Origin: Nitrospiraceae bacterium
GTDB lineage: Bacteria; Nitrospirota; Nitrospiria; Nitrospirales; Nitrospiraceae
DNA: 49,015 nucleotides
Reading direction: 5' to 3'
NCBI GenBank assembly: GCA_023248355.1
Contig: JAHFES010000006.1
Location: 1 to 49,015 of the forward strand
A program made the position numbers and the translations under genes. Shown piece after piece: positions 1-49,015 of this stretch (positions are counted from its first letter, which is position 1; every line of letters starts with the position of its first letter). The notes below the pieces were generated by a model, which was not told the origin of the DNA, did no database searches, and saw only the letters and a program-made list of their open reading frames with translations.

Positions 1-1813
1 TGATTTCCTTGCCGTGCGCGTTCGGATCCGTCGTGATGTTGAACGGATCTTCACCGGTATGCACAGCAATACCCGCTCCGGACCAGGGCGTGGCGGTCCA
101 TGTTCCGGCTTTGTAGTTACCGGCCCATGTATGCTGCCCGGTTCCGAACTTTCCGACGTTGCCGGTGATGATGAGCACCATCGCGGCGCCGCGGGCGTTA
201 ATGGTCTGATGGAAATAGTGACAGGTCCCTTCACCGTTGTGGATCGCGGCCGGCTTAATAGAGCCTGAGTCGCGGGCCCAGCGCACGATGAGGTCCTTCG
301 GTGTGCGGCAAATCTGATGGACGGTGTCCAAGTCGTAGTCCTGGAAGTGCACCAAGTACATCTGCCACACCGGCATCGCGTCGATTTCACGGCCGTTGAT
401 CAACTTCACCCGATAGGTGCCGTTGAGGGCGGCATCGATGCCGCTGTTGGTATAGTGCCAGCCCACCTGCTCACGATGCAGCGGAACCGCCTGCTTCTTG
501 TTGAGGTCCCAGACCATCATGCCGCCGAGCCGCTCGATTTGTTCCGGCTTCAGTGACTGAATCCGGCCCGAGTAGCTCTTGGAGAAATCCGGGAACTTGT
601 AATCAGCCACCACGTCGCGCGGATCGAGATACTGCAAGGTATCTGTGCGGACGAGGATGGGGGCGTCTGTGAACGACTTCAAGAAGTCAATATCGTGCAG
701 GTTCTCATCGATAATGATCTTCATGGCGCCCAAGAACAGCGAACCGTCTGACTCCGGACGCAATGGCATCCAGTAGTCTGCGCGCGAGGCAGTCGGATTG
801 TATTCGGGCGTGATGACGACCACACGGGCGCCGCGCTCGATACATTCCAACTTCCAGTGGGCTTCCGGCATCTTGTTCTCGACGAAGTTCTTGCCCCAGC
901 TGGTGTTCAGCTTGGAGAAGCGCATGTCGGAGAGGTCGATGTCCGACCCCTGGGCCCCGGACCACCAGGGGTGGGCGGGGTTCTGGTCGCCGTGCCAGGT
1001 GTAGTTCGACCAATAGCGGCCGCCCTGCGCCTGTTCTGGGTTGACTTTGCGAATCCAGGTGTCCAGCAGCGCGTTGATGCCGCCGTTCATCCGGGTGTTG
1101 CCCATCTTGCCGAGGATACCGAGCACCGGCATGCCCGCGCGATGCTTGAAGCACCGGGTCCCTGCGCCCTTCATCATTTCAATCATTTCCGGCGCATAGC
1201 CCTGCTCGCGCAGTCGGCGCGCACCGGCTTCACCGCTGTACCGTGTGGCAATGATAACCATCGCTTTGGCCGCATAGGTGAAGGCCGTGTCCCAGGACAC
1301 GCGGAGCATGTCGTCCAGGAAGCGGCTGTCAAACTTGTACTTCCGCTTGGTCTCGGGCGTCAGCTCCGGGGAGCCATCGTCCATCCACGCCTTCCACCCT
1401 TTCCGCATCAACGGACCCTTCAATCGATAGGGGCCGTATACGCGGCGATGGAAGGTGTACCCCTTCAAGCACATGCGCGGGTTGTGCGCGAACGTGCCGC
1501 GGTTGCCGTACAGGTCTTCATAGGTCTGGTGGTCGTAGTTCTGTTCGACCCGCATCACGACGCCATTCCGGACAAACGCCCGGATGCGGCAGGCGTGCGT
1601 GTCGTTCGGCGAACAACACCACGTAAAGGATGAATCGTACCGGTACTGGTCGTGATACACACGCTCCCAGGACCGATCCGGGTAGTCTCCTAACGGGTTC
1701 CCGACTTCGATGACCGGCTGGAGCGCGGTCAACGCCAGGACCTTGTCTGCCACCGCGATCGCGGCAACAGTTCCCGCGGAGACTTTCAAAAACTGTCTAC
1801 GTGACAAAAACAT
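1..1813 (-). CDS. nxrA: Nitrite oxidoreductase alpha subunit, N-terminal part (runs off left edge)
   Basis: This gene has no start-to-stop frame inside the window; I translated it on the minus strand from the ATG at 1811-1813 to the left edge, about 604 codons. NxrA is the molybdopterin catalytic subunit of nitrite oxidoreductase and oxidises nitrite to nitrate. The N-terminus has a twin-arginine motif (SRRQFLK, residues 4-10) followed by a hydrophobic stretch, as expected for the periplasmic Nitrospira type. A cluster-binding region follows (C66, C67, D71, C75, C115); against the H-x3-C-x3-C pattern of NarG, Asp occupies the second ligand position. Asp276 (in WHGDQNP) is a likely Mo ligand. 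A strong Shine-Dalgarno (AGGAGGTG) lies just upstream. Family members are about 1,150 aa, so roughly half is visible. nxrB is expected beyond the left edge. The paralogous type II DMSO-reductase enzymes are the main alternative, but the periplasmic Nitrospira-like form fits best. Confidence 0.93.
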   Translation of the reverse strand, partial: MFLSRRQFLKVSAGTVAAIAVADKVLALTALQPVIEVGNPLGDYPDRSWERVYHDQYRYDSSFTWCCSPNDTHACRIRAFVRNGVVMRVEQNYDHQTYEDLYGNRGTFAHNPRMCLKGYTFHRRVYGPYRLKGPLMRKGWKAWMDDGSPELTPETKRKYKFDSRFLDDMLRVSWDTAFTYAAKAMVIIATRYSGEAGARRLREQGYAPEMIEMMKGAGTRCFKHRAGMPVLGILGKMGNTRMNGGINALLDTWIRKVNPEQAQGGRYWSNYTWHGDQNPAHPWWSGAQGSDIDLSDMRFSKLNTSWGKNFVENKMPEAHWKLECIERGARVVVITPEYNPTASRADYWMPLRPESDGSLFLGAMKIIIDENLHDIDFLKSFTDAPILVRTDTLQYLDPRDVVADYKFPDFSKSYSGRIQSLKPEQIERLGGMMVWDLNKKQAVPLHREQVGWHYTNSGIDAALNGTYRVKLINGREIDAMPVWQMYLVHFQDYDLDTVHQICRTPKDLIVRWARDSGSIKPAAIHNGEGTCHYFHQTINARGAAMVLIITGNVGKFGTGQHTWAGNYKAGTWTATPWSGAGIAVHTGEDPFNITTDPNAHGKEI

Positions 1814-2303
1814 TGTGGACACCTCCTAAGTTGAGGGCTTCCATAAGCCCACGCTTTCTTCACTGACGCCCAACCGAAATTCCTCCCACCCCCCTTCATG
1901 ATTAAGCTGCCTAGAAAGTTGAAGCTCATGCCGAACTCCAGCCTCGCGATGGATGGAAATTCGGTCAATAGTTCATCTTTGGTAGGCATATCAGCACATA
2001 CTATTTCGCAATAATCGAACCATTGTGGCACAGTGGGTCTCGCTGTCTAAATGACAGTTAAGATATTGAAAGATAAGATTAAAAATATAAGTTTGTTCGA
2101 TGAGCACTACTCTGAAGTTGCAAGGGATTGAGTAGATTAGGTATCAGACAATTCGTCTGACATGGTAATAAGAATAGTATAAAATATTAATATTCAATAT
2201 GTTACGTCATTATTTAGTAGCTTCTACTGGCATGTTACTAATAGGTAGCAAATTATTCTTTGGTAACCGAGAAATCGTAGAGTTTAGAACTAGATGGGTT
2301 TGC
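1814..2303. promoter_or_regulatory. AT-rich upstream region of nxrA
   Basis: No gene is visible between nxrA and the promoter of the tRNA. The part at about 2040-2260 is strikingly AT-rich compared with the flanking genes. It holds a palindrome TCAGAC-AATTC-GTCTGA (2144-2160) and a 12-bp self-complementary AATATTAATATT (2183-2194). Either could be a regulator site or simply reflect base composition. I saw no convincing -24/-12 (sigma-54) element. The nxrA transcription start probably lies here. Confidence 0.45.
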
Positions 2304-2332
2304 TTGACAGCGCACTCTAAGCTCAGTATTAT
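2304..2332 (+). promoter_or_regulatory. Sigma-70-type promoter of tRNA-Gly
   Basis: TTGACA (2304-2309) and TATTAT (2327-2332) are separated by exactly 17 bp. The predicted start near 2339 is about 28 bp before the tRNA 5' end, which is the expected layout for a strong stable-RNA promoter. Confidence 0.7.
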
Positions 2333-2366
2333 TCCACCCTCCTTCAGGTCCTAAGGTCCTAATAGA

Positions 2367-2441
2367 GCGGGAATAGCTCAGTGGTAGAGCATCGCCTTGC
2401 CAAGGCGAGGGTCGCGGGTTCAAATCCCGTTTCCCGCTCCA
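2367..2441 (+). tRNA. tRNA-Gly (anticodon GCC)
   Basis: A full cloverleaf can be drawn: acceptor arms GCGGGAA and TTCCCGC, anticodon stem TCGCC/GGCGA around the loop TTGCCAA with anticodon GCC at 2399-2401, and a T-arm containing GGTTCAAATCC. The terminal CCA (2439-2441) is encoded. No other tRNA is adjacent, so it is probably transcribed alone from the promoter at 2304-2332. Confidence 0.97.
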
Positions 2442-2573
2442 AATTTTCCTCATCCCTGACCAATTCAAACAGTTCGCATTTGCTGCAACACTTATGGGCA
2501 GGGGAAATCCCGTATGTGAGCTGGGCATTCCATTTGTGGAGTGCCTAGACCCATGCCTGGCTAGGAATTTGTG

Positions 2574-3554
2574 ATGGATGCGGACGTCACATTCTGTTCG
2601 ATAACCAAAGCGGCAAGTGTCCTGCGAGGAGTTGCACACGTTACGCCAGTGGTGACGAGCAGGCAACTCGATGCCACAGTCTGGGGGAATGTCTTTCTGA
2701 AGTGCGAGAACTTCCAGCGGACTGGAGCCTTTAAGTTTCGCGGTGCCTACCACGCCTTGTGGCAGATGAAGTCCCTTGGAATTACAAAGGCGGTGGCGAC
2801 CATCTCTTCTGGCAATCACGGCCAGGGAATGGCGTTGGCTGCCAGTCTCCTTGGTCTTTCAGCTCATGTCGTGATGCCCGAACCGGTCTCATTACTGAAG
2901 TACCACGCGGTAGTGAGCTATGGGGGAACGGTTACGCTCACGGAGAATCGGTTGATAGCAGAAGAGAAGATCCGGGAAGTGGTCGCGCAAGAAGCTGCGA
3001 TGTACGTGCATGCGTTCAATGACCCACAGGTCATTGCCGGTCAGGGAACAGTCATGCTGGAGTTTCTTGATCAGGTCAAGTCACTGGACGTGCTGCTAGC
3101 TCCAGTGGGAGGCGGGGGCTTGCTCTCGGGATTGTGCGTAGCCGGCCATCATCTGCAGCCTACCCTCAAGATTTTTGCCTGTGAGCCATACGGGGCTTCG
3201 GATGTTGAAGCGTCGATTCGACTCAATCGGATCGTGCCGATGCCCCATCCGAATACGCTGGCCGATGGTTTGCGAACGAGCTTAGGGAGCAGGACGTTGC
3301 CGATCTTGCGGGACCATCTCGCCAGCGTCTTGCATGTCTCGGAGGAAGAAATGTTGCTCGCGATGCGGTTTGCCTATGAACGGCTAAAGTTGGTCATTGA
3401 ACCGTCAAGTGCAGTCGCGCTTGCGCCGATCCTGCGCGCTGAAGCAGCGCTCCTTGGAAAGCGAGTGGGTGTGGTGTTGACTGGAGGTAATGTCGACCTG
3501 GATGGCTTATGGAGTGCACTGGAAAAGAAATGCTCAGCACGGCCTGGCCGCTGA
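2574..3554 (+). CDS. PLP-dependent threonine/serine dehydratase (IlvA/TdcB/serine racemase family)
   Basis: This is a fold-type II PLP enzyme of 326 aa. Visible hallmarks are the Schiff-base lysine in TGAFKFRGA (Lys54), the substrate loop SSGNHGQ (about 78-84), the phosphate-binding glycine cluster VGGGGL, and a C-terminal LTGGNVD motif. There is no C-terminal ACT regulatory domain, so it resembles the short catabolic TdcB/serine racemase form rather than the long feedback-regulated IlvA. It would deaminate threonine (to 2-oxobutanoate) and/or serine; substrate preference cannot be read from sequence. I chose the ATG at 2574 over the GTG at 2571 because AGGA at 2563-2566 is then correctly spaced. 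The last 21 bp overlap the convergent tgpA gene. Confidence 0.85.
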   Translation: MDADVTFCSITKAASVLRGVAHVTPVVTSRQLDATVWGNVFLKCENFQRTGAFKFRGAYHALWQMKSLGITKAVATISSGNHGQGMALAASLLGLSAHVVMPEPVSLLKYHAVVSYGGTVTLTENRLIAEEKIREVVAQEAAMYVHAFNDPQVIAGQGTVMLEFLDQVKSLDVLLAPVGGGGLLSGLCVAGHHLQPTLKIFACEPYGASDVEASIRLNRIVPMPHPNTLADGLRTSLGSRTLPILRDHLASVLHVSEEEMLLAMRFAYERLKLVIEPSSAVALAPILRAEAALLGKRVGVVLTGGNVDLDGLWSALEKKCSARPGR

Positions 3555-5747
3555 CTTCGGCCGGTCTAACAGCATCAATTGACGAAGGTTGTCTTTGGCG
3601 AGAAGCAGTTCTTCTTTTGTGAGTGGCGCATGACCAAACCGTGCCCGACAATAGAGATCCGTAATTGTCGCCACTGTTGAGCTGGCGCTGTTCCACTCCG
3701 CATGAATGATACGAATAAACTCCAGCGGTGGAGTGGCTATTGGTTTAGCAATGCCTCTCTGCTCAAGATGATGGATCATCTTCTTATACAAATGCGTGAT
3801 CGCCTGCTCTTCTCGCGCCTCCATCTTTGAATGAGACCCTCTTGTCCAGGGCCGCTTCCAAGCCAGCCAAATGATGGTGCCGAGACCTATCAGCGTGAGA
3901 CCGAAAAATGCGCCCAAGAGCCGCAAGTTTCCCTCAGCGAGGTACCGGGTCGCCTGTCCAAGGCTCGTCGCCACAGGGTTCAAGTACGTTGAGAGAGAGT
4001 CCCATGCGCGGCTTTGAACTGAAGCGGTACTGACTTTTAACTCTCGAACCACAGCGAGTTGATCGGCGGCACTGTATTGTACAAAAAAGCGATTCCATCG
4101 GAGTCGGAGATTGTCCATCATTCTGCCGAAGGCCTGCCATCCGGGAGCGGCACCGCCGGCATTTTCACTCACAACAGGGGTTGGATCCATCATGACCCAG
4201 CCTGAGTGGGGCAGGTGAATCTCCACCCAGGCGTGGGCATCTTGCTGCCTGACCACATAGTAGTTGCCATACTCATTCCACTCCGTTGCCAGGAATCCCG
4301 TGACGAGTCGAGTGGGGATGCCAATCGTCCGCAGCATGATAGCCATGGCCGTCGCATAGTGTTCGCAGTAGCCTGTTTTGCGAGCGAAGAGAAATTCCTC
4401 GAGCAGATGTTCTTGATCCGTGAGAGGGACATCGAGGCTATAGCGGTAATTGTGTGAGAGGTAGTGCTCGATCGCTGCAGCCTTCTCGTAGCTGGTGAGC
4501 TTGGTTTGAGTAATCTCGCGTGCCAGGGCTGCGATGCGTTCCGATTGAACAGGCGCTTGAAGGAAGTGTCTGACAACCGACTCGGGATACGAAACGGATT
4601 GGGGTTGAAGATCAGCCGGCAACACGAGATTGACCCGTGAGAGAACCGAGTATTCAATCCGCGATGAACTGGGGAAGGGGAGATAGAGCGCTCCGGTCGG
4701 GTCAGACTGGACCGTCAAGAATTGGCCGCTGACCGTCTCAGCATAGGGGGCCGCAAAGAGGACGGGGGTGTCGAGGGGCTCCAGGAGAATAGTCTGGCGG
4801 AGAGCGGGTCCCAGGCTTGACGGTGTACGGGATTGATTCTGGCGAAGGGTGAATGTCCCCGGAGACCGTTCACTCAACACGCGGCGATGAGTCAGCCGAT
4901 TCGTCCAGGACTTGCCATCATATCGGTCAAATGTCACCCCACGTACATAGAATCGTCCCATCTCATGGGCGGGCCGATCCGGGAGTTCGACCCGCATCAC
5001 GACGCTGGGATCACGCTTGATCGGACCAATTGCCCCTAAGTTCACGGTATCCGAAAACCCCGAGGTGCGGAGATTCTCGCCATGGCCCTTTTGTAAAAAT
5101 CCGGCGCTCACCCGAGGGATTGCAAAGAAAATGACCAGGGTCAAGCCGAATGCACAGAGCGCAAGTCCGTTCGCGAGCCAGAATAATTGAGGCGTGACAC
5201 AACTCTGTGACTCAGGGATGTCTCGTCGCTGTGAAATCACTGTTGCAGGGCCGGCAGTGTCTTCCGATTTCTTGGTCAGCTGGAACAGCAGTAGCGTCCA
5301 GACTCCAGTGAGGAGATAGGCCAGAAAGATGGGGAGGTACCACAGATCCGTCGTCAGTGCTGCAGACGCCAAGATGGCCATGAGGCTGATTGCATAGAGG
5401 TGCAGATAGTCACGCCGGAGCTGGAGGTTGAAGAGTTTGATGACCATGAGGATCAACAGGAAGTGGACACCGGCGGGCAGAAGTTCGCCGGAGATCCATA
5501 GCATGTCGACCCAGAACCCGAGAAAGCCGATGACTAAGAGGATGTTCCAGGTTGTGGCTGAGAGAGTAGTATAAGTTTCCAGGCGGCCAATCGGTCTGAG
5601 TCCCAATGTTTTCAGGAGCGTCAGAATCAGAGCTGAGCCGGTGAGCAGCACGAGCCATTCCGGCAAGTTGGCCCCGAGCGTCAGCCCAATAAATGACGCG
5701 GTGGCGAGCAAGATGGATGTGAGTCGAAGCGCCTGATCAAACGACAT
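3534..5747 (-). CDS. tgpA: TgpA-type membrane transglutaminase-like protein
   Basis: This 737-aa protein has an N-terminal block of membrane helices (about residues 10-210, the DUF3488/TgpA_N region). An extracytoplasmic transglutaminase-like domain follows, with the triad Cys461 (TGYCEHYA), His505 (DAHAWVE) and Asp521 (DPTP). There is one more membrane helix near residue 650 and a cytosolic DUF4129-like tail. The start was placed at the ATG at 5745-5747 (MSFDQALRL), not further upstream, because the upstream extension lies inside the DUF58 gene and lacks membrane character. It overlaps the DUF58 gene by 11 bp, so translation is probably coupled. The TgpA/DUF58/MoxR trio is widespread; a role in envelope protein modification or peptide cleavage is inferred, and the substrate is unknown. 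Confidence 0.88.
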   Translation of the reverse strand: MSFDQALRLTSILLATASFIGLTLGANLPEWLVLLTGSALILTLLKTLGLRPIGRLETYTTLSATTWNILLVIGFLGFWVDMLWISGELLPAGVHFLLILMVIKLFNLQLRRDYLHLYAISLMAILASAALTTDLWYLPIFLAYLLTGVWTLLLFQLTKKSEDTAGPATVISQRRDIPESQSCVTPQLFWLANGLALCAFGLTLVIFFAIPRVSAGFLQKGHGENLRTSGFSDTVNLGAIGPIKRDPSVVMRVELPDRPAHEMGRFYVRGVTFDRYDGKSWTNRLTHRRVLSERSPGTFTLRQNQSRTPSSLGPALRQTILLEPLDTPVLFAAPYAETVSGQFLTVQSDPTGALYLPFPSSSRIEYSVLSRVNLVLPADLQPQSVSYPESVVRHFLQAPVQSERIAALAREITQTKLTSYEKAAAIEHYLSHNYRYSLDVPLTDQEHLLEEFLFARKTGYCEHYATAMAIMLRTIGIPTRLVTGFLATEWNEYGNYYVVRQQDAHAWVEIHLPHSGWVMMDPTPVVSENAGGAAPGWQAFGRMMDNLRLRWNRFFVQYSAADQLAVVRELKVSTASVQSRAWDSLSTYLNPVATSLGQATRYLAEGNLRLLGAFFGLTLIGLGTIIWLAWKRPWTRGSHSKMEAREEQAITHLYKKMIHHLEQRGIAKPIATPPLEFIRIIHAEWNSASSTVATITDLYCRARFGHAPLTKEELLLAKDNLRQLMLLDRPKSAARPC

Positions 5748-6855
5748 GTTGCGTCCCCGCGAATGTCGCTGCGTCGATGAGGATCGTGGGGTTCTCTGCT
5801 CCCAGAACCTCTGTTCCGCCCCAAGGCCGCACAACAATGAGCGCCCCTTCCTCAACGTCCCCCCGTTCTGCGAACGGGTTGACGACAGTTCCGAGGTGTG
5901 TGTCCGGGGAGCATCGTTCGCAGAGGGCCAACATGCGTAGCAGATCGACCAAGTGGGTCTCGCCTTGGCCGAATGAAGACCGAGACGATCCTGCCACTAG
6001 CCGGAGGTGATAGCCTTGACCTGCGAGGTGATGCACCAATGAAGCCGTGAAGGCCACCGCCTCTTCGAACACTCCGTCGTGACTGACCGGTGCGAGCGTG
6101 GACAGATGAATGGTGGCCCGGCGTTGATTTTCTGCCTCAGTTTCACGGACGACTAGTTTTGACGTTCTCGCCGTCGTCGCCCAATGGATATTCCGCGAGT
6201 CGTCTCCCGCATGGAAGAGGCGAAGATTGTACAAATCGTTTCCGTACCCTCGTCGATGAACACTCTGTTCGTATCCGGCAATCAGAAGATCGTGAAGCAC
6301 TTCCTCCGTGAGCGGTTTGATTTCAGGACAGACCACTGCCGTGCCTTCGACGGGGTAATAGGCTTTTTTAACAAAGAGGCCAAAAGGAAATGACGTGACA
6401 ACGCGAACACCATCGAGTTGCAGCCGTCCGCGTCTCGTGGAGACCAAGGGATAGGAGAGCATCTGGCTGGCAGCGGGGAGGAGCTGGCGAATGGCCAGTC
6501 CCTGGTCGAGATCCCACCCACCACTCACGTCGAGCAATCGAAGCGAAAAGCTGGGGAGCCTGGATTTGCGGTTCTTCACGACGAGGGTCGCCATGGTGGG
6601 TTCGTTGGCGAAGAGCAGATCAGGCAGATGGCGATGAAACTCAAGACGCCGCAAACAATGCTCGGCCACGATTCCCGAGATCAGGATGATGCTCAGCATC
6701 ATGGCGAGCAGCAAATAGAAGAGATTGTTCCCGGTATTGATCGCGGCCACGCCGACCGCCAAGGTAAAGAGCAAAAACTGGAGGCCTTCAGACGTGAGGC
6801 GTGTTGAACGATGTTGGGTGAGGCGTCGAACGATCGCACGTAGTTGGGACAGCAT
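5737..6855 (-). CDS. DUF58 domain protein
   Basis: This 372-aa protein has two N-terminal membrane helices (about residues 25-65) and then a cytosolic region with the signature YNLRLFHAGDDSRNIHWATT, typical of DUF58, a family distantly related to von Willebrand A folds. It sits between moxR and tgpA on the same strand, 41 bp after moxR and overlapping tgpA. By analogy with other MoxR-DUF58 pairs it is probably the partner that the AAA+ ATPase remodels. A GTG two codons upstream (6859-6861) is an alternative start. Function beyond this association is unknown. Confidence 0.85.
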   Translation of the reverse strand: MLSQLRAIVRRLTQHRSTRLTSEGLQFLLFTLAVGVAAINTGNNLFYLLLAMMLSIILISGIVAEHCLRRLEFHRHLPDLLFANEPTMATLVVKNRKSRLPSFSLRLLDVSGGWDLDQGLAIRQLLPAASQMLSYPLVSTRRGRLQLDGVRVVTSFPFGLFVKKAYYPVEGTAVVCPEIKPLTEEVLHDLLIAGYEQSVHRRGYGNDLYNLRLFHAGDDSRNIHWATTARTSKLVVRETEAENQRRATIHLSTLAPVSHDGVFEEAVAFTASLVHHLAGQGYHLRLVAGSSRSSFGQGETHLVDLLRMLALCERCSPDTHLGTVVNPFAERGDVEEGALIVVRPWGGTEVLGAENPTILIDAATFAGTQHVV

Positions 6856-6896
6856 GTTCACCCGATCGTACCCACGAGCGGCCTTCGAGGGGGCGG

Positions 6897-7838
6897 CTAG
6901 ACAGGAACGGGAACCGACTCCACAAGGTCCTGGATAATGCGTTCGGCTTGCTCAAAGCTCCGCTGACGAACGCCCTGGGCCCGGGCCACCATGATGCGAT
7001 GGGAGAGGACGATGGGGGCGAGTTCCTTAATATCGTCCGGTAGGCAATAGGTTCGGCCACGAACCAAGGCCAACGCTTTGGCCGCCCGGCTCAGAGCCAG
7101 TGCCCCTCTGGTACTCACCCCCAACGACAACAGTTCAGACTGTCTCGTCGTCTGCACGATCGACAAGAGATACTCCATCAGACTCTCTTCCATCAGGACC
7201 TTATCGACCTGTCCCTGGAGGTCAAGCACGTCTTGGGCAGTGAGCATAGGTTGCAGGTCCTCGGCTGGATGGAGGGCTTGGGATCGGTCCAGGACCTTCT
7301 TCTCTTCCTCCGGCGACGGATAGCCGATTCGTAGTCGCATCAAAAACCGGTCAAGCTGTGACTCAGGGAGTGGAAACGTCCCGTGGTATTCGGCGGGATT
7401 CTGTGTCGCAATCACCATGAATGGCTGGCTGAGGGGATGGGTCTGATTATCGACCGAAATTTGTGCTTCGCTCATCGCCTCCAAGAGGCTGCTTTGAGTT
7501 TTCGGCGTCGTGCGGTTGATCTCATCGGCCAGCACAATGTTGGCAAAGATGGGACCAGGCATGAATTCGAAGGCCTGTTTCTGGCGATTGAAGATCGACA
7601 CGCCCACGATATCTGATGGCAGCAAATCGCTCGTGAACTGGATACGCTTGAAGGAACAGTCGAGCGATCGAGCGAGGCTATGAGCCAGCGTGGTTTTCCC
7701 CACTCCCGGAACATCTTCAAGCAGGAGGTGTCCTCGCGCCAGCAGGGCGACAACGGTCATCTCAATGACGTGCGGTTTGCCCTTGATGACTCGGGCAATA
7801 TTCTCCTGAATGGCTTGAATCGTTTGCGTTGAATTCAT
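6897..7838 (-). CDS. moxR: MoxR-family AAA+ ATPase
   Basis: This 313-aa ATPase has a Walker A motif GVGKTT (in LEDVPGVGKTTLAHS), a Walker B motif VLADEINR, sensor ATQNP, and an arginine-finger-bearing LPESQLDRF segment, followed by the C-terminal lid. This is the typical short MoxR architecture. The start at ATG 7836-7838 (MNSTQT) was preferred because the upstream extension is rich in Pro/His/Thr and unlike the family. MoxR proteins act as chaperone-like ATPases in maturing complexes. Here the likely partner is the DUF58 protein, and through it the transglutaminase. The Shine-Dalgarno is weak. Confidence 0.9.
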   Translation of the reverse strand: MNSTQTIQAIQENIARVIKGKPHVIEMTVVALLARGHLLLEDVPGVGKTTLAHSLARSLDCSFKRIQFTSDLLPSDIVGVSIFNRQKQAFEFMPGPIFANIVLADEINRTTPKTQSSLLEAMSEAQISVDNQTHPLSQPFMVIATQNPAEYHGTFPLPESQLDRFLMRLRIGYPSPEEEKKVLDRSQALHPAEDLQPMLTAQDVLDLQGQVDKVLMEESLMEYLLSIVQTTRQSELLSLGVSTRGALALSRAAKALALVRGRTYCLPDDIKELAPIVLSHRIMVARAQGVRQRSFEQAERIIQDLVESVPVPV

Positions 7839-8011
7839 AATGGGATTAGTGCGTGTGGTGATGTGAACATGAGGGGTGGTAGGACACGGGTGAAGTCTAA
7901 CAAAGGGTCTAGGGACGGTCAATTTTTCGTGTCTTTTGCGCCAACGTCATGAACGACGCCCGTAGCAGCATCGGTTGCCACGACAAATTCTCAAGGAAAG
8001 AGGATCAGGAT

Positions 8012-9322
8012 CTAGGTCGGGATGAGCGTGAGGAACCAGGGGGGAACTTCTTCAGCCATTAAGGAAAAGTTACGCGCCGTGCTGCTGGTGGGCATGCCTG
8101 GGAAGGTCGCTCCTCGGCTGATGCGAACGTGCCGAAATGAATAGGTTGAACAGTTTGATGATGACGGTTCTGCAATCGGAAATTGGCGACGAAGAGTTCC
8201 GAGGTCTCCCAGATTGATTGATTCACCGAGCGACAGCTGATCGAGTGCTCGGTGTATCTCGCCAAATATCTCAGGGAGGCTTGCAGAGGTGAAGGGCTGG
8301 TCTTGAGGTCGGTAGCGCGGGTCTTCCAGTAATTGCGCCAGGATCTCCCAAAAGACTTGGTCATCGACGGAGCCTAGAACGCAGAGAGATCCTCGCTGGG
8401 CTAGGAGACTGAGGAGGGCCAAGGGTCCGACGATCTCAAACTTCCAGGACGGGAAGAGAAGGGCACGGTCGCCATGTTGGACTTCGAGCGCAGACTCGCC
8501 TTGGAAACGAGTGTGGCGGAAGGATCCCTTTGTGCGACAGAGATCCTCGGCAATGACTGCTTGAGACAGTCGGGCAGGCTCATAGGCAAAGGTCGGCGTG
8601 GCTGGCGCCCAGCAGGTGACGATCGTGTAGCGCAGAGCGAGCTTGCCATGGTCATCCAGGTTTCGGAGATCGAACATGTCCTGATTGCCAAAGAAGGCAA
8701 AGGAGGAACCGACCTTCTTCTGTAGTGCCCGCAGTCTGTCCTGCTCAGGATGGAGGGGGCCCCCCAGTTTGGAATTGGGGTGGAGCCGGTCCAGGCAGTG
8801 GAGGATGAGCTGGCGGTTCTGCCGCTGCAGTTCCGGTAAGTACAGTTCGACCAACTCACTGGCCAATGAGAGGTCGCCGGCGCCGAGGTCCAATACCGAG
8901 GCCACCTCAGCTTGATAAAGGAGATCGAATGGATTGGCCGTTTGGCGGATGCGTCGTTCAATCTCCTCACTCGACATCGCTGGGACAGCCCACTGGGAGT
9001 CAGGATGTGCAATCAGTTCAAAAAAGACGCAGAGGGCGCGTACAGCTTTGGCTGGGGGAAGTCCTGTCAGGGCCTTGAGTGATTCACCGTCGAGGTCCTG
9101 GACTCGTTGTGCCTGCTTCTGTCCAAACACCGCGCGCAAGGATTCTTTGATCGTCGCGGGTAGTTCCTTCTCCTGAGAGAGGCGAAGGAGTCGATCAAGG
9201 GTTGAGGCGAATTCGTCTTTCTCGATCAACCGCTTCGAATCTTCCCATTGCGTGGGGAATTGCCGTGCGCGTCGGCTGACGAGGCTACGGAATTCGGCGA
9301 GAGGATCGGTCTCGGGTTTCAT
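8012..9322 (-). CDS. Uncharacterised protein with methyltransferase-like Rossmann motif
   Basis: I do not recognise this 436-aa protein as a named family. In the middle it has VLDLGAGDLS, which matches motif I (SAM-binding loop) of class I methyltransferases, followed by an Asp-containing strand (ILHCLDRLHP). The N-terminal 130 residues are helical and charged. There is no signal peptide or membrane segment. It is transcribed in the same direction as moxR, 173 bp upstream of the chosen moxR start, so it may head that cluster. Catalytic function is not established. Confidence 0.7.
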   Translation of the reverse strand: MKPETDPLAEFRSLVSRRARQFPTQWEDSKRLIEKDEFASTLDRLLRLSQEKELPATIKESLRAVFGQKQAQRVQDLDGESLKALTGLPPAKAVRALCVFFELIAHPDSQWAVPAMSSEEIERRIRQTANPFDLLYQAEVASVLDLGAGDLSLASELVELYLPELQRQNRQLILHCLDRLHPNSKLGGPLHPEQDRLRALQKKVGSSFAFFGNQDMFDLRNLDDHGKLALRYTIVTCWAPATPTFAYEPARLSQAVIAEDLCRTKGSFRHTRFQGESALEVQHGDRALLFPSWKFEIVGPLALLSLLAQRGSLCVLGSVDDQVFWEILAQLLEDPRYRPQDQPFTSASLPEIFGEIHRALDQLSLGESINLGDLGTLRRQFPIAEPSSSNCSTYSFRHVRISRGATFPGMPTSSTARNFSLMAEEVPPWFLTLIPT

Positions 9323-9457
9323 CGAGAGATCATGGGCTGCTTACTGTACGGGCGACTGAATGGGATGAATACAGACTGTGGAGCATAGTGGCGTTCAAAC
9401 CTCATCGTCAAGGCGCGAAGCTTGTTCGCTCTCTGAATGGTGTGGTAGGAGTTGACC

Positions 9458-10474
9458 ATGGGAGGATCTGCCTTCTTCGGCTTCGCCCCTGTCCGATGCC
9501 GCCACGTAGTCTGGGTGGCGTTTCTCGTGTGTCTCTTCGTCATGAGCCTCGGTTGTCTTCCTGAGCATCGTGCTGTCGTTGGCTACAATCACGGTGGCGA
9601 GTGGCAGCCGTGGCAGATACTAGAGACGAAGACCGGTCAAGTCCTCTCCTTATCTGAGTGGCTCAAAGATTTGGGGAGTTACGAGATCGTCTACCTTGGC
9701 GAGGAGCATCATAACAAGTACCATATCGAGGCGGCGGTGAAAATTCTGAGGCAGCTGATCTCCGATGGCATGCAGCCCACGATTGGGATGGAAATGTTTG
9801 GGTGGGATGGGCAGCCTGCCTTGGACGAATATCTGTTAAAGGGTCAGGCTGTGAATGGCGAGTTTCTGGAACAGGTCCGATGGAAACAGAATTGGGGCGG
9901 GGCGTTTGAAGATTATGAACCACTGGTGATCTTTGCCCGCAATCAGCATCTCTCCATCCGCGCCATGAATCCGCCTAAATCTTTAATCCGCCGCGTCGTG
10001 AAGCTTGGCCTGGAACAAGCCAAGCAGGAGGCGGAGTGGACGCAATGGGAGATGCAACAGGAAGAGATCGTCGATGATCCGGGGTATCGCGGGCGGATTG
10101 TCGATCAGCTTCGGCGTTGTCATGGTGGCGGAACCGATGAGGATTATCGAACGATGTACGAGGCGTCGATGGTTCGTGATGAAGGGATGGCGAAGACCCT
10201 CGTCGCGAGGTTGGGAGAGCTGCGTCGCGACATGAGTGGTTCCCGCACCATGATTCTGAGTTATACGGGCGGGGGTCATATTCAATACAATCTCCCCGTG
10301 CCTATGCGAGTGGCCCGCCGGCTGTCTGGCCATGTGAAACAAACGACCGTTTACCTCACCTCGTTTGATCGCACGAGAACCAATGATATTCAGGAACTCA
10401 TGCGAGAGCGTATCGCGGACTACATTATGTTGACACCAATGACTGGGCAAAGGCCTCCCCAGCGCTGTGGGTAA
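9458..10474 (+). CDS. ChaN-like (DUF399) lipoprotein
   Basis: This 338-aa protein has an N-terminal hydrophobic segment ending in a lipobox (SLGC) and is probably lipid-anchored. The mature part matches the ChaN/DUF399 (Tiki-like) family: YLGEEHHN near the start of the domain, a GMEMF motif, and SYTGGGHIQYNLP near the end, whose His residues form the metal/heme-associated site in relatives. ChaN of Campylobacter is heme-binding; activity here is unknown. The ATG at 9458 was chosen over the TTG at 9452 because AGGAG at 9447-9451 is 6 nt from it. It diverges from the methyltransferase-like gene across 135 bp that hold no other gene. Confidence 0.82.
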   Translation: MGGSAFFGFAPVRCRHVVWVAFLVCLFVMSLGCLPEHRAVVGYNHGGEWQPWQILETKTGQVLSLSEWLKDLGSYEIVYLGEEHHNKYHIEAAVKILRQLISDGMQPTIGMEMFGWDGQPALDEYLLKGQAVNGEFLEQVRWKQNWGGAFEDYEPLVIFARNQHLSIRAMNPPKSLIRRVVKLGLEQAKQEAEWTQWEMQQEEIVDDPGYRGRIVDQLRRCHGGGTDEDYRTMYEASMVRDEGMAKTLVARLGELRRDMSGSRTMILSYTGGGHIQYNLPVPMRVARRLSGHVKQTTVYLTSFDRTRTNDIQELMRERIADYIMLTPMTGQRPPQRCG

Positions 10475-10610
10475 TCCCTCTCCAGTGACAAGACCTTGGC
10501 GTCGTACGAGCGCCGCCTGAGAGGAGAGCCTGCTCGAAACTGAGCTGTTCTTGACAGTATCGCGATCGACAGGCACACTCAAAAAATAATCGTACCGGAG
10601 TCGTCGGCTG

Positions 10611-11525
10611 TTGAAAATGCGAAACAAGATCCCCTGCAGTGCTGATCGACTGGGGTTGCTGGATCCGCAGATGATCCAAGCCGTGTCGGAGGCGTCTGCA
10701 TTCCAGATCGGCCACCAATACTTGACGGAGAATCGCGTCCGTATCGTTGAGGCGGACGATGCCCAGATCTCCTCTGCCGTCATCGGCAATTCCGGTCTCT
10801 ATGAGCAGACGATTTGCTTGAAGGATGGACATCTCATTTCTAAGTGTTCTTGCACGCTTCCTGAAGAGCCCATGTGCCGTCACTGTATCGCGGTCTTGCT
10901 GGAGTATCACCGGTGGGCTCAGCCTCGGCAGTCGCGGAAAACCAGCGAGGCCAGAGAGACAAAACCACAGTCGTCACTGCAGGCTGATCCTACGACCAAT
11001 GGGAAGTCTTCAACCATGCAGTCCGCTCCTCCCGACGTCAAACTGAGCGAGGTGATGCAGTTTGTGGAATGGCTGCAGCCGGCGATGAAGGCCATCGAAA
11101 AGGGAGAGCAAGTTCCGGATCCTCCGAAGTTAGGTGCGGGAGAAGTAACCACCTGGATTCACACGATCAGGAATTTGGAAGATCGTCGCCGGGAAAGCGA
11201 AAAGGTGCAGGTCAACCTGGAATCCGACATGCGAGATCGAGAAGCGTATGTGGGACGTCTGACCCAACAGCTCCAGACCTCGATTGCGGAAGCAAAGACT
11301 GCCCAAGCCGCGTCGCAGGAGCTCCAGCGTGAGGTTGCCACCTATAAAGGCATGGTGGCCAAGGTCGGCGAGTTGGCGGGCGAATTGGCTCGCTACGACG
11401 GGCAGATGAAGTCGGTTGCTAGTGAAATTCTCAATAAAGGTACTCAGATCGACAAGCTCGCTAGCTCATTCAAAGAGGTAGCCGAGACACTCAAATCCGT
11501 CACAAAGCAGAACTCGCCCCGGTAA
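10611..11525 (+). CDS. SWIM zinc-finger protein with coiled-coil tail
   Basis: The 304-aa product has a SWIM-type zinc-finger signature (C-S-C...M-C-R-H-C, about residues 79-92), a fold that usually mediates DNA or protein binding. A low-complexity linker follows, then a long helical region (about 170-300) with heptad-like charge patterning suggestive of a coiled coil. No catalytic domain is visible. The start may be the TTG at 10611 (GGAG 10 nt upstream) or the ATG at 10617. The 136 bp before it contain no gene. Confidence 0.72.
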   Translation: MKMRNKIPCSADRLGLLDPQMIQAVSEASAFQIGHQYLTENRVRIVEADDAQISSAVIGNSGLYEQTICLKDGHLISKCSCTLPEEPMCRHCIAVLLEYHRWAQPRQSRKTSEARETKPQSSLQADPTTNGKSSTMQSAPPDVKLSEVMQFVEWLQPAMKAIEKGEQVPDPPKLGAGEVTTWIHTIRNLEDRRRESEKVQVNLESDMRDREAYVGRLTQQLQTSIAEAKTAQAASQELQREVATYKGMVAKVGELAGELARYDGQMKSVASEILNKGTQIDKLASSFKEVAETLKSVTKQNSPR

Positions 11526-11650
11526 CAGTCTTCTTCGGCCAGTTCCTACAGACGGTTCCAGTCCCCTCAGGAAGCCTCTTGCGCCTTCCCCGGGAGGTTC
11601 AGTACAATGCGGCCCACTTTTTGGTCATTCGATTCGAAGGAGGGTTGGGC

Positions 11651-11842
11651 ATGAAAAAGATGCTTGCACAAGTCAGTACGATTGCAGGAACCGTGTTGGT
11701 GGTTGGAGCATTGCCGGTGTTGGCGAACGCGCCTGCTGGTGAAGGGCCTCCGGACTACAGCGGGGTCACTGGCATGTATTACGTGCTGATCGGGGTGATC
11801 CTGGCTTACGGCGTCTACGACACGTTCTTGAAGAAATCGTAA
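11651..11842 (+). CDS. Small secreted/membrane protein (63 aa)
   Basis: The strong Shine-Dalgarno AAGGAGGG lies about 7 nt before the ATG at 11651. The 63-aa product has an N-terminal signal-like segment (to about LPVLANA, residues 1-28), a short Gly/Pro/acidic linker, and one membrane helix (MYYVLIGVILAYGVYDTF). It ends in two lysines and a serine. This layout suggests a cleaved signal peptide and a single-span protein with its N-terminus outside. I do not recognise a family. It stands as its own transcription unit with a hairpin terminator candidate just downstream. Confidence 0.78.
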   Translation: MKKMLAQVSTIAGTVLVVGALPVLANAPAGEGPPDYSGVTGMYYVLIGVILAYGVYDTFLKKS

Positions 11843-11872
11843 TTGCTCAGGTTGCGTACCCTGCTGCTATTC

Positions 11873-11912
11873 CTCCTGCCTGGTCCTCGGGGCCTGGCAG
11901 GAGATCCATTTT
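11873..11912 (+). terminator. Rho-independent terminator candidate after the 63-aa gene
   Basis: CTCCTGCC (11873-11880) pairs with GGCAGGAG (11896-11903), and a short TTTT follows at 11909-11912. It lies 30 bp after the stop codon of the small membrane protein. It also lies just past the 3' end of tesA on the opposite strand, so it could serve both. Confidence 0.5.
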
Positions 11913-11940
11913 AGTCTACCCCCCCCATTCCCCTGATGCT

Positions 11941-12624
11941 CTAGGGTTTCCCGGTTTGTTGATCAAGCAAGGGACAGAGTGTCTTCAGAACCTGTTCTGC
12001 GATGATCGTGTAACCTTCCTTCGTCGGGTGAATACCATCAGCCTGATTCAACGTAGCAGAAGCAGCCACTCCTTCAAGAAAGAAGGGGATCAATGGGAGC
12101 CGGTATTGTTTGGCCAAGGCCTGGTAGAGAGTCTCAAAGTCAGCCGTGTACTCATTCCCGTAGTTGGGTGGCAGCTTCATGCCAGCTAGTACGACTTTCA
12201 CGCCTGCTTGTTGTAAGCGTTGAAGGATCTGGTCAAGATTGCTTCTCGTCTGATCGAGGCTGAGCCCACGGAGCCCATCATTACCGCCCAGTTCGAGTAT
12301 GACGATGTCCGGCTTACTGTTTAAGACCCAGGGGACACGACGAAGACCGCCAGCTGTGGTATCGCCACTGACTCCGGCGTTGATCACACGATAGTGATAC
12401 CTGAGAGCATCCAGGCGCTGCTGGAGTTGGGCCGGATAGGATTCGTCGGCGCTTACGCCGAGTCCTGCCGTGAGACTATCCCCAAAGGCAACGATCCGAG
12501 GTCGAGGATCTTGGCCAGAGGCGGGTCCGGCGAACGACGTTGGTGTGCATACCAGTATGAAAACCACTGTGAGAAAAATGCTGCTGATATGCTGAAGTCG
12601 TGGCATGAAGCGTTGCAATTTCAT
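11941..12624 (-). CDS. tesA: SGNH-hydrolase, TesA-type thioesterase/lysophospholipase
   Basis: This 227-aa exported enzyme has an N-terminal signal peptide (hydrophobic to about FAGPA). It carries all SGNH blocks: block I GDSLTAG with the nucleophile Ser, a Gly in INAGVSG, block III GGND, and block V DGIHPT with the catalytic Asp and His. TesA hydrolyses acyl-CoA, acyl esters and lysophospholipids in the periplasm. It is divergent from the ABC genes that follow, which matches the tesA-ybbA-ybbP arrangement known from Escherichia coli. An in-frame ATG at 12604-12606 is an alternative start. Confidence 0.9.
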   Translation of the reverse strand: MKLQRFMPRLQHISSIFLTVVFILVCTPTSFAGPASGQDPRPRIVAFGDSLTAGLGVSADESYPAQLQQRLDALRYHYRVINAGVSGDTTAGGLRRVPWVLNSKPDIVILELGGNDGLRGLSLDQTRSNLDQILQRLQQAGVKVVLAGMKLPPNYGNEYTADFETLYQALAKQYRLPLIPFFLEGVAASATLNQADGIHPTKEGYTIIAEQVLKTLCPLLDQQTGKP

Positions 12625-12644
12625 TCAGTCTCTTTCCGCGTACA

Positions 12645-12651
12645 GTATAAT
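12645..12651. promoter_or_regulatory. AGTATAAT element in the tesA/ybbA divergent region
   Basis: The 70-bp gap between the divergent starts contains TATAAT on the plus strand (12646-12651). It reads ATTATACT on the minus strand, so one element could act as a -10 box in either direction. The -35 regions are poor on both sides, so this is only a candidate. Confidence 0.35.
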
Positions 12652-12694
12652 ACCACCCAATGTGCCGTCATCTGTTGGAGGAGTGAAGTCGTTC

Positions 12695-13399
12695 ATGATT
12701 TCAGTAAATCAGGTTTCAATGGTGCTGGCGGCAGCTGGTCGCTCTGTCAGGATTCTCGACGATATCACCTTTACGATTCCTGCAAAGCAAACCGTTGCTA
12801 TTGTCGGACCGTCCGGGAGCGGCAAATCGACCTTGTTAGGATTGATGGCTGGACTCGATCGCCCGACCTCTGGATCGATTGAGCTCGACGGCACCGACAT
12901 CACTTCGATGTCCGAGAGTCGCATGGCCCGATTTCGGCGAGAGAAGGTCGGCTATATTTTTCAATCGTTTCACCTGATCCCAACGCTGACTGCGATTGAA
13001 AATGTGGCGGTTCCGTTGGAACTGAGCGGGGACCGACAGGCCGATGAGCGAGCCGCAGAATTGCTCACGGCTGTCGGATTGTCGGATCGAATGGGGCATT
13101 ACCCGGTCCAGTTGTCAGGTGGAGAGCAGCAACGAGTCGCTGTGGCACGGGCCTTTGCCTGTCGCCCATCCATCCTCTTGGCCGATGAGCCGACCGGGAA
13201 CCTCGATAGTGCCACCGGCGCACAGGTCATCGAGTTGCTGCTGTCGCTGCATCGAGATTACGGCACGACTCTGGTGCTCGTGACACACGATTCAACGTTA
13301 GCCGCGTCGATGCAACGGGTGGTGTCCATGCGCGATGGGCATCTCGAGTCTGACTCCGTGCCTTCCTTCTCAGATGCCCCTGTTGGGCCCGAGGCATGA
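12695..13399 (+). CDS. ybbA: ABC transporter ATPase, YbbA/LolD-like
   Basis: This 234-aa ATPase has Walker A GPSGSGKST, the Q-loop (YIFQSFHLIP), the signature LSGGEQQRVAVARA, Walker B ILLADEPTGNLD and the H-loop VTHD. The sequence belongs to the MacB/LolD/YbbA group that drives conformational change rather than classical transport. The start at ATG 12695 follows GGAGGAG at 12677-12683. The stop overlaps the permease start by four bases, so the two are translated together. The likely role is extraction or remodelling of envelope lipids or lipoproteins, by analogy; the substrate is unknown. Confidence 0.92.
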   Translation: MISVNQVSMVLAAAGRSVRILDDITFTIPAKQTVAIVGPSGSGKSTLLGLMAGLDRPTSGSIELDGTDITSMSESRMARFRREKVGYIFQSFHLIPTLTAIENVAVPLELSGDRQADERAAELLTAVGLSDRMGHYPVQLSGGEQQRVAVARAFACRPSILLADEPTGNLDSATGAQVIELLLSLHRDYGTTLVLVTHDSTLAASMQRVVSMRDGHLESDSVPSFSDAPVGPEA

Positions 13400-16068
13400 T
13401 GCCGTTTCTGTTGAAGATGGCTTGGAGAGAGACCCGCGCGGCCTGGCGGCACTTCCTCTATTTTCTCGTCTGTATCGCGGTCGGTGTCGGCGCGCTGGTC
13501 GGGGTATCCCTCTTCGGTGCCAACGTAGAGCGGGCTGTCACACAAGAAGCTCGGGGCTTGCTAGGGGGCGACCTCGAAATTCGATTGCCTCGACCGATCA
13601 GTGCCAAAGGGCAGGCTTTGTTGGACTCGCTGGGTGATCGCGGCATTGCAACTACACATGTCAGTGAGCTCGTGGCGATGGCAGCCAGAACTGACAGACC
13701 TATGATAAGCGGCCAGCCGACACAGATTATTGAACTCAAAGCAGTTGAGCCGGACTATCCGTTCTATGGCACGCTTCGACTCGAGCCCCGAGAGAATCTG
13801 GCGGAACTGCTTCGCTTGGACGCTCGACGATGCCCGAGCCAATCTTGTTTTGGAATCGTGGTGCAAGAGTCCCTTCTGATTCGAATGGGCCTTGCTGTCG
13901 GAGATCAGCTCAAGATCGGCCAGGGTCTGTTCGCCATTACGGGCGTGGTGCGGACTGAGCCGGATCGGATGGCCAATGCCTTCAGCCTCGGTCCTCGAGT
14001 TCTGATATCACAGGAAGGTCTTCGCGCAGCGGAGTTAGTCAAGTTGGGGAGCCGTATTCGTGAACGGTATTTATTGAAGATTCCGCAGACCATGGCTCCC
14101 GAGCCACTCCTCTACGAGCTACGAGGGCGCCTCGTGTCCGAGTCGGCCCGCGTGTCGGGCTATCGCGACGCGCAGCCGCAACTCAAACAGTTCTTGGAGC
14201 AGCTGACCCGCTACCTCGGCCTGATCGGGCTCACGGCGTTGTTTGTGGGAGGGCTTGGCGTGGCGACGTCCATCCATGCATTCGTGCGAGAAAAGCTCAC
14301 CACAATCGCCATTCTGAAAACGGTCGGTGCGGACTCCGCAACCGTGATCTGGACCTATGTCCTGCAGGCGTTGCTGCTGGGATTGGCTGGAAGCGCGATG
14401 GGTCTTGTCATCGGTATCTTGCTCCAGCAAGGGCTGCCCTGGATGATCGCAGGATTCCTGGCCTCGGACCTTCTCGATCAATTGGGATTCGCGACCGATA
14501 TGACGCTCGCATCCCTCGTTCCGCTTGGAAAAGGGCTAGCCTTGGGGCTGTTGTCTACCCTTCTGTTTGCGCTCTGGCCGCTGCTGACGATCCGCGACAT
14601 CAAGCCCGCGACGATGTTTCGGCGTGACGTCGTGCCGCTCGCTGCTGTTCCGAGCCGAGCACAGAGGCGGTGGTGGAGTCGATGGAGGACCGTTGATCGG
14701 GTGAAGGGCGTGACGTCGATTGGTATCGGAGTCGGACTCGCCCTGCTGTCCATGTGGCAAGCCGGATCGTGGAAGGTGGGGTTGTTGTTCATCGGAGCGT
14801 TTGTGGCCGCTGTTCTGCTTCTCGGAACGTCCGCCTGGGCGGTGATCCAAATTCTGAGGAGGTGTCCCAGGGCGAAGAGCTTCACCCTGCGCCAAGCTCT
14901 GGGCAACATCGTGAGGCCAGGAAGCCAGGCGGTCAGTATCACGATTGCGATTGGCATTGGAGTGATGGTGGTGACCACCGTGTCGCTTGTGGAGCGGGCA
15001 TTACTCAGGCAGGTGGGCGACAATCGCCCGACGAATGCTCCCACCTTCTTTTTTATCGATATTCAGCCCGATCAGACGGAAGGGTTTACCCAACTCTTGC
15101 ACCAGCGGTCTGGCGATCTGACGCCGCAGCTTACGCCGCTGGTTCGATCGAGGCTCTCCGCCCTCAACGGCCAGACCATCAAACTGGAAGCCACTACCGA
15201 GGAGGAGGAGCGCAAAGACAAAATCGTCGAGAAAGATGAGCGCAGGAAGAGGTGGTATCTCTCCCGCGAGTATGTCCTTACTTTTCTTGATGATCTGCCG
15301 AAGGACAATCAGCTCGTGAATGGCCAGTGGTGGAAACAGGGACAGGTCTTCACGAAGCCGCTGGTTTCAATTGAGGAAGACGCAGCGAAGCAACTCAGCC
15401 TGACTGTCGGAGATACGGTGGAGTTTGATATCCAAGGTGCCGCGATCACTGCAGAGGTGAGCAGTATTCGTAAGGTGGAGTGGGGCAACTTTTCAACCAA
15501 CTTCTACATGATCCTCTCGCCTGGCGCACTCAATGGCGCGCCGCTCACCTATGTTGCCACCGTCCATGTGGCCCCGCCAGAGGAAGTGCCGCTGCAGCAG
15601 GCTGTGGTGACGTCGTTTCCCAATGTGACCGCCATCAATATCGGAGATGTGCTCGACAGTTTTGCGCGGGTGCTCGATCGCCTGTCCCTTGCCATCCGTG
15701 CCGTGGCGCTCTTCTGTGTCGTGTCGGGGGGGCTGGTCATGGCGGCGGCGTTGGCGGCGACACGCTATCGTCGGCTCTACGAGTCGGTGATTCTCAAAGC
15801 GGTGGGGGCGACACGTGGCGTTATTGCGCGCTCGTTTGCCGTCGAGTACGCGCTCCTGGGGGCGGTCGGCGGCATTCTTGGCGGTGGATTGGCGAGTGCG
15901 TTGTCCTGGGCAGCCCTCACCACCGTGTTTGATCTCTCCTGGAGTCTTCAGCCGAAGGTCTTGCTCGTGGGTTTCGCCGTCACCATTACACTGACGGTCA
16001 TGGTCGGCTTTCTCAGTACCTACCGAATTCTCGGCCAGCCCCCGCTGTCGGTGCTCCGGCACGAATAG
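13396..16068 (+). CDS. ybbP: ABC transporter permease, YbbP/FtsX family
   Basis: This 890-aa permease has an N-terminal helix, a large periplasmic domain (about 45-260), three helices, and a central stretch with further helices (about 435-540, extra compared with plain MacB). A second periplasmic region and a C-terminal three-helix FtsX-like block follow. The duplicated FtsX halves and size match the YbbP group. It is coupled to the ATPase by an ATGA overlap. The periplasmic segment at about 600-620 is unusually rich in Glu, Lys and Arg. Two ATG codons are in tandem at 13396 and 13399. Confidence 0.88.
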   Translation: MMPFLLKMAWRETRAAWRHFLYFLVCIAVGVGALVGVSLFGANVERAVTQEARGLLGGDLEIRLPRPISAKGQALLDSLGDRGIATTHVSELVAMAARTDRPMISGQPTQIIELKAVEPDYPFYGTLRLEPRENLAELLRLDARRCPSQSCFGIVVQESLLIRMGLAVGDQLKIGQGLFAITGVVRTEPDRMANAFSLGPRVLISQEGLRAAELVKLGSRIRERYLLKIPQTMAPEPLLYELRGRLVSESARVSGYRDAQPQLKQFLEQLTRYLGLIGLTALFVGGLGVATSIHAFVREKLTTIAILKTVGADSATVIWTYVLQALLLGLAGSAMGLVIGILLQQGLPWMIAGFLASDLLDQLGFATDMTLASLVPLGKGLALGLLSTLLFALWPLLTIRDIKPATMFRRDVVPLAAVPSRAQRRWWSRWRTVDRVKGVTSIGIGVGLALLSMWQAGSWKVGLLFIGAFVAAVLLLGTSAWAVIQILRRCPRAKSFTLRQALGNIVRPGSQAVSITIAIGIGVMVVTTVSLVERALLRQVGDNRPTNAPTFFFIDIQPDQTEGFTQLLHQRSGDLTPQLTPLVRSRLSALNGQTIKLEATTEEEERKDKIVEKDERRKRWYLSREYVLTFLDDLPKDNQLVNGQWWKQGQVFTKPLVSIEEDAAKQLSLTVGDTVEFDIQGAAITAEVSSIRKVEWGNFSTNFYMILSPGALNGAPLTYVATVHVAPPEEVPLQQAVVTSFPNVTAINIGDVLDSFARVLDRLSLAIRAVALFCVVSGGLVMAAALAATRYRRLYESVILKAVGATRGVIARSFAVEYALLGAVGGILGGGLASALSWAALTTVFDLSWSLQPKVLLVGFAVTITLTVMVGFLSTYRILGQPPLSVLRHE

Positions 16069-16106
16069 CTGAACGACGGAAGAGCGAGCGCGGGGTACAG
16101 CCGACG

Positions 16107-16619
16107 CTACTGGGCCGACTGGGCGGTTTCCGGAAGCCAGAGATCCACGATCTGCCTGATGCGCAGCTCATCTCCGCGTTGGAGTTGGACGAAACGTAGA
16201 CCGATCGTGTTGTCCACGGACGACCGCACCACGGCTTCGTCGATCGTAATGGGGAACGAACAGTTGGAATGCTGAAATTCAAATTCTAGCCGCATGCCCA
16301 CTGTGACCGGGGTCGCGCAGCGGATACGACACCCGCGAATCGAGAGATTGTCGATCACGCCTTCTTGCCCCATCTTCTGTGGTGAGGCGAGTCGCGAGCG
16401 AAACCATACGGGGAAGGAGACATTCACGCGCTCAAAGCTTCGGCGAGGACTGTTTGCCCGACGACCGAGGAATGTGCGAAAGCGTTGCGCGCAGAGTTGA
16501 CAGCGGTGGGGGTAGATCATGAATGTGCTCAGTAGACCGTCGGACAGAGTCTTCCGCGCAGCTAGGCGCGTTTTCGTGGTTCCGCAGGTGGGGCACATTC
16601 GACTAGGCATGACAGTCAT
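16107..16619 (-). CDS. PilZ-domain protein with N-terminal zinc ribbon
   Basis: This protein is about 170 aa. An N-terminal zinc ribbon (CPTCG ... RCQLC) is followed by a PilZ-like domain with an Arg-rich entry (RRSFERVNV) and a DNLSIRGCRI strand, matching the RxxxR and DxSxxG motifs that bind cyclic di-GMP. It would act as a c-di-GMP receptor; its target is unknown. The frame is open further upstream, but I placed the start at 16617-16619 (MTVMPSRMC) because residues before it look non-coding. The ATG at 16608-16610 is also possible. Confidence 0.78.
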   Translation of the reverse strand: MTVMPSRMCPTCGTTKTRLAARKTLSDGLLSTFMIYPHRCQLCAQRFRTFLGRRANSPRRSFERVNVSFPVWFRSRLASPQKMGQEGVIDNLSIRGCRIRCATPVTVGMRLEFEFQHSNCSFPITIDEAVVRSSVDNTIGLRFVQLQRGDELRIRQIVDLWLPETAQSAQ

Positions 16620-16711
16620 CCGCTTGCGTGAAATGCCGGTATTCCCAGCGGGGCGATTGTAACGAGGTTGGGGGTGTGGTGACAATCCTGGTAAATATGC
16701 GTAAACGGTGA

Positions 16712-17158
16712 TCAATTCGGGACGATTCGGAACTGACCACCGCCCTGCGTCATCACATAGAGTTCTCCGGTCTGCCGGTCAAACGAAAAGCGCCAGGGGT
16801 TACGCAGGCCCAGGCTCCAGATTTCTGCGGCGCCTCCGCCTGCGGCAAACGGATTGTCGATCCCATTCGTGCAAGCATTGCCGGTGGCCGGATCAAGGCG
16901 AAACAATTTGCCGAGGAGCGAGTTGATGTTCTGTCCGTTATTGCAGGGGCCACCGCTGCCGCCGCCTGCCGTGGAGCTGGGGTTGATGCCTTCAGCGAGC
17001 GTGGTGATCGCAAAGGTTTGACCGTCAATGTCGTACTCAATCCACGCGTCCTGGAAAATCCGGGCGGCCGTCAGCCCGAGATCCTGTTCGTAGAATCTCC
17101 TCGCGCGAACGATGTCTTTGACAGGGTACATTGTGAACGCAATTGATTTGACGGTCAT
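16712..17158 (-). pseudogene. Chimeric ORF: VOC-domain start fused to sugar-dehydrogenase (GSDH) fragments
   Basis: The 148-codon open frame is not one natural protein. Residues 1 to about 62 match the N-terminal half of a glyoxalase/VOC-fold protein (a PVKDIVRARRFYEQDLGL helix, then ITTLAEGINPS). From about residue 66 it becomes a PQQ-type glucose/sorbosone dehydrogenase segment (GSGGPCNNGQN, LLGKLFRLDP, EIWSLGLRNPWRFSFDR). After TGELY it jumps to what looks like the extreme C-terminus of that family (GGGQFRIVPN). Both joints fall in short Gly-rich or TGELY-like sequences that each partner plausibly has, which suggests microhomology-driven deletion. It starts 18 bp after the M1 peptidase stop and could be transcribed with it. 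Whether it is translated or functional is unknown; a true fused enzyme is unlikely because neither fold is complete. Confidence 0.7.
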
Positions 17159-17176
17159 ACGCCTCCCGATGACACG

Positions 17177-19915
17177 CTAGGGTTTGAGACGCTCTTTCAA
17201 GTGCCGCAGCTCTCGTTCACGAAATGCGACTGAGATGCGGAGCTGCTCCAAGTACTGCTCCAGCGTTTTGCCGCCGAGGTCGATCTTGCGGGTGGTGAAA
17301 AAGTCGCGGACGTCGCGTTCGAGTTCGGGGGTGGCGAGGCCGACGATACCGCCACACATGCGGCGCAGGCCTTGTTTCGGGAAGAGCCGGTCCATCTGAT
17401 CCCAGTTGGTCTTCACAAAGTCCCAGGCCAGCTCTCGGCCATAGACACTTCCCAGCACAGCGCTAACGATGAAGGGGGCGTCTTGCGTTCTGATCTCTCC
17501 GTTGATCGTGCGGGCCAGTGTGCGTGCGAGCAGCGCTGGGGACTGAAACGCCGCCAGTGAAAAGAGGTAGCGCCGTTCTTCTTGCGGCGTGGCGGCTGTG
17601 CGGTAGCGATCGGAGAACTCGTCGTAGCGTGCTTCATCGCCCGTATGGGCGAGGAGGGCCACGAGAGCGGGAATGACATTGGGGTCCACAGTGGCTGTGT
17701 CTTTTCTATACTGCTGATAGCGCTCCGCTGCTTGCTGCTGAGTGGCGGGATCATTGCCCAGTTTCCCCAGAGCGCCGATGAGTTCTCCTCGCAATTGCCG
17801 AACAAGGTCATTTTCTCCTGCCTGAGGCTGCCACCCCAATTCTGCAACCGCCGGGGCGACGCGAGCGCGGACGAAGGCCTCCAGAGCCGTGCGCTCGTTG
17901 GCGGTGCTGATGCGATTTAAGAAGGAGAAGGAATCGAGCAGGATCGCCCACACATTCTTGTCTCGCTCCTGCGTGAAATGGGCCGTCAATTGGAGATAAT
18001 CGGGCAGCGGCGTGAGTCCTGAGATGGTCGTGGCCCAGGCATCGCTGACCAGGTTGAAGCGCTCGCTCGGCGCGAGGTGATCCACACCTGCATCAAGCAA
18101 TTGCTGGAGCACGATGGAGTCATAACGAACCCGATAAAAGCCATGTCCGCCCTCGTTGATGAAAATGTGCTTGGCTCCTCGTGGAAGAGCGACGCGCGTT
18201 TCACGATCTGTGAGCAGCAGACGACGATGCTCGGTCTTGTCACCGGTTGTCATGCGGATCTGAACGGGAATCTGCCATTGGCTCGGTGAGGGGCCAGCGG
18301 TCAGGGGTGAGGGGTGAGCTAGATAGGTGAAGCGCTGTTGAGAAAGAACTAGTTCAGCGTCACCGTTCCGTTGGGCCGTCACGAGTGGATAGCCTGGCTG
18401 GAAGATCCAGCCATCCATGAGTTCAGGGACCGGCTGCTTGGCCGCCTGTCCCAGCGAAACCCACAAATCTTTCGTGTCGGCATTGCCGTAGGCATGGGCG
18501 CGGAGATACTCGCGAACGCCATCACGAAAGACGGTCGGTCCAATATGTTGTTCGAGCATGCGGAGGACGGAGGCCCCCTTTTCATAGGTCAACACGTCGA
18601 ACATGGCATCGGCATCCTTCGGCGCGCGAACGGGATACTCAATCGGTCGCGTGCTGTGCAAGCCGTCGACGGAGAAGGCGGCAGCCCGTGAGACGCTGAA
18701 AGCATCCCACCGCTTCCACTCCGGCTTCCACGCGTCGACGGCCAACATCTCCATGAAGGTGGCGAAGGCTTCGTTGAGCCAGAGTCCATTCCACCAAGAC
18801 ATCGTCACCAGATCGCCGAACCACATGTGGGCGTTCTCATGGGCAACCACGTCGGCTACCCGTTCAAGTTCCCCGTGTGTGCCGGTATGTTGATCGACGA
18901 GCAGCGCGGTTTCTCTGAAGGTAATAGCGCCGAGGTTTTCCATGGCGCCTGACGCAAAGTCGGGAATGGCGAGCAGATCCAGCTTGTCGCCGGGATACGG
19001 AATGCCGTAGTAGCCCTCGAAAAACTTCAGCGATGCCGCTGCGATCTCGTGGCCAAACGGGGTGAGTGGTTGCTTGCCGGGAACGGTCCAGAGCCGCAGT
19101 GGCGTCTTCCCGACGAACACCGGTGCGGTGGCTTCGATCTGCCCGACGATGAATGCAACAAGATAGGTCGACATCTTGATGCTGTCGGCGAAGCGCACCA
19201 CTTTCTTGCCGGCCTCGATGGACTCCGATGCGACTAACGTATTCGACACAGCGGTCAGGCCTGGATCGATGACCAGGGTTGTGGCAAACACAGCTTTGAA
19301 ATCCGGTTCATCCCAACAGGGAAAGGCCCGCCGCGCATCGGTGGCTTCAAATTGCGTCGCGGCCATCGTGTGCGCGACGCCGGCATGATCCTTATAGGTG
19401 CTGCGATAGAACCCGCGCAATTGGTCATTCAATTTCCCTTGAAAGGTCAGATGTAGCCGCCATTCACCGGGTGTGATGGACTGAGGAAACGTCAGCCGAC
19501 AGCGTTGTATCGAGTCTTCTAGATCAATCGTGGCGTCCAGCCGTTGACCTGTTGACCCTTCGAGCATGGCTGAAGCAATTGCGAGATCGATGGCGTTCAG
19601 AATGATTGTGCTTGTTGGCTGCTTGACCGTGAGGGTGATGGTTTCTTTGCCTGAGAATGTTGCGGTTGCGAGATCAGGTTCGAGCCGAAGATCGTATCGA
19701 AGCGGAAGAATGTGTCGGGGCAGTCGATAGGGATCGGTGCTGCTGGGCGTTTCATCAAGATTCATATCTTCGCCTTTCGGTCGTGCAGTCGTGGTTGCGG
19801 CACCAGCTGGCACGAGTGCTGAGAGAAGTGTGTGTGCTACTGGAAGGACCAGCAGGAAGCGGGCCTGTTTGGCCAAGATCTTGAACGCATGGCGTCTGCT
19901 GACGGACTCACTCAT
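17177..19915 (-). CDS. pepN: M1-family zinc aminopeptidase, probably exported
   Basis: This 912-aa protein has the GAMEN substrate motif (323-327), the zinc motif HENAH (359-363) and the downstream zinc ligand Glu382 in NEAFATF, then a long helical C-terminal domain. It is close to Ape2/tricorn-factor-type aminopeptidases. The N-terminus carries SRRHAFK and a hydrophobic stretch to about AGAATTT, suggesting Tat or Sec export. Translation from the internal ATG at codon 51 would give a cytosolic form. The start overlaps the rpiA stop by four bases, so it is coupled to the sugar-phosphate genes. It removes N-terminal residues from peptides. Confidence 0.9.
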   Translation of the reverse strand: MSESVSRRHAFKILAKQARFLLVLPVAHTLLSALVPAGAATTTARPKGEDMNLDETPSSTDPYRLPRHILPLRYDLRLEPDLATATFSGKETITLTVKQPTSTIILNAIDLAIASAMLEGSTGQRLDATIDLEDSIQRCRLTFPQSITPGEWRLHLTFQGKLNDQLRGFYRSTYKDHAGVAHTMAATQFEATDARRAFPCWDEPDFKAVFATTLVIDPGLTAVSNTLVASESIEAGKKVVRFADSIKMSTYLVAFIVGQIEATAPVFVGKTPLRLWTVPGKQPLTPFGHEIAAASLKFFEGYYGIPYPGDKLDLLAIPDFASGAMENLGAITFRETALLVDQHTGTHGELERVADVVAHENAHMWFGDLVTMSWWNGLWLNEAFATFMEMLAVDAWKPEWKRWDAFSVSRAAAFSVDGLHSTRPIEYPVRAPKDADAMFDVLTYEKGASVLRMLEQHIGPTVFRDGVREYLRAHAYGNADTKDLWVSLGQAAKQPVPELMDGWIFQPGYPLVTAQRNGDAELVLSQQRFTYLAHPSPLTAGPSPSQWQIPVQIRMTTGDKTEHRRLLLTDRETRVALPRGAKHIFINEGGHGFYRVRYDSIVLQQLLDAGVDHLAPSERFNLVSDAWATTISGLTPLPDYLQLTAHFTQERDKNVWAILLDSFSFLNRISTANERTALEAFVRARVAPAVAELGWQPQAGENDLVRQLRGELIGALGKLGNDPATQQQAAERYQQYRKDTATVDPNVIPALVALLAHTGDEARYDEFSDRYRTAATPQEERRYLFSLAAFQSPALLARTLARTINGEIRTQDAPFIVSAVLGSVYGRELAWDFVKTNWDQMDRLFPKQGLRRMCGGIVGLATPELERDVRDFFTTRKIDLGGKTLEQYLEQLRISVAFRERELRHLKERLKP

Positions 19916-20610
19916 GTCCTCGGGGCATGTTGGATTTGGACGCCTTGGGGTGTGCCGACGATTAAGACGTCCGTTCGGTTGACGAAAAGGCCGGTTTCCA
20001 CGATCCCGGGAATTTGGTTCAATGCGATTTCGAGTTCTCTCGGCTGGTCAATCCTTGCGAGATGGACATCCACAATCATGTTGCCGGCCTCGGTTTTGAA
20101 TGGAACACCGTTTCGTTCTCGGAGTACTACACGGCTCTTGGTGAGTGCTTCGATTTCGCGCGCCGTACTTCCCCAGCCAAAGGGAATGACTTCAATGGGA
20201 AGCGGGAATGACCCTCCGAGCACCGGGACCTGCTTTGTATGATCGACCAATACAATGAACTGCTTGGCTGAGGCAGCGACGATCTTTTCTTTCAAAAGTG
20301 CTCCGCCACCGCCTTTGATCAGGTTGAATCCGGGATCGACCTGATCGGCTCCATCGATGGCCACGTCAATCTCCCAACGGTTGTCGGTATCAATGAGAGT
20401 GATCCCAGACTGTTTCGCGAGCATGGCTGTTTCTTGCGACGTCGGCACGGCGCGCAGCTTCATGCCAGCGCGAACCTTCTCGCCCAATGTAATCACCATA
20501 TGTTTCGCAGTGGAGCCGGTGCCGAGTCCGATCACCATCCCGTCGCGGACGAACTCGACGGCTTTTACGGCAGCAGCTTTTTTGAGGCTGTCGAGATCCA
20601 TTGAAGTCAT
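19912..20610 (-). CDS. rpiA: Ribose-5-phosphate isomerase A
   Basis: This 232-aa enzyme has the GLGTGSTAKH phosphate loop, the catalytic-site segment DGADQVD, and the KGGGGALLKEK motif with the general-base Glu, all characteristic of RpiA. It interconverts ribose-5-phosphate and ribulose-5-phosphate in the pentose phosphate and reductive pentose steps. It sits in a run of genes coupled by tiny overlaps: 1 bp with glk upstream and 4 bp with pepN downstream. Confidence 0.95.
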   Translation of the reverse strand: MTSMDLDSLKKAAAVKAVEFVRDGMVIGLGTGSTAKHMVITLGEKVRAGMKLRAVPTSQETAMLAKQSGITLIDTDNRWEIDVAIDGADQVDPGFNLIKGGGGALLKEKIVAASAKQFIVLVDHTKQVPVLGGSFPLPIEVIPFGWGSTAREIEALTKSRVVLRERNGVPFKTEAGNMIVDVHLARIDQPRELEIALNQIPGIVETGLFVNRTDVLIVGTPQGVQIQHAPRT

Positions 20611-21683
20611 TATTGGCCCGGTGCGTGGGAGAGGGCGCTGGCGACGGAGGCTGCCCCGAGCAGAGCTGTCTGCTGGTTCATGACCACCTTCACAGGCATG
20701 TTGCTCAATAATCGTTTGTAGCGACCCTTGTTCGTGAAGGATTTCATGAACGCTCCGTCTTGGAGTTTCTTGATGAGTTTCGGCGCGATACCGCCGGCGA
20801 CATAGACTCCATCGAGCGAGAGCGCTTTCAGCGCGAGATTGCCGGCTTCTGCGCCATAAATCGATGCGAAGAGGTCTAGGGTCTGCTTGGCAATCTCTGC
20901 CTGCCCTTTCAATCCGGCTTCGGCAATCTCAGCGGCTGCGTTGCCGGCTTTGATCTTTTCCGCAAGCCAGGTCGGTTCGTTACTCTTCGTGTCGCGGATG
21001 TATTCGTAGATCGCGTGCAATCCTGGGCCTGAGAGTATTCGCTCATAACTGACATGGAGGTACTGGCTGCGTAGATAGCGGAGCAGCTCAATTTCGTAGT
21101 CGTTGTTCGGGGCGAAGTCCGTATGGCCTCCTTCTGACGGCATGGGGCGATACGATTTCCCGTCCCAAAAGAGAATGGCTTCACCTAGTCCTGTTCCGGC
21201 GGCAATGAGTGCCAAGGCCTGTCTCTTCTTTGGCGGGATACCGGGATTGAGCGTCTCAAGCTCGTCAGGCCGCAGCAGCAAGATTCCATAGGCCGTCGCT
21301 TCAAGGTCGTTGAGCAATTGCACGCGTGGAATGTCGAACTGCTTGGCGATGGCTGGGCCATCGACGACCCAGGGAAGATTGGTGGTATGGCTATGGTTCT
21401 CGATGACCGGTCCGGCGACCCCGAAGCAAGCGGCGGCAAGCTTGAGGGGCTCGGCAGGCGGGGCGTCTTTCGGCGCATCGTCGCTGCCTGGTTCCGCCGT
21501 CTCTAACTCGTCTATCGGAGTCGGTGGTTTGGGCGGCGTGAGGAACTCTTCAAGGATCTCTTCGAGGGACTTGTAGTCGGCGCTATGGAAGGACTCGATG
21601 CGAATCGGTTCAGCTCGCTCGGTGGTCCAATCATAGAGGGCCAGGTTGGTCTTCGTCCCGCCGATATCGCCTGCTAGGATCAT
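20610..21683 (-). CDS. glk: Glucokinase (ROK-unrelated Glk type)
   Basis: The start ILAGDIGGTKTNLAL is the ATP phosphate-binding motif of bacterial glucokinase. Further blocks are FGVAGPV, LLNDLEATAYG, AGTGLGEA and EGGHTDFAP. The 357-aa length is longer than E. coli Glk because of a Pro/Glu/Asp-rich insert around residues 49-80, between the first two motifs. It phosphorylates glucose to glucose-6-phosphate. Its place beside pgl and pgi suggests internal sugar (for example glycogen-derived glucose) is fed into the central pathways; that is inference. Confidence 0.92.
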   Translation of the reverse strand: MILAGDIGGTKTNLALYDWTTERAEPIRIESFHSADYKSLEEILEEFLTPPKPPTPIDELETAEPGSDDAPKDAPPAEPLKLAAACFGVAGPVIENHSHTTNLPWVVDGPAIAKQFDIPRVQLLNDLEATAYGILLLRPDELETLNPGIPPKKRQALALIAAGTGLGEAILFWDGKSYRPMPSEGGHTDFAPNNDYEIELLRYLRSQYLHVSYERILSGPGLHAIYEYIRDTKSNEPTWLAEKIKAGNAAAEIAEAGLKGQAEIAKQTLDLFASIYGAEAGNLALKALSLDGVYVAGGIAPKLIKKLQDGAFMKSFTNKGRYKRLLSNMPVKVVMNQQTALLGAASVASALSHAPGQ

Positions 21684-21705
21684 ATCGCCTCATTGACCGA
21701 GTTCT

Positions 21706-22464
21706 TCAGCGGCGGCTGGTCAGCTGCTGCGCTGCGGAGTGGTCGAGCATCCAAATCAGTTGGCCCGAGTCCGGTGCGACCATGGCTGCCGGGAACGCTC
21801 GGTCTGCTGCGCTCTTCGGCTCCAAGATGGCGCGCACCATGGGTGCTTTACCCACACCGGTGACCAGGAACAGTACCACAGTCGCCCGGTTGAGCACACC
21901 TAGAGTCAGCGTGAGGCGAAATGGAATGCCTGTGGGGGCTTGACCGACGGTGACAACTCGCGTCCGGTCCTGCAGTGCCGAGGTTCCAGGAAACAACGAG
22001 GCGGTATGTCCGTCGTCTCCCAGGCCGAGGAGGATTAAGTCGATCTGTGGGAATTCCTGGGCGACACAGTGCGTAAGTCCTCGTAACGTTTCCTCATACT
22101 CGCGTGCAGCGGACCCGTGGTCCGGGATCTCGCCCTTCATCCGATAGATCTGACCGGGAGCAATGCCTAACGGCTGAAACAGTGCCGCCTGCGCCATCCC
22201 AAAATTACTTTCTGGGTGTTCAGGCGGAATGCAGCGTTCGTCTCCAAAGAGGAAGAGGATTTGTCGCCAATTGAATCGTCCCTTCCATTCTGGAGAGGTC
22301 AGGGTCTGATATAAAATTCTTGGCGTGGACCCGCCGGACAGCGCGATGAGAAACTGGCCCTTGGATTGGATGGCCTGTTCGCTGATCCGATGGATCAGTG
22401 CTGCTGCGTCATGAGCCCACTCCTGCGCATCGCGTGCGATGCGGATGTCAGGTGCGGCAGTCAT
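21706..22464 (-). CDS. pgl: 6-phosphogluconolactonase
   Basis: This 252-aa enzyme has the NagB/SugarP-isomerase fold with ALSGGSTPRILYQ near the start, LFGDERCIPPEHPESNFG in the middle and LGLGDDGHTASLFPGT, which carries the catalytic His in DGHTAS. It hydrolyses 6-phosphogluconolactone in the oxidative pentose phosphate pathway. The start at 22462-22464 (MTAAPDIRI) leaves one base to the pgi stop; the longer upstream frame lies inside pgi. zwf and gnd are not in this window. Confidence 0.93.
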   Translation of the reverse strand: MTAAPDIRIARDAQEWAHDAAALIHRISEQAIQSKGQFLIALSGGSTPRILYQTLTSPEWKGRFNWRQILFLFGDERCIPPEHPESNFGMAQAALFQPLGIAPGQIYRMKGEIPDHGSAAREYEETLRGLTHCVAQEFPQIDLILLGLGDDGHTASLFPGTSALQDRTRVVTVGQAPTGIPFRLTLTLGVLNRATVVLFLVTGVGKAPMVRAILEPKSAADRAFPAAMVAPDSGQLIWMLDHSAAQQLTSRR

Positions 22465-22465
22465 T

Positions 22466-24166
22466 CTAACGGTGGGAGGACCGGAGGCGCTTTTTCCGTG
22501 CTGTCGCGCGCCGGCGGGTTGATCGAATGGGCGCAAGGGCAGCAGATAAGGCCTTCACCGTTGCAGCTTGGTTCTGCCCTAACTGGACCAGGATGGCGTG
22601 GCGATGGTGCGTGCGCAGCGATTCCACATCACCCGCGGCTTGTGCTTGGGCCAACGTTCCGAACGAAAACGGTTTGCCAGGGATCGTCACGTCGGGAGTC
22701 ATTCGATCCACGAGCTCCAAGAAGATCCCGGTATTCGGCCCGCCCTTGTGCAATTGCCCGGTCGAATGGAGATAGCGGGGACCGTACCCAAATGTCGTCG
22801 TGACATGGTAGCGCGAGACGAGTGTCTTGCGTAGCCGGCTGACGGCTGTCTCGAACTGACGCGAAGGGGTGGTATAAGCCAGGATGGCGACATAAGCGCC
22901 AGTCTGTAGATGGGTAGCCAGGTCTTGCGCGGCTTGTTTGGGATTGCTGCTTATTTGTTTGGGGAGACGACCTGTCGATTGGAACATTCCAAGGACACGA
23001 TTGGTATTGTCTTTACTCTCTTGAACATTCGGCTGGTCGAACGGATGTATGCCGAGCACGTGCCCGGCTATGGCCGTCGCACATTCCCATCTGAAAAATT
23101 CCCCCCCAAGGTCATACCGATCCTTGAGATCGAATTGCAGAACCGGGTGCTGGGCTTTGACGAGAGCCTGAACTTGTCGATCGAGCACGCCGTTCTTCTC
23201 TCCCTTGAGGCGCAGATACACGAAGAAGCGGTCGGTTCCGTACGCGGTTGGCGCCAGGACCGGTTCCTGTGCCACGGGAATCACTCCAGTCCCTTCCTTG
23301 CCGGTGCTTTCTGCCAATAATTGCTCGACCCACAGTCCAAATGTTGAGACGGCAGGTGAAGCAATGACGGTGACCTTGTCGCGCCCCGCCTTGGCGAAAT
23401 CCCCCAGCGCTGCTCCGAGATACGCGCCAGGATTGGACTCGATGGCTGTCTCCATGCGGCAATGTTCCGCCATGCCAGCAGCGCGGTCTAAGAGTTTCTC
23501 GACATCGATCCCAAGCAGTGCGGCGGGAACGAGGCCGAACAGGGAGAGGACGGAATACCGCCCTCCGATGTCAGGGGGATTGGTAAACGTTTGTCCAAAA
23601 CCATATTCCTGAGCCATTTTCTCCAGACCAGTTCCTGGATCGGTGATGGCGACGAATTGGTTTCCTCCATGGTTGCCCTTGGTTTTCGTCACGAGCTTCC
23701 AGAAGTGCGCGAAGAGCGACATGACTTCGATGGTCCCTCCGGACTTGCTTGCGACGAGAAAGAGCGTTCGGGCCGGAGTAATTGCTTTGGTCACCTGTCG
23801 AACCCAGGCGGGGACGGTCGAGTCAAGCACCCAGAGTCGTGGCGCTCCTTTCTGGGATCCAAAGGACGTGCGCAGAACTTCCGGCCCCAGACTGCTGCCG
23901 CCCATGCCGAGCAGTACCACGTCTTTAATTCGCATCTGCTTGGCTACTGACACACAGCGCTCAAGATGTTCGACTTGTTGGCGCATTTGGTCCTGCACGG
24001 TCAACCAGCCAAGGCGGTCGGCGATCTCCCGGGGCTCCGCCTTCCAGAGCCGATGATCTTTGGCCCATAGCCGTTCGACGACGCGCTGCCGCTGTAGGCC
24101 CTGAAGGGTTGGGGTGATTTGATCCTGAAACTGTGTCGCGAGTTGTTCGCGTGATGGTGTCGGCAT
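22466..24166 (-). CDS. pgi: Glucose-6-phosphate isomerase
   Basis: This 566-aa enzyme shows the SIS-fold blocks VVLLGMGGSSLGPEV and VASKSGGTIEV (phosphosugar binding), PDIGGRYSVLS, and the C-terminal segment with LHKGGPNTGIF. This divergent form resembles the Pgi half of transaldolase-Pgi fusions seen in other bacteria, but here it stands alone. The ATG at 24164-24166 follows AGGGAGA at a good distance; the frame extends upstream without support. The C-terminus is rich in Arg and Lys. It is the first gene of the pgi-pgl-glk-rpiA-pepN operon. Confidence 0.92.
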   Translation of the reverse strand: MPTPSREQLATQFQDQITPTLQGLQRQRVVERLWAKDHRLWKAEPREIADRLGWLTVQDQMRQQVEHLERCVSVAKQMRIKDVVLLGMGGSSLGPEVLRTSFGSQKGAPRLWVLDSTVPAWVRQVTKAITPARTLFLVASKSGGTIEVMSLFAHFWKLVTKTKGNHGGNQFVAITDPGTGLEKMAQEYGFGQTFTNPPDIGGRYSVLSLFGLVPAALLGIDVEKLLDRAAGMAEHCRMETAIESNPGAYLGAALGDFAKAGRDKVTVIASPAVSTFGLWVEQLLAESTGKEGTGVIPVAQEPVLAPTAYGTDRFFVYLRLKGEKNGVLDRQVQALVKAQHPVLQFDLKDRYDLGGEFFRWECATAIAGHVLGIHPFDQPNVQESKDNTNRVLGMFQSTGRLPKQISSNPKQAAQDLATHLQTGAYVAILAYTTPSRQFETAVSRLRKTLVSRYHVTTTFGYGPRYLHSTGQLHKGGPNTGIFLELVDRMTPDVTIPGKPFSFGTLAQAQAAGDVESLRTHHRHAILVQLGQNQAATVKALSAALAPIRSTRRRATARKKRLRSSHR

Positions 24167-24270
24167 GGAATCTCCCTCGGACAAATCGGTGTGGTGCATG
24201 TGTGGGGAGTCGGCTGGTATCTTATGAATCCAGAGGCGAAAAGGCAACGCCAACTCAGGACCGCGCTAAT

Positions 24271-24909
24271 CTATTTATCGGTCGCTCGGCGAATGACTAA
24301 AGACATGCCGTCAACGAGCGACCATGCCAAGGATTGCGCATGCTCGGCTGACAAGGTGACTTGAAGATACGGATGTCGTTGACTGGCCTGGTCTGTGAAG
24401 AAAGAGTTTCCCCAGTTCTGCAATCGCCGCCACCACGTTTTCCCGGAGGACAAGCTCCATTGGAGCGGACTTTCCCCTGCTGTCGGTAGGATTTCGAGTG
24501 TGAGTGGTGGGGTACACGACAGCGTGTACTGAATTGGCATGTCGGCTAGGGAAATCGGTTCTTGGTCGACCGTTGCAGTGGGGTCAATTTTGCGGCGTAC
24601 GACGGCCGGGCGGGAGTGCAAGCGAAAGGTTCCCGCCATTGATTGACTGGAAGTTGCAGACCAGCCTCCGATGGGTATTCGATGGAGTTCTATTCCGCGG
24701 CCTTTGATTTGTACGGTTTGAGTCACGAGATCGATCAGGACATAGGTCTGGGGTCGAGCCGCCAGTTTCAGTTCTTCTTCGAGGACGCGAGAGGCCTCTT
24801 GAAGTGAAGCCGCATCATTGACGTTGACATCGGGGAAGACCTCAACGTCCGCCGCCCAGCTTGGGGTGGCGAAGGAAAGCAAGAGGAGGACAAATGCGCA
24901 GAGGTTCAT
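24271..24909 (-). CDS. Secreted L,D-transpeptidase-like protein lacking the catalytic motif
   Basis: This is a 212-aa protein with a clear signal peptide (residues 1 to about 20, ending PSWA). The N-terminal part (TYVLIDLVTQTVQIKGRGIE) mirrors the first strands of the neighbouring YkuD enzyme (PYILVDTARNHLYVKRQQE), and the C-terminal part (SLAWSLVDGMSLVI) mirrors its last strand. However, the His...(S/T)-x-G-C active-site block is absent. It may be a pseudoenzyme or a helper for the two enzymes upstream. The start was set at ATG 24907-24909, giving a clean signal peptide; an upstream ATG at 24931-24933 is possible. It lies 28 bp after the previous gene. The YkuD relation is my inference from short matches. 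Confidence 0.6.
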   Translation of the reverse strand: MNLCAFVLLLLSFATPSWAADVEVFPDVNVNDAASLQEASRVLEEELKLAARPQTYVLIDLVTQTVQIKGRGIELHRIPIGGWSATSSQSMAGTFRLHSRPAVVRRKIDPTATVDQEPISLADMPIQYTLSCTPPLTLEILPTAGESPLQWSLSSGKTWWRRLQNWGNSFFTDQASQRHPYLQVTLSAEHAQSLAWSLVDGMSLVIRRATDK

Positions 24910-24937
24910 GGATGGTTTCTGCGCCGGCAGCACACGA

Positions 24938-25573
24938 TTAGAAAATCATGATCGGTGTCCCAACTCGTGCGAGCTGGTACACACTTTTGAGGTCGCCATC
25001 ATTCAGTCGGATACAGCCATGGGTGACGTTTTTCCCCAAAAGGCGCGTATACAATGTTCCGTGAATGAAATAGCCTTTTCCAAATCCCAGCGCATACTCC
25101 CCGAGGACACCCTGCTCGACGCGATCGGCGGGATTCTTGGGAACCATCAAGCCTTCTTCGATGAAGGCCCAATCGGGCTTGACCCACACGGGGTTGGTGA
25201 GTTTCGACTGCACGGAAAATTCTCCCCGGGGTGTATCGAACACCCATTGGTCATTGCCATCTCCAGGTTTGTCGAGAATGGTTCCGCTCCCCGTTGAGGC
25301 GATGGCGTCGAGGACGACTTCCTGTTGCCGCTTGACGTACAGATGATTTCGAGCCGTGTCCACCAAGATATAGGGCTGATGGGGTATGAGTTGGGACAGT
25401 TGTTTGGAAAGCATCTTGTACCGTGCTTGGAGGCTGCGAATGCTCGCTTCGTCAAGGGCGGGAGACTGGGACGATTCAGGGCTGGAGGATATCACCTGGC
25501 TGCTGTGTGGCACGGTCGCCACGAGCAGTCCTACTATGATCACTGCTGAGAGAGAGAGAAGCACCCGTGCCAT
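24938..25573 (-). CDS. L,D-transpeptidase (YkuD domain), ErfK/YbiS-like
   Basis: This 211-aa protein has an N-terminal membrane/signal segment, a short helical region, and a YkuD catalytic domain ending with FIHGTLYTRLLG...THGCIRL. The conserved His, Ser/Thr-His-Gly-Cys and Arg of active L,D-transpeptidases are all present. It would form 3-3 cross-links in peptidoglycan or attach proteins to diaminopimelate. The ATG at 25571-25573 (MARVLLSL) is preferred over upstream GTG codons. It is 13 bp from the preceding transpeptidase-fold gene and in the same cluster as a lipoprotein with a lysine C-terminus. Confidence 0.9.
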   Translation of the reverse strand: MARVLLSLSAVIIVGLLVATVPHSSQVISSSPESSQSPALDEASIRSLQARYKMLSKQLSQLIPHQPYILVDTARNHLYVKRQQEVVLDAIASTGSGTILDKPGDGNDQWVFDTPRGEFSVQSKLTNPVWVKPDWAFIEEGLMVPKNPADRVEQGVLGEYALGFGKGYFIHGTLYTRLLGKNVTHGCIRLNDGDLKSVYQLARVGTPIMIF

Positions 25574-25586
25574 AGTCACCACCCGC

Positions 25587-26723
25587 TCACGTTTCTTCTT
25601 CTCGGTTCCCTAACTGGGCCAAGGCAAGCGCAACTGAGTTTTGTCCGGTCAAGGCTCCCACGATCGTGACGGGTGTTCCCGGCGTGACCCGCTCAAAGAG
25701 GGTGGCCATGTGTGGATTGTCGAGCATGATACAGCCGAGGGTCTGCGCCATGAGCTCGTTCTCAACCCCATGGATTTCGATTTGGCCCCCAATACTATTG
25801 ACCGATGCGATCCTGCCGGATTTCTTGGCGAGTGTGAATCGCCGCTGATCCTCTGCATTGGGATAATCCAACGCCAGGGCGCGATAGTATTGAGTTTTCC
25901 CCTGGCCGCGTTTAGCCGTCACACGATACCGGCCTTCCGGTGTGGCCCCATCGCCCTGGAACTGTTTTTCACGGATGCCGTTAAAGCCTAACCGGACGGG
26001 ATATGATAGCACCTTGCGTCCGTTCTTGTAGAGAGTCAACATCCGCTCGGCCTTGCTGACGACGATCGCGGCTGACTGGTGGGCGCGCGACCAGTCGACT
26101 GTCTGCTTGGCCATGGTTTGCCAATGGGCAATCCGTTTGTCGTCGGCATAGCGTCCCAGTTCGCGAGTCAGCACGGTGGTCAGAGCCAGGAGAGCATGAT
26201 TCGCCTTTTCTGAGGCCTGAATGGATCGCTCGTAGTCTTTCTGTTCGATGAATGAGCGAGCCTGCTTAATGAGCAGGTCGGTTTGGACTGGTGTTTCTCC
26301 CAGCACAATGCGTCCGTCAATCGACTCCACCTGTGAGGCGATCACCTGGAGACGTGCTTCGAGGCGAGCGAGCTTGGCTTCCGCCGTATGGCGTTGTGAG
26401 ACTTGCCGGTCATTCAACCGGGCGACGGTACTCCCGCCCTCATCGTGCAACCGTCTGAGGGCGTCTTCGAGATCGTTCGTCTCCCATGGCCACCGGATGA
26501 GATCATCGTCTGACTGCACGCGGGTCTTGAGCGAGATCCATTGCCGAACAAAGTGGCCATACTCCTCCGGTGCCGCTTCTGGAGCCCGCATTGCGATCAG
26601 GTCATGATCGATGGCATCAATCGCAGCGACGAGGTCCGGCGGAACGGCCTGGACGCATCCGGCCAGAATCATGGCACAGATGCTCCAGGTGACGATCGCT
26701 CTGGTCATTCGGCCCAAGGTCAT
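25587..26723 (-). CDS. YafK/DpaA-like L,D-transpeptidase-fold lipoprotein
   Basis: This 378-aa protein begins with a lipobox (ILAGC, Cys23). A helical region of about 200 residues follows, then a YkuD domain with GDGATPEGRYRV, LDYPNAED and a catalytic block IEIHG...QTLGCIML. The Cys and first His are present, but Leu replaces the usual second His of S/T-H-G-C. These features resemble E. coli YafK/DpaA, which detaches Braun lipoprotein from peptidoglycan, more than ErfK-type cross-linking enzymes. Activity is inferred. AGGGG is 6 nt before the ATG. It lies 14 bp after the helical lipoprotein gene. Confidence 0.85.
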   Translation of the reverse strand: MTLGRMTRAIVTWSICAMILAGCVQAVPPDLVAAIDAIDHDLIAMRAPEAAPEEYGHFVRQWISLKTRVQSDDDLIRWPWETNDLEDALRRLHDEGGSTVARLNDRQVSQRHTAEAKLARLEARLQVIASQVESIDGRIVLGETPVQTDLLIKQARSFIEQKDYERSIQASEKANHALLALTTVLTRELGRYADDKRIAHWQTMAKQTVDWSRAHQSAAIVVSKAERMLTLYKNGRKVLSYPVRLGFNGIREKQFQGDGATPEGRYRVTAKRGQGKTQYYRALALDYPNAEDQRRFTLAKKSGRIASVNSIGGQIEIHGVENELMAQTLGCIMLDNPHMATLFERVTPGTPVTIVGALTGQNSVALALAQLGNREEET

Positions 26724-26737
26724 CTGAAACCCCTACC

Positions 26738-27355
26738 CTACTTCTTCTTTGATGGAGAAGGCTTTCCTTTTCCCACCTTCGCTAAGGCATTCTGAATTTC
26801 TGCTGACACGGCCTGGCTCTTGTCATGAATGGCTTGGGCTTGGGCCTGTGCCGTTGGAAAGTCTTCTTTGTCGAGTGCGATCTGAACCTGGTTCAGTGAA
26901 GACTTGAGGGCTTCTGCATCGTTTTTGATGGCTTCGAGTGCCGCACGATCTTTCCCAACTGGCGCTTTGGCGACCAGGTCTAGCGTCGATTTCACTGCAT
27001 CTTGCGCGACCTGTTGGGCCTGGAGGGCTGCAACCTTGGTTTCTTCTTTCTTCTTAGTCGCTTCGGTCTTTACGCGTTCGCCGTCAGCTTTGGCGGAGGC
27101 TGCAAGCTGTTCGGCCTTTCCGTAGTCACGAAGGAGTGCAAACTTCCCATCCTGGTCCCCGACTTCTTTCTTTAGGGCGGCGAGGGCGCCCTCAAGCTTT
27201 GCATACTCCTGAGCGGTGTAGGTGGCGGCGCCACTCTGCTGTGCTTCCTTGACTGCTTTCTCCGCTGCCTCGATTTGCTCTGCCGGGGGCTTTGCGCATC
27301 CGGTCACCAACAGGACGGCAAGAGCAAGAGGTGCTAGGGTTTGTCTGGTCTTCAT
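26738..27355 (-). CDS. Helical lipoprotein with lysine C-terminus (DUF4398-like)
   Basis: This 205-aa protein has a signal peptide with lipobox VTGC (Cys20). It is followed almost entirely by Ala/Lys/Glu/Gln-rich amphipathic helix (about 25-195), suggestive of a coiled coil or helical hairpin and similar to DUF4398 lipoproteins. It ends in Ser-Pro-Ser-Lys-Lys-Lys. A lipid-anchored helix with a C-terminal lysine is the plan of Braun lipoprotein, although this protein is longer. It is 14 bp upstream of the YafK-like gene, and a strong AAGGAGGA precedes the ATG. A covalent link to peptidoglycan through the terminal Lys is my inference from the layout. Confidence 0.8.
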   Translation of the reverse strand: MKTRQTLAPLALAVLLVTGCAKPPAEQIEAAEKAVKEAQQSGAATYTAQEYAKLEGALAALKKEVGDQDGKFALLRDYGKAEQLAASAKADGERVKTEATKKKEETKVAALQAQQVAQDAVKSTLDLVAKAPVGKDRAALEAIKNDAEALKSSLNQVQIALDKEDFPTAQAQAQAIHDKSQAVSAEIQNALAKVGKGKPSPSKKK

Positions 27356-27476
27356 TATTTTGTCCTCCTTAAGAAACTCAACGAAAGTCGCTACGCTAAT
27401 CGTTCCCTATTCCCCTGACTAGTGGCCGATGTCGAGCGGACACGCTAAGTTCTGTATAACGGTTCCGGTTGATAAG

Positions 27477-27510
27477 CGAACCCCTTCCGAGTTTTCCGGG
27501 AAGGGGTTCG
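27477..27510 (-). terminator. Hairpin terminator candidate downstream of the Lys-rich gene
   Basis: CGAACCCCTTCC (27477-27488) and GGAAGGGGTTCG (27499-27510) form a perfect 12-bp stem with a 10-nt loop, 33 bp after the stop codon of the Lys-rich miniprotein. There is no good U tract on either strand, so it may act as an mRNA stabiliser or a weak terminator. It separates this gene from the lipoprotein operon. Confidence 0.5.
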
Positions 27511-27543
27511 CCGAATAAAGCTTCTTCGAAAAGGCAGCGAGGG

Positions 27544-27780
27544 TTATCCGTTCTTCTTGTCCTTCTTTTTTCCCTTCCCGCCTTTCTTGCCCTTCTTGCC
27601 CTTCTTCTCCTTTTCTCCGTCCATCTTTTTCTCTGCTTCAGCGGGGGCTGGGGCAGATGCTGCTGGAGCGGCAGGAGCTGGTGGGGCTACTGGGGCTGCT
27701 TCTTGGGCGCGAACAAAGGTCCCAGCGGAGAAAGTAGTAATCACCGTGAGAGCCAACACGCTCAGAAAGAATTTCGCCAT
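27544..27780 (-). CDS. Small secreted Ala/Pro- and Lys-rich protein (78 aa)
   Basis: This 78-aa product has a signal peptide (to about AGTFVRA), then an Ala/Pro-rich linker, then a C-terminal tail of almost only Lys, Gly, Glu and Asp. The tail is strongly cationic. AAGGGGGTG precedes the ATG at 27778-27780, which I prefer over the GTG at 27792 lying inside that ribosome-binding site. No family is recognised. A role binding acidic envelope polymers is conceivable but not shown. It is upstream of the lipoprotein/L,D-transpeptidase cluster on the same strand, separated by a hairpin and 188 bp. Confidence 0.68.
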   Translation of the reverse strand: MAKFFLSVLALTVITTFSAGTFVRAQEAAPVAPPAPAAPAASAPAPAEAEKKMDGEKEKKGKKGKKGGKGKKKDKKNG

Positions 27781-28091
27781 AATGTTTTTCACCCCCTTCC
27801 TGTAAGAAATTTATGAATAGTGATCGTTGGGTTACCGATGCTCATGCAGTCGTGGTCATCGGCATGTGGCAATCTTCTATATCCTGGCAAGCTCAGTGCC
27901 AGATACCTGACTTTTAAAGCCAATAAGAATGTGCAACAATTCAAATGCTTGCGCTAGTATTTTTGATGAGTCTGTCAAGATGTTCTGTGGCGGTCTGGCA
28001 TTGAGAGGGCAAAAGCGCCTCAATCGACCGGGGTTAGGCTGGGAAGGTGCGATTTGATTCACAATGACCTGGGTTGTGAGGAAAGAGCAAA

Positions 28092-28120
28092 ATTGACAGG
28101 CCCGAAAGCCGCTCATATAA
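28092..28120 (+). promoter_or_regulatory. Consensus sigma-70 promoter of rpmH
   Basis: TTGACA (28092-28097) and TATAAT (28115-28120) are both perfect and exactly 17 bp apart. The start would be near 28127, about 45 bp before the rpmH ATG. The rest of the 390-bp gap after the Lys-rich gene (27781-28171) shows no gene and no recognisable DnaA box. Confidence 0.85.
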
Positions 28121-28149
28121 TGCGTCCTTCGTTTTGAAGGAACGCATTA
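28116..28149 (+). repeat. Inverted repeat overlapping the rpmH promoter
   Basis: ATAATGCGT-CCTTC (28116-28129) is complementary to GAAGG-A-ACGCATTAT (28135-28149), with one bulged base and a 5-nt loop. Its left arm covers the -10 box and the predicted start, so most of it cannot fold in the RNA. It is more likely a protein-binding site or chance. Confidence 0.5.
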
Positions 28150-28171
28150 TTGCCATTGGGAGAGGAACGTC

Positions 28172-28309
28172 ATGTCATTTACGTCGCAACAGCCATCCAA
28201 CCTAAAGAAAAAACGTGAGCACGGGTTTCGGAAACGCATGAGCACAAAGAACGGGCGTAAAGTGATTGCCCGTCGGCGTGCCAAAGGGCGAGCGCGGTTG
28301 ACTGTCTAG
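28172..28309 (+). CDS. rpmH: Ribosomal protein L34
   Basis: This is a 45-aa protein found by reading the frame directly, too short to be obvious. It has the typical L34 layout: a short N-terminus, HGFRKRM, then a basic C-terminal half ([12 protein letters not shown]). It is a structural protein of the 50S subunit. The ribosome-binding site AGAGGAA lies before the ATG at 28172. It heads the rpmH-rnpA-yidD-yidC cluster and sits behind a consensus promoter, fitting its high expression. The N-terminal residues ([13 protein letters not shown]) are more divergent than usual. Confidence 0.95.
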
Positions 28310-28480
28310 ATCGTATTGCCTGGATCTGCGGGTGCTCTCGACTTCGATCTCCGGTCTTTTCGCGCTTCTTCCTGTTAAGCGGCGCGCTTACTTGAATGGG
28401 TTGTGTACGTTCACCTGCCGCGAACACTCCTTCTCAGGATGTGATGGATAGCACGCTGCCATGGAGTCGTCTTTCTCGTG

Positions 28481-28843
28481 ATGTCAAAGCAGCAAGGACA
28501 GAAGGGCATCTTCTTACGAGCTAGCCGGGATATCGAAACCGTCAAGCGCCATGGCCGGCGAATCTCTACGACTATTTTCAACCTCATGGCGTACAAGATG
28601 GATGATGCACCCAGTCGCGTTGGGATTATCGTCGGCAGGCGATTTGGGAATGCGGTCAGGCGCAATCGGGCGAAGCGAGTGTTTCGCGATCTTGTGAGAC
28701 ATCTGCACCAGGATTTTGTCCCTGGCCAGGCTGTCCTGGTATTCCCGAAGCAAGAAGCGTTGCTCCAGCCGTTCGCAGAATTGATGCGGCTGTGGGAAGC
28801 GTCACTTCAACGTGTTCATCTTCTTCGACCAAGGTCGGACTGA
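28481..28843 (+). CDS. rnpA: Ribonuclease P protein component
   Basis: This 120-aa basic protein has the RNR motif ([17 protein letters not shown]) that binds the RNase P RNA, preceded by VGIIVGR. It assists 5' maturation of tRNAs. The start is probably ATG 28481; a GTG directly before it is also open. The N-terminus is short compared with relatives. The 171 bp between rpmH and rnpA hold no gene. The stop codon is one base from yidD. Confidence 0.93.
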
Positions 28844-28844
28844 G

Positions 28845-29054
28845 ATGCGAGGGCTGTGTCTGTGCATCCTTCAAGGCTACCGTCTCATCGTCTCGCCGCT
28901 GCTCGGTCGATCATGCCGATTTGAGCCGACCTGTTCGCAGTATGCGATGGATGCCATTGCTCGATATGGCGCGTTGCATGGACTTAGCCTAGCAGTTATC
29001 CGACTCATGAAGTGTCATCCCTTCCACCCCGGTGGAGAGGACCCGGTCAACTAG
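28845..29054 (+). CDS. yidD: Membrane protein insertion efficiency factor YidD
   Basis: This 69-aa protein has the family signature [15 protein letters not shown] with its cysteines, an amphipathic N-terminal helix ([18 protein letters not shown]), and the ending [13 protein letters not shown]. YidD assists YidC in membrane protein insertion. I set the start at ATG 28845, one base after the rnpA stop, the normal arrangement. Confidence 0.95.
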
Positions 29055-29089
29055 TAATTATGACATTCTAAGGAAAGTACATTCTACGC

Positions 29090-30784
29090 ATGGAAAAGCG
29101 CGTCATTGTCTTCTTGCTGTTGTCTCTCGCGATCATCTTTGGCTATGAGTATGTACTCAAAGAACTTGGCGTGCTTCCTCAGACCTCCAGGACATCCGAA
29201 GTCACAGCGCCTTCTGCGAACGACTCACGGTCAACTTCTGCCGTAAGCACAGCGAATGAGGCTTCAATTGCCGCACTGAGTGAGACCGCTCCCGGGAAGA
29301 GTGCCTTAGAGGGGGCGCAGCCTCGTGTGCTGGAAGGGGTGTCAACGGGAGAGGAAACCGTTGAGGTGGACACGAATCTCTATCATGCCAAGTTCACGAC
29401 TCGCGGCGCGGTGATGACGAGTTGGGAACTTAAGCAATATCGAGGTAGTTCAGATGAGCATCCTGCGGTGCAGCTTGTCAGGCAAGATGGCAAGTTTCCT
29501 GGTCCTTTAGCAGTCATTACAGAAGACGCCGCTCTTGCCAAAGAATTGGGTGAAGGCCTCTACAGGGTTGAGAAGGATTTTACGACACTTGACCAGACTC
29601 ACCCTATCGGCCACGTGACGTTCCACTATCACGATGCAGAGAAAGGTGTAGACCTCGAAAAACAGCTTACGTTCCACGCCGATACTTATGTAGTGGACAT
29701 CGCGGTGAGGGAGAGCGGCATTGACGGTTCAGTGAATGTGGTATTGGGGACCAACTTTGGCATTGTTGAATGGGGTGATGGATTCATTGGTCTGATCGGC
29801 TCGGCGTCGCTGGTCGATAGCAAGGTAGAGAAGGAAACGCCCGATACAGAGCTGGAGCGCAAAGGGACCGTGCAATGGGCAGCGTTGCAAGACAAGTACT
29901 TTTTGTCCGTGCTGATCCCAAAGCAGGGGTCGGCAGTCTTGGTGAAGAAAGAGGGAGACAAGCTGGTCTCCACCAGTGTGCGCATGCCGGTCGCGCAGTC
30001 AGGGAGCACACTCGGGCTCCAGTTGTATGCGGGTCCCAAGGAGTACGACATTCTTCGAAACTTGCAGATCGGCCTGGAAGATACCATTGATTTTGGATGG
30101 TTTATTTTTGGAAGCTGGACTGTGGTCAAGGTAGTGGCCAAGCCGATCTTTTATGTCCTGCGATTTATCAATGACTATACCCATAACTACGGTTTGACCA
30201 TTGTGCTGCTGACGATCTCCATCAAGATGCTGTTTGTTCCCTTGCAGTACAAGAGCTACAAGTCGATGAAGGGAATGCAGGTGATCCAGCCAAAGGTGTT
30301 GGCAATCCAGGAAAAGTTTAAAGACGATCGGGATCGCCTGAACAAGGAGCTGATCAAGCTCTATCGCGATCACAAAGTGAATCCGGTGGGGGGCTGTCTG
30401 CCGATGGTGCTGCAGATGCCGGTGTTCGTCGCGCTCTTTAATATTTTGTATATGACGATTGATTTGCGCCAGGCGCCGTTCGGGCTCTGGATTGCCGATC
30501 TTTCAGTTCAGGACCCCTATTACGTGATGCCGATTATCATGGGCATCACGATGGTGATCCAACAGAAAATTACCCCGACGACGATGGATCCGACGCAGGC
30601 CAAAATCATGCTGATGTTGCCGGCCTTCATGACGTTTCTGTTTATCAACTTTCCGGCCGGACTGGTGCTGTATTGGTTGACAAACAATACGCTCACCATT
30701 GGACAGCAAGTCCTGACGGATCGGTTTATCTTTCGTAACCGGTCGGTGCTTACGGTCCCAGATGAAGGATCTGGGAAGAAGTGA
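29090..30784 (+). CDS. yidC: Membrane protein insertase YidC
   Basis: This 564-aa protein has an N-terminal membrane helix (about residues 5-22), a Ser/Thr/Ala-rich linker, a large periplasmic P1 domain (about 95-330) and the conserved five-helix insertase core (about 350-550). The core carries a cytosolic loop with YKSYKSMKGMQVIQPK and the ending NFPAGLVLYWLTNNTL. YidC inserts membrane proteins alone or with SecYEG. The architecture is the long Gram-negative form. AAGGAAAG precedes the ATG. No jag/khpB gene separates it from mnmE. Confidence 0.97.
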   Translation: MEKRVIVFLLLSLAIIFGYEYVLKELGVLPQTSRTSEVTAPSANDSRSTSAVSTANEASIAALSETAPGKSALEGAQPRVLEGVSTGEETVEVDTNLYHAKFTTRGAVMTSWELKQYRGSSDEHPAVQLVRQDGKFPGPLAVITEDAALAKELGEGLYRVEKDFTTLDQTHPIGHVTFHYHDAEKGVDLEKQLTFHADTYVVDIAVRESGIDGSVNVVLGTNFGIVEWGDGFIGLIGSASLVDSKVEKETPDTELERKGTVQWAALQDKYFLSVLIPKQGSAVLVKKEGDKLVSTSVRMPVAQSGSTLGLQLYAGPKEYDILRNLQIGLEDTIDFGWFIFGSWTVVKVVAKPIFYVLRFINDYTHNYGLTIVLLTISIKMLFVPLQYKSYKSMKGMQVIQPKVLAIQEKFKDDRDRLNKELIKLYRDHKVNPVGGCLPMVLQMPVFVALFNILYMTIDLRQAPFGLWIADLSVQDPYYVMPIIMGITMVIQQKITPTTMDPTQAKIMLMLPAFMTFLFINFPAGLVLYWLTNNTLTIGQQVLTDRFIFRNRSVLTVPDEGSGKK

Positions 30785-30856
30785 TCCGGGTAGGCCTCGT
30801 CTCTGCGGCTGCTTCTGTCCTGAGTCAGAGATCAAGAGGTCTGAGAGGATCGTATC

Positions 30857-32308
30857 GTGCACATTGGCGGAGCGCCTGAAGACACGATCTGTGCCATTGC
30901 AACCCCGATTGGTGAGGGCGGCATTGGTGTTGTTCGGATCAGCGGCATCGGCGCGCTCTCTGTTGCAGAGCAGTGTGTTCGATTGCGTTCACACCAGCCC
31001 CTTGCGTTAGTTCCCTCACACTCTCTCCATCTTGCCGATATCCTCGCACCGCCTATCTCTTCTGAAAGTCACACGTCTGGCTCAACGAATGCGCAGTTGA
31101 AGGATCAGATCATCGATGAAGGCCTGGTTGTGTATATGAAGGGGCCCCGATCGTTCACGGCTGAGGACGTTGTGGAAATCCATTCTCATGGCAATGGAGT
31201 GGTGCTGGGAAGGATTTGCGAAGCCTGCATCGCCGCAGGCGCGCGCTTGGCTCAACCCGGGGAGTTCACGAAACGCGCATTTCTAAACGGCCGATTGGAT
31301 TTATCGCAGGCCGAAGCCATTCTGGATACCATTAAGGCTAAATCTGATGCCGCGCTCAAGATTGCGCAACGTCATCTGAGAGGAGAGTTGGGGCAACAGG
31401 TGGATCGCCTGCGAGGGCACCTTCTGGGCATCCTGGCTCATCTCGAAGCGGGGATTGATTTTGTCGAAGAGGAGATCGCGTTTATTGGACGTGATGAGGT
31501 GATCGCATCTCTACAGCGGGCCCTCGATGAGATTCACGCGATGCTCTCCACTGCCGAGCGCGGGCGTGTCCTTCGAGAAGGCGCACGCGTGGTCATTATG
31601 GGGCGCCCGAACGTGGGGAAGTCGAGCTTGTTGAATATATTGCTTCGAGAGGATCGAGCGATTGTCTCGAATGTTCCTGGGACTACTCGCGATGTGATCG
31701 AAGAGACCGTAGTGTGGGATGGCCTGATGATTACGTTGGTCGATACCGCCGGGCTGCGCGAGACTTCGGACCGGGTTGAACAGGAAGGTATGAGACGTAC
31801 GAGAGCTGCCCGGGATCATGCGGATCTGGTGCTGCATGTGTGTGATGCCACCGAAGTCAATGAGGGTGACGGGTATGAGATCGTTGCGCCGGTGCGTGGC
31901 GAACAGAATATTGTGCTGCTCAACAAGACCGATCTCGTTGGGCCTGTAACAGTGGAGCACCTCGTCGGGTTGGTTCGACACTCGACCAATTGCAGAGTCC
32001 TTCCAATTTCTGTTCGAACGGGAGAGGGGCTTGAGGAATTGCAGGAGATAATAAGGTCTTCTCTCTCGCAAGGGTCGCTGGAGTCTGGTGAAGGCGTGGG
32101 AGTCACAAACGTTCGGCATCGGCTGGCCCTGGAACGAGCGGGATCCTCTCTTCGCGAGGCACTCGACGCGACCGTGCGAGGAATTCAGCCAGAGTGTGTG
32201 GCTGTGGACCTTCGCGGGGCGGCCGATTTTCTCGGGGAAATCACCGGTGTCATCACCTCCGACGAAGTGTTGGAACAGATCTTTTCTGAATTTTGTATCG
32301 GTAAATGA
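30857..32308 (+). CDS. mnmE: tRNA modification GTPase MnmE
   Basis: This 483-aa GTPase has the formyl-THF-binding N-terminal domain ([22 protein letters not shown]), a central helical domain, an inserted G domain (P-loop GRPNVGKSS at 249-257, VDTAG, NKTD) and the C-terminal catalytic cysteine in FCIGK. With MnmG it makes 5-carboxymethylaminomethyluridine at tRNA position 34. The start is a GTG (30857-30859). Its last four bases overlap the mnmG start, so the two partners are translated together. Confidence 0.97.
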
Positions 32309-34212
32309 GAGGACCGGTGGCGTTGGAATTTGATGTGATCGTGGTCGGGGGAGGTCATGCAGGATGCGAGGCGGCGCTCGCGGCTTCGCGGATGGGTGCC
32401 AAGACAATGCTCCTGACGATGGAGAAGCATCGGATCGCACAGATGTCGTGCAATCCCGCCATCGGTGGAATCGCCAAAGGACACCTGGTAAAGGAGATTG
32501 ATGCCCTCGGTGGCGAGATGGGGCGGAATACTGATCGAGCTGGGATTCAGTTTCGCTTCATTAATACCAGTAAGGGGCCGGCTGTGCGGGCATTGCGTGC
32601 GCAGTGTGATAAGGCGCTGTACCGCGACGCGATGCAGGAGACCCTGGCTGCGGAGCAGCATCTGACGATTGGAGAAGGGACGGTTGATCGCCTGCTAACG
32701 GTCGGAGGCTCGGTGACAGGCGTGGTAACCGGTTCGGGCGAAACGATTGCTGCGAAGGCGGTTATTTTAACATCAGGTACATTCCTTAAGGGACTTATTC
32801 ATGTTGGGCTGAATCATTTTCCGGCTGGTCGCGCGGGAGAAGCGTCGGCGGAGCATTTGTCTAACTGCATGCGGGATCTCGGCTTTGAAGTGGGGCGCCT
32901 CAAGACCGGCACTCCGCCCCGATTGGACAAAGACACCATAGATTTTTCCGTCATGGTTCCCCAGCCAGGGGACGATCCCCCTCGACCATTTTCTTATCGC
33001 ACCAAGAGAATCACAAATCAGCAAGTATTGTGTCACCTGACCTATACGAATCGGCAGACACATGATGTCATCCGAGAGAATCTCGACCGGTCACCGCTGT
33101 ACAGCGGTGTGATTGAGTCTATGGGGCCACGGTACTGTCCTTCCATTGAGGATAAAGTGGTGCGCTTTGCAGAAAAAGATCGTCACCAGATCTTTGTCGA
33201 ACCCGAAGGACTAGAGTCGCAAGAGTTTTACCCAAACGGCATTTCAACGAGCCTTCCGGTTGATGTCCAGGCCGCGGTGCTCAAGACGATTCCTGGGTTG
33301 GCGCAGGCCAAGATGCTCAAGCCAGGCTATGCGATTGAATACGATTATTTTCCGCCTCGTCAACTTCATCAGACACTTGAGACAAAGCATGTCAACGGTC
33401 TCTATCATGCGGGACAGATCAATGGAACGTCTGGTTATGAAGAGGCGGCTGCACAGGGTCTTATGGCTGGCATCAACGCCGTGCTCAAGCTTAGAAACAG
33501 GCCCCCATTAGTTCTTGATCGGTCTCAGGCATACATCGGGGTATTGATCGATGACCTCATTACCAAAGATGCCTATGAGCCCTATCGAATGTTCACTTCG
33601 AGGGCCGAGTATCGGTTGCTGCTTCGTCATAGCAATGCCGACCTTCGACTTATGCAGGTCGGACACGAGGTCGGGTTAGTAGAAAATGAGGCGCATGAAA
33701 GGTTCGTGCAGAAGAAAGTGGCGATTGAAGAAGAGGTTGTGCGCTTGAATGAAGCAAGGCCGCGAATGAGTGACGCGGTTCGTGCACGCACTAGAGATAC
33801 GTATCTTTATGATATTTCTCCTGCGCAGACCATTGCACAAATTCTTCGGAGGCAGGAGTCAACGTACAGCGACCTATTAAGGACTCTTGAAATGGAAGCA
33901 ATCGAAGACATTGAAATAGCTGATGAAGTTGAACTTCAAGTCAAGTACGAAGGATACATTCGTCGTCAGCTTCAGCAGATTGGCAAGTTTAAGAAGTTTG
34001 AGCAGAAGTTTATTCCGCAGTCACTCGATTACGATGTGGTTCCAGGATTTTCACGCGAGGTTCGTGAAAAGCTAAAGAAAGTACGGCCAGAAACACTCGG
34101 GCAGGCTTCGAGAATTTCTGGCATGACACCGGCGGCTATTTCGTTGCTTGTCGTCGTGATAGAAAAATACAAGCATCGACCATCACAGTATGCACAGTCT
34201 CTACCACTCTAG
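32305..34212 (+). CDS. mnmG: tRNA uridine modification enzyme MnmG (GidA)
   Basis: This 635-aa FAD enzyme has the dinucleotide-binding motif [14 protein letters not shown] near the start, the family motif [20 protein letters not shown]-type strands, the [12 protein letters not shown] motif, and the C-terminal helical domain with YEGYIRRQ. It forms the MnmE-MnmG complex that modifies the wobble uridine. Length is normal. Codon and base use become AT-richer toward the 3' end, where the rsmG/parA dip begins. Confidence 0.97.
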
Positions 34213-34280
34213 AGCTTCCCAATTTTACTCTCATCCTCGTCTAAAACGTTTCGCTTGACCTCAAGTAACCATTCGCGTAA

Positions 34281-34958
34281 TTGTTCCACGTGGAACAGAA
34301 TAATCATCTTCCATCATTGCCATTGCTCAAGAAATATTCGGCAGAAATAGGGGTTCCACTCGAGGCTGATCAAATTAACCAGTTCATGATTTATCTTGAG
34401 CAGCTTCGTGTCTGGAATAAATCTATGAATCTTACGAGTATTACCGTAGATAAAGAGATAATTATTAAGCATTTTATCGACTCTCTCGCGGGACTAAAGG
34501 CAGTAGAGATCAGTCCTGGAGCGAGGATTCTTGACGTAGGAACTGGAGCTGGATTTCCTGGAATTCCTTTGAGAATTGTAAGGAAAGACCTAAACATCAC
34601 ACTGGTTGAACCAGTCCAAAAGAAGGTATCGTTTCTATATTCAATAGTTGGTCTTCTTCGCCTGGAGAGGGTCAAAATATTCTACGGAACTCTCGAACGA
34701 TTCATGATTGAAAAAATTTCTGAACCACCGTTTGATTACATTACTACTCGCGCATTGAAATACGATTTCATTCTGCGAAAATCTTCGAGGCTGCTTGTGC
34801 CAGGTGGAAAGGTTATGCTTTACCTATCAAAGCTCATCGAGCAGCCAGAGCTTGGAATGGAGTGGTCAATGCTAAATGAATATAGCTTTGATCTTCCAGA
34901 AGGACTTGGTCGAAGGGTTATTTCTGTCCTGGCGCCACCGCATGGACAGGCTGGCTGA
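34281..34958 (+). CDS. rsmG: 16S rRNA (guanine-527-N7) methyltransferase RsmG
   Basis: This protein of about 225 aa is a class I methyltransferase with ILDVGTGAGFPGIPL (SAM loop) and TTRAL near the C-terminus, the RsmG signature. It methylates G527 of 16S rRNA. The start is uncertain: the frame opens at a TTG at 34281 whose codons 2-6 (FHVEQ) are made by the parS palindrome, as is often seen in rsmG and parA genes near parS; GTG 34290 is an alternative. The stop codon is the first triplet of the second, extended parS palindrome. GC content is about 35-40 % in sampled lines, well below the 55 % of neighbouring genes. Confidence 0.9.
   Translation: MFHVEQNNHLPSLPLLKKYSAEIGVPLEADQINQFMIYLEQLRVWNKSMNLTSITVDKEIIIKHFIDSLAGLKAVEISPGARILDVGTGAGFPGIPLRIVRKDLNITLVEPVQKKVSFLYSIVGLLRLERVKIFYGTLERFMIEKISEPPFDYITTRALKYDFILRKSSRLLVPGGKVMLYLSKLIEQPELGMEWSMLNEYSFDLPEGLGRRVISVLAPPHGQAG
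34282..34297. promoter_or_regulatory. parS site 1 (ParB-binding centromere)
   Basis: The 16-bp perfect palindrome TGTTCCACGTGGAACA matches the bacterial parS consensus (TGTTNCACGTGNAACA type). It lies at the start codon of rsmG, about 0.7 kb upstream of parA. ParB encoded here is the expected ligand. Confidence 0.9.
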
Positions 34959-34977
34959 TGTTCCACGTGGAACATCA
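34956..34977. promoter_or_regulatory. parS site 2, extended palindrome
   Basis: The same 16-bp core as site 1 lies at 34959-34974, flanked by TGA and TCA so that the perfect palindrome spans 22 bp. It begins with the stop codon of rsmG and sits 27 bp before the parA ATG. ParB could therefore also repress or modulate parAB transcription from here. Confidence 0.9.
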
Positions 34978-35003
34978 ACTTTTCTAAGTTCAGGAGAATC
35001 TTG

Positions 35004-35780
35004 ATGGGAAAGATAGTCGCAGTTGCAAATCAAAAAGGAGGTGTAGGGAAAACAACAACCTCTGTGAATATTTCAGCTGCGATAGCTTTGCAGGGAAAGT
35101 CTGTTCTTTTAGTCGATATGGATCCACAAGGAAATGCGACAAGTGGCCTCGGGGTTGATCCTCGATCGCTGAAGATAACTGTATATAACTGCTTGATTAA
35201 AGATAATAAATTTGAAGAAGCCTGCATTAAAACAGGAGTGACAGGTCTGTCTCTCTTGCCAGCAAATGCTGACCTAGCTGGAGCAGAGATTGAGTTGGTC
35301 AATGTTGAAAGCCGCGAGAGCCACCTGAGGGATGTACTTAAAGAAGTAGCTGGGAGGTATGACATTATCTTTTTAGACTGTCCTCCTGCGCTTGGAATTC
35401 TCACTATCAATGCACTTGCTGCCGCGAGCTCAGTACTGATTCCTGTCCAATGTGAATATTATGCGATGGAGGGATTGACGCGGCTTATTGGCAGTATTGA
35501 ACGAGTACGCCAGTCCTTTAATCCCGAACTCAGTCTTGAAGGTATCGTATTGACCATGTTCGACGCACGCAATACGTTGGCTCGTCAGGTTGTCGAGCAA
35601 GTGCGTGGCCATTTCACTGAAAAGGTGTATCAGACGGTTATTCCACGAAATGTGACGTTAGCAGAGGCACCGAGCTATGGTCGTCCCGGGATCTTATATA
35701 ACGTGGCGTCTTCCGGCTCGCAGGCCTACGTTGCTCTAGCCAAGGAGTTTGTTGCTCATGGAGAAAAAAGCGCTCGGTAA
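35004..35780 (+). CDS. parA: Chromosome-partitioning ATPase ParA
   Basis: This 258-aa ATPase has the deviant Walker A motif KGGVGKTT (residues 11-18), a DMDPQGN switch and a DCPPALG Walker B-like strand. It lacks the N-terminal DNA-binding helix of plasmid ParA types, so it is the chromosomal Soj form. It binds DNA nonspecifically as an ATP dimer and moves ParB-parS complexes. AGGAGA is 6 nt before the ATG at 35004. The first half is AT-rich like rsmG; the second half returns to the high-GC style. Confidence 0.96.
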   Translation: MGKIVAVANQKGGVGKTTTSVNISAAIALQGKSVLLVDMDPQGNATSGLGVDPRSLKITVYNCLIKDNKFEEACIKTGVTGLSLLPANADLAGAEIELVNVESRESHLRDVLKEVAGRYDIIFLDCPPALGILTINALAAASSVLIPVQCEYYAMEGLTRLIGSIERVRQSFNPELSLEGIVLTMFDARNTLARQVVEQVRGHFTEKVYQTVIPRNVTLAEAPSYGRPGILYNVASSGSQAYVALAKEFVAHGEKSAR

Positions 35781-36606
35781 AGGACTCGACGCACTCTTGC
35801 CTGCCGCTAAGGCAGGCCAGCCGATAGAGGCGGTTGATGTTCAGCATTTGCGAATCGACGCCATCGTTCCGAATAGGTATCAGCCGCGCCGCATCTTTGC
35901 TCCCGGAGAACTTGCTGAACTGACCGCTTCCATTAAAGAAAGCGGCGTGCTGCAGCCAGTCATGGTCCGTCGCAAAGGCGACGGCATATATGAATTGATC
36001 TCAGGTGAACGACGGTGGCGCGCCTCGAAGGAGGCGGGCCTGCAAACGATTCAAGCCGTGATCAGGAATTGCAGCGATCAGGAATCTTTACTGCTCGCGT
36101 TGGTGGAAAATCTTCAGCGTGAAGATTTGAATCCGATGGAAACCGCGCGTGCCTATGCGCGCATGATGAGCGAATTTGGACTTACACAGGACGTTATTGC
36201 ACAGAGAGTTGGTTGTGAACGATCTTCAGTGGCCAACTCTGTTCGTCTCATGAATCTTCATCCCGAGGTGCAAGAGTCAGTCGAGCTCGGAACAATTTCG
36301 GCTGGTCATGCGAAAGTCATTCTTGGATTGGAGTCCCCTGAGAGCCAGGTGAGAGTGGCGAAAATGGTCGCTTCTCGAGGCCTGTCAGTGAGAGAGACGG
36401 AAAAAGTCGTCGAATCATCCCTGGTCGGAAGAAAGCGATCACGAAAGACCCCCGTGAATTCGCAATGGAGTGATCTAGAAACCAGGCTCCAGAAAAGACT
36501 CGGAACCAAAGTCACGATTCAACCCAGAGGTCAGGGCGGGAAAATCGTCATCCACTATTTCTCTGCACAGGAATTAGATGGCATCATCGAGACACTGCTT
36601 TCGTAG
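35758..36606 (+). CDS. parB: Chromosome-partitioning protein ParB
   Basis: This 282-aa protein has the N-terminal ParB/Srx CTPase-type domain with the GERRWRASKEAG motif, a central helix-turn-helix region (LTQDVIAQRVGCERSSVAN) that contacts parS, and a C-terminal dimerisation segment (IVIHYFSAQELDGIIETL). The start at ATG 35758 lies inside the parA 3' end with a 23-bp overlap, behind AAGGAG. It should bind the two parS sites nearby and spread to form the partition complex. Confidence 0.95.
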   Translation: MEKKALGKGLDALLPAAKAGQPIEAVDVQHLRIDAIVPNRYQPRRIFAPGELAELTASIKESGVLQPVMVRRKGDGIYELISGERRWRASKEAGLQTIQAVIRNCSDQESLLLALVENLQREDLNPMETARAYARMMSEFGLTQDVIAQRVGCERSSVANSVRLMNLHPEVQESVELGTISAGHAKVILGLESPESQVRVAKMVASRGLSVRETEKVVESSLVGRKRSRKTPVNSQWSDLETRLQKRLGTKVTIQPRGQGGKIVIHYFSAQELDGIIETLLS

Positions 36607-36637
36607 ACCTTCTCCTCTCGGCACACTGCTTCAAGCG

Positions 36638-36672
36638 CCTGTTGAGAAAAGGCATATATATTGCTTTTTTTT
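36638..36672 (+). terminator. Weak terminator candidate after parB
   Basis: AAAAGGCA, a TA-rich loop and TGC followed by eight T residues could form a short A/T-rich stem with a U tract about 50 bp after the parB stop. The stem is weak and has a bulge. The rest of the 167-bp gap before the bactofilin shows no gene. Confidence 0.35.
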
Positions 36673-36773
36673 CAATCAGCGCTAAATATCTTCTCTGGAC
36701 AGACCGATACGGCATGCAACAGGTACGAACACTTTACTAACCGATTCTGTCAAACGAGAAGAGGGGAGGCAAT

Positions 36774-37271
36774 ATGTGGAAGCAGGACAGGCACGAGGAG
36801 AAATGTTCGATGGATGAGGTCGAAGTTGAGAGCAATGGGTCGAGCGTACAATCAACGAGGCCTGAAACAGGCGAAGATGTCATTGCCTTTGTTGGAAAGG
36901 GCGTCGAATTCAAAGGCACGATTACCTATAACGGGACCGTGCGGATCGATGGTGTTCTCGATGGAGAGATCCATACCGATGGCGTACTCCTTGTAGGAGA
37001 GGAAGCCGTGATTACAGCAAAAGTGACGGCGGGAACGATTGTGTGCAAGGGGAAGATCACGGGCGACATCCATGCAAAAGAGAAAATCAAGTTGCGATCT
37101 CCAGCCGTTATTAACGGCGGACTCAAGACGCCTATGCTTTCAATTGAGGAAGGTGTCCTTTTCAACGGCACCCTTGAAATGGCTCAGGGCGTTCACGAAA
37201 TACAGCGAGAAACGACTCCTCACCCCGTCAGCTTGACGGGACAACCTGGGGTCAGAAGGGCAAATGGTTAG
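36774..37271 (+). CDS. Bactofilin 1
   Basis: This 165-aa protein has the DUF583/bactofilin beta-helix core (about 35-140) made of short repeats rich in Gly, Val and Ile (GKGVEFKGTI, VRIDGVLDGEI, GEEAVITAKV, KGKITGDIHA). Disordered tails of about 35 residues at the N-terminus and 25 at the C-terminus flank it. Bactofilins self-assemble into nucleotide-free filaments and scaffold cell-wall enzymes or partition proteins. GGGGAGG precedes the ATG. A paralogue follows directly, and parAB is immediately upstream. Confidence 0.9.
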   Translation: MWKQDRHEEKCSMDEVEVESNGSSVQSTRPETGEDVIAFVGKGVEFKGTITYNGTVRIDGVLDGEIHTDGVLLVGEEAVITAKVTAGTIVCKGKITGDIHAKEKIKLRSPAVINGGLKTPMLSIEEGVLFNGTLEMAQGVHEIQRETTPHPVSLTGQPGVRRANG

Positions 37272-37395
37272 TCAATCGCAAGCGAGATTTATACGTAGGT
37301 AATATGACCATTCAAATGGGCGGGCCCATCCTGTCACATTGGGGCATCGCGAGGATTCCCTTCATGCTGTGCATAGAAAATAGTGGGAGTGGCTA

Positions 37396-37842
37396 ATGTG
37401 GGCCATTGGGGACAGAAAAGTTCAAGCCGGGAGTGATAACGAAAATTTCACCTTCCTCGGGAAAGGGGTCGACTTCAAGGGAGTCGTCAACTTTGATGGG
37501 ACTATCCGTATCGACGGGCGTCTTGAGGGAGAAATCCACACCACCGGTACCTTGATTGTGGGCGAATATGCGGTGATCAAGGGGATCATTTCCGCAGGGA
37601 TTTTGATGACCAGCGGGAAAATCAATGGCACGGTTACCGCGACGAATAAAATTCAGATTCTAAAGCCCGGGGTGCTCATCGGAGATATTCGGACCCCCGC
37701 AATTTCGATTGAAGACGGGGCTCATTTCCATGGTATGTGCGACATGGGCGCCCACAAGTGGGTGGAAGAGCAGCAAGCCCCTAACAAGAATGTCCATGAC
37801 CTGACTCTCCATCGCGGGAAAGTGAGATCTACGGACCTCTAG
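37396..37842 (+). CDS. Bactofilin 2
   Basis: This 148-aa paralogue of the preceding gene has the same core (FLGKGVDFKGVV, IRIDGRLEGEIH, GEYAVIKGII, KINGTVTATN). The N-terminal tail (about 18 residues) is shorter, and the C-terminal tail is His- and Lys-containing. The two may co-polymerise, as reported for paired bactofilins elsewhere; here that is inference. The 124-bp gap from bactofilin 1 holds only a small palindrome (ATGGGC-GG-GCCCAT at 37316-37329). The next gene is mnmA. Confidence 0.9.
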   Translation: MWAIGDRKVQAGSDNENFTFLGKGVDFKGVVNFDGTIRIDGRLEGEIHTTGTLIVGEYAVIKGIISAGILMTSGKINGTVTATNKIQILKPGVLIGDIRTPAISIEDGAHFHGMCDMGAHKWVEEQQAPNKNVHDLTLHRGKVRSTDL

Positions 37843-37877
37843 CCCTTTCGAATTTCCCCCAGTACAATACCGGTCCT

Positions 37878-38960
37878 ATGGACCGGCCAACAGTTCTTCT
37901 CGGCATGAGCGGTGGAGTTGATAGCTCCGTCGCCGCTGCATTGCTCGTTCGCCAGGGCTATGATGTGCATGGCGTCACACTCCAGGTTTGGGAACATGAA
38001 GACGAAACCATCGCTGCGTCCAAGAAATGGCAAGAGCGCGGGTGTTGCAAGGTTGGCATTGCCAAGTATGTTGCCAAAACCCTGAATATCTCCCATGAGC
38101 TGATCGATACCCGCGAAAGGTTCAGGAGCGGGGTCATTGATGACTTCCTTCAGGCCTATGCCAGCGGGACTACGCCGAATCCCTGTGTACGCTGTAACGA
38201 ACGGGTGAAGTTGCAGGGGCTGATTGAATTGGCGGAGTCGCGGGGCATTCGCCATGTGGCCACAGGTCACTACGTTCGAATCCACCAGACCAACGGATGT
38301 TCAGCCCTCCATCGTTCGAGCGATCCAAAGAAGGATCAAAGCTACTTTCTGTACCGACTCAAGCCTGAATGGCTTTCACGCCTCCTCTTTCCTGTCGGTG
38401 GCATGCAGAAGTCTGATGTGTGGAAAGAAGCGGGGGCACTGGGGCTCCCCGTTGATGAACTAAAAGAAAGTCAGGAAATTTGCTTCGTCAGCCACGGGGA
38501 CTATCGGACCTTTATCGAAAAGGAAACACCCGAAGCCAAGAAGGCTGGATCTTTTGTTGATGAAGCGGGCCAATATTTGGGTGCACACGAGGGGATTGCC
38601 TTCTATACGCCTGGGCAGCGCCGTGGACTCGGGATCGCCGCTGGGCAGCGCCTCTATGTGCAACAAGTTCAGCCTGCCACCAATACCGTGATACTTGGAC
38701 CGGAAGATTCCTTGAGAAAAAGCCAATGTGATGTGAGCGATCTCAATCTGTTCGAATCATCACTGATGACCAAGAAAACAGAGGTGCAGGTGAAGATTCG
38801 CTACGCAACACCTGCCACGACTGCCACTCTTCATCCATTGGATCCGACGAGTCTGCGCATTCAATTCCATGAACCCCAGCGAGCCTTGAGTCCAGGGCAG
38901 TCCGCCGTCTTTTATCAGAACGACCACGTCTTGGGCGGAGGAATAATTCAAGCCGTTTAG
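37878..38960 (+). CDS. mnmA: tRNA-specific 2-thiouridylase MnmA
   Basis: This 360-aa enzyme has the PP-loop GMSGGVDSSVAA, an active-site Cys in NPCVRCNE and the second catalytic Cys in SQEICFV. A DQSYFLYRL segment binds tRNA, and there is a C-terminal beta-barrel. It thiolates U34 of tRNA-Lys, Glu and Gln, the same position modified by MnmE-MnmG a few kilobases upstream, so this region holds both wobble-uridine pathways. Length is normal. Confidence 0.95.
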   Translation: MDRPTVLLGMSGGVDSSVAAALLVRQGYDVHGVTLQVWEHEDETIAASKKWQERGCCKVGIAKYVAKTLNISHELIDTRERFRSGVIDDFLQAYASGTTPNPCVRCNERVKLQGLIELAESRGIRHVATGHYVRIHQTNGCSALHRSSDPKKDQSYFLYRLKPEWLSRLLFPVGGMQKSDVWKEAGALGLPVDELKESQEICFVSHGDYRTFIEKETPEAKKAGSFVDEAGQYLGAHEGIAFYTPGQRRGLGIAAGQRLYVQQVQPATNTVILGPEDSLRKSQCDVSDLNLFESSLMTKKTEVQVKIRYATPATTATLHPLDPTSLRIQFHEPQRALSPGQSAVFYQNDHVLGGGIIQAV

Positions 38961-38985
38961 CGATAGAGGTTGCAGGCACGTCATA

Positions 38986-39013
38986 TTGACAGCCCCCCTC
39001 CTCCAATGATACT
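38986..39013 (+). promoter_or_regulatory. Candidate promoter of the atp operon
   Basis: TTGACA (38986-38991) is followed after 16 bp by GATACT (39008-39013). It lies between the mnmA stop and the atpH start, about 75 bp before the latter. The -35 is perfect and the -10 approximate. Confidence 0.5.
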
Positions 39014-39086
39014 TTTGCGCGCCCATTTTTGCGCCAATGCACGAAAGCTTCCCGTTTGTCCAAAATAGAATGAGCGGATCAGGATA

Positions 39087-39626
39087 GTGATTAAGACAGC
39101 AGTTGCGAGGCGTTACGCACAGGCACTCTTCGAGCTTCTCGATCAAACCAACATCGAAGCGACTCGGGGTACCCTCAATGGTCTCGGACAGGCCATGAAG
39201 GAATCGGTGTCTCTGCGACACGTCGTCACCTCACCCGCCTTTGGGGTGGAAGACAAGATTGCAGTCTTGACGGAACTTGGAGGACGCTTTGGATGTCCTC
39301 AAGTGGGAAAGGCCTTCATTGGACAATTAGTGAAAAAGAACCGCGTTGCATTCCTCCCAGAGATTGCCGAGGCCTTCGCGAAGCTGGTCGATCAATCCAA
39401 GGGAACCCAGCAAGTCACGGTCTCCTCGGCGACCGCGCTACCTCAAGCTGAACAAGACCGAATCAAAACACGCCTTCGCGAGACACTCAAGCGGGACGTG
39501 GATATCACCTTTCAGACTGATCCAAGCCACCTGGCAGGCCTTCAGATCCAAATCGGCAGCACGGTGATCGATGGTACCGTCCGGGGGCGCTTGCGAGCGA
39601 TGCAGAGCCTGTTGACTAAGGAGTAG
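39087..39626 (+). CDS. atpH: ATP synthase F1 delta subunit
   Basis: This 179-aa protein is the peripheral-stalk delta/OSCP subunit: an N-terminal helical domain ([11 protein letters not shown]) and a C-terminal segment with the typical [19 protein letters not shown] ending. It links the F1 head to subunit b. The start is a GTG. It opens the F1 operon; the b subunit gene that usually precedes it is absent, as mnmA is upstream. Confidence 0.95.
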
Positions 39627-39628
39627 CC

Positions 39629-41149
39629 ATGCAGATCAAGGCAGATGAAATTAGCGCGATCATTAAAGAAAAAATCAAAGGCTTCGACAAACAAGTCGAC
39701 ATCAAGGAGACCGGCTCGGTCATCCAGGTCGGCGACGGCATCGCCAAGATCTATGGCTTAGACGGTGCTATGGCCGGTGAGATGCTTGAATTCCCAGACG
39801 GGCTCTATGGCATCGCGCTGAATCTCGAAGAGGACAACGTTGGCGCGGTCTTGATGGGCGAGGATGTCGGAATCAAGGAAGGCGATCCCGTCAAGCGCAC
39901 CGGCCGTATCGCAGAAATTCCCGTAGGTGAAGCCTTGGTCGGTCGGGTCGTCAATGCCATTGGTCAGCCGATCGACGGGAAAGGTGCGATCAAGTCCACC
40001 CTTTCTTCGCGCATCGAAGTCGTGGCACCTGGTGTGAACACGCGGCAGTCGGTTCGTGAACCGCTGCAGACCGGCATCAAAGCCATCGATGCGATGATCC
40101 CCATCGGCCGCGGACAGCGTGAGTTGATCATTGGCGACCGGCAGACGGGCAAGACGGCCATCGCGGTGGATACGATCATCAATCAAAAGGGCCTCGGCGT
40201 CTTCTGCATCTACGTCGCGATCGGCCAAAAGCGTTCGACTGTTGCTCGTGTCGTAAAAACGCTCGAAGAGAATCACGCGATGGAATACAGTACCGTCGTG
40301 GCTGCCACGGCCAGCGACCCCGCGCCGATGCAGTTCCTGGCTCCATTCTCGGGTGCTGCCATCGGAGAGTACTTCCGTGATAACGGCAAGCATGCCTTGA
40401 TTGTCTATGACGATTTGTCGAAGCACGCCGTGGCCTATCGTCAGTTGTCGTTGCTGCTCCGTAGACCGCCAGGCCGTGAAGCCTACCCGGGCGACGTGTT
40501 CTATTTGCACTCCCGTTTGCTGGAGCGCGCGGCGAAGCTCAGCGACAAGCTCGGCGGTGGCAGTTTGACGGCGCTCCCGATTATTGAAACGCAAGCCGGC
40601 GACGTGTCTGCCTATATCCCAACGAACGTCATCTCGATTACGGACGGCCAGATCTATCTTGGCAGCGATTTGTTCTACTCTGGTATCCGACCTGCGATTA
40701 ACGTCGGCCTGTCGGTGTCCCGCGTCGGTGGTTCGGCTCAGATCAAGACCATGAAGCAGGTGGCTGGTACCCTTCGGCTGGACTTGGCGCAATATCGAGA
40801 GATGGCCGCGTTTTCCCAGTTCGGCAGCGAACTCGACAAGGCGACGCAGATGCAGCTCGCACGCGGTGTCCGCATGGTGGAGCTATTGAAACAAGGCCAG
40901 TACAAACCGATGTCGGTTGCCGATCAGGTCCTTTCGATCTATGCCGGGGTCAACGGTTACCTCGACGATGTGCCAGTTGAAAAGGTGCAGCAGTTTGAAG
41001 CGGACTTGCTCCATTACATTCAGCAGCACCATCCGGAGCTGAAGAAAGAAGTCGCCACCATCGGCAAAATTGATGACAAGGTCGGCGGAAGACTCAAAGA
41101 AATCATCACGACCTTTAAACAGAAGATGGGATACGGGGCCAAAGCCTGA
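39629..41149 (+). CDS. atpA: ATP synthase F1 alpha subunit
   Basis: This 506-aa subunit has the P-loop GDRQTGKTA, the [14 protein letters not shown] segment, and the alpha signature [17 protein letters not shown]. It forms the non-catalytic nucleotide sites of the F1 hexamer. Length is normal for the family. Only 2 bp separate it from atpH. Confidence 0.98.
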
Positions 41150-41231
41150 AGACCGTCAACCGTCAATGGTCAAACGTGGAGTTCTTCTACGATTGACGGA
41201 TGACGTGTGACGCTTGACGTAGAATTTCACG
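41150..41231 (+). repeat. atpA-atpG spacer with GTCAA/TTGAC repeats
   Basis: The 82-bp gap is unusual for atpA-atpG. It contains short reiterated GTCAA and TGACG units and an 8-bp inverted pair CCGTCAAT (41160-41167) / ATTGACGG (41192-41199). It looks like a degenerate repeat insertion or a remodelled leader. No Shine-Dalgarno is evident before the atpG ATG. Confidence 0.4.
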
Positions 41232-42110
41232 ATGCCGAGTTTACAAAGCCTGCGCCGGAAGATTGCGGCGTTCAAGAATACGCAGAAGATCACCAAGGCC
41301 ATGAAGATGGTGGCCGCGGCGAAGCTCAAGCGCTCACAGGATCGCATTCTGGCTGCGCGTCCCTACGCCCACAAGATGCGTGGGGTCTTGAGCAATCTCA
41401 GTCAACGCGTGAACCGTTCCGCACATCCCCTCTTGCAGAAACGTGAAGGCAAGAAGGTCGAGATCCTGGTGGTCACGAGTGATCGCGGCCTCTGTGGCGG
41501 GTTCAACGGGAATATTGTCAGGAAGAGCGCCGAGTTCGTTCGGCAATGTGAGGCGCAGGGGCTCAAGGTCAATCTCAGCATTGTCGGACGCAAAGGCCGA
41601 GATTATTTCCGACGCCGCACCTGGACCATCAGACAAGAATGGACCGGGGTCTTCGATAAACTCAGCTTTGAACATGCGATCGATATTGGCGGGGACCTCA
41701 CTGACAATTTTGTGAAAGGGACGTTCGACGAACTCTACGTCGTGTACAATGAATTCAAATCAGCTATTCAACAGCGCGTGATCGTCGAGAAGCTCTTCCC
41801 AATCGATGCCGCTGCCGAATTCGGTGCCGCGCAAGCGGAAGGCACGACCGGTGGGAGCTATCTCTACGAGCCGGATGAAGCCGAGTTGTTGAATGCGCTG
41901 GTTCCAAAGCATTTTCAGATTCAAGCCTACCGCATTCTCTTGGAGTCGGCTGCAGCAGAACATGGGGCCCGGATGGCTGCCATGGACGGGGCGACGCGCA
42001 ACGCCGGCCAGCTGATCAAGAAGGTGACCTTGTATTACAACAAGACCAGACAGGCTGTCATTACGAAGGAACTGATGGATATCGTCGGCGGCGCCGAAGC
42101 GCTGAAATAG
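41232..42110 (+). CDS. atpG: ATP synthase F1 gamma subunit
   Basis: This 292-aa subunit forms the central rotor shaft. It has N-terminal (RRKIAAFKNTQKITKAMKMVA) and C-terminal (NKTRQAVITKELMDIVGGAEAL) coiled-coil helices and the conserved TSDRGLCGGFN strand. Length is ordinary. The start at ATG 41232 has no visible Shine-Dalgarno in its spacer, so translation rate may depend on context. Confidence 0.96.
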   Translation: MPSLQSLRRKIAAFKNTQKITKAMKMVAAAKLKRSQDRILAARPYAHKMRGVLSNLSQRVNRSAHPLLQKREGKKVEILVVTSDRGLCGGFNGNIVRKSAEFVRQCEAQGLKVNLSIVGRKGRDYFRRRTWTIRQEWTGVFDKLSFEHAIDIGGDLTDNFVKGTFDELYVVYNEFKSAIQQRVIVEKLFPIDAAAEFGAAQAEGTTGGSYLYEPDEAELLNALVPKHFQIQAYRILLESAAAEHGARMAAMDGATRNAGQLIKKVTLYYNKTRQAVITKELMDIVGGAEALK

Positions 42111-43580
<1,470 letters not shown>

Positions 43581-43588
43581 GCGCGAAT

Positions 43589-43716
43589 CGGCAGGGCTGA
43601 TCTCCTGCTCGCTGCCCGAGCACGATAAGACCGTGCTCGCGTGGGTAAGAGCGTGTCTTGGCGCGCTCAGGGCGGGCGGGTGAGAATGACCCGCGCAATC
43701 GAGATCAGCCCTGCCG
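43589..43716 (+). repeat. Cloverleaf-forming element in the atpD-atpC spacer
   Basis: Two perfect 16-bp inverted arms (CGGCAGGGCTGATCTC at 43589-43604 and its complement at 43701-43716) enclose three further hairpins. They are CGAGCACG/CGTGCTCG at 43617-43639, GAGCGTG/CGCGCTC (one G-U) at 43649-43668, and GCGGGT/ACCCGC at 43676-43694. Together they make a four-way junction of 128 nt in a 172-bp gap where atp genes are usually tightly packed. It could be a structured RNA that tunes atpC expression, an mRNA-processing site, or a MITE/REP-type insertion; no target-site duplication is obvious. The ORFs over it are not convincing. Confidence 0.65.
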
Positions 43717-43752
43717 CCTGTGCTTGAGTTAGTAGGAAAGAGGAAGATAAAG

Positions 43753-44172
43753 ATGGCAGGGAAGATTCTATTGGAAGTGGTCACGCCGGAGAAGCTGCTG
43801 CTGAGTCAGCAGGTGGATGAAGTCATTGCGCCTGGCTCGGAAGGCGAGTTCGGGGTGTTGCCAGGCCACTGCCATTTCCTGTCTACCCTGCGCATCGGCG
43901 AACTCCGGTATCGCGTCGGCGATCAAACGAACCACATGGCCGTCCTCTGGGGTTATGCGGAAGTCACGCCTACTAAAGTTACCATCATGGCTGAGATCGC
44001 TGAGAAGGCCGAAGACATTGATATGAATCGCGCCCAGGCGGCCGTTGAAAAGGCTGAGCAGCGACTCAAAGCCGGTGGCCTCCCCTCCGAAGTCAAAGAA
44101 GCTGAAATCAGTCTCGAAAAAGCTCGTCTTCGGAAGAAAATCGCGGAGCGTGCTCGCCACGGGTCTCATTAA
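43753..44172 (+). CDS. atpC: ATP synthase F1 epsilon subunit
   Basis: This 139-aa subunit has the N-terminal beta-sandwich (ILLEVVTPEKLLLSQQVDEV, APGSEGEFGVLPGH) and a C-terminal helical hairpin. It couples the rotor and inhibits ATP hydrolysis. I set the start at ATG 43753 behind an A/G-rich sequence (AGAGGAAG). It is separated from atpD by the cloverleaf-forming spacer. It is the last F1 gene; no F0 genes (a, b, c) occur in the window. Confidence 0.95.
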   Translation: MAGKILLEVVTPEKLLLSQQVDEVIAPGSEGEFGVLPGHCHFLSTLRIGELRYRVGDQTNHMAVLWGYAEVTPTKVTIMAEIAEKAEDIDMNRAQAAVEKAEQRLKAGGLPSEVKEAEISLEKARLRKKIAERARHGSH

Positions 44173-44318
44173 GTAAACGGCGGTTGCATCCTCGTTGCAA
44201 AGCTTCGAACACGTCCTTGGTCCTTCGCGTCTCTGTTGCGCTCATCGTGTGACACGCCTGGGGTTACACGCAACAAGGCCCCAGGTTCTGCTCCAACAGG
44301 ATTGCTCGTCGAGCACCT

Positions 44319-45203
44319 ATGCGTCCATTAGAGTTTCCAGATTTCCTCCGCCGCCTCGACAAACACCACAAGGCGCTCGACCCTATGCATCTGATGTACG
44401 ATAACGTCCTGCAATCGGGCTACCTTCATTTTGGGTATTGGCCTACGGAGCATACCGATCAACCCGGCGTATTGGGCCAGTTTTGCCAAGCCCAAGAGCG
44501 TTTCGCGAATGAGCTGTTGGCGTGCCTCCCGCCGGGGACACATCGGGTCCTCGATGTCGGGGCAGGAATGGGCCGCCTTGCCGGGGAGATGATTGCCCGA
44601 GGCCATCGGGTTACGGCGGTGACGCCTTCGTCTGTACAGGCGGAGCACATTGCAACCCACTATCCCGCGGTCACCGTGAAGCAGGGCCTCTTTCAAGATG
44701 TTGGGCAGACACTCGACCCCAAGGCCTATGATGTCATCCTCTTTTCAGAAAGCTTTCGATACATGCCCTTGGATCGGGTTATGCCCCTGTTCAGCCGACT
44801 CCTGAGCGAGAATGGTCGTGTGCTTATCGGGGATTGGTTCGCACAAAGCAGAGCTACGCACGGTCGAGGCCATGATCACCACGAAGCGACGTTCCGGGAG
44901 ATGGCGCAATCCCGTGGTTGGACGATTGTCTCTGAGCGGGATATCACGCAGAATATTCTGCCGACCCTCACCATTGCTCAAGAAATTCTCTGCGGTCTGT
45001 ACCTGCCGCTTGCCGGTCTCGTCCTGTCGAAGTTTGCGCAGAAGCGGCCAAAACTGTTCCGATTGTGCCTGCCCTGGATGACAAGGTGGATAGAACGAAA
45101 GCTGCTTCCACAACTTACTGGGCGTTTCGAACCAGCGGTCTTTGCCCAGGACTACCGATACCTCTTTCTCGTGATCAAAAGCTCCGACGCGGCCGCCGCC
45201 TAG
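44319..45203 (+). CDS. SAM-dependent methyltransferase (class I)
   Basis: This 294-aa protein has the SAM-binding motif VLDVGAGMGRLAGEM, a DVILFSESFRYMP segment like that of small-molecule methyltransferases, and a C-terminal hydrophobic patch (LPLAGLVLSKF) that could touch membrane. It resembles the UbiE/cyclopropane-synthase-like group but no substrate can be assigned. It starts 146 bp after atpC, with no gene in that gap. Confidence 0.8.
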   Translation: MRPLEFPDFLRRLDKHHKALDPMHLMYDNVLQSGYLHFGYWPTEHTDQPGVLGQFCQAQERFANELLACLPPGTHRVLDVGAGMGRLAGEMIARGHRVTAVTPSSVQAEHIATHYPAVTVKQGLFQDVGQTLDPKAYDVILFSESFRYMPLDRVMPLFSRLLSENGRVLIGDWFAQSRATHGRGHDHHEATFREMAQSRGWTIVSERDITQNILPTLTIAQEILCGLYLPLAGLVLSKFAQKRPKLFRLCLPWMTRWIERKLLPQLTGRFEPAVFAQDYRYLFLVIKSSDAAAA

Positions 45204-45319
45204 TGAACGAGCGTGGCTGCGAGTTGTCTGCATTTCATAGGAATCCGTCGGCTACTAGAGTAAAAGTACCATTGATTAATAGTAACTGACCATCATTCTG
45301 ACATCACCATGGTCTGGCG

Positions 45320-45679
45320 ATGGCAAGAATCCTCGTAATCGATGACGAACCCTCCATTCGAGATCTACTTCACACGGTTCTGACCCGTCGCGGGCACGAA
45401 GTCGTGACGGCGTCCAATGGCAAACTCGGGCTCGCTCGATTTCGGGAGGATCGTCCCCGCTTAACTATTCTCGATTTGAAATTGCCGGATATAGGCGGCC
45501 TAGACGTCCTGAGAGAAATCCGCTCCTTCGATCGAGAGGCCCCCGTCATAATCTTGACCGGCGCCGGAACCGATCAGATTGAAGCAACCGCGAAACAGTT
45601 CGGCGCCACGGATTTCCTGCAGAAGGGATTTTCCCTCCACGCGCTGGGCGAAGCGCTGAAAAAGGTATTCAAGGAATAG
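45320..45679 (+). CDS. Single-domain response regulator
   Basis: This 119-aa receiver domain is complete: the acidic pair DDE near residues 8-10, phospho-acceptor Asp in LDLKLPD (about residue 52), Thr in ILTGAG and Lys in FLQKGF. There is no output domain. It is CheY/Spo0F-like and probably passes a signal by protein-protein contact. No kinase is encoded nearby. No clear Shine-Dalgarno was found. Confidence 0.9.
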   Translation: MARILVIDDEPSIRDLLHTVLTRRGHEVVTASNGKLGLARFREDRPRLTILDLKLPDIGGLDVLREIRSFDREAPVIILTGAGTDQIEATAKQFGATDFLQKGFSLHALGEALKKVFKE

Positions 45680-45735
45680 TCTCCACTGAGTGGCAAGTTT
45701 TGATCATCCCTCGAGGGGCGTCCGCCTATTCCTTC

Positions 45736-45765
45736 ACCGGCAGGACTGAGTCACGTCCTGCCGGT
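45736..45765. terminator. Hairpin between the response regulator and the heme-protein gene
   Basis: ACCGGCAGGAC (45736-45746) and GTCCTGCCGGT (45755-45765) form a perfect 11-bp stem with an 8-nt loop. It lies between two converging genes and may terminate both, although no U tract is present. Confidence 0.5.
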
Positions 45766-45858
45766 TGCCACAATCAGACCATTGCCGCCGCCAACGAGGG
45801 TGTTGGCTTCGGGTTGATTCCTCTCAAGCGAAATAGGATCATTAGACGCATCGCGCTG

Positions 45859-46455
45859 CTATTGACCGACCGGAATCGTAATGACGATCGCGCCCATCAC
45901 GTCATTGAGTTTAAAATCTCGCTTCGGGCTGTCCTGATGGGCGTTATGGCATCCAAGACAGGCCTGGGTGATCGCGAGATCGGCATAGACGGCCTGAAAA
46001 TACCGGTTCCCTCCATTCTTGACGAATCCGGTATACGGGCGGTTGGGATGAGTCAGGACAGACCCAAGGCCTGTCTTCTCGAACTCGGACGCCGCGGCGT
46101 TCTTCTTGTTGATGGGCCACAAGCTGATCAACCGATACTGAACGCCGGCGCCTTTCTTCGCAATCAATCGGCCGGACTCCATCAAGAACTGGGCCGGCAG
46201 GGGGAGTGTATTTTTCTCCTGCCAGTTCTCTGACGCCACGACGACTCCCTTAGACTGCAACCGTTCCACAACATGAACCGTGTAAAAGGTCCGGTCAGCT
46301 TCAATCACCGCATGAACATAATCCGCCACCGTTTCCACCGGCAGACTGACAGACGTACTCTCTGGCGTCGCGTTGCTCGGCCAGATCAAACCGGCGGCTC
46401 CCAACCCGACCACCAGCATGGGAACTCCCCACAGCAACTTGTTGGAGAATGTCAT
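45859..46455 (-). CDS. DUF3365 (Tll0287-like) single-heme protein, copy 1
   Basis: This 198-aa exported protein starts with a signal/anchor helix (residues 8-25). The rest matches the DUF3365/Tll0287 fold and has one c-type heme motif, CLGCH, near residue 165, in a region that also has NDVMGAIVITIP. Tll0287-type domains often occur as sensors; this one has no output domain. AAGGAGG precedes the ATG. A paralogue lies at 47809-48384. Confidence 0.85.
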   Translation of the reverse strand: MTFSNKLLWGVPMLVVGLGAAGLIWPSNATPESTSVSLPVETVADYVHAVIEADRTFYTVHVVERLQSKGVVVASENWQEKNTLPLPAQFLMESGRLIAKKGAGVQYRLISLWPINKKNAAASEFEKTGLGSVLTHPNRPYTGFVKNGGNRYFQAVYADLAITQACLGCHNAHQDSPKRDFKLNDVMGAIVITIPVGQ

Positions 46456-46817
46456 AGAAACCTCCTTGTTTTCCTCGTGGAAACGCCGGCATGAATCGCC
46501 GCGCCTTCACGAGGAGGTAAACTGCGCTACGGTCAAGAAGCCCAATAATCGCGGCCATGAGCAAACGGATAAGTTCGACTATCAGATTGGAACCGGGAAT
46601 ATTACAAGGGGTACGGAAGAAGTGAGCGGTGCGATGCGGGTCAATCAGGAGGCAGTCACTATCCCTCGAGTGGCGGAAGGGAAGCACGTAGCGGGAAGGC
46701 ACCGAAGACATGTCCCACCCCTCTGGCCGTATGAAGCAGCGTGCCCGTGAGCTCATACGATGAGTCAACATACTCTTCGGCCCGCAAGTTGTCCAATAAC
46801 CACTGTTGGTGGTGTGA

Positions 46818-47244
46818 CAGAAGGTCGCCGACGGTATTCGGAGATCCGTCGATCTTGGTGCGGACGACCTGTCGAATTCCTATCGAGTGGGCGCCAGCAC
46901 GGTCATCACGAACGCATTCGCCTATGCCCAGACCAATGGGCGAGGCGGGTTGGGTTGCCCCACCGCCATCACGGCGGGAAACTTCCGTGCCCTTGAAACG
47001 GCGACGAATCGGGTGGTCATCTACCCAGGAACGCTCTCTCCGGCGATTGGGGGAATCATGGCCGCCAGTGCGACAAACAAATGGGACCAACTCAAAAACC
47101 CAACCAGCCTGGACGGAGAAAGCTGGTGCGGGTCATGCTATGGCCTCGGGCTACGGCATCGGGGTGGATATCGCCGCGCCAGGCGTGCACATCTATGCCA
47201 CGGACATTATGGGCGCTGCTGGGTATGGTGCCGGTAATTACTGA
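46818..47244 (+). pseudogene. Decayed subtilisin-like serine protease fragment
   Basis: Reading the plus strand from 46818, one frame gives subtilase-like blocks: DGIRRSVDLGADDLSNSY, NAFAYAQTNGRGGLGCP, ITAGN and VIYPGTLSPAIGGIMAASATN. Near 47130-47150 a frameshift is needed to continue into GIGVDIAAPGVHIYATDI, after which a stop codon cuts the gene before the GTSMA block with the catalytic Ser. The catalytic Asp and His regions are also missing upstream. So this is a remnant of the oxyanion and substrate-binding part only, not a working protease. Confidence 0.7.
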
Positions 47245-47273
47245 GGAGGTCACTAAATAGTGCGCACTTTCTT

Positions 47274-47693
47274 GTGCTCAATGACCGTGAAATAAGGCAT
47301 TCTGTATTCTTCTCCCGGCCGGATACGCACTCCTTGATAGTCGGATCAGTATGTGTCCAAGTGATGGCCCCTCGTTCAGGACAGGATGTTCGGTTCAATG
47401 ATAGGCTCCTGCGCACCGATGGGACTGAGTCCTCTTGGACCTATCGATGGGCCATGAATTGGAGTTACACGTTCTGGCGTCCCAGTGTACCGGGTTTTCC
47501 GCTGTCGACGACCATGAACACGGATCTGCCTGGGACGACCGCCGATTCCCAGCTCACCCAAGGTGCAAGGGAAGGGAGAAGTGTACAGCAACAACATACC
47601 GCAGAGATCATGTCCAGAAATGGCGGGGCCGAGGCAGGCGATGTTGTGAATGTGGAGGGCAACTCGCAGACCATCACTATCGTCGTTCGGTAA
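47274..47693 (+). other. Uncertain ORF or further remnant, followed by a hairpin
   Basis: A 139-codon frame (MLNDREIRH... to ...SQTITIVVR) lies between the subtilase remnant and copy 2 of the heme protein. I recognise no family. Composition is mixed and no good ribosome-binding site is evident. A hairpin follows at 47710-47737. It may be a remnant of a larger protein from the same decayed locus or a chance frame. Confidence 0.3.
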
Positions 47694-47709
47694 AAGCGGC
47701 TAGGAACGA

Positions 47710-47737
47710 GGCGAAGGCCGATCTACCGGCCTTCGCC
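47710..47737. terminator. Hairpin terminator candidate
   Basis: GGCGAAGGCCG (47710-47720) and CGGCCTTCGCC (47727-47737) form a perfect 11-bp stem with a 6-nt loop. It sits 71 bp past the 3' end of the second heme-protein gene and 17 bp after the uncertain ORF. No U tract is present. Confidence 0.5.
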
Positions 47738-47808
47738 GCCCTCGGTGCTCTCCATGGTTCCTGTCCCTCCATTCCGGTCGGGCTCAGTGGGGCAAGCGAC
47801 GCTATTTC

Positions 47809-48384
47809 CTACTGAGGCAGCGGAATCTCAATCACCAGCCCACCCATCACGTCATCCATCTTAAAATCCTTCTTTGAGCTTCGCGGGTGCGCGTTGTGAC
47901 AACTGATGCAAGCTTGACTCACGGCCCGATCGGCGTAGATGGCTTGAAAGTAGGCCTGATTGCCGATCTTGACTGTACTACTAGCCGACTGTTCAGGATG
48001 CTGCCGCACGGCTTCCAGTCCGTTCTTTTCCGACTCACTGTACGGGGCGTTGTGCGGGTTGATGGGCCAGAGACTAATGAGCCGGTAGCGGACCTTCGTG
48101 CCGGTCTTCATGGCCAGATCGCTGGACTCCATTAAAAACTGAGCCGGCAGCGGAAGCACGTTCTTCTTCGCGCGCCAGTTCTCGGCTGCTATAGTTCCGC
48201 CATTCTTCTGCAGGCGATCGACCACATGGATCGTGTAGAACGTCCGGTCCGCTTCGATGACCGCGTGGATATAATCTGCAACGGTTTGCGGGGGGATGCC
48301 TTGCTGGTCAGACGCACTGGAGATATGCGTGAGGAGAGGGTTTACGGTGAGCACGACGGTTGCAAGAAAGAGCATACCTTTCAT
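47809..48384 (-). CDS. DUF3365 (Tll0287-like) single-heme protein, copy 2
   Basis: This 191-aa paralogue of the gene at 45859-46455 shares long blocks (VADY-HAVIEADRTFYT-HVV, LPLPAQFLMES, YRLISLWPIN, QAxxxCHNAH). It has a signal peptide and one CxxCH motif (CISCH). AGGAGGTG lies before the ATG at 48382-48384. The two are diverged enough not to be a recent duplication. The signal segment differs, so they may have different partners. Function is unknown; a redox or ligand sensor is an inference. Confidence 0.85.
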   Translation of the reverse strand: MKGMLFLATVVLTVNPLLTHISSASDQQGIPPQTVADYIHAVIEADRTFYTIHVVDRLQKNGGTIAAENWRAKKNVLPLPAQFLMESSDLAMKTGTKVRYRLISLWPINPHNAPYSESEKNGLEAVRQHPEQSASSTVKIGNQAYFQAIYADRAVSQACISCHNAHPRSSKKDFKMDDVMGGLVIEIPLPQ

Positions 48385-48512
48385 GGCGGCACCTCCTTGT
48401 GCAGGTTGGAATCAGCCTCACGTAGATAGCATAGTCCTCTGTCATGGAAGAGGCAAACCGCTGGCAATCTCCATTTGCATTTGACCAAAGCTCTTTAGTA
48501 GCGTGTGCGCAC

Positions 48513-49015
48513 ATGATTACTGAATTCGTTGTGACATCTGGGGAACAGCCGAAGCGGCTTGATATCTTTCTCGTCAATCGAGAGCGAGACATCTCTCGGT
48601 CTGCTCTTCAGCGGTTGATCGGGTTAGGCCGTATTCGCATCAACGATCAGGCGGTCAAGGCGAGCCACAAGATTAAGCCGGGCGACAAAATCACCATGGA
48701 TGTGCCGAAGCCGGAGCCCCTGGCTCTCAAGGGGGAGGCAATCCCGCTCGAAGTCCTGTTTGAAGATGACGCCCTCCTCGTGCTGAACAAACCATCCGGC
48801 ATTGTGGTCCATCCAGCCCCAGGGAACTGGACCGGGACGCTCGTCAACGCCCTACTCCATCACTTTCAAACCTCCGGTGGTACCGTCTCAGCTGTTGGGG
48901 GCAAGGAACGACCTGGTCTTGTGCATCGGCTGGATAAGGAAACGTCTGGCGTGATGGTCATTGCTAAGACCGATCAGGCTCATCGCCATCTGGCCTCGCA
49001 GTTCAAGGAGCATAC
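48513..49015 (+). CDS. rluD: RluD-type 23S rRNA pseudouridine synthase (N-terminal part, runs off right edge)
   Basis: The open frame from ATG 48513 reaches the window edge after 167 complete codons. It has an N-terminal S4 RNA-binding domain (RSALQRLIGLGRIRIN), then VLNKPSGIVVHP and the catalytic-Asp motif GLVHRLDKETSGVMV. RluD-type enzymes make pseudouridines in helix 69 of 23S rRNA. Assignment to RluD rather than a paralogue such as RluC is by resemblance of the two-domain layout; the C-terminus is not visible. Confidence 0.88.
   Translation, partial: MITEFVVTSGEQPKRLDIFLVNRERDISRSALQRLIGLGRIRINDQAVKASHKIKPGDKITMDVPKPEPLALKGEAIPLEVLFEDDALLVLNKPSGIVVHPAPGNWTGTLVNALLHHFQTSGGTVSAVGGKERPGLVHRLDKETSGVMVIAKTDQAHRHLASQFKEH

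Follow-up and report, generated by a model that had tools for sequence, protein, structure and literature searches.

A conserved operon encoding a lysine-tailed lipoprotein and YkuD-fold proteins in Nitrospirota and Acidobacteriota: a candidate reversible tether between outer membrane and peptidoglycan

Here, we found four minus-strand open reading frames that form a tight operon in a 49,015-nucleotide stretch of DNA from a Nitrospiraceae bacterium (the window) and that recur as a conserved unit in at least three phyla. They encode a lipoprotein with a Lys-rich C-terminal tail (LIP), a second lipoprotein with a DpaA-like YkuD domain (LD1), an L,D-transpeptidase (LD2) and a YkuD paralogue that lacks the active site (P4):

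26738..27355, minus strand: LIP, lipoprotein of 205 aa; lipobox LVTGC, C-terminal end GKPSPSKKK
25587..26723, minus strand: LD1, lipoprotein of 378 aa with DpaA-like YkuD domain; lipobox ILAGC
24938..25582, minus strand: LD2, L,D-transpeptidase of 214 aa; THGCIR motif
24271..24933, minus strand: P4, dead YkuD paralogue

We consider it an even call whether this operon encodes a self-contained, reversible tether between the outer membrane and peptidoglycan, with attaching and detaching enzyme encoded together. Somewhat more tentatively, and at a little less than even confidence, we propose a class of covalent and reversible tethers, not described before, outside Proteobacteria (in Nitrospirota, Acidobacteriota and a third phylum), whose substrate, attacher, detacher and pseudoenzyme partner would make up one operon grown by duplication, the detacher being a DpaA-type domain grafted on a copy of the tether stalk and the pseudoenzyme a dead copy of the attacher.

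Results

The operon is a conserved unit

As the initial annotation had described, a lipoprotein with a VTGC lipobox and a Lys-Lys-Lys end lies 14 bp before a lipoprotein with a YkuD domain. The 13-bp gap that it gave between LD1 and LD2 holds for the ATG start of LD2, while the GTG start leaves 4 bp. A small Lys-rich reading frame upstream (27544-27792) was dropped as a fifth part of the operon; it is present in few other loci.

Is this arrangement a peculiarity of one genome? Of 124 Nitrospirota loci, 85 have the genes for LIP, LD1 and LD2 side by side; the same holds for 23 of 25 loci sampled from acidobacteria and for all five loci of a third phylum. Since the same order recurs in three phyla, an arrangement by chance is excluded, and the combination previously noticed at this locus, YkuD enzymes of the attacher and the detacher type beside a lipoprotein that is their candidate substrate, proved to be conserved. 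Beyond this spread, the duplications described below, of LIP within LD1 and of LD2 as P4, extend the initial annotation.

LIP is a predicted helical stalk with a Lys-rich tail

The mature form of LIP comprises 186 aa from Cys20. An AF2 model (mean pLDDT 89) places helices at residues 6-21, 29-50, 60-111, 118-143 and 147-176 and gives the tail a pLDDT below 50, predicting an elongated multi-helix bundle that ends in a disordered, Lys-rich segment. The earlier suggestion of an Lpp-like, extended coiled coil was not borne out by this model. We also rejected LIP as an Lpp homologue, because LIP does not match PF04728 and reaches 15.5 bits with NF040598 (cut-off 43), and because no Lpp family member was found in 60 Nitrospiraceae genomes in a search with a positive E. 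coli control.

Orthologues of LIP are present in all three phyla, and nearly all lineages keep the basic, Lys-rich tail. The last residue is Lys in 34 of 51 LIP clusters; the remaining 17 end in R, A, H, G, N, Q or C, and all 51 have at least one Lys among their ten C-terminal residues. As background we used 400 kb of a related complete genome, where 18 of 335 genes (5%) encode a terminal Lys and none of 16 lipoprotein-like proteins ends in Lys; compared with these values, the terminal Lys of LIP is not a chance feature. The expectation that the C-terminal Lys would be conserved in orthologues failed, we rejected a strict terminal-Lys anchor as a general rule, and the variable last residue counts against the tether model. 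Yet this does not settle the matter, as non-terminal lysines join LimB of Coxiella and Lpg1810 of Legionella to peptidoglycan (PMC8263019, PMC12729407, PMC11841132). An invariant internal acceptor was likewise discarded: mature K174, present in 107 of 121 sequences, is no better conserved than other lysines of the body.

The composition of the tail also weighs against the tether model, as Lys-specific selection was not seen there (K:R 5.9 in the tail, 6.3 in the body). Because this ratio is the same in both parts, a merely basic tail fits equally well. LIP could accordingly be an outer-membrane stalk that is never covalently attached. Its cationic tail would bind to the wall or to the enzymes and would place or activate LD2 and LD1 for the making and undoing of 3-3 cross-links, in the way that LpoA and LpoB act on penicillin-binding proteins. 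We judge this explanation unlikely, though worth serious attention. It agrees with the interchange of K and R, by which the charge of the tail is better conserved than Lys identity, with the frequent role of LD2 as the one canonical L,D-transpeptidase of its genome, and with the homology between LIP and the N-terminal domain of LD1, as often seen with interacting scaffolds. However, Lys is most frequent precisely at the two C-terminal positions (about 0.65, falling to about 0.2 by position -4), which is beyond the need of a generic basic tail. Moreover, a DpaA-like LD1 would be left with no obvious substrate, given that DpaA cleaves neither 3-3 cross-links nor D-Ala stems (PMC8263019). We retain LIP as the candidate tether and acceptor.

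LD1 combines a LIP-derived stalk with a DpaA-like domain

LD1 matches the Pfam YkuD family with E 4.8e-22; the domain spans residues 218-356 and includes H318 and C331. The part before it (about residues 23-190) is homologous to LIP (profile E 4e-19, reversed controls 0.2), and the enzyme domain takes the place of LIP's basic tail. On this profile evidence, the N-terminal half of LD1 is a LIP duplicate, LIP-derived from end to end.

The initial annotation had likened this second lipoprotein to YafK/DpaA, and several features agree. DpaA/YafK is the best NCBIfam match of LD1 (E 3.7e-8), its model is matched by 10 of 10 family members (best E 3.4e-9), and DpaA (8ikr) is the best PDB profile match (E 1.3e-10). 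The transpeptidase Arg at Cys+2 occurs in none of 122 Cys-bearing LD1 copies, which have M, A, S, Q or G instead, and K253, present in all 122, aligns with the conserved loop Lys of DpaA (Lys83) and Csd6 (Lys107) (PMC10653827). The match to the equivalog NF040599 is partial and, at 32.8 bits, far under the 365-bit cut-off, a point against the tether model.

Csd6, Pgp2 and Bd1075 share with LD1 the YkuD fold, the absence of the Arg and the conserved loop Lys, and they are among its closest solved structures in both sequence and fold. LD1 might thus be an L,D-carboxypeptidase of their type that converts tetrapeptides to tripeptides and limits the donor pool of LD2; the module would then tune cross-linking or cell shape, with LIP as a structural partner, and such carboxypeptidases are possibly among the DpaA homologues (PMC8263019). 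We regard this as improbable. The aromatic D-Ala pocket of these enzymes (Tyr133 and Trp158 in Csd6) is not found in LD1, where Glu (E316) occupies the site of the pocket Trp in 120 of 122 copies; this Trp is likewise missing from DpaA, which is the top-scoring solved relative of the LD1 profile and whose NCBIfam model recognises the whole set of LD1 members searched. LD1 also differs from Csd6, Pgp2 and Bd1075 in its LIP-like lipoprotein stalk. Taken together, its residues and matches make LD1 a candidate detaching amidase.

LD2 and its degenerate paralogue P4

LD2 corresponds to the ErfK-like enzyme with an intact THGCIR motif reported earlier: it matches YkuD with E 9.7e-22 in Pfam and LdtE/ErfK-type models in NCBIfam, and the active-site motif T/S-H-G-C-I/V-R is present in 116 of 116 members. 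Its N-terminus holds a hydrophobic segment (signal or anchor). Judged by sequence, LD2 is a canonical L,D-transpeptidase and a candidate for the attaching enzyme. As it is often the sole canonical YkuD transpeptidase of its genome, it may mainly make 3-3 cross-links, which speaks against the tether model.

A Pfam search of P4 gave no match. The profiles of P4 and LD2 nevertheless match over almost their full length (92%, E 6.7e-7) when broad alignments are used, profiles of 9-10 close sequences giving 20%; the controls were 0.55 for the reversed profile and 0.12 against LD1. The relationship to the enzymes that had been claimed for the fourth protein is thereby specified. P4 is conserved in Nitrospirota, has no HGC motif and no Cys among its near-invariant positions. 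By homology and residue content it is a secreted, degenerate LD2 paralogue with no active site, that is, a pseudoenzyme, and possibly a partner of LD2.

LD1 loses its catalytic Cys only where LD2 is absent

The Cys of LD1 is retained in 85 of 85 loci having LD2, and all 35 loci with a Cys-less LD1 are without LD2. LD1 chemistry hence appears to serve the product of LD2. LIP, too, is missing from most loci that lack LD2; an exception is genome G017 (locus L083), which has LIP and an intact LD1 but no LD2. Along the tree of the LD1 N-domain we counted about four independent losses of LD2 and two of LIP, and a sign test for correlated loss was not significant. Both the exception and the small number of independent losses count against the tether model.

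Discussion

How could such a tether work? We propose that the lipid holds LIP in the outer membrane with its helical stalk pointing to the wall. With a tetrapeptide stem as the acyl donor, LD2, on the inner-membrane side, would link the diaminopimelate of this stem to the side-chain amine of a Lys in LIP's flexible tail, an acceptor that would often, though not always, be the last residue. LD1, a second lipoprotein on the same stalk, has a DpaA-type YkuD domain in place of the LIP tail and would act as an amidase; on a stalk of the LIP type, the detaching enzyme could reach the wall at an equal level and release LIP. P4, the catalytically dead copy of LD2, would probably act as its partner or regulator.

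In E. coli, the genes for Lpp, its attaching enzymes and DpaA are unlinked, whereas here all genes stand together and a dead YkuD paralogue is added. Common to Lpp with LdtA/B/C and DpaA and to the present module are a helical lipoprotein of the outer-membrane type whose C-terminus is rich in Lys, a canonical YkuD transpeptidase and a DpaA-type YkuD protein that lacks the transpeptidase Arg. Unlike Lpp, the unrelated LIP is larger and its terminal Lys varies, and LD1 is a lipoprotein, too, with a stalk derived from LIP, in contrast to the soluble E. coli DpaA (PMC12729407). LimB and Lpg1810 resemble LIP as proposed here, being outer-membrane proteins whose acceptor Lys is not the last residue, and their genomes also encode DpaA-like proteins (PMC8263019). 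They are unrelated to LIP, and their attaching enzyme is still open in the literature (PMC11841132, PMC12729407).

The tethered protein could also be another one, for example a beta-barrel attached via its N-terminus, with LIP only docking the enzymes at the outer membrane. Precedents exist in Brucella, Agrobacterium, Coxiella and Legionella, where L,D-transpeptidases anchor unrelated beta-barrels (PMC11841132, PMC12729407), and DpaA-like proteins are present in all checked species among these cases. We think this very improbable here, as it is LIP, with its exposed Lys-rich tail, that is the consistently linked gene, and the operon has no constant beta-barrel gene.

Braun's lipoprotein is restricted to part of the Gammaproteobacteria, and many Lpp-less bacteria, including Acidobacteria, have DpaA-like enzymes whose substrate is an open question (PMC8263019). 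The module offers a testable substrate for them: three phyla or more encode a DpaA-like enzyme in linkage with a single transpeptidase and a single candidate substrate, and the question can therefore be tested with three proteins. If true, the tether model would also show a way in which nitrite-oxidising Nitrospira and acidobacteria may connect the outer membrane with the wall without Lpp. No earlier description came up in literature searches on envelope tethers of Nitrospira or acidobacteria and on DUF4398.

Fold comparison gave no function for LIP: the best Foldseek match (N-domain of Borrelia BB0323, E 0.45) and a VIA match to an EzrA fragment (Z 11) are at chance level for helical bundles and were set aside. 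DUF4398 (PF14346) is a family without known function. The DUF4398-like character noted earlier stands as a weak similarity over LIP residues 26-110 that stays under the Pfam gathering score (20.4 against 27.9 bits), and such weak matches recur in 6 of 10 LIP family members, with a best E of 3.3e-4.

Organization and conservation of the operon

Here, we found that the four genes described in the initial annotation are indeed arranged on the minus strand as LIP, LD1, LD2 and P4, with intergenic gaps of 14, 4 and 4 bp.

Genes of the operon
26738-27355, minus strand: LIP, first gene; candidate tether lipoprotein with a lipobox and a Lys-rich tail
25587-26723, minus strand: LD1, second gene; lipoprotein with a lipobox and a YkuD domain (E 4.8e-22)
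24938-25582, minus strand: LD2, third gene; candidate attaching L,D-transpeptidase, YkuD domain (E 9.7e-22)
24271-24933, minus strand: P4, fourth gene; degenerate YkuD paralogue

LIP matched DUF4398 below the Pfam gathering score, and P4 had no Pfam match. The window is one contig of a draft genome (2.49 Mb, 83% complete), which holds a third, partial YkuD match (G000:C135:20079-20216, 23.8 bits). Directly upstream of LIP, an 82-aa secreted-looking ORF (27544-27792, minus strand) has a tail of Lys/Gly repeats and weakly similar sequences at few other operon loci only (L030/L036, L104/L112, L074). A perfect (12/12) sigma-70-type promoter match, TTGACA-17-TATAAT (28093-28121, plus strand), is directed at the plus-strand rnpA-like/yidD/yidC genes.

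Within the Nitrospiraceae, LD1 is present in 132 of 147 genomes and LIP in 102. LIP, a Cys-bearing LD1 and LD2 occur together in 85 of the 124 Nitrospirota loci read, 82 of them with a detectable P4, and eleven more Nitrospirota loci outside the family carry the operon. The same three genes were found in 23/25 acidobacterial loci (one exception lacks LIP where the contig end cuts the locus, the other lacks LD2) and in 5/5 full-length loci from the phylum of locus L044. The survival of gene order over such evolutionary distances is strong evidence for one common function. Several genomes carry diverged second LIP paralogues elsewhere (33-43% identity; G071:C32:5302-5874, G009:C1:8490-9056 and G050:C202:22167-22751, among others), and genome G294 (locus L135) carries the LIP-LD1 pair twice within ~10 kb, with LD2 and P4 at one copy only.

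Duplicated pairs and enzyme types

Profile-profile comparison shows two duplicated pairs within the operon. LIP and the LD1 N-domain aligned over 168 columns (99.1%, E 4e-19; controls: reversed 0.18 and 0.27, column-shuffled 0.2-0.9), so that LD1 is a LIP stalk bearing an enzyme where LIP has its tail. P4 has no active site, and its alignment to LD2 spans 153 columns (92%, E 6.7e-7; controls: reversed 0.55, P4 versus LD1 0.12). The AlphaFold2 prediction for LIP (mean pLDDT 89) is a helical bundle, one helix of which spans 52 residues (~78 Å, computed at 1.5 Å per residue), together with a disordered tail. In the predicted LD1 structure (pLDDT 80), a helical domain that includes a long helix (84-134) precedes a YkuD fold; this structure resembles B. 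subtilis YkuD, Bd1075, Csd6 and Pgp2 (Z about 14-15) and also matches DpaA (Foldseek).

An Arg two residues after the catalytic Cys distinguishes transpeptidases from DpaA and carboxypeptidases (PMC8263019, PMC10653827). LD2 has the active site T/S-H-G-C-I/V-R in 116/116 sequences; in 122 Cys-bearing LD1 proteins this position is occupied by M, A, S, Q or G, and in none of them by Arg. LD1 also keeps the loop Lys of both DpaA (Lys83) and the L,D-carboxypeptidase Csd6 (Lys107) as K253 (122/122). The position of the carboxypeptidase D-Ala-pocket Trp (Csd6 Trp158; DpaA Met133) is Glu316 in 120/122 LD1, which counts against an L,D-carboxypeptidase system, a reading that we consider unlikely. Of the solved structures related to LD1, DpaA (8ikr) gave the best profile score (E 1.3e-10). 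Among NCBIfam models, that of DpaA alone matched 10/10 aligned LD1 members, although LD1 scores far under its equivalog cut-off and is not a member of the equivalog. Based on the absent Arg, the kept Lys, the replaced Trp and this best relative, LD1 most plausibly works like DpaA. Many near-complete genomes encode no YkuD protein besides LD1 and LD2, so LD2 may additionally make 3-3 cross-links.

The LIP tail and possible covalent attachment

Is LIP a counterpart of Braun lipoprotein (Lpp)? The interpretation in the initial annotation survives in outline and fails in detail: LIP is not Lpp, and its terminal Lys is not invariant. Lpp family members were absent from 60 family genomes (E. coli as positive control). 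Lys is the C-terminal residue in 80/121 LIPs having an intact LD2 and in 34 of 51 LIP clusters (75% clustering; otherwise R 7, A 4, H 2 and G, N, Q and C 1 each), against a background of 18/335 genes and 0/16 lipoprotein-like genes in 400 kb sampled from the complete genome of a relative. Of the 51 clusters, 43 have a Lys among the final three residues, 50 among the final five and all 51 among the final ten. Lys frequency peaks at -1 and -2 and is lower by -4. Thus, given the excess over background and these peaks, the terminal Lys is favoured, not required. Alone, such a residue proves little, as more than 20% of E. coli periplasmic proteins end in Lys (PMC12274547). Its variability does not exclude covalent linkage, because LimB (Lys21) and Lpg1810 use non-terminal lysines as attachment sites (PMC11841132, PMC12729407). 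We give a reversible covalent tether, with putative attachment of LIP, an even chance. The equal K:R in tail and body counts against Lys-specific selection and favours a non-covalent scaffold or activator, which we regard as conceivable but doubtful; that a protein other than LIP is tethered seems very improbable.

Decay of the operon

LD1 retained its Cys in 85/85 loci with LD2, and LD2 was missing from 35/35 loci with a Cys-less LD1. LD2-less loci have usually lost the Cys: Ser stands in its place in 28 loci and Gly in 2, and another 5 lack the whole YkuD domain. One genus displays several stages: an LD2 pseudogene with intact LD1 (L140), a LIP fragment with intact LD1 (L137, L138), a reduced LIP with LD1 Cys changed to Ser (L139), and the LD1 helical stalk alone, a free lipoprotein without YkuD domain, LD2 or LIP (L088-L092). 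Whole-genome searches confirmed that these genomes have no LD2 elsewhere. Loss therefore begins with LIP and LD2 and finishes with the LD1 enzyme, the order predicted for an LD1 whose substrate is the product that LD2 makes from LIP. Since the independent losses number only about four, the observation amounts to a pattern rather than statistical proof. As the stalk outlasts the enzyme, the LD1 N-domain has a role separate from it. Loci of two genera (g14, g18; L062-L069, L175-L194) keep a full LD1 YkuD domain with the catalytic Cys changed to Ser or Gly (P-Y/F-G-S/G), which suggests a non-catalytic or altered function. Glu316 was also changed to Gln in 8/10 of the Cys-less LD1 copies first examined.
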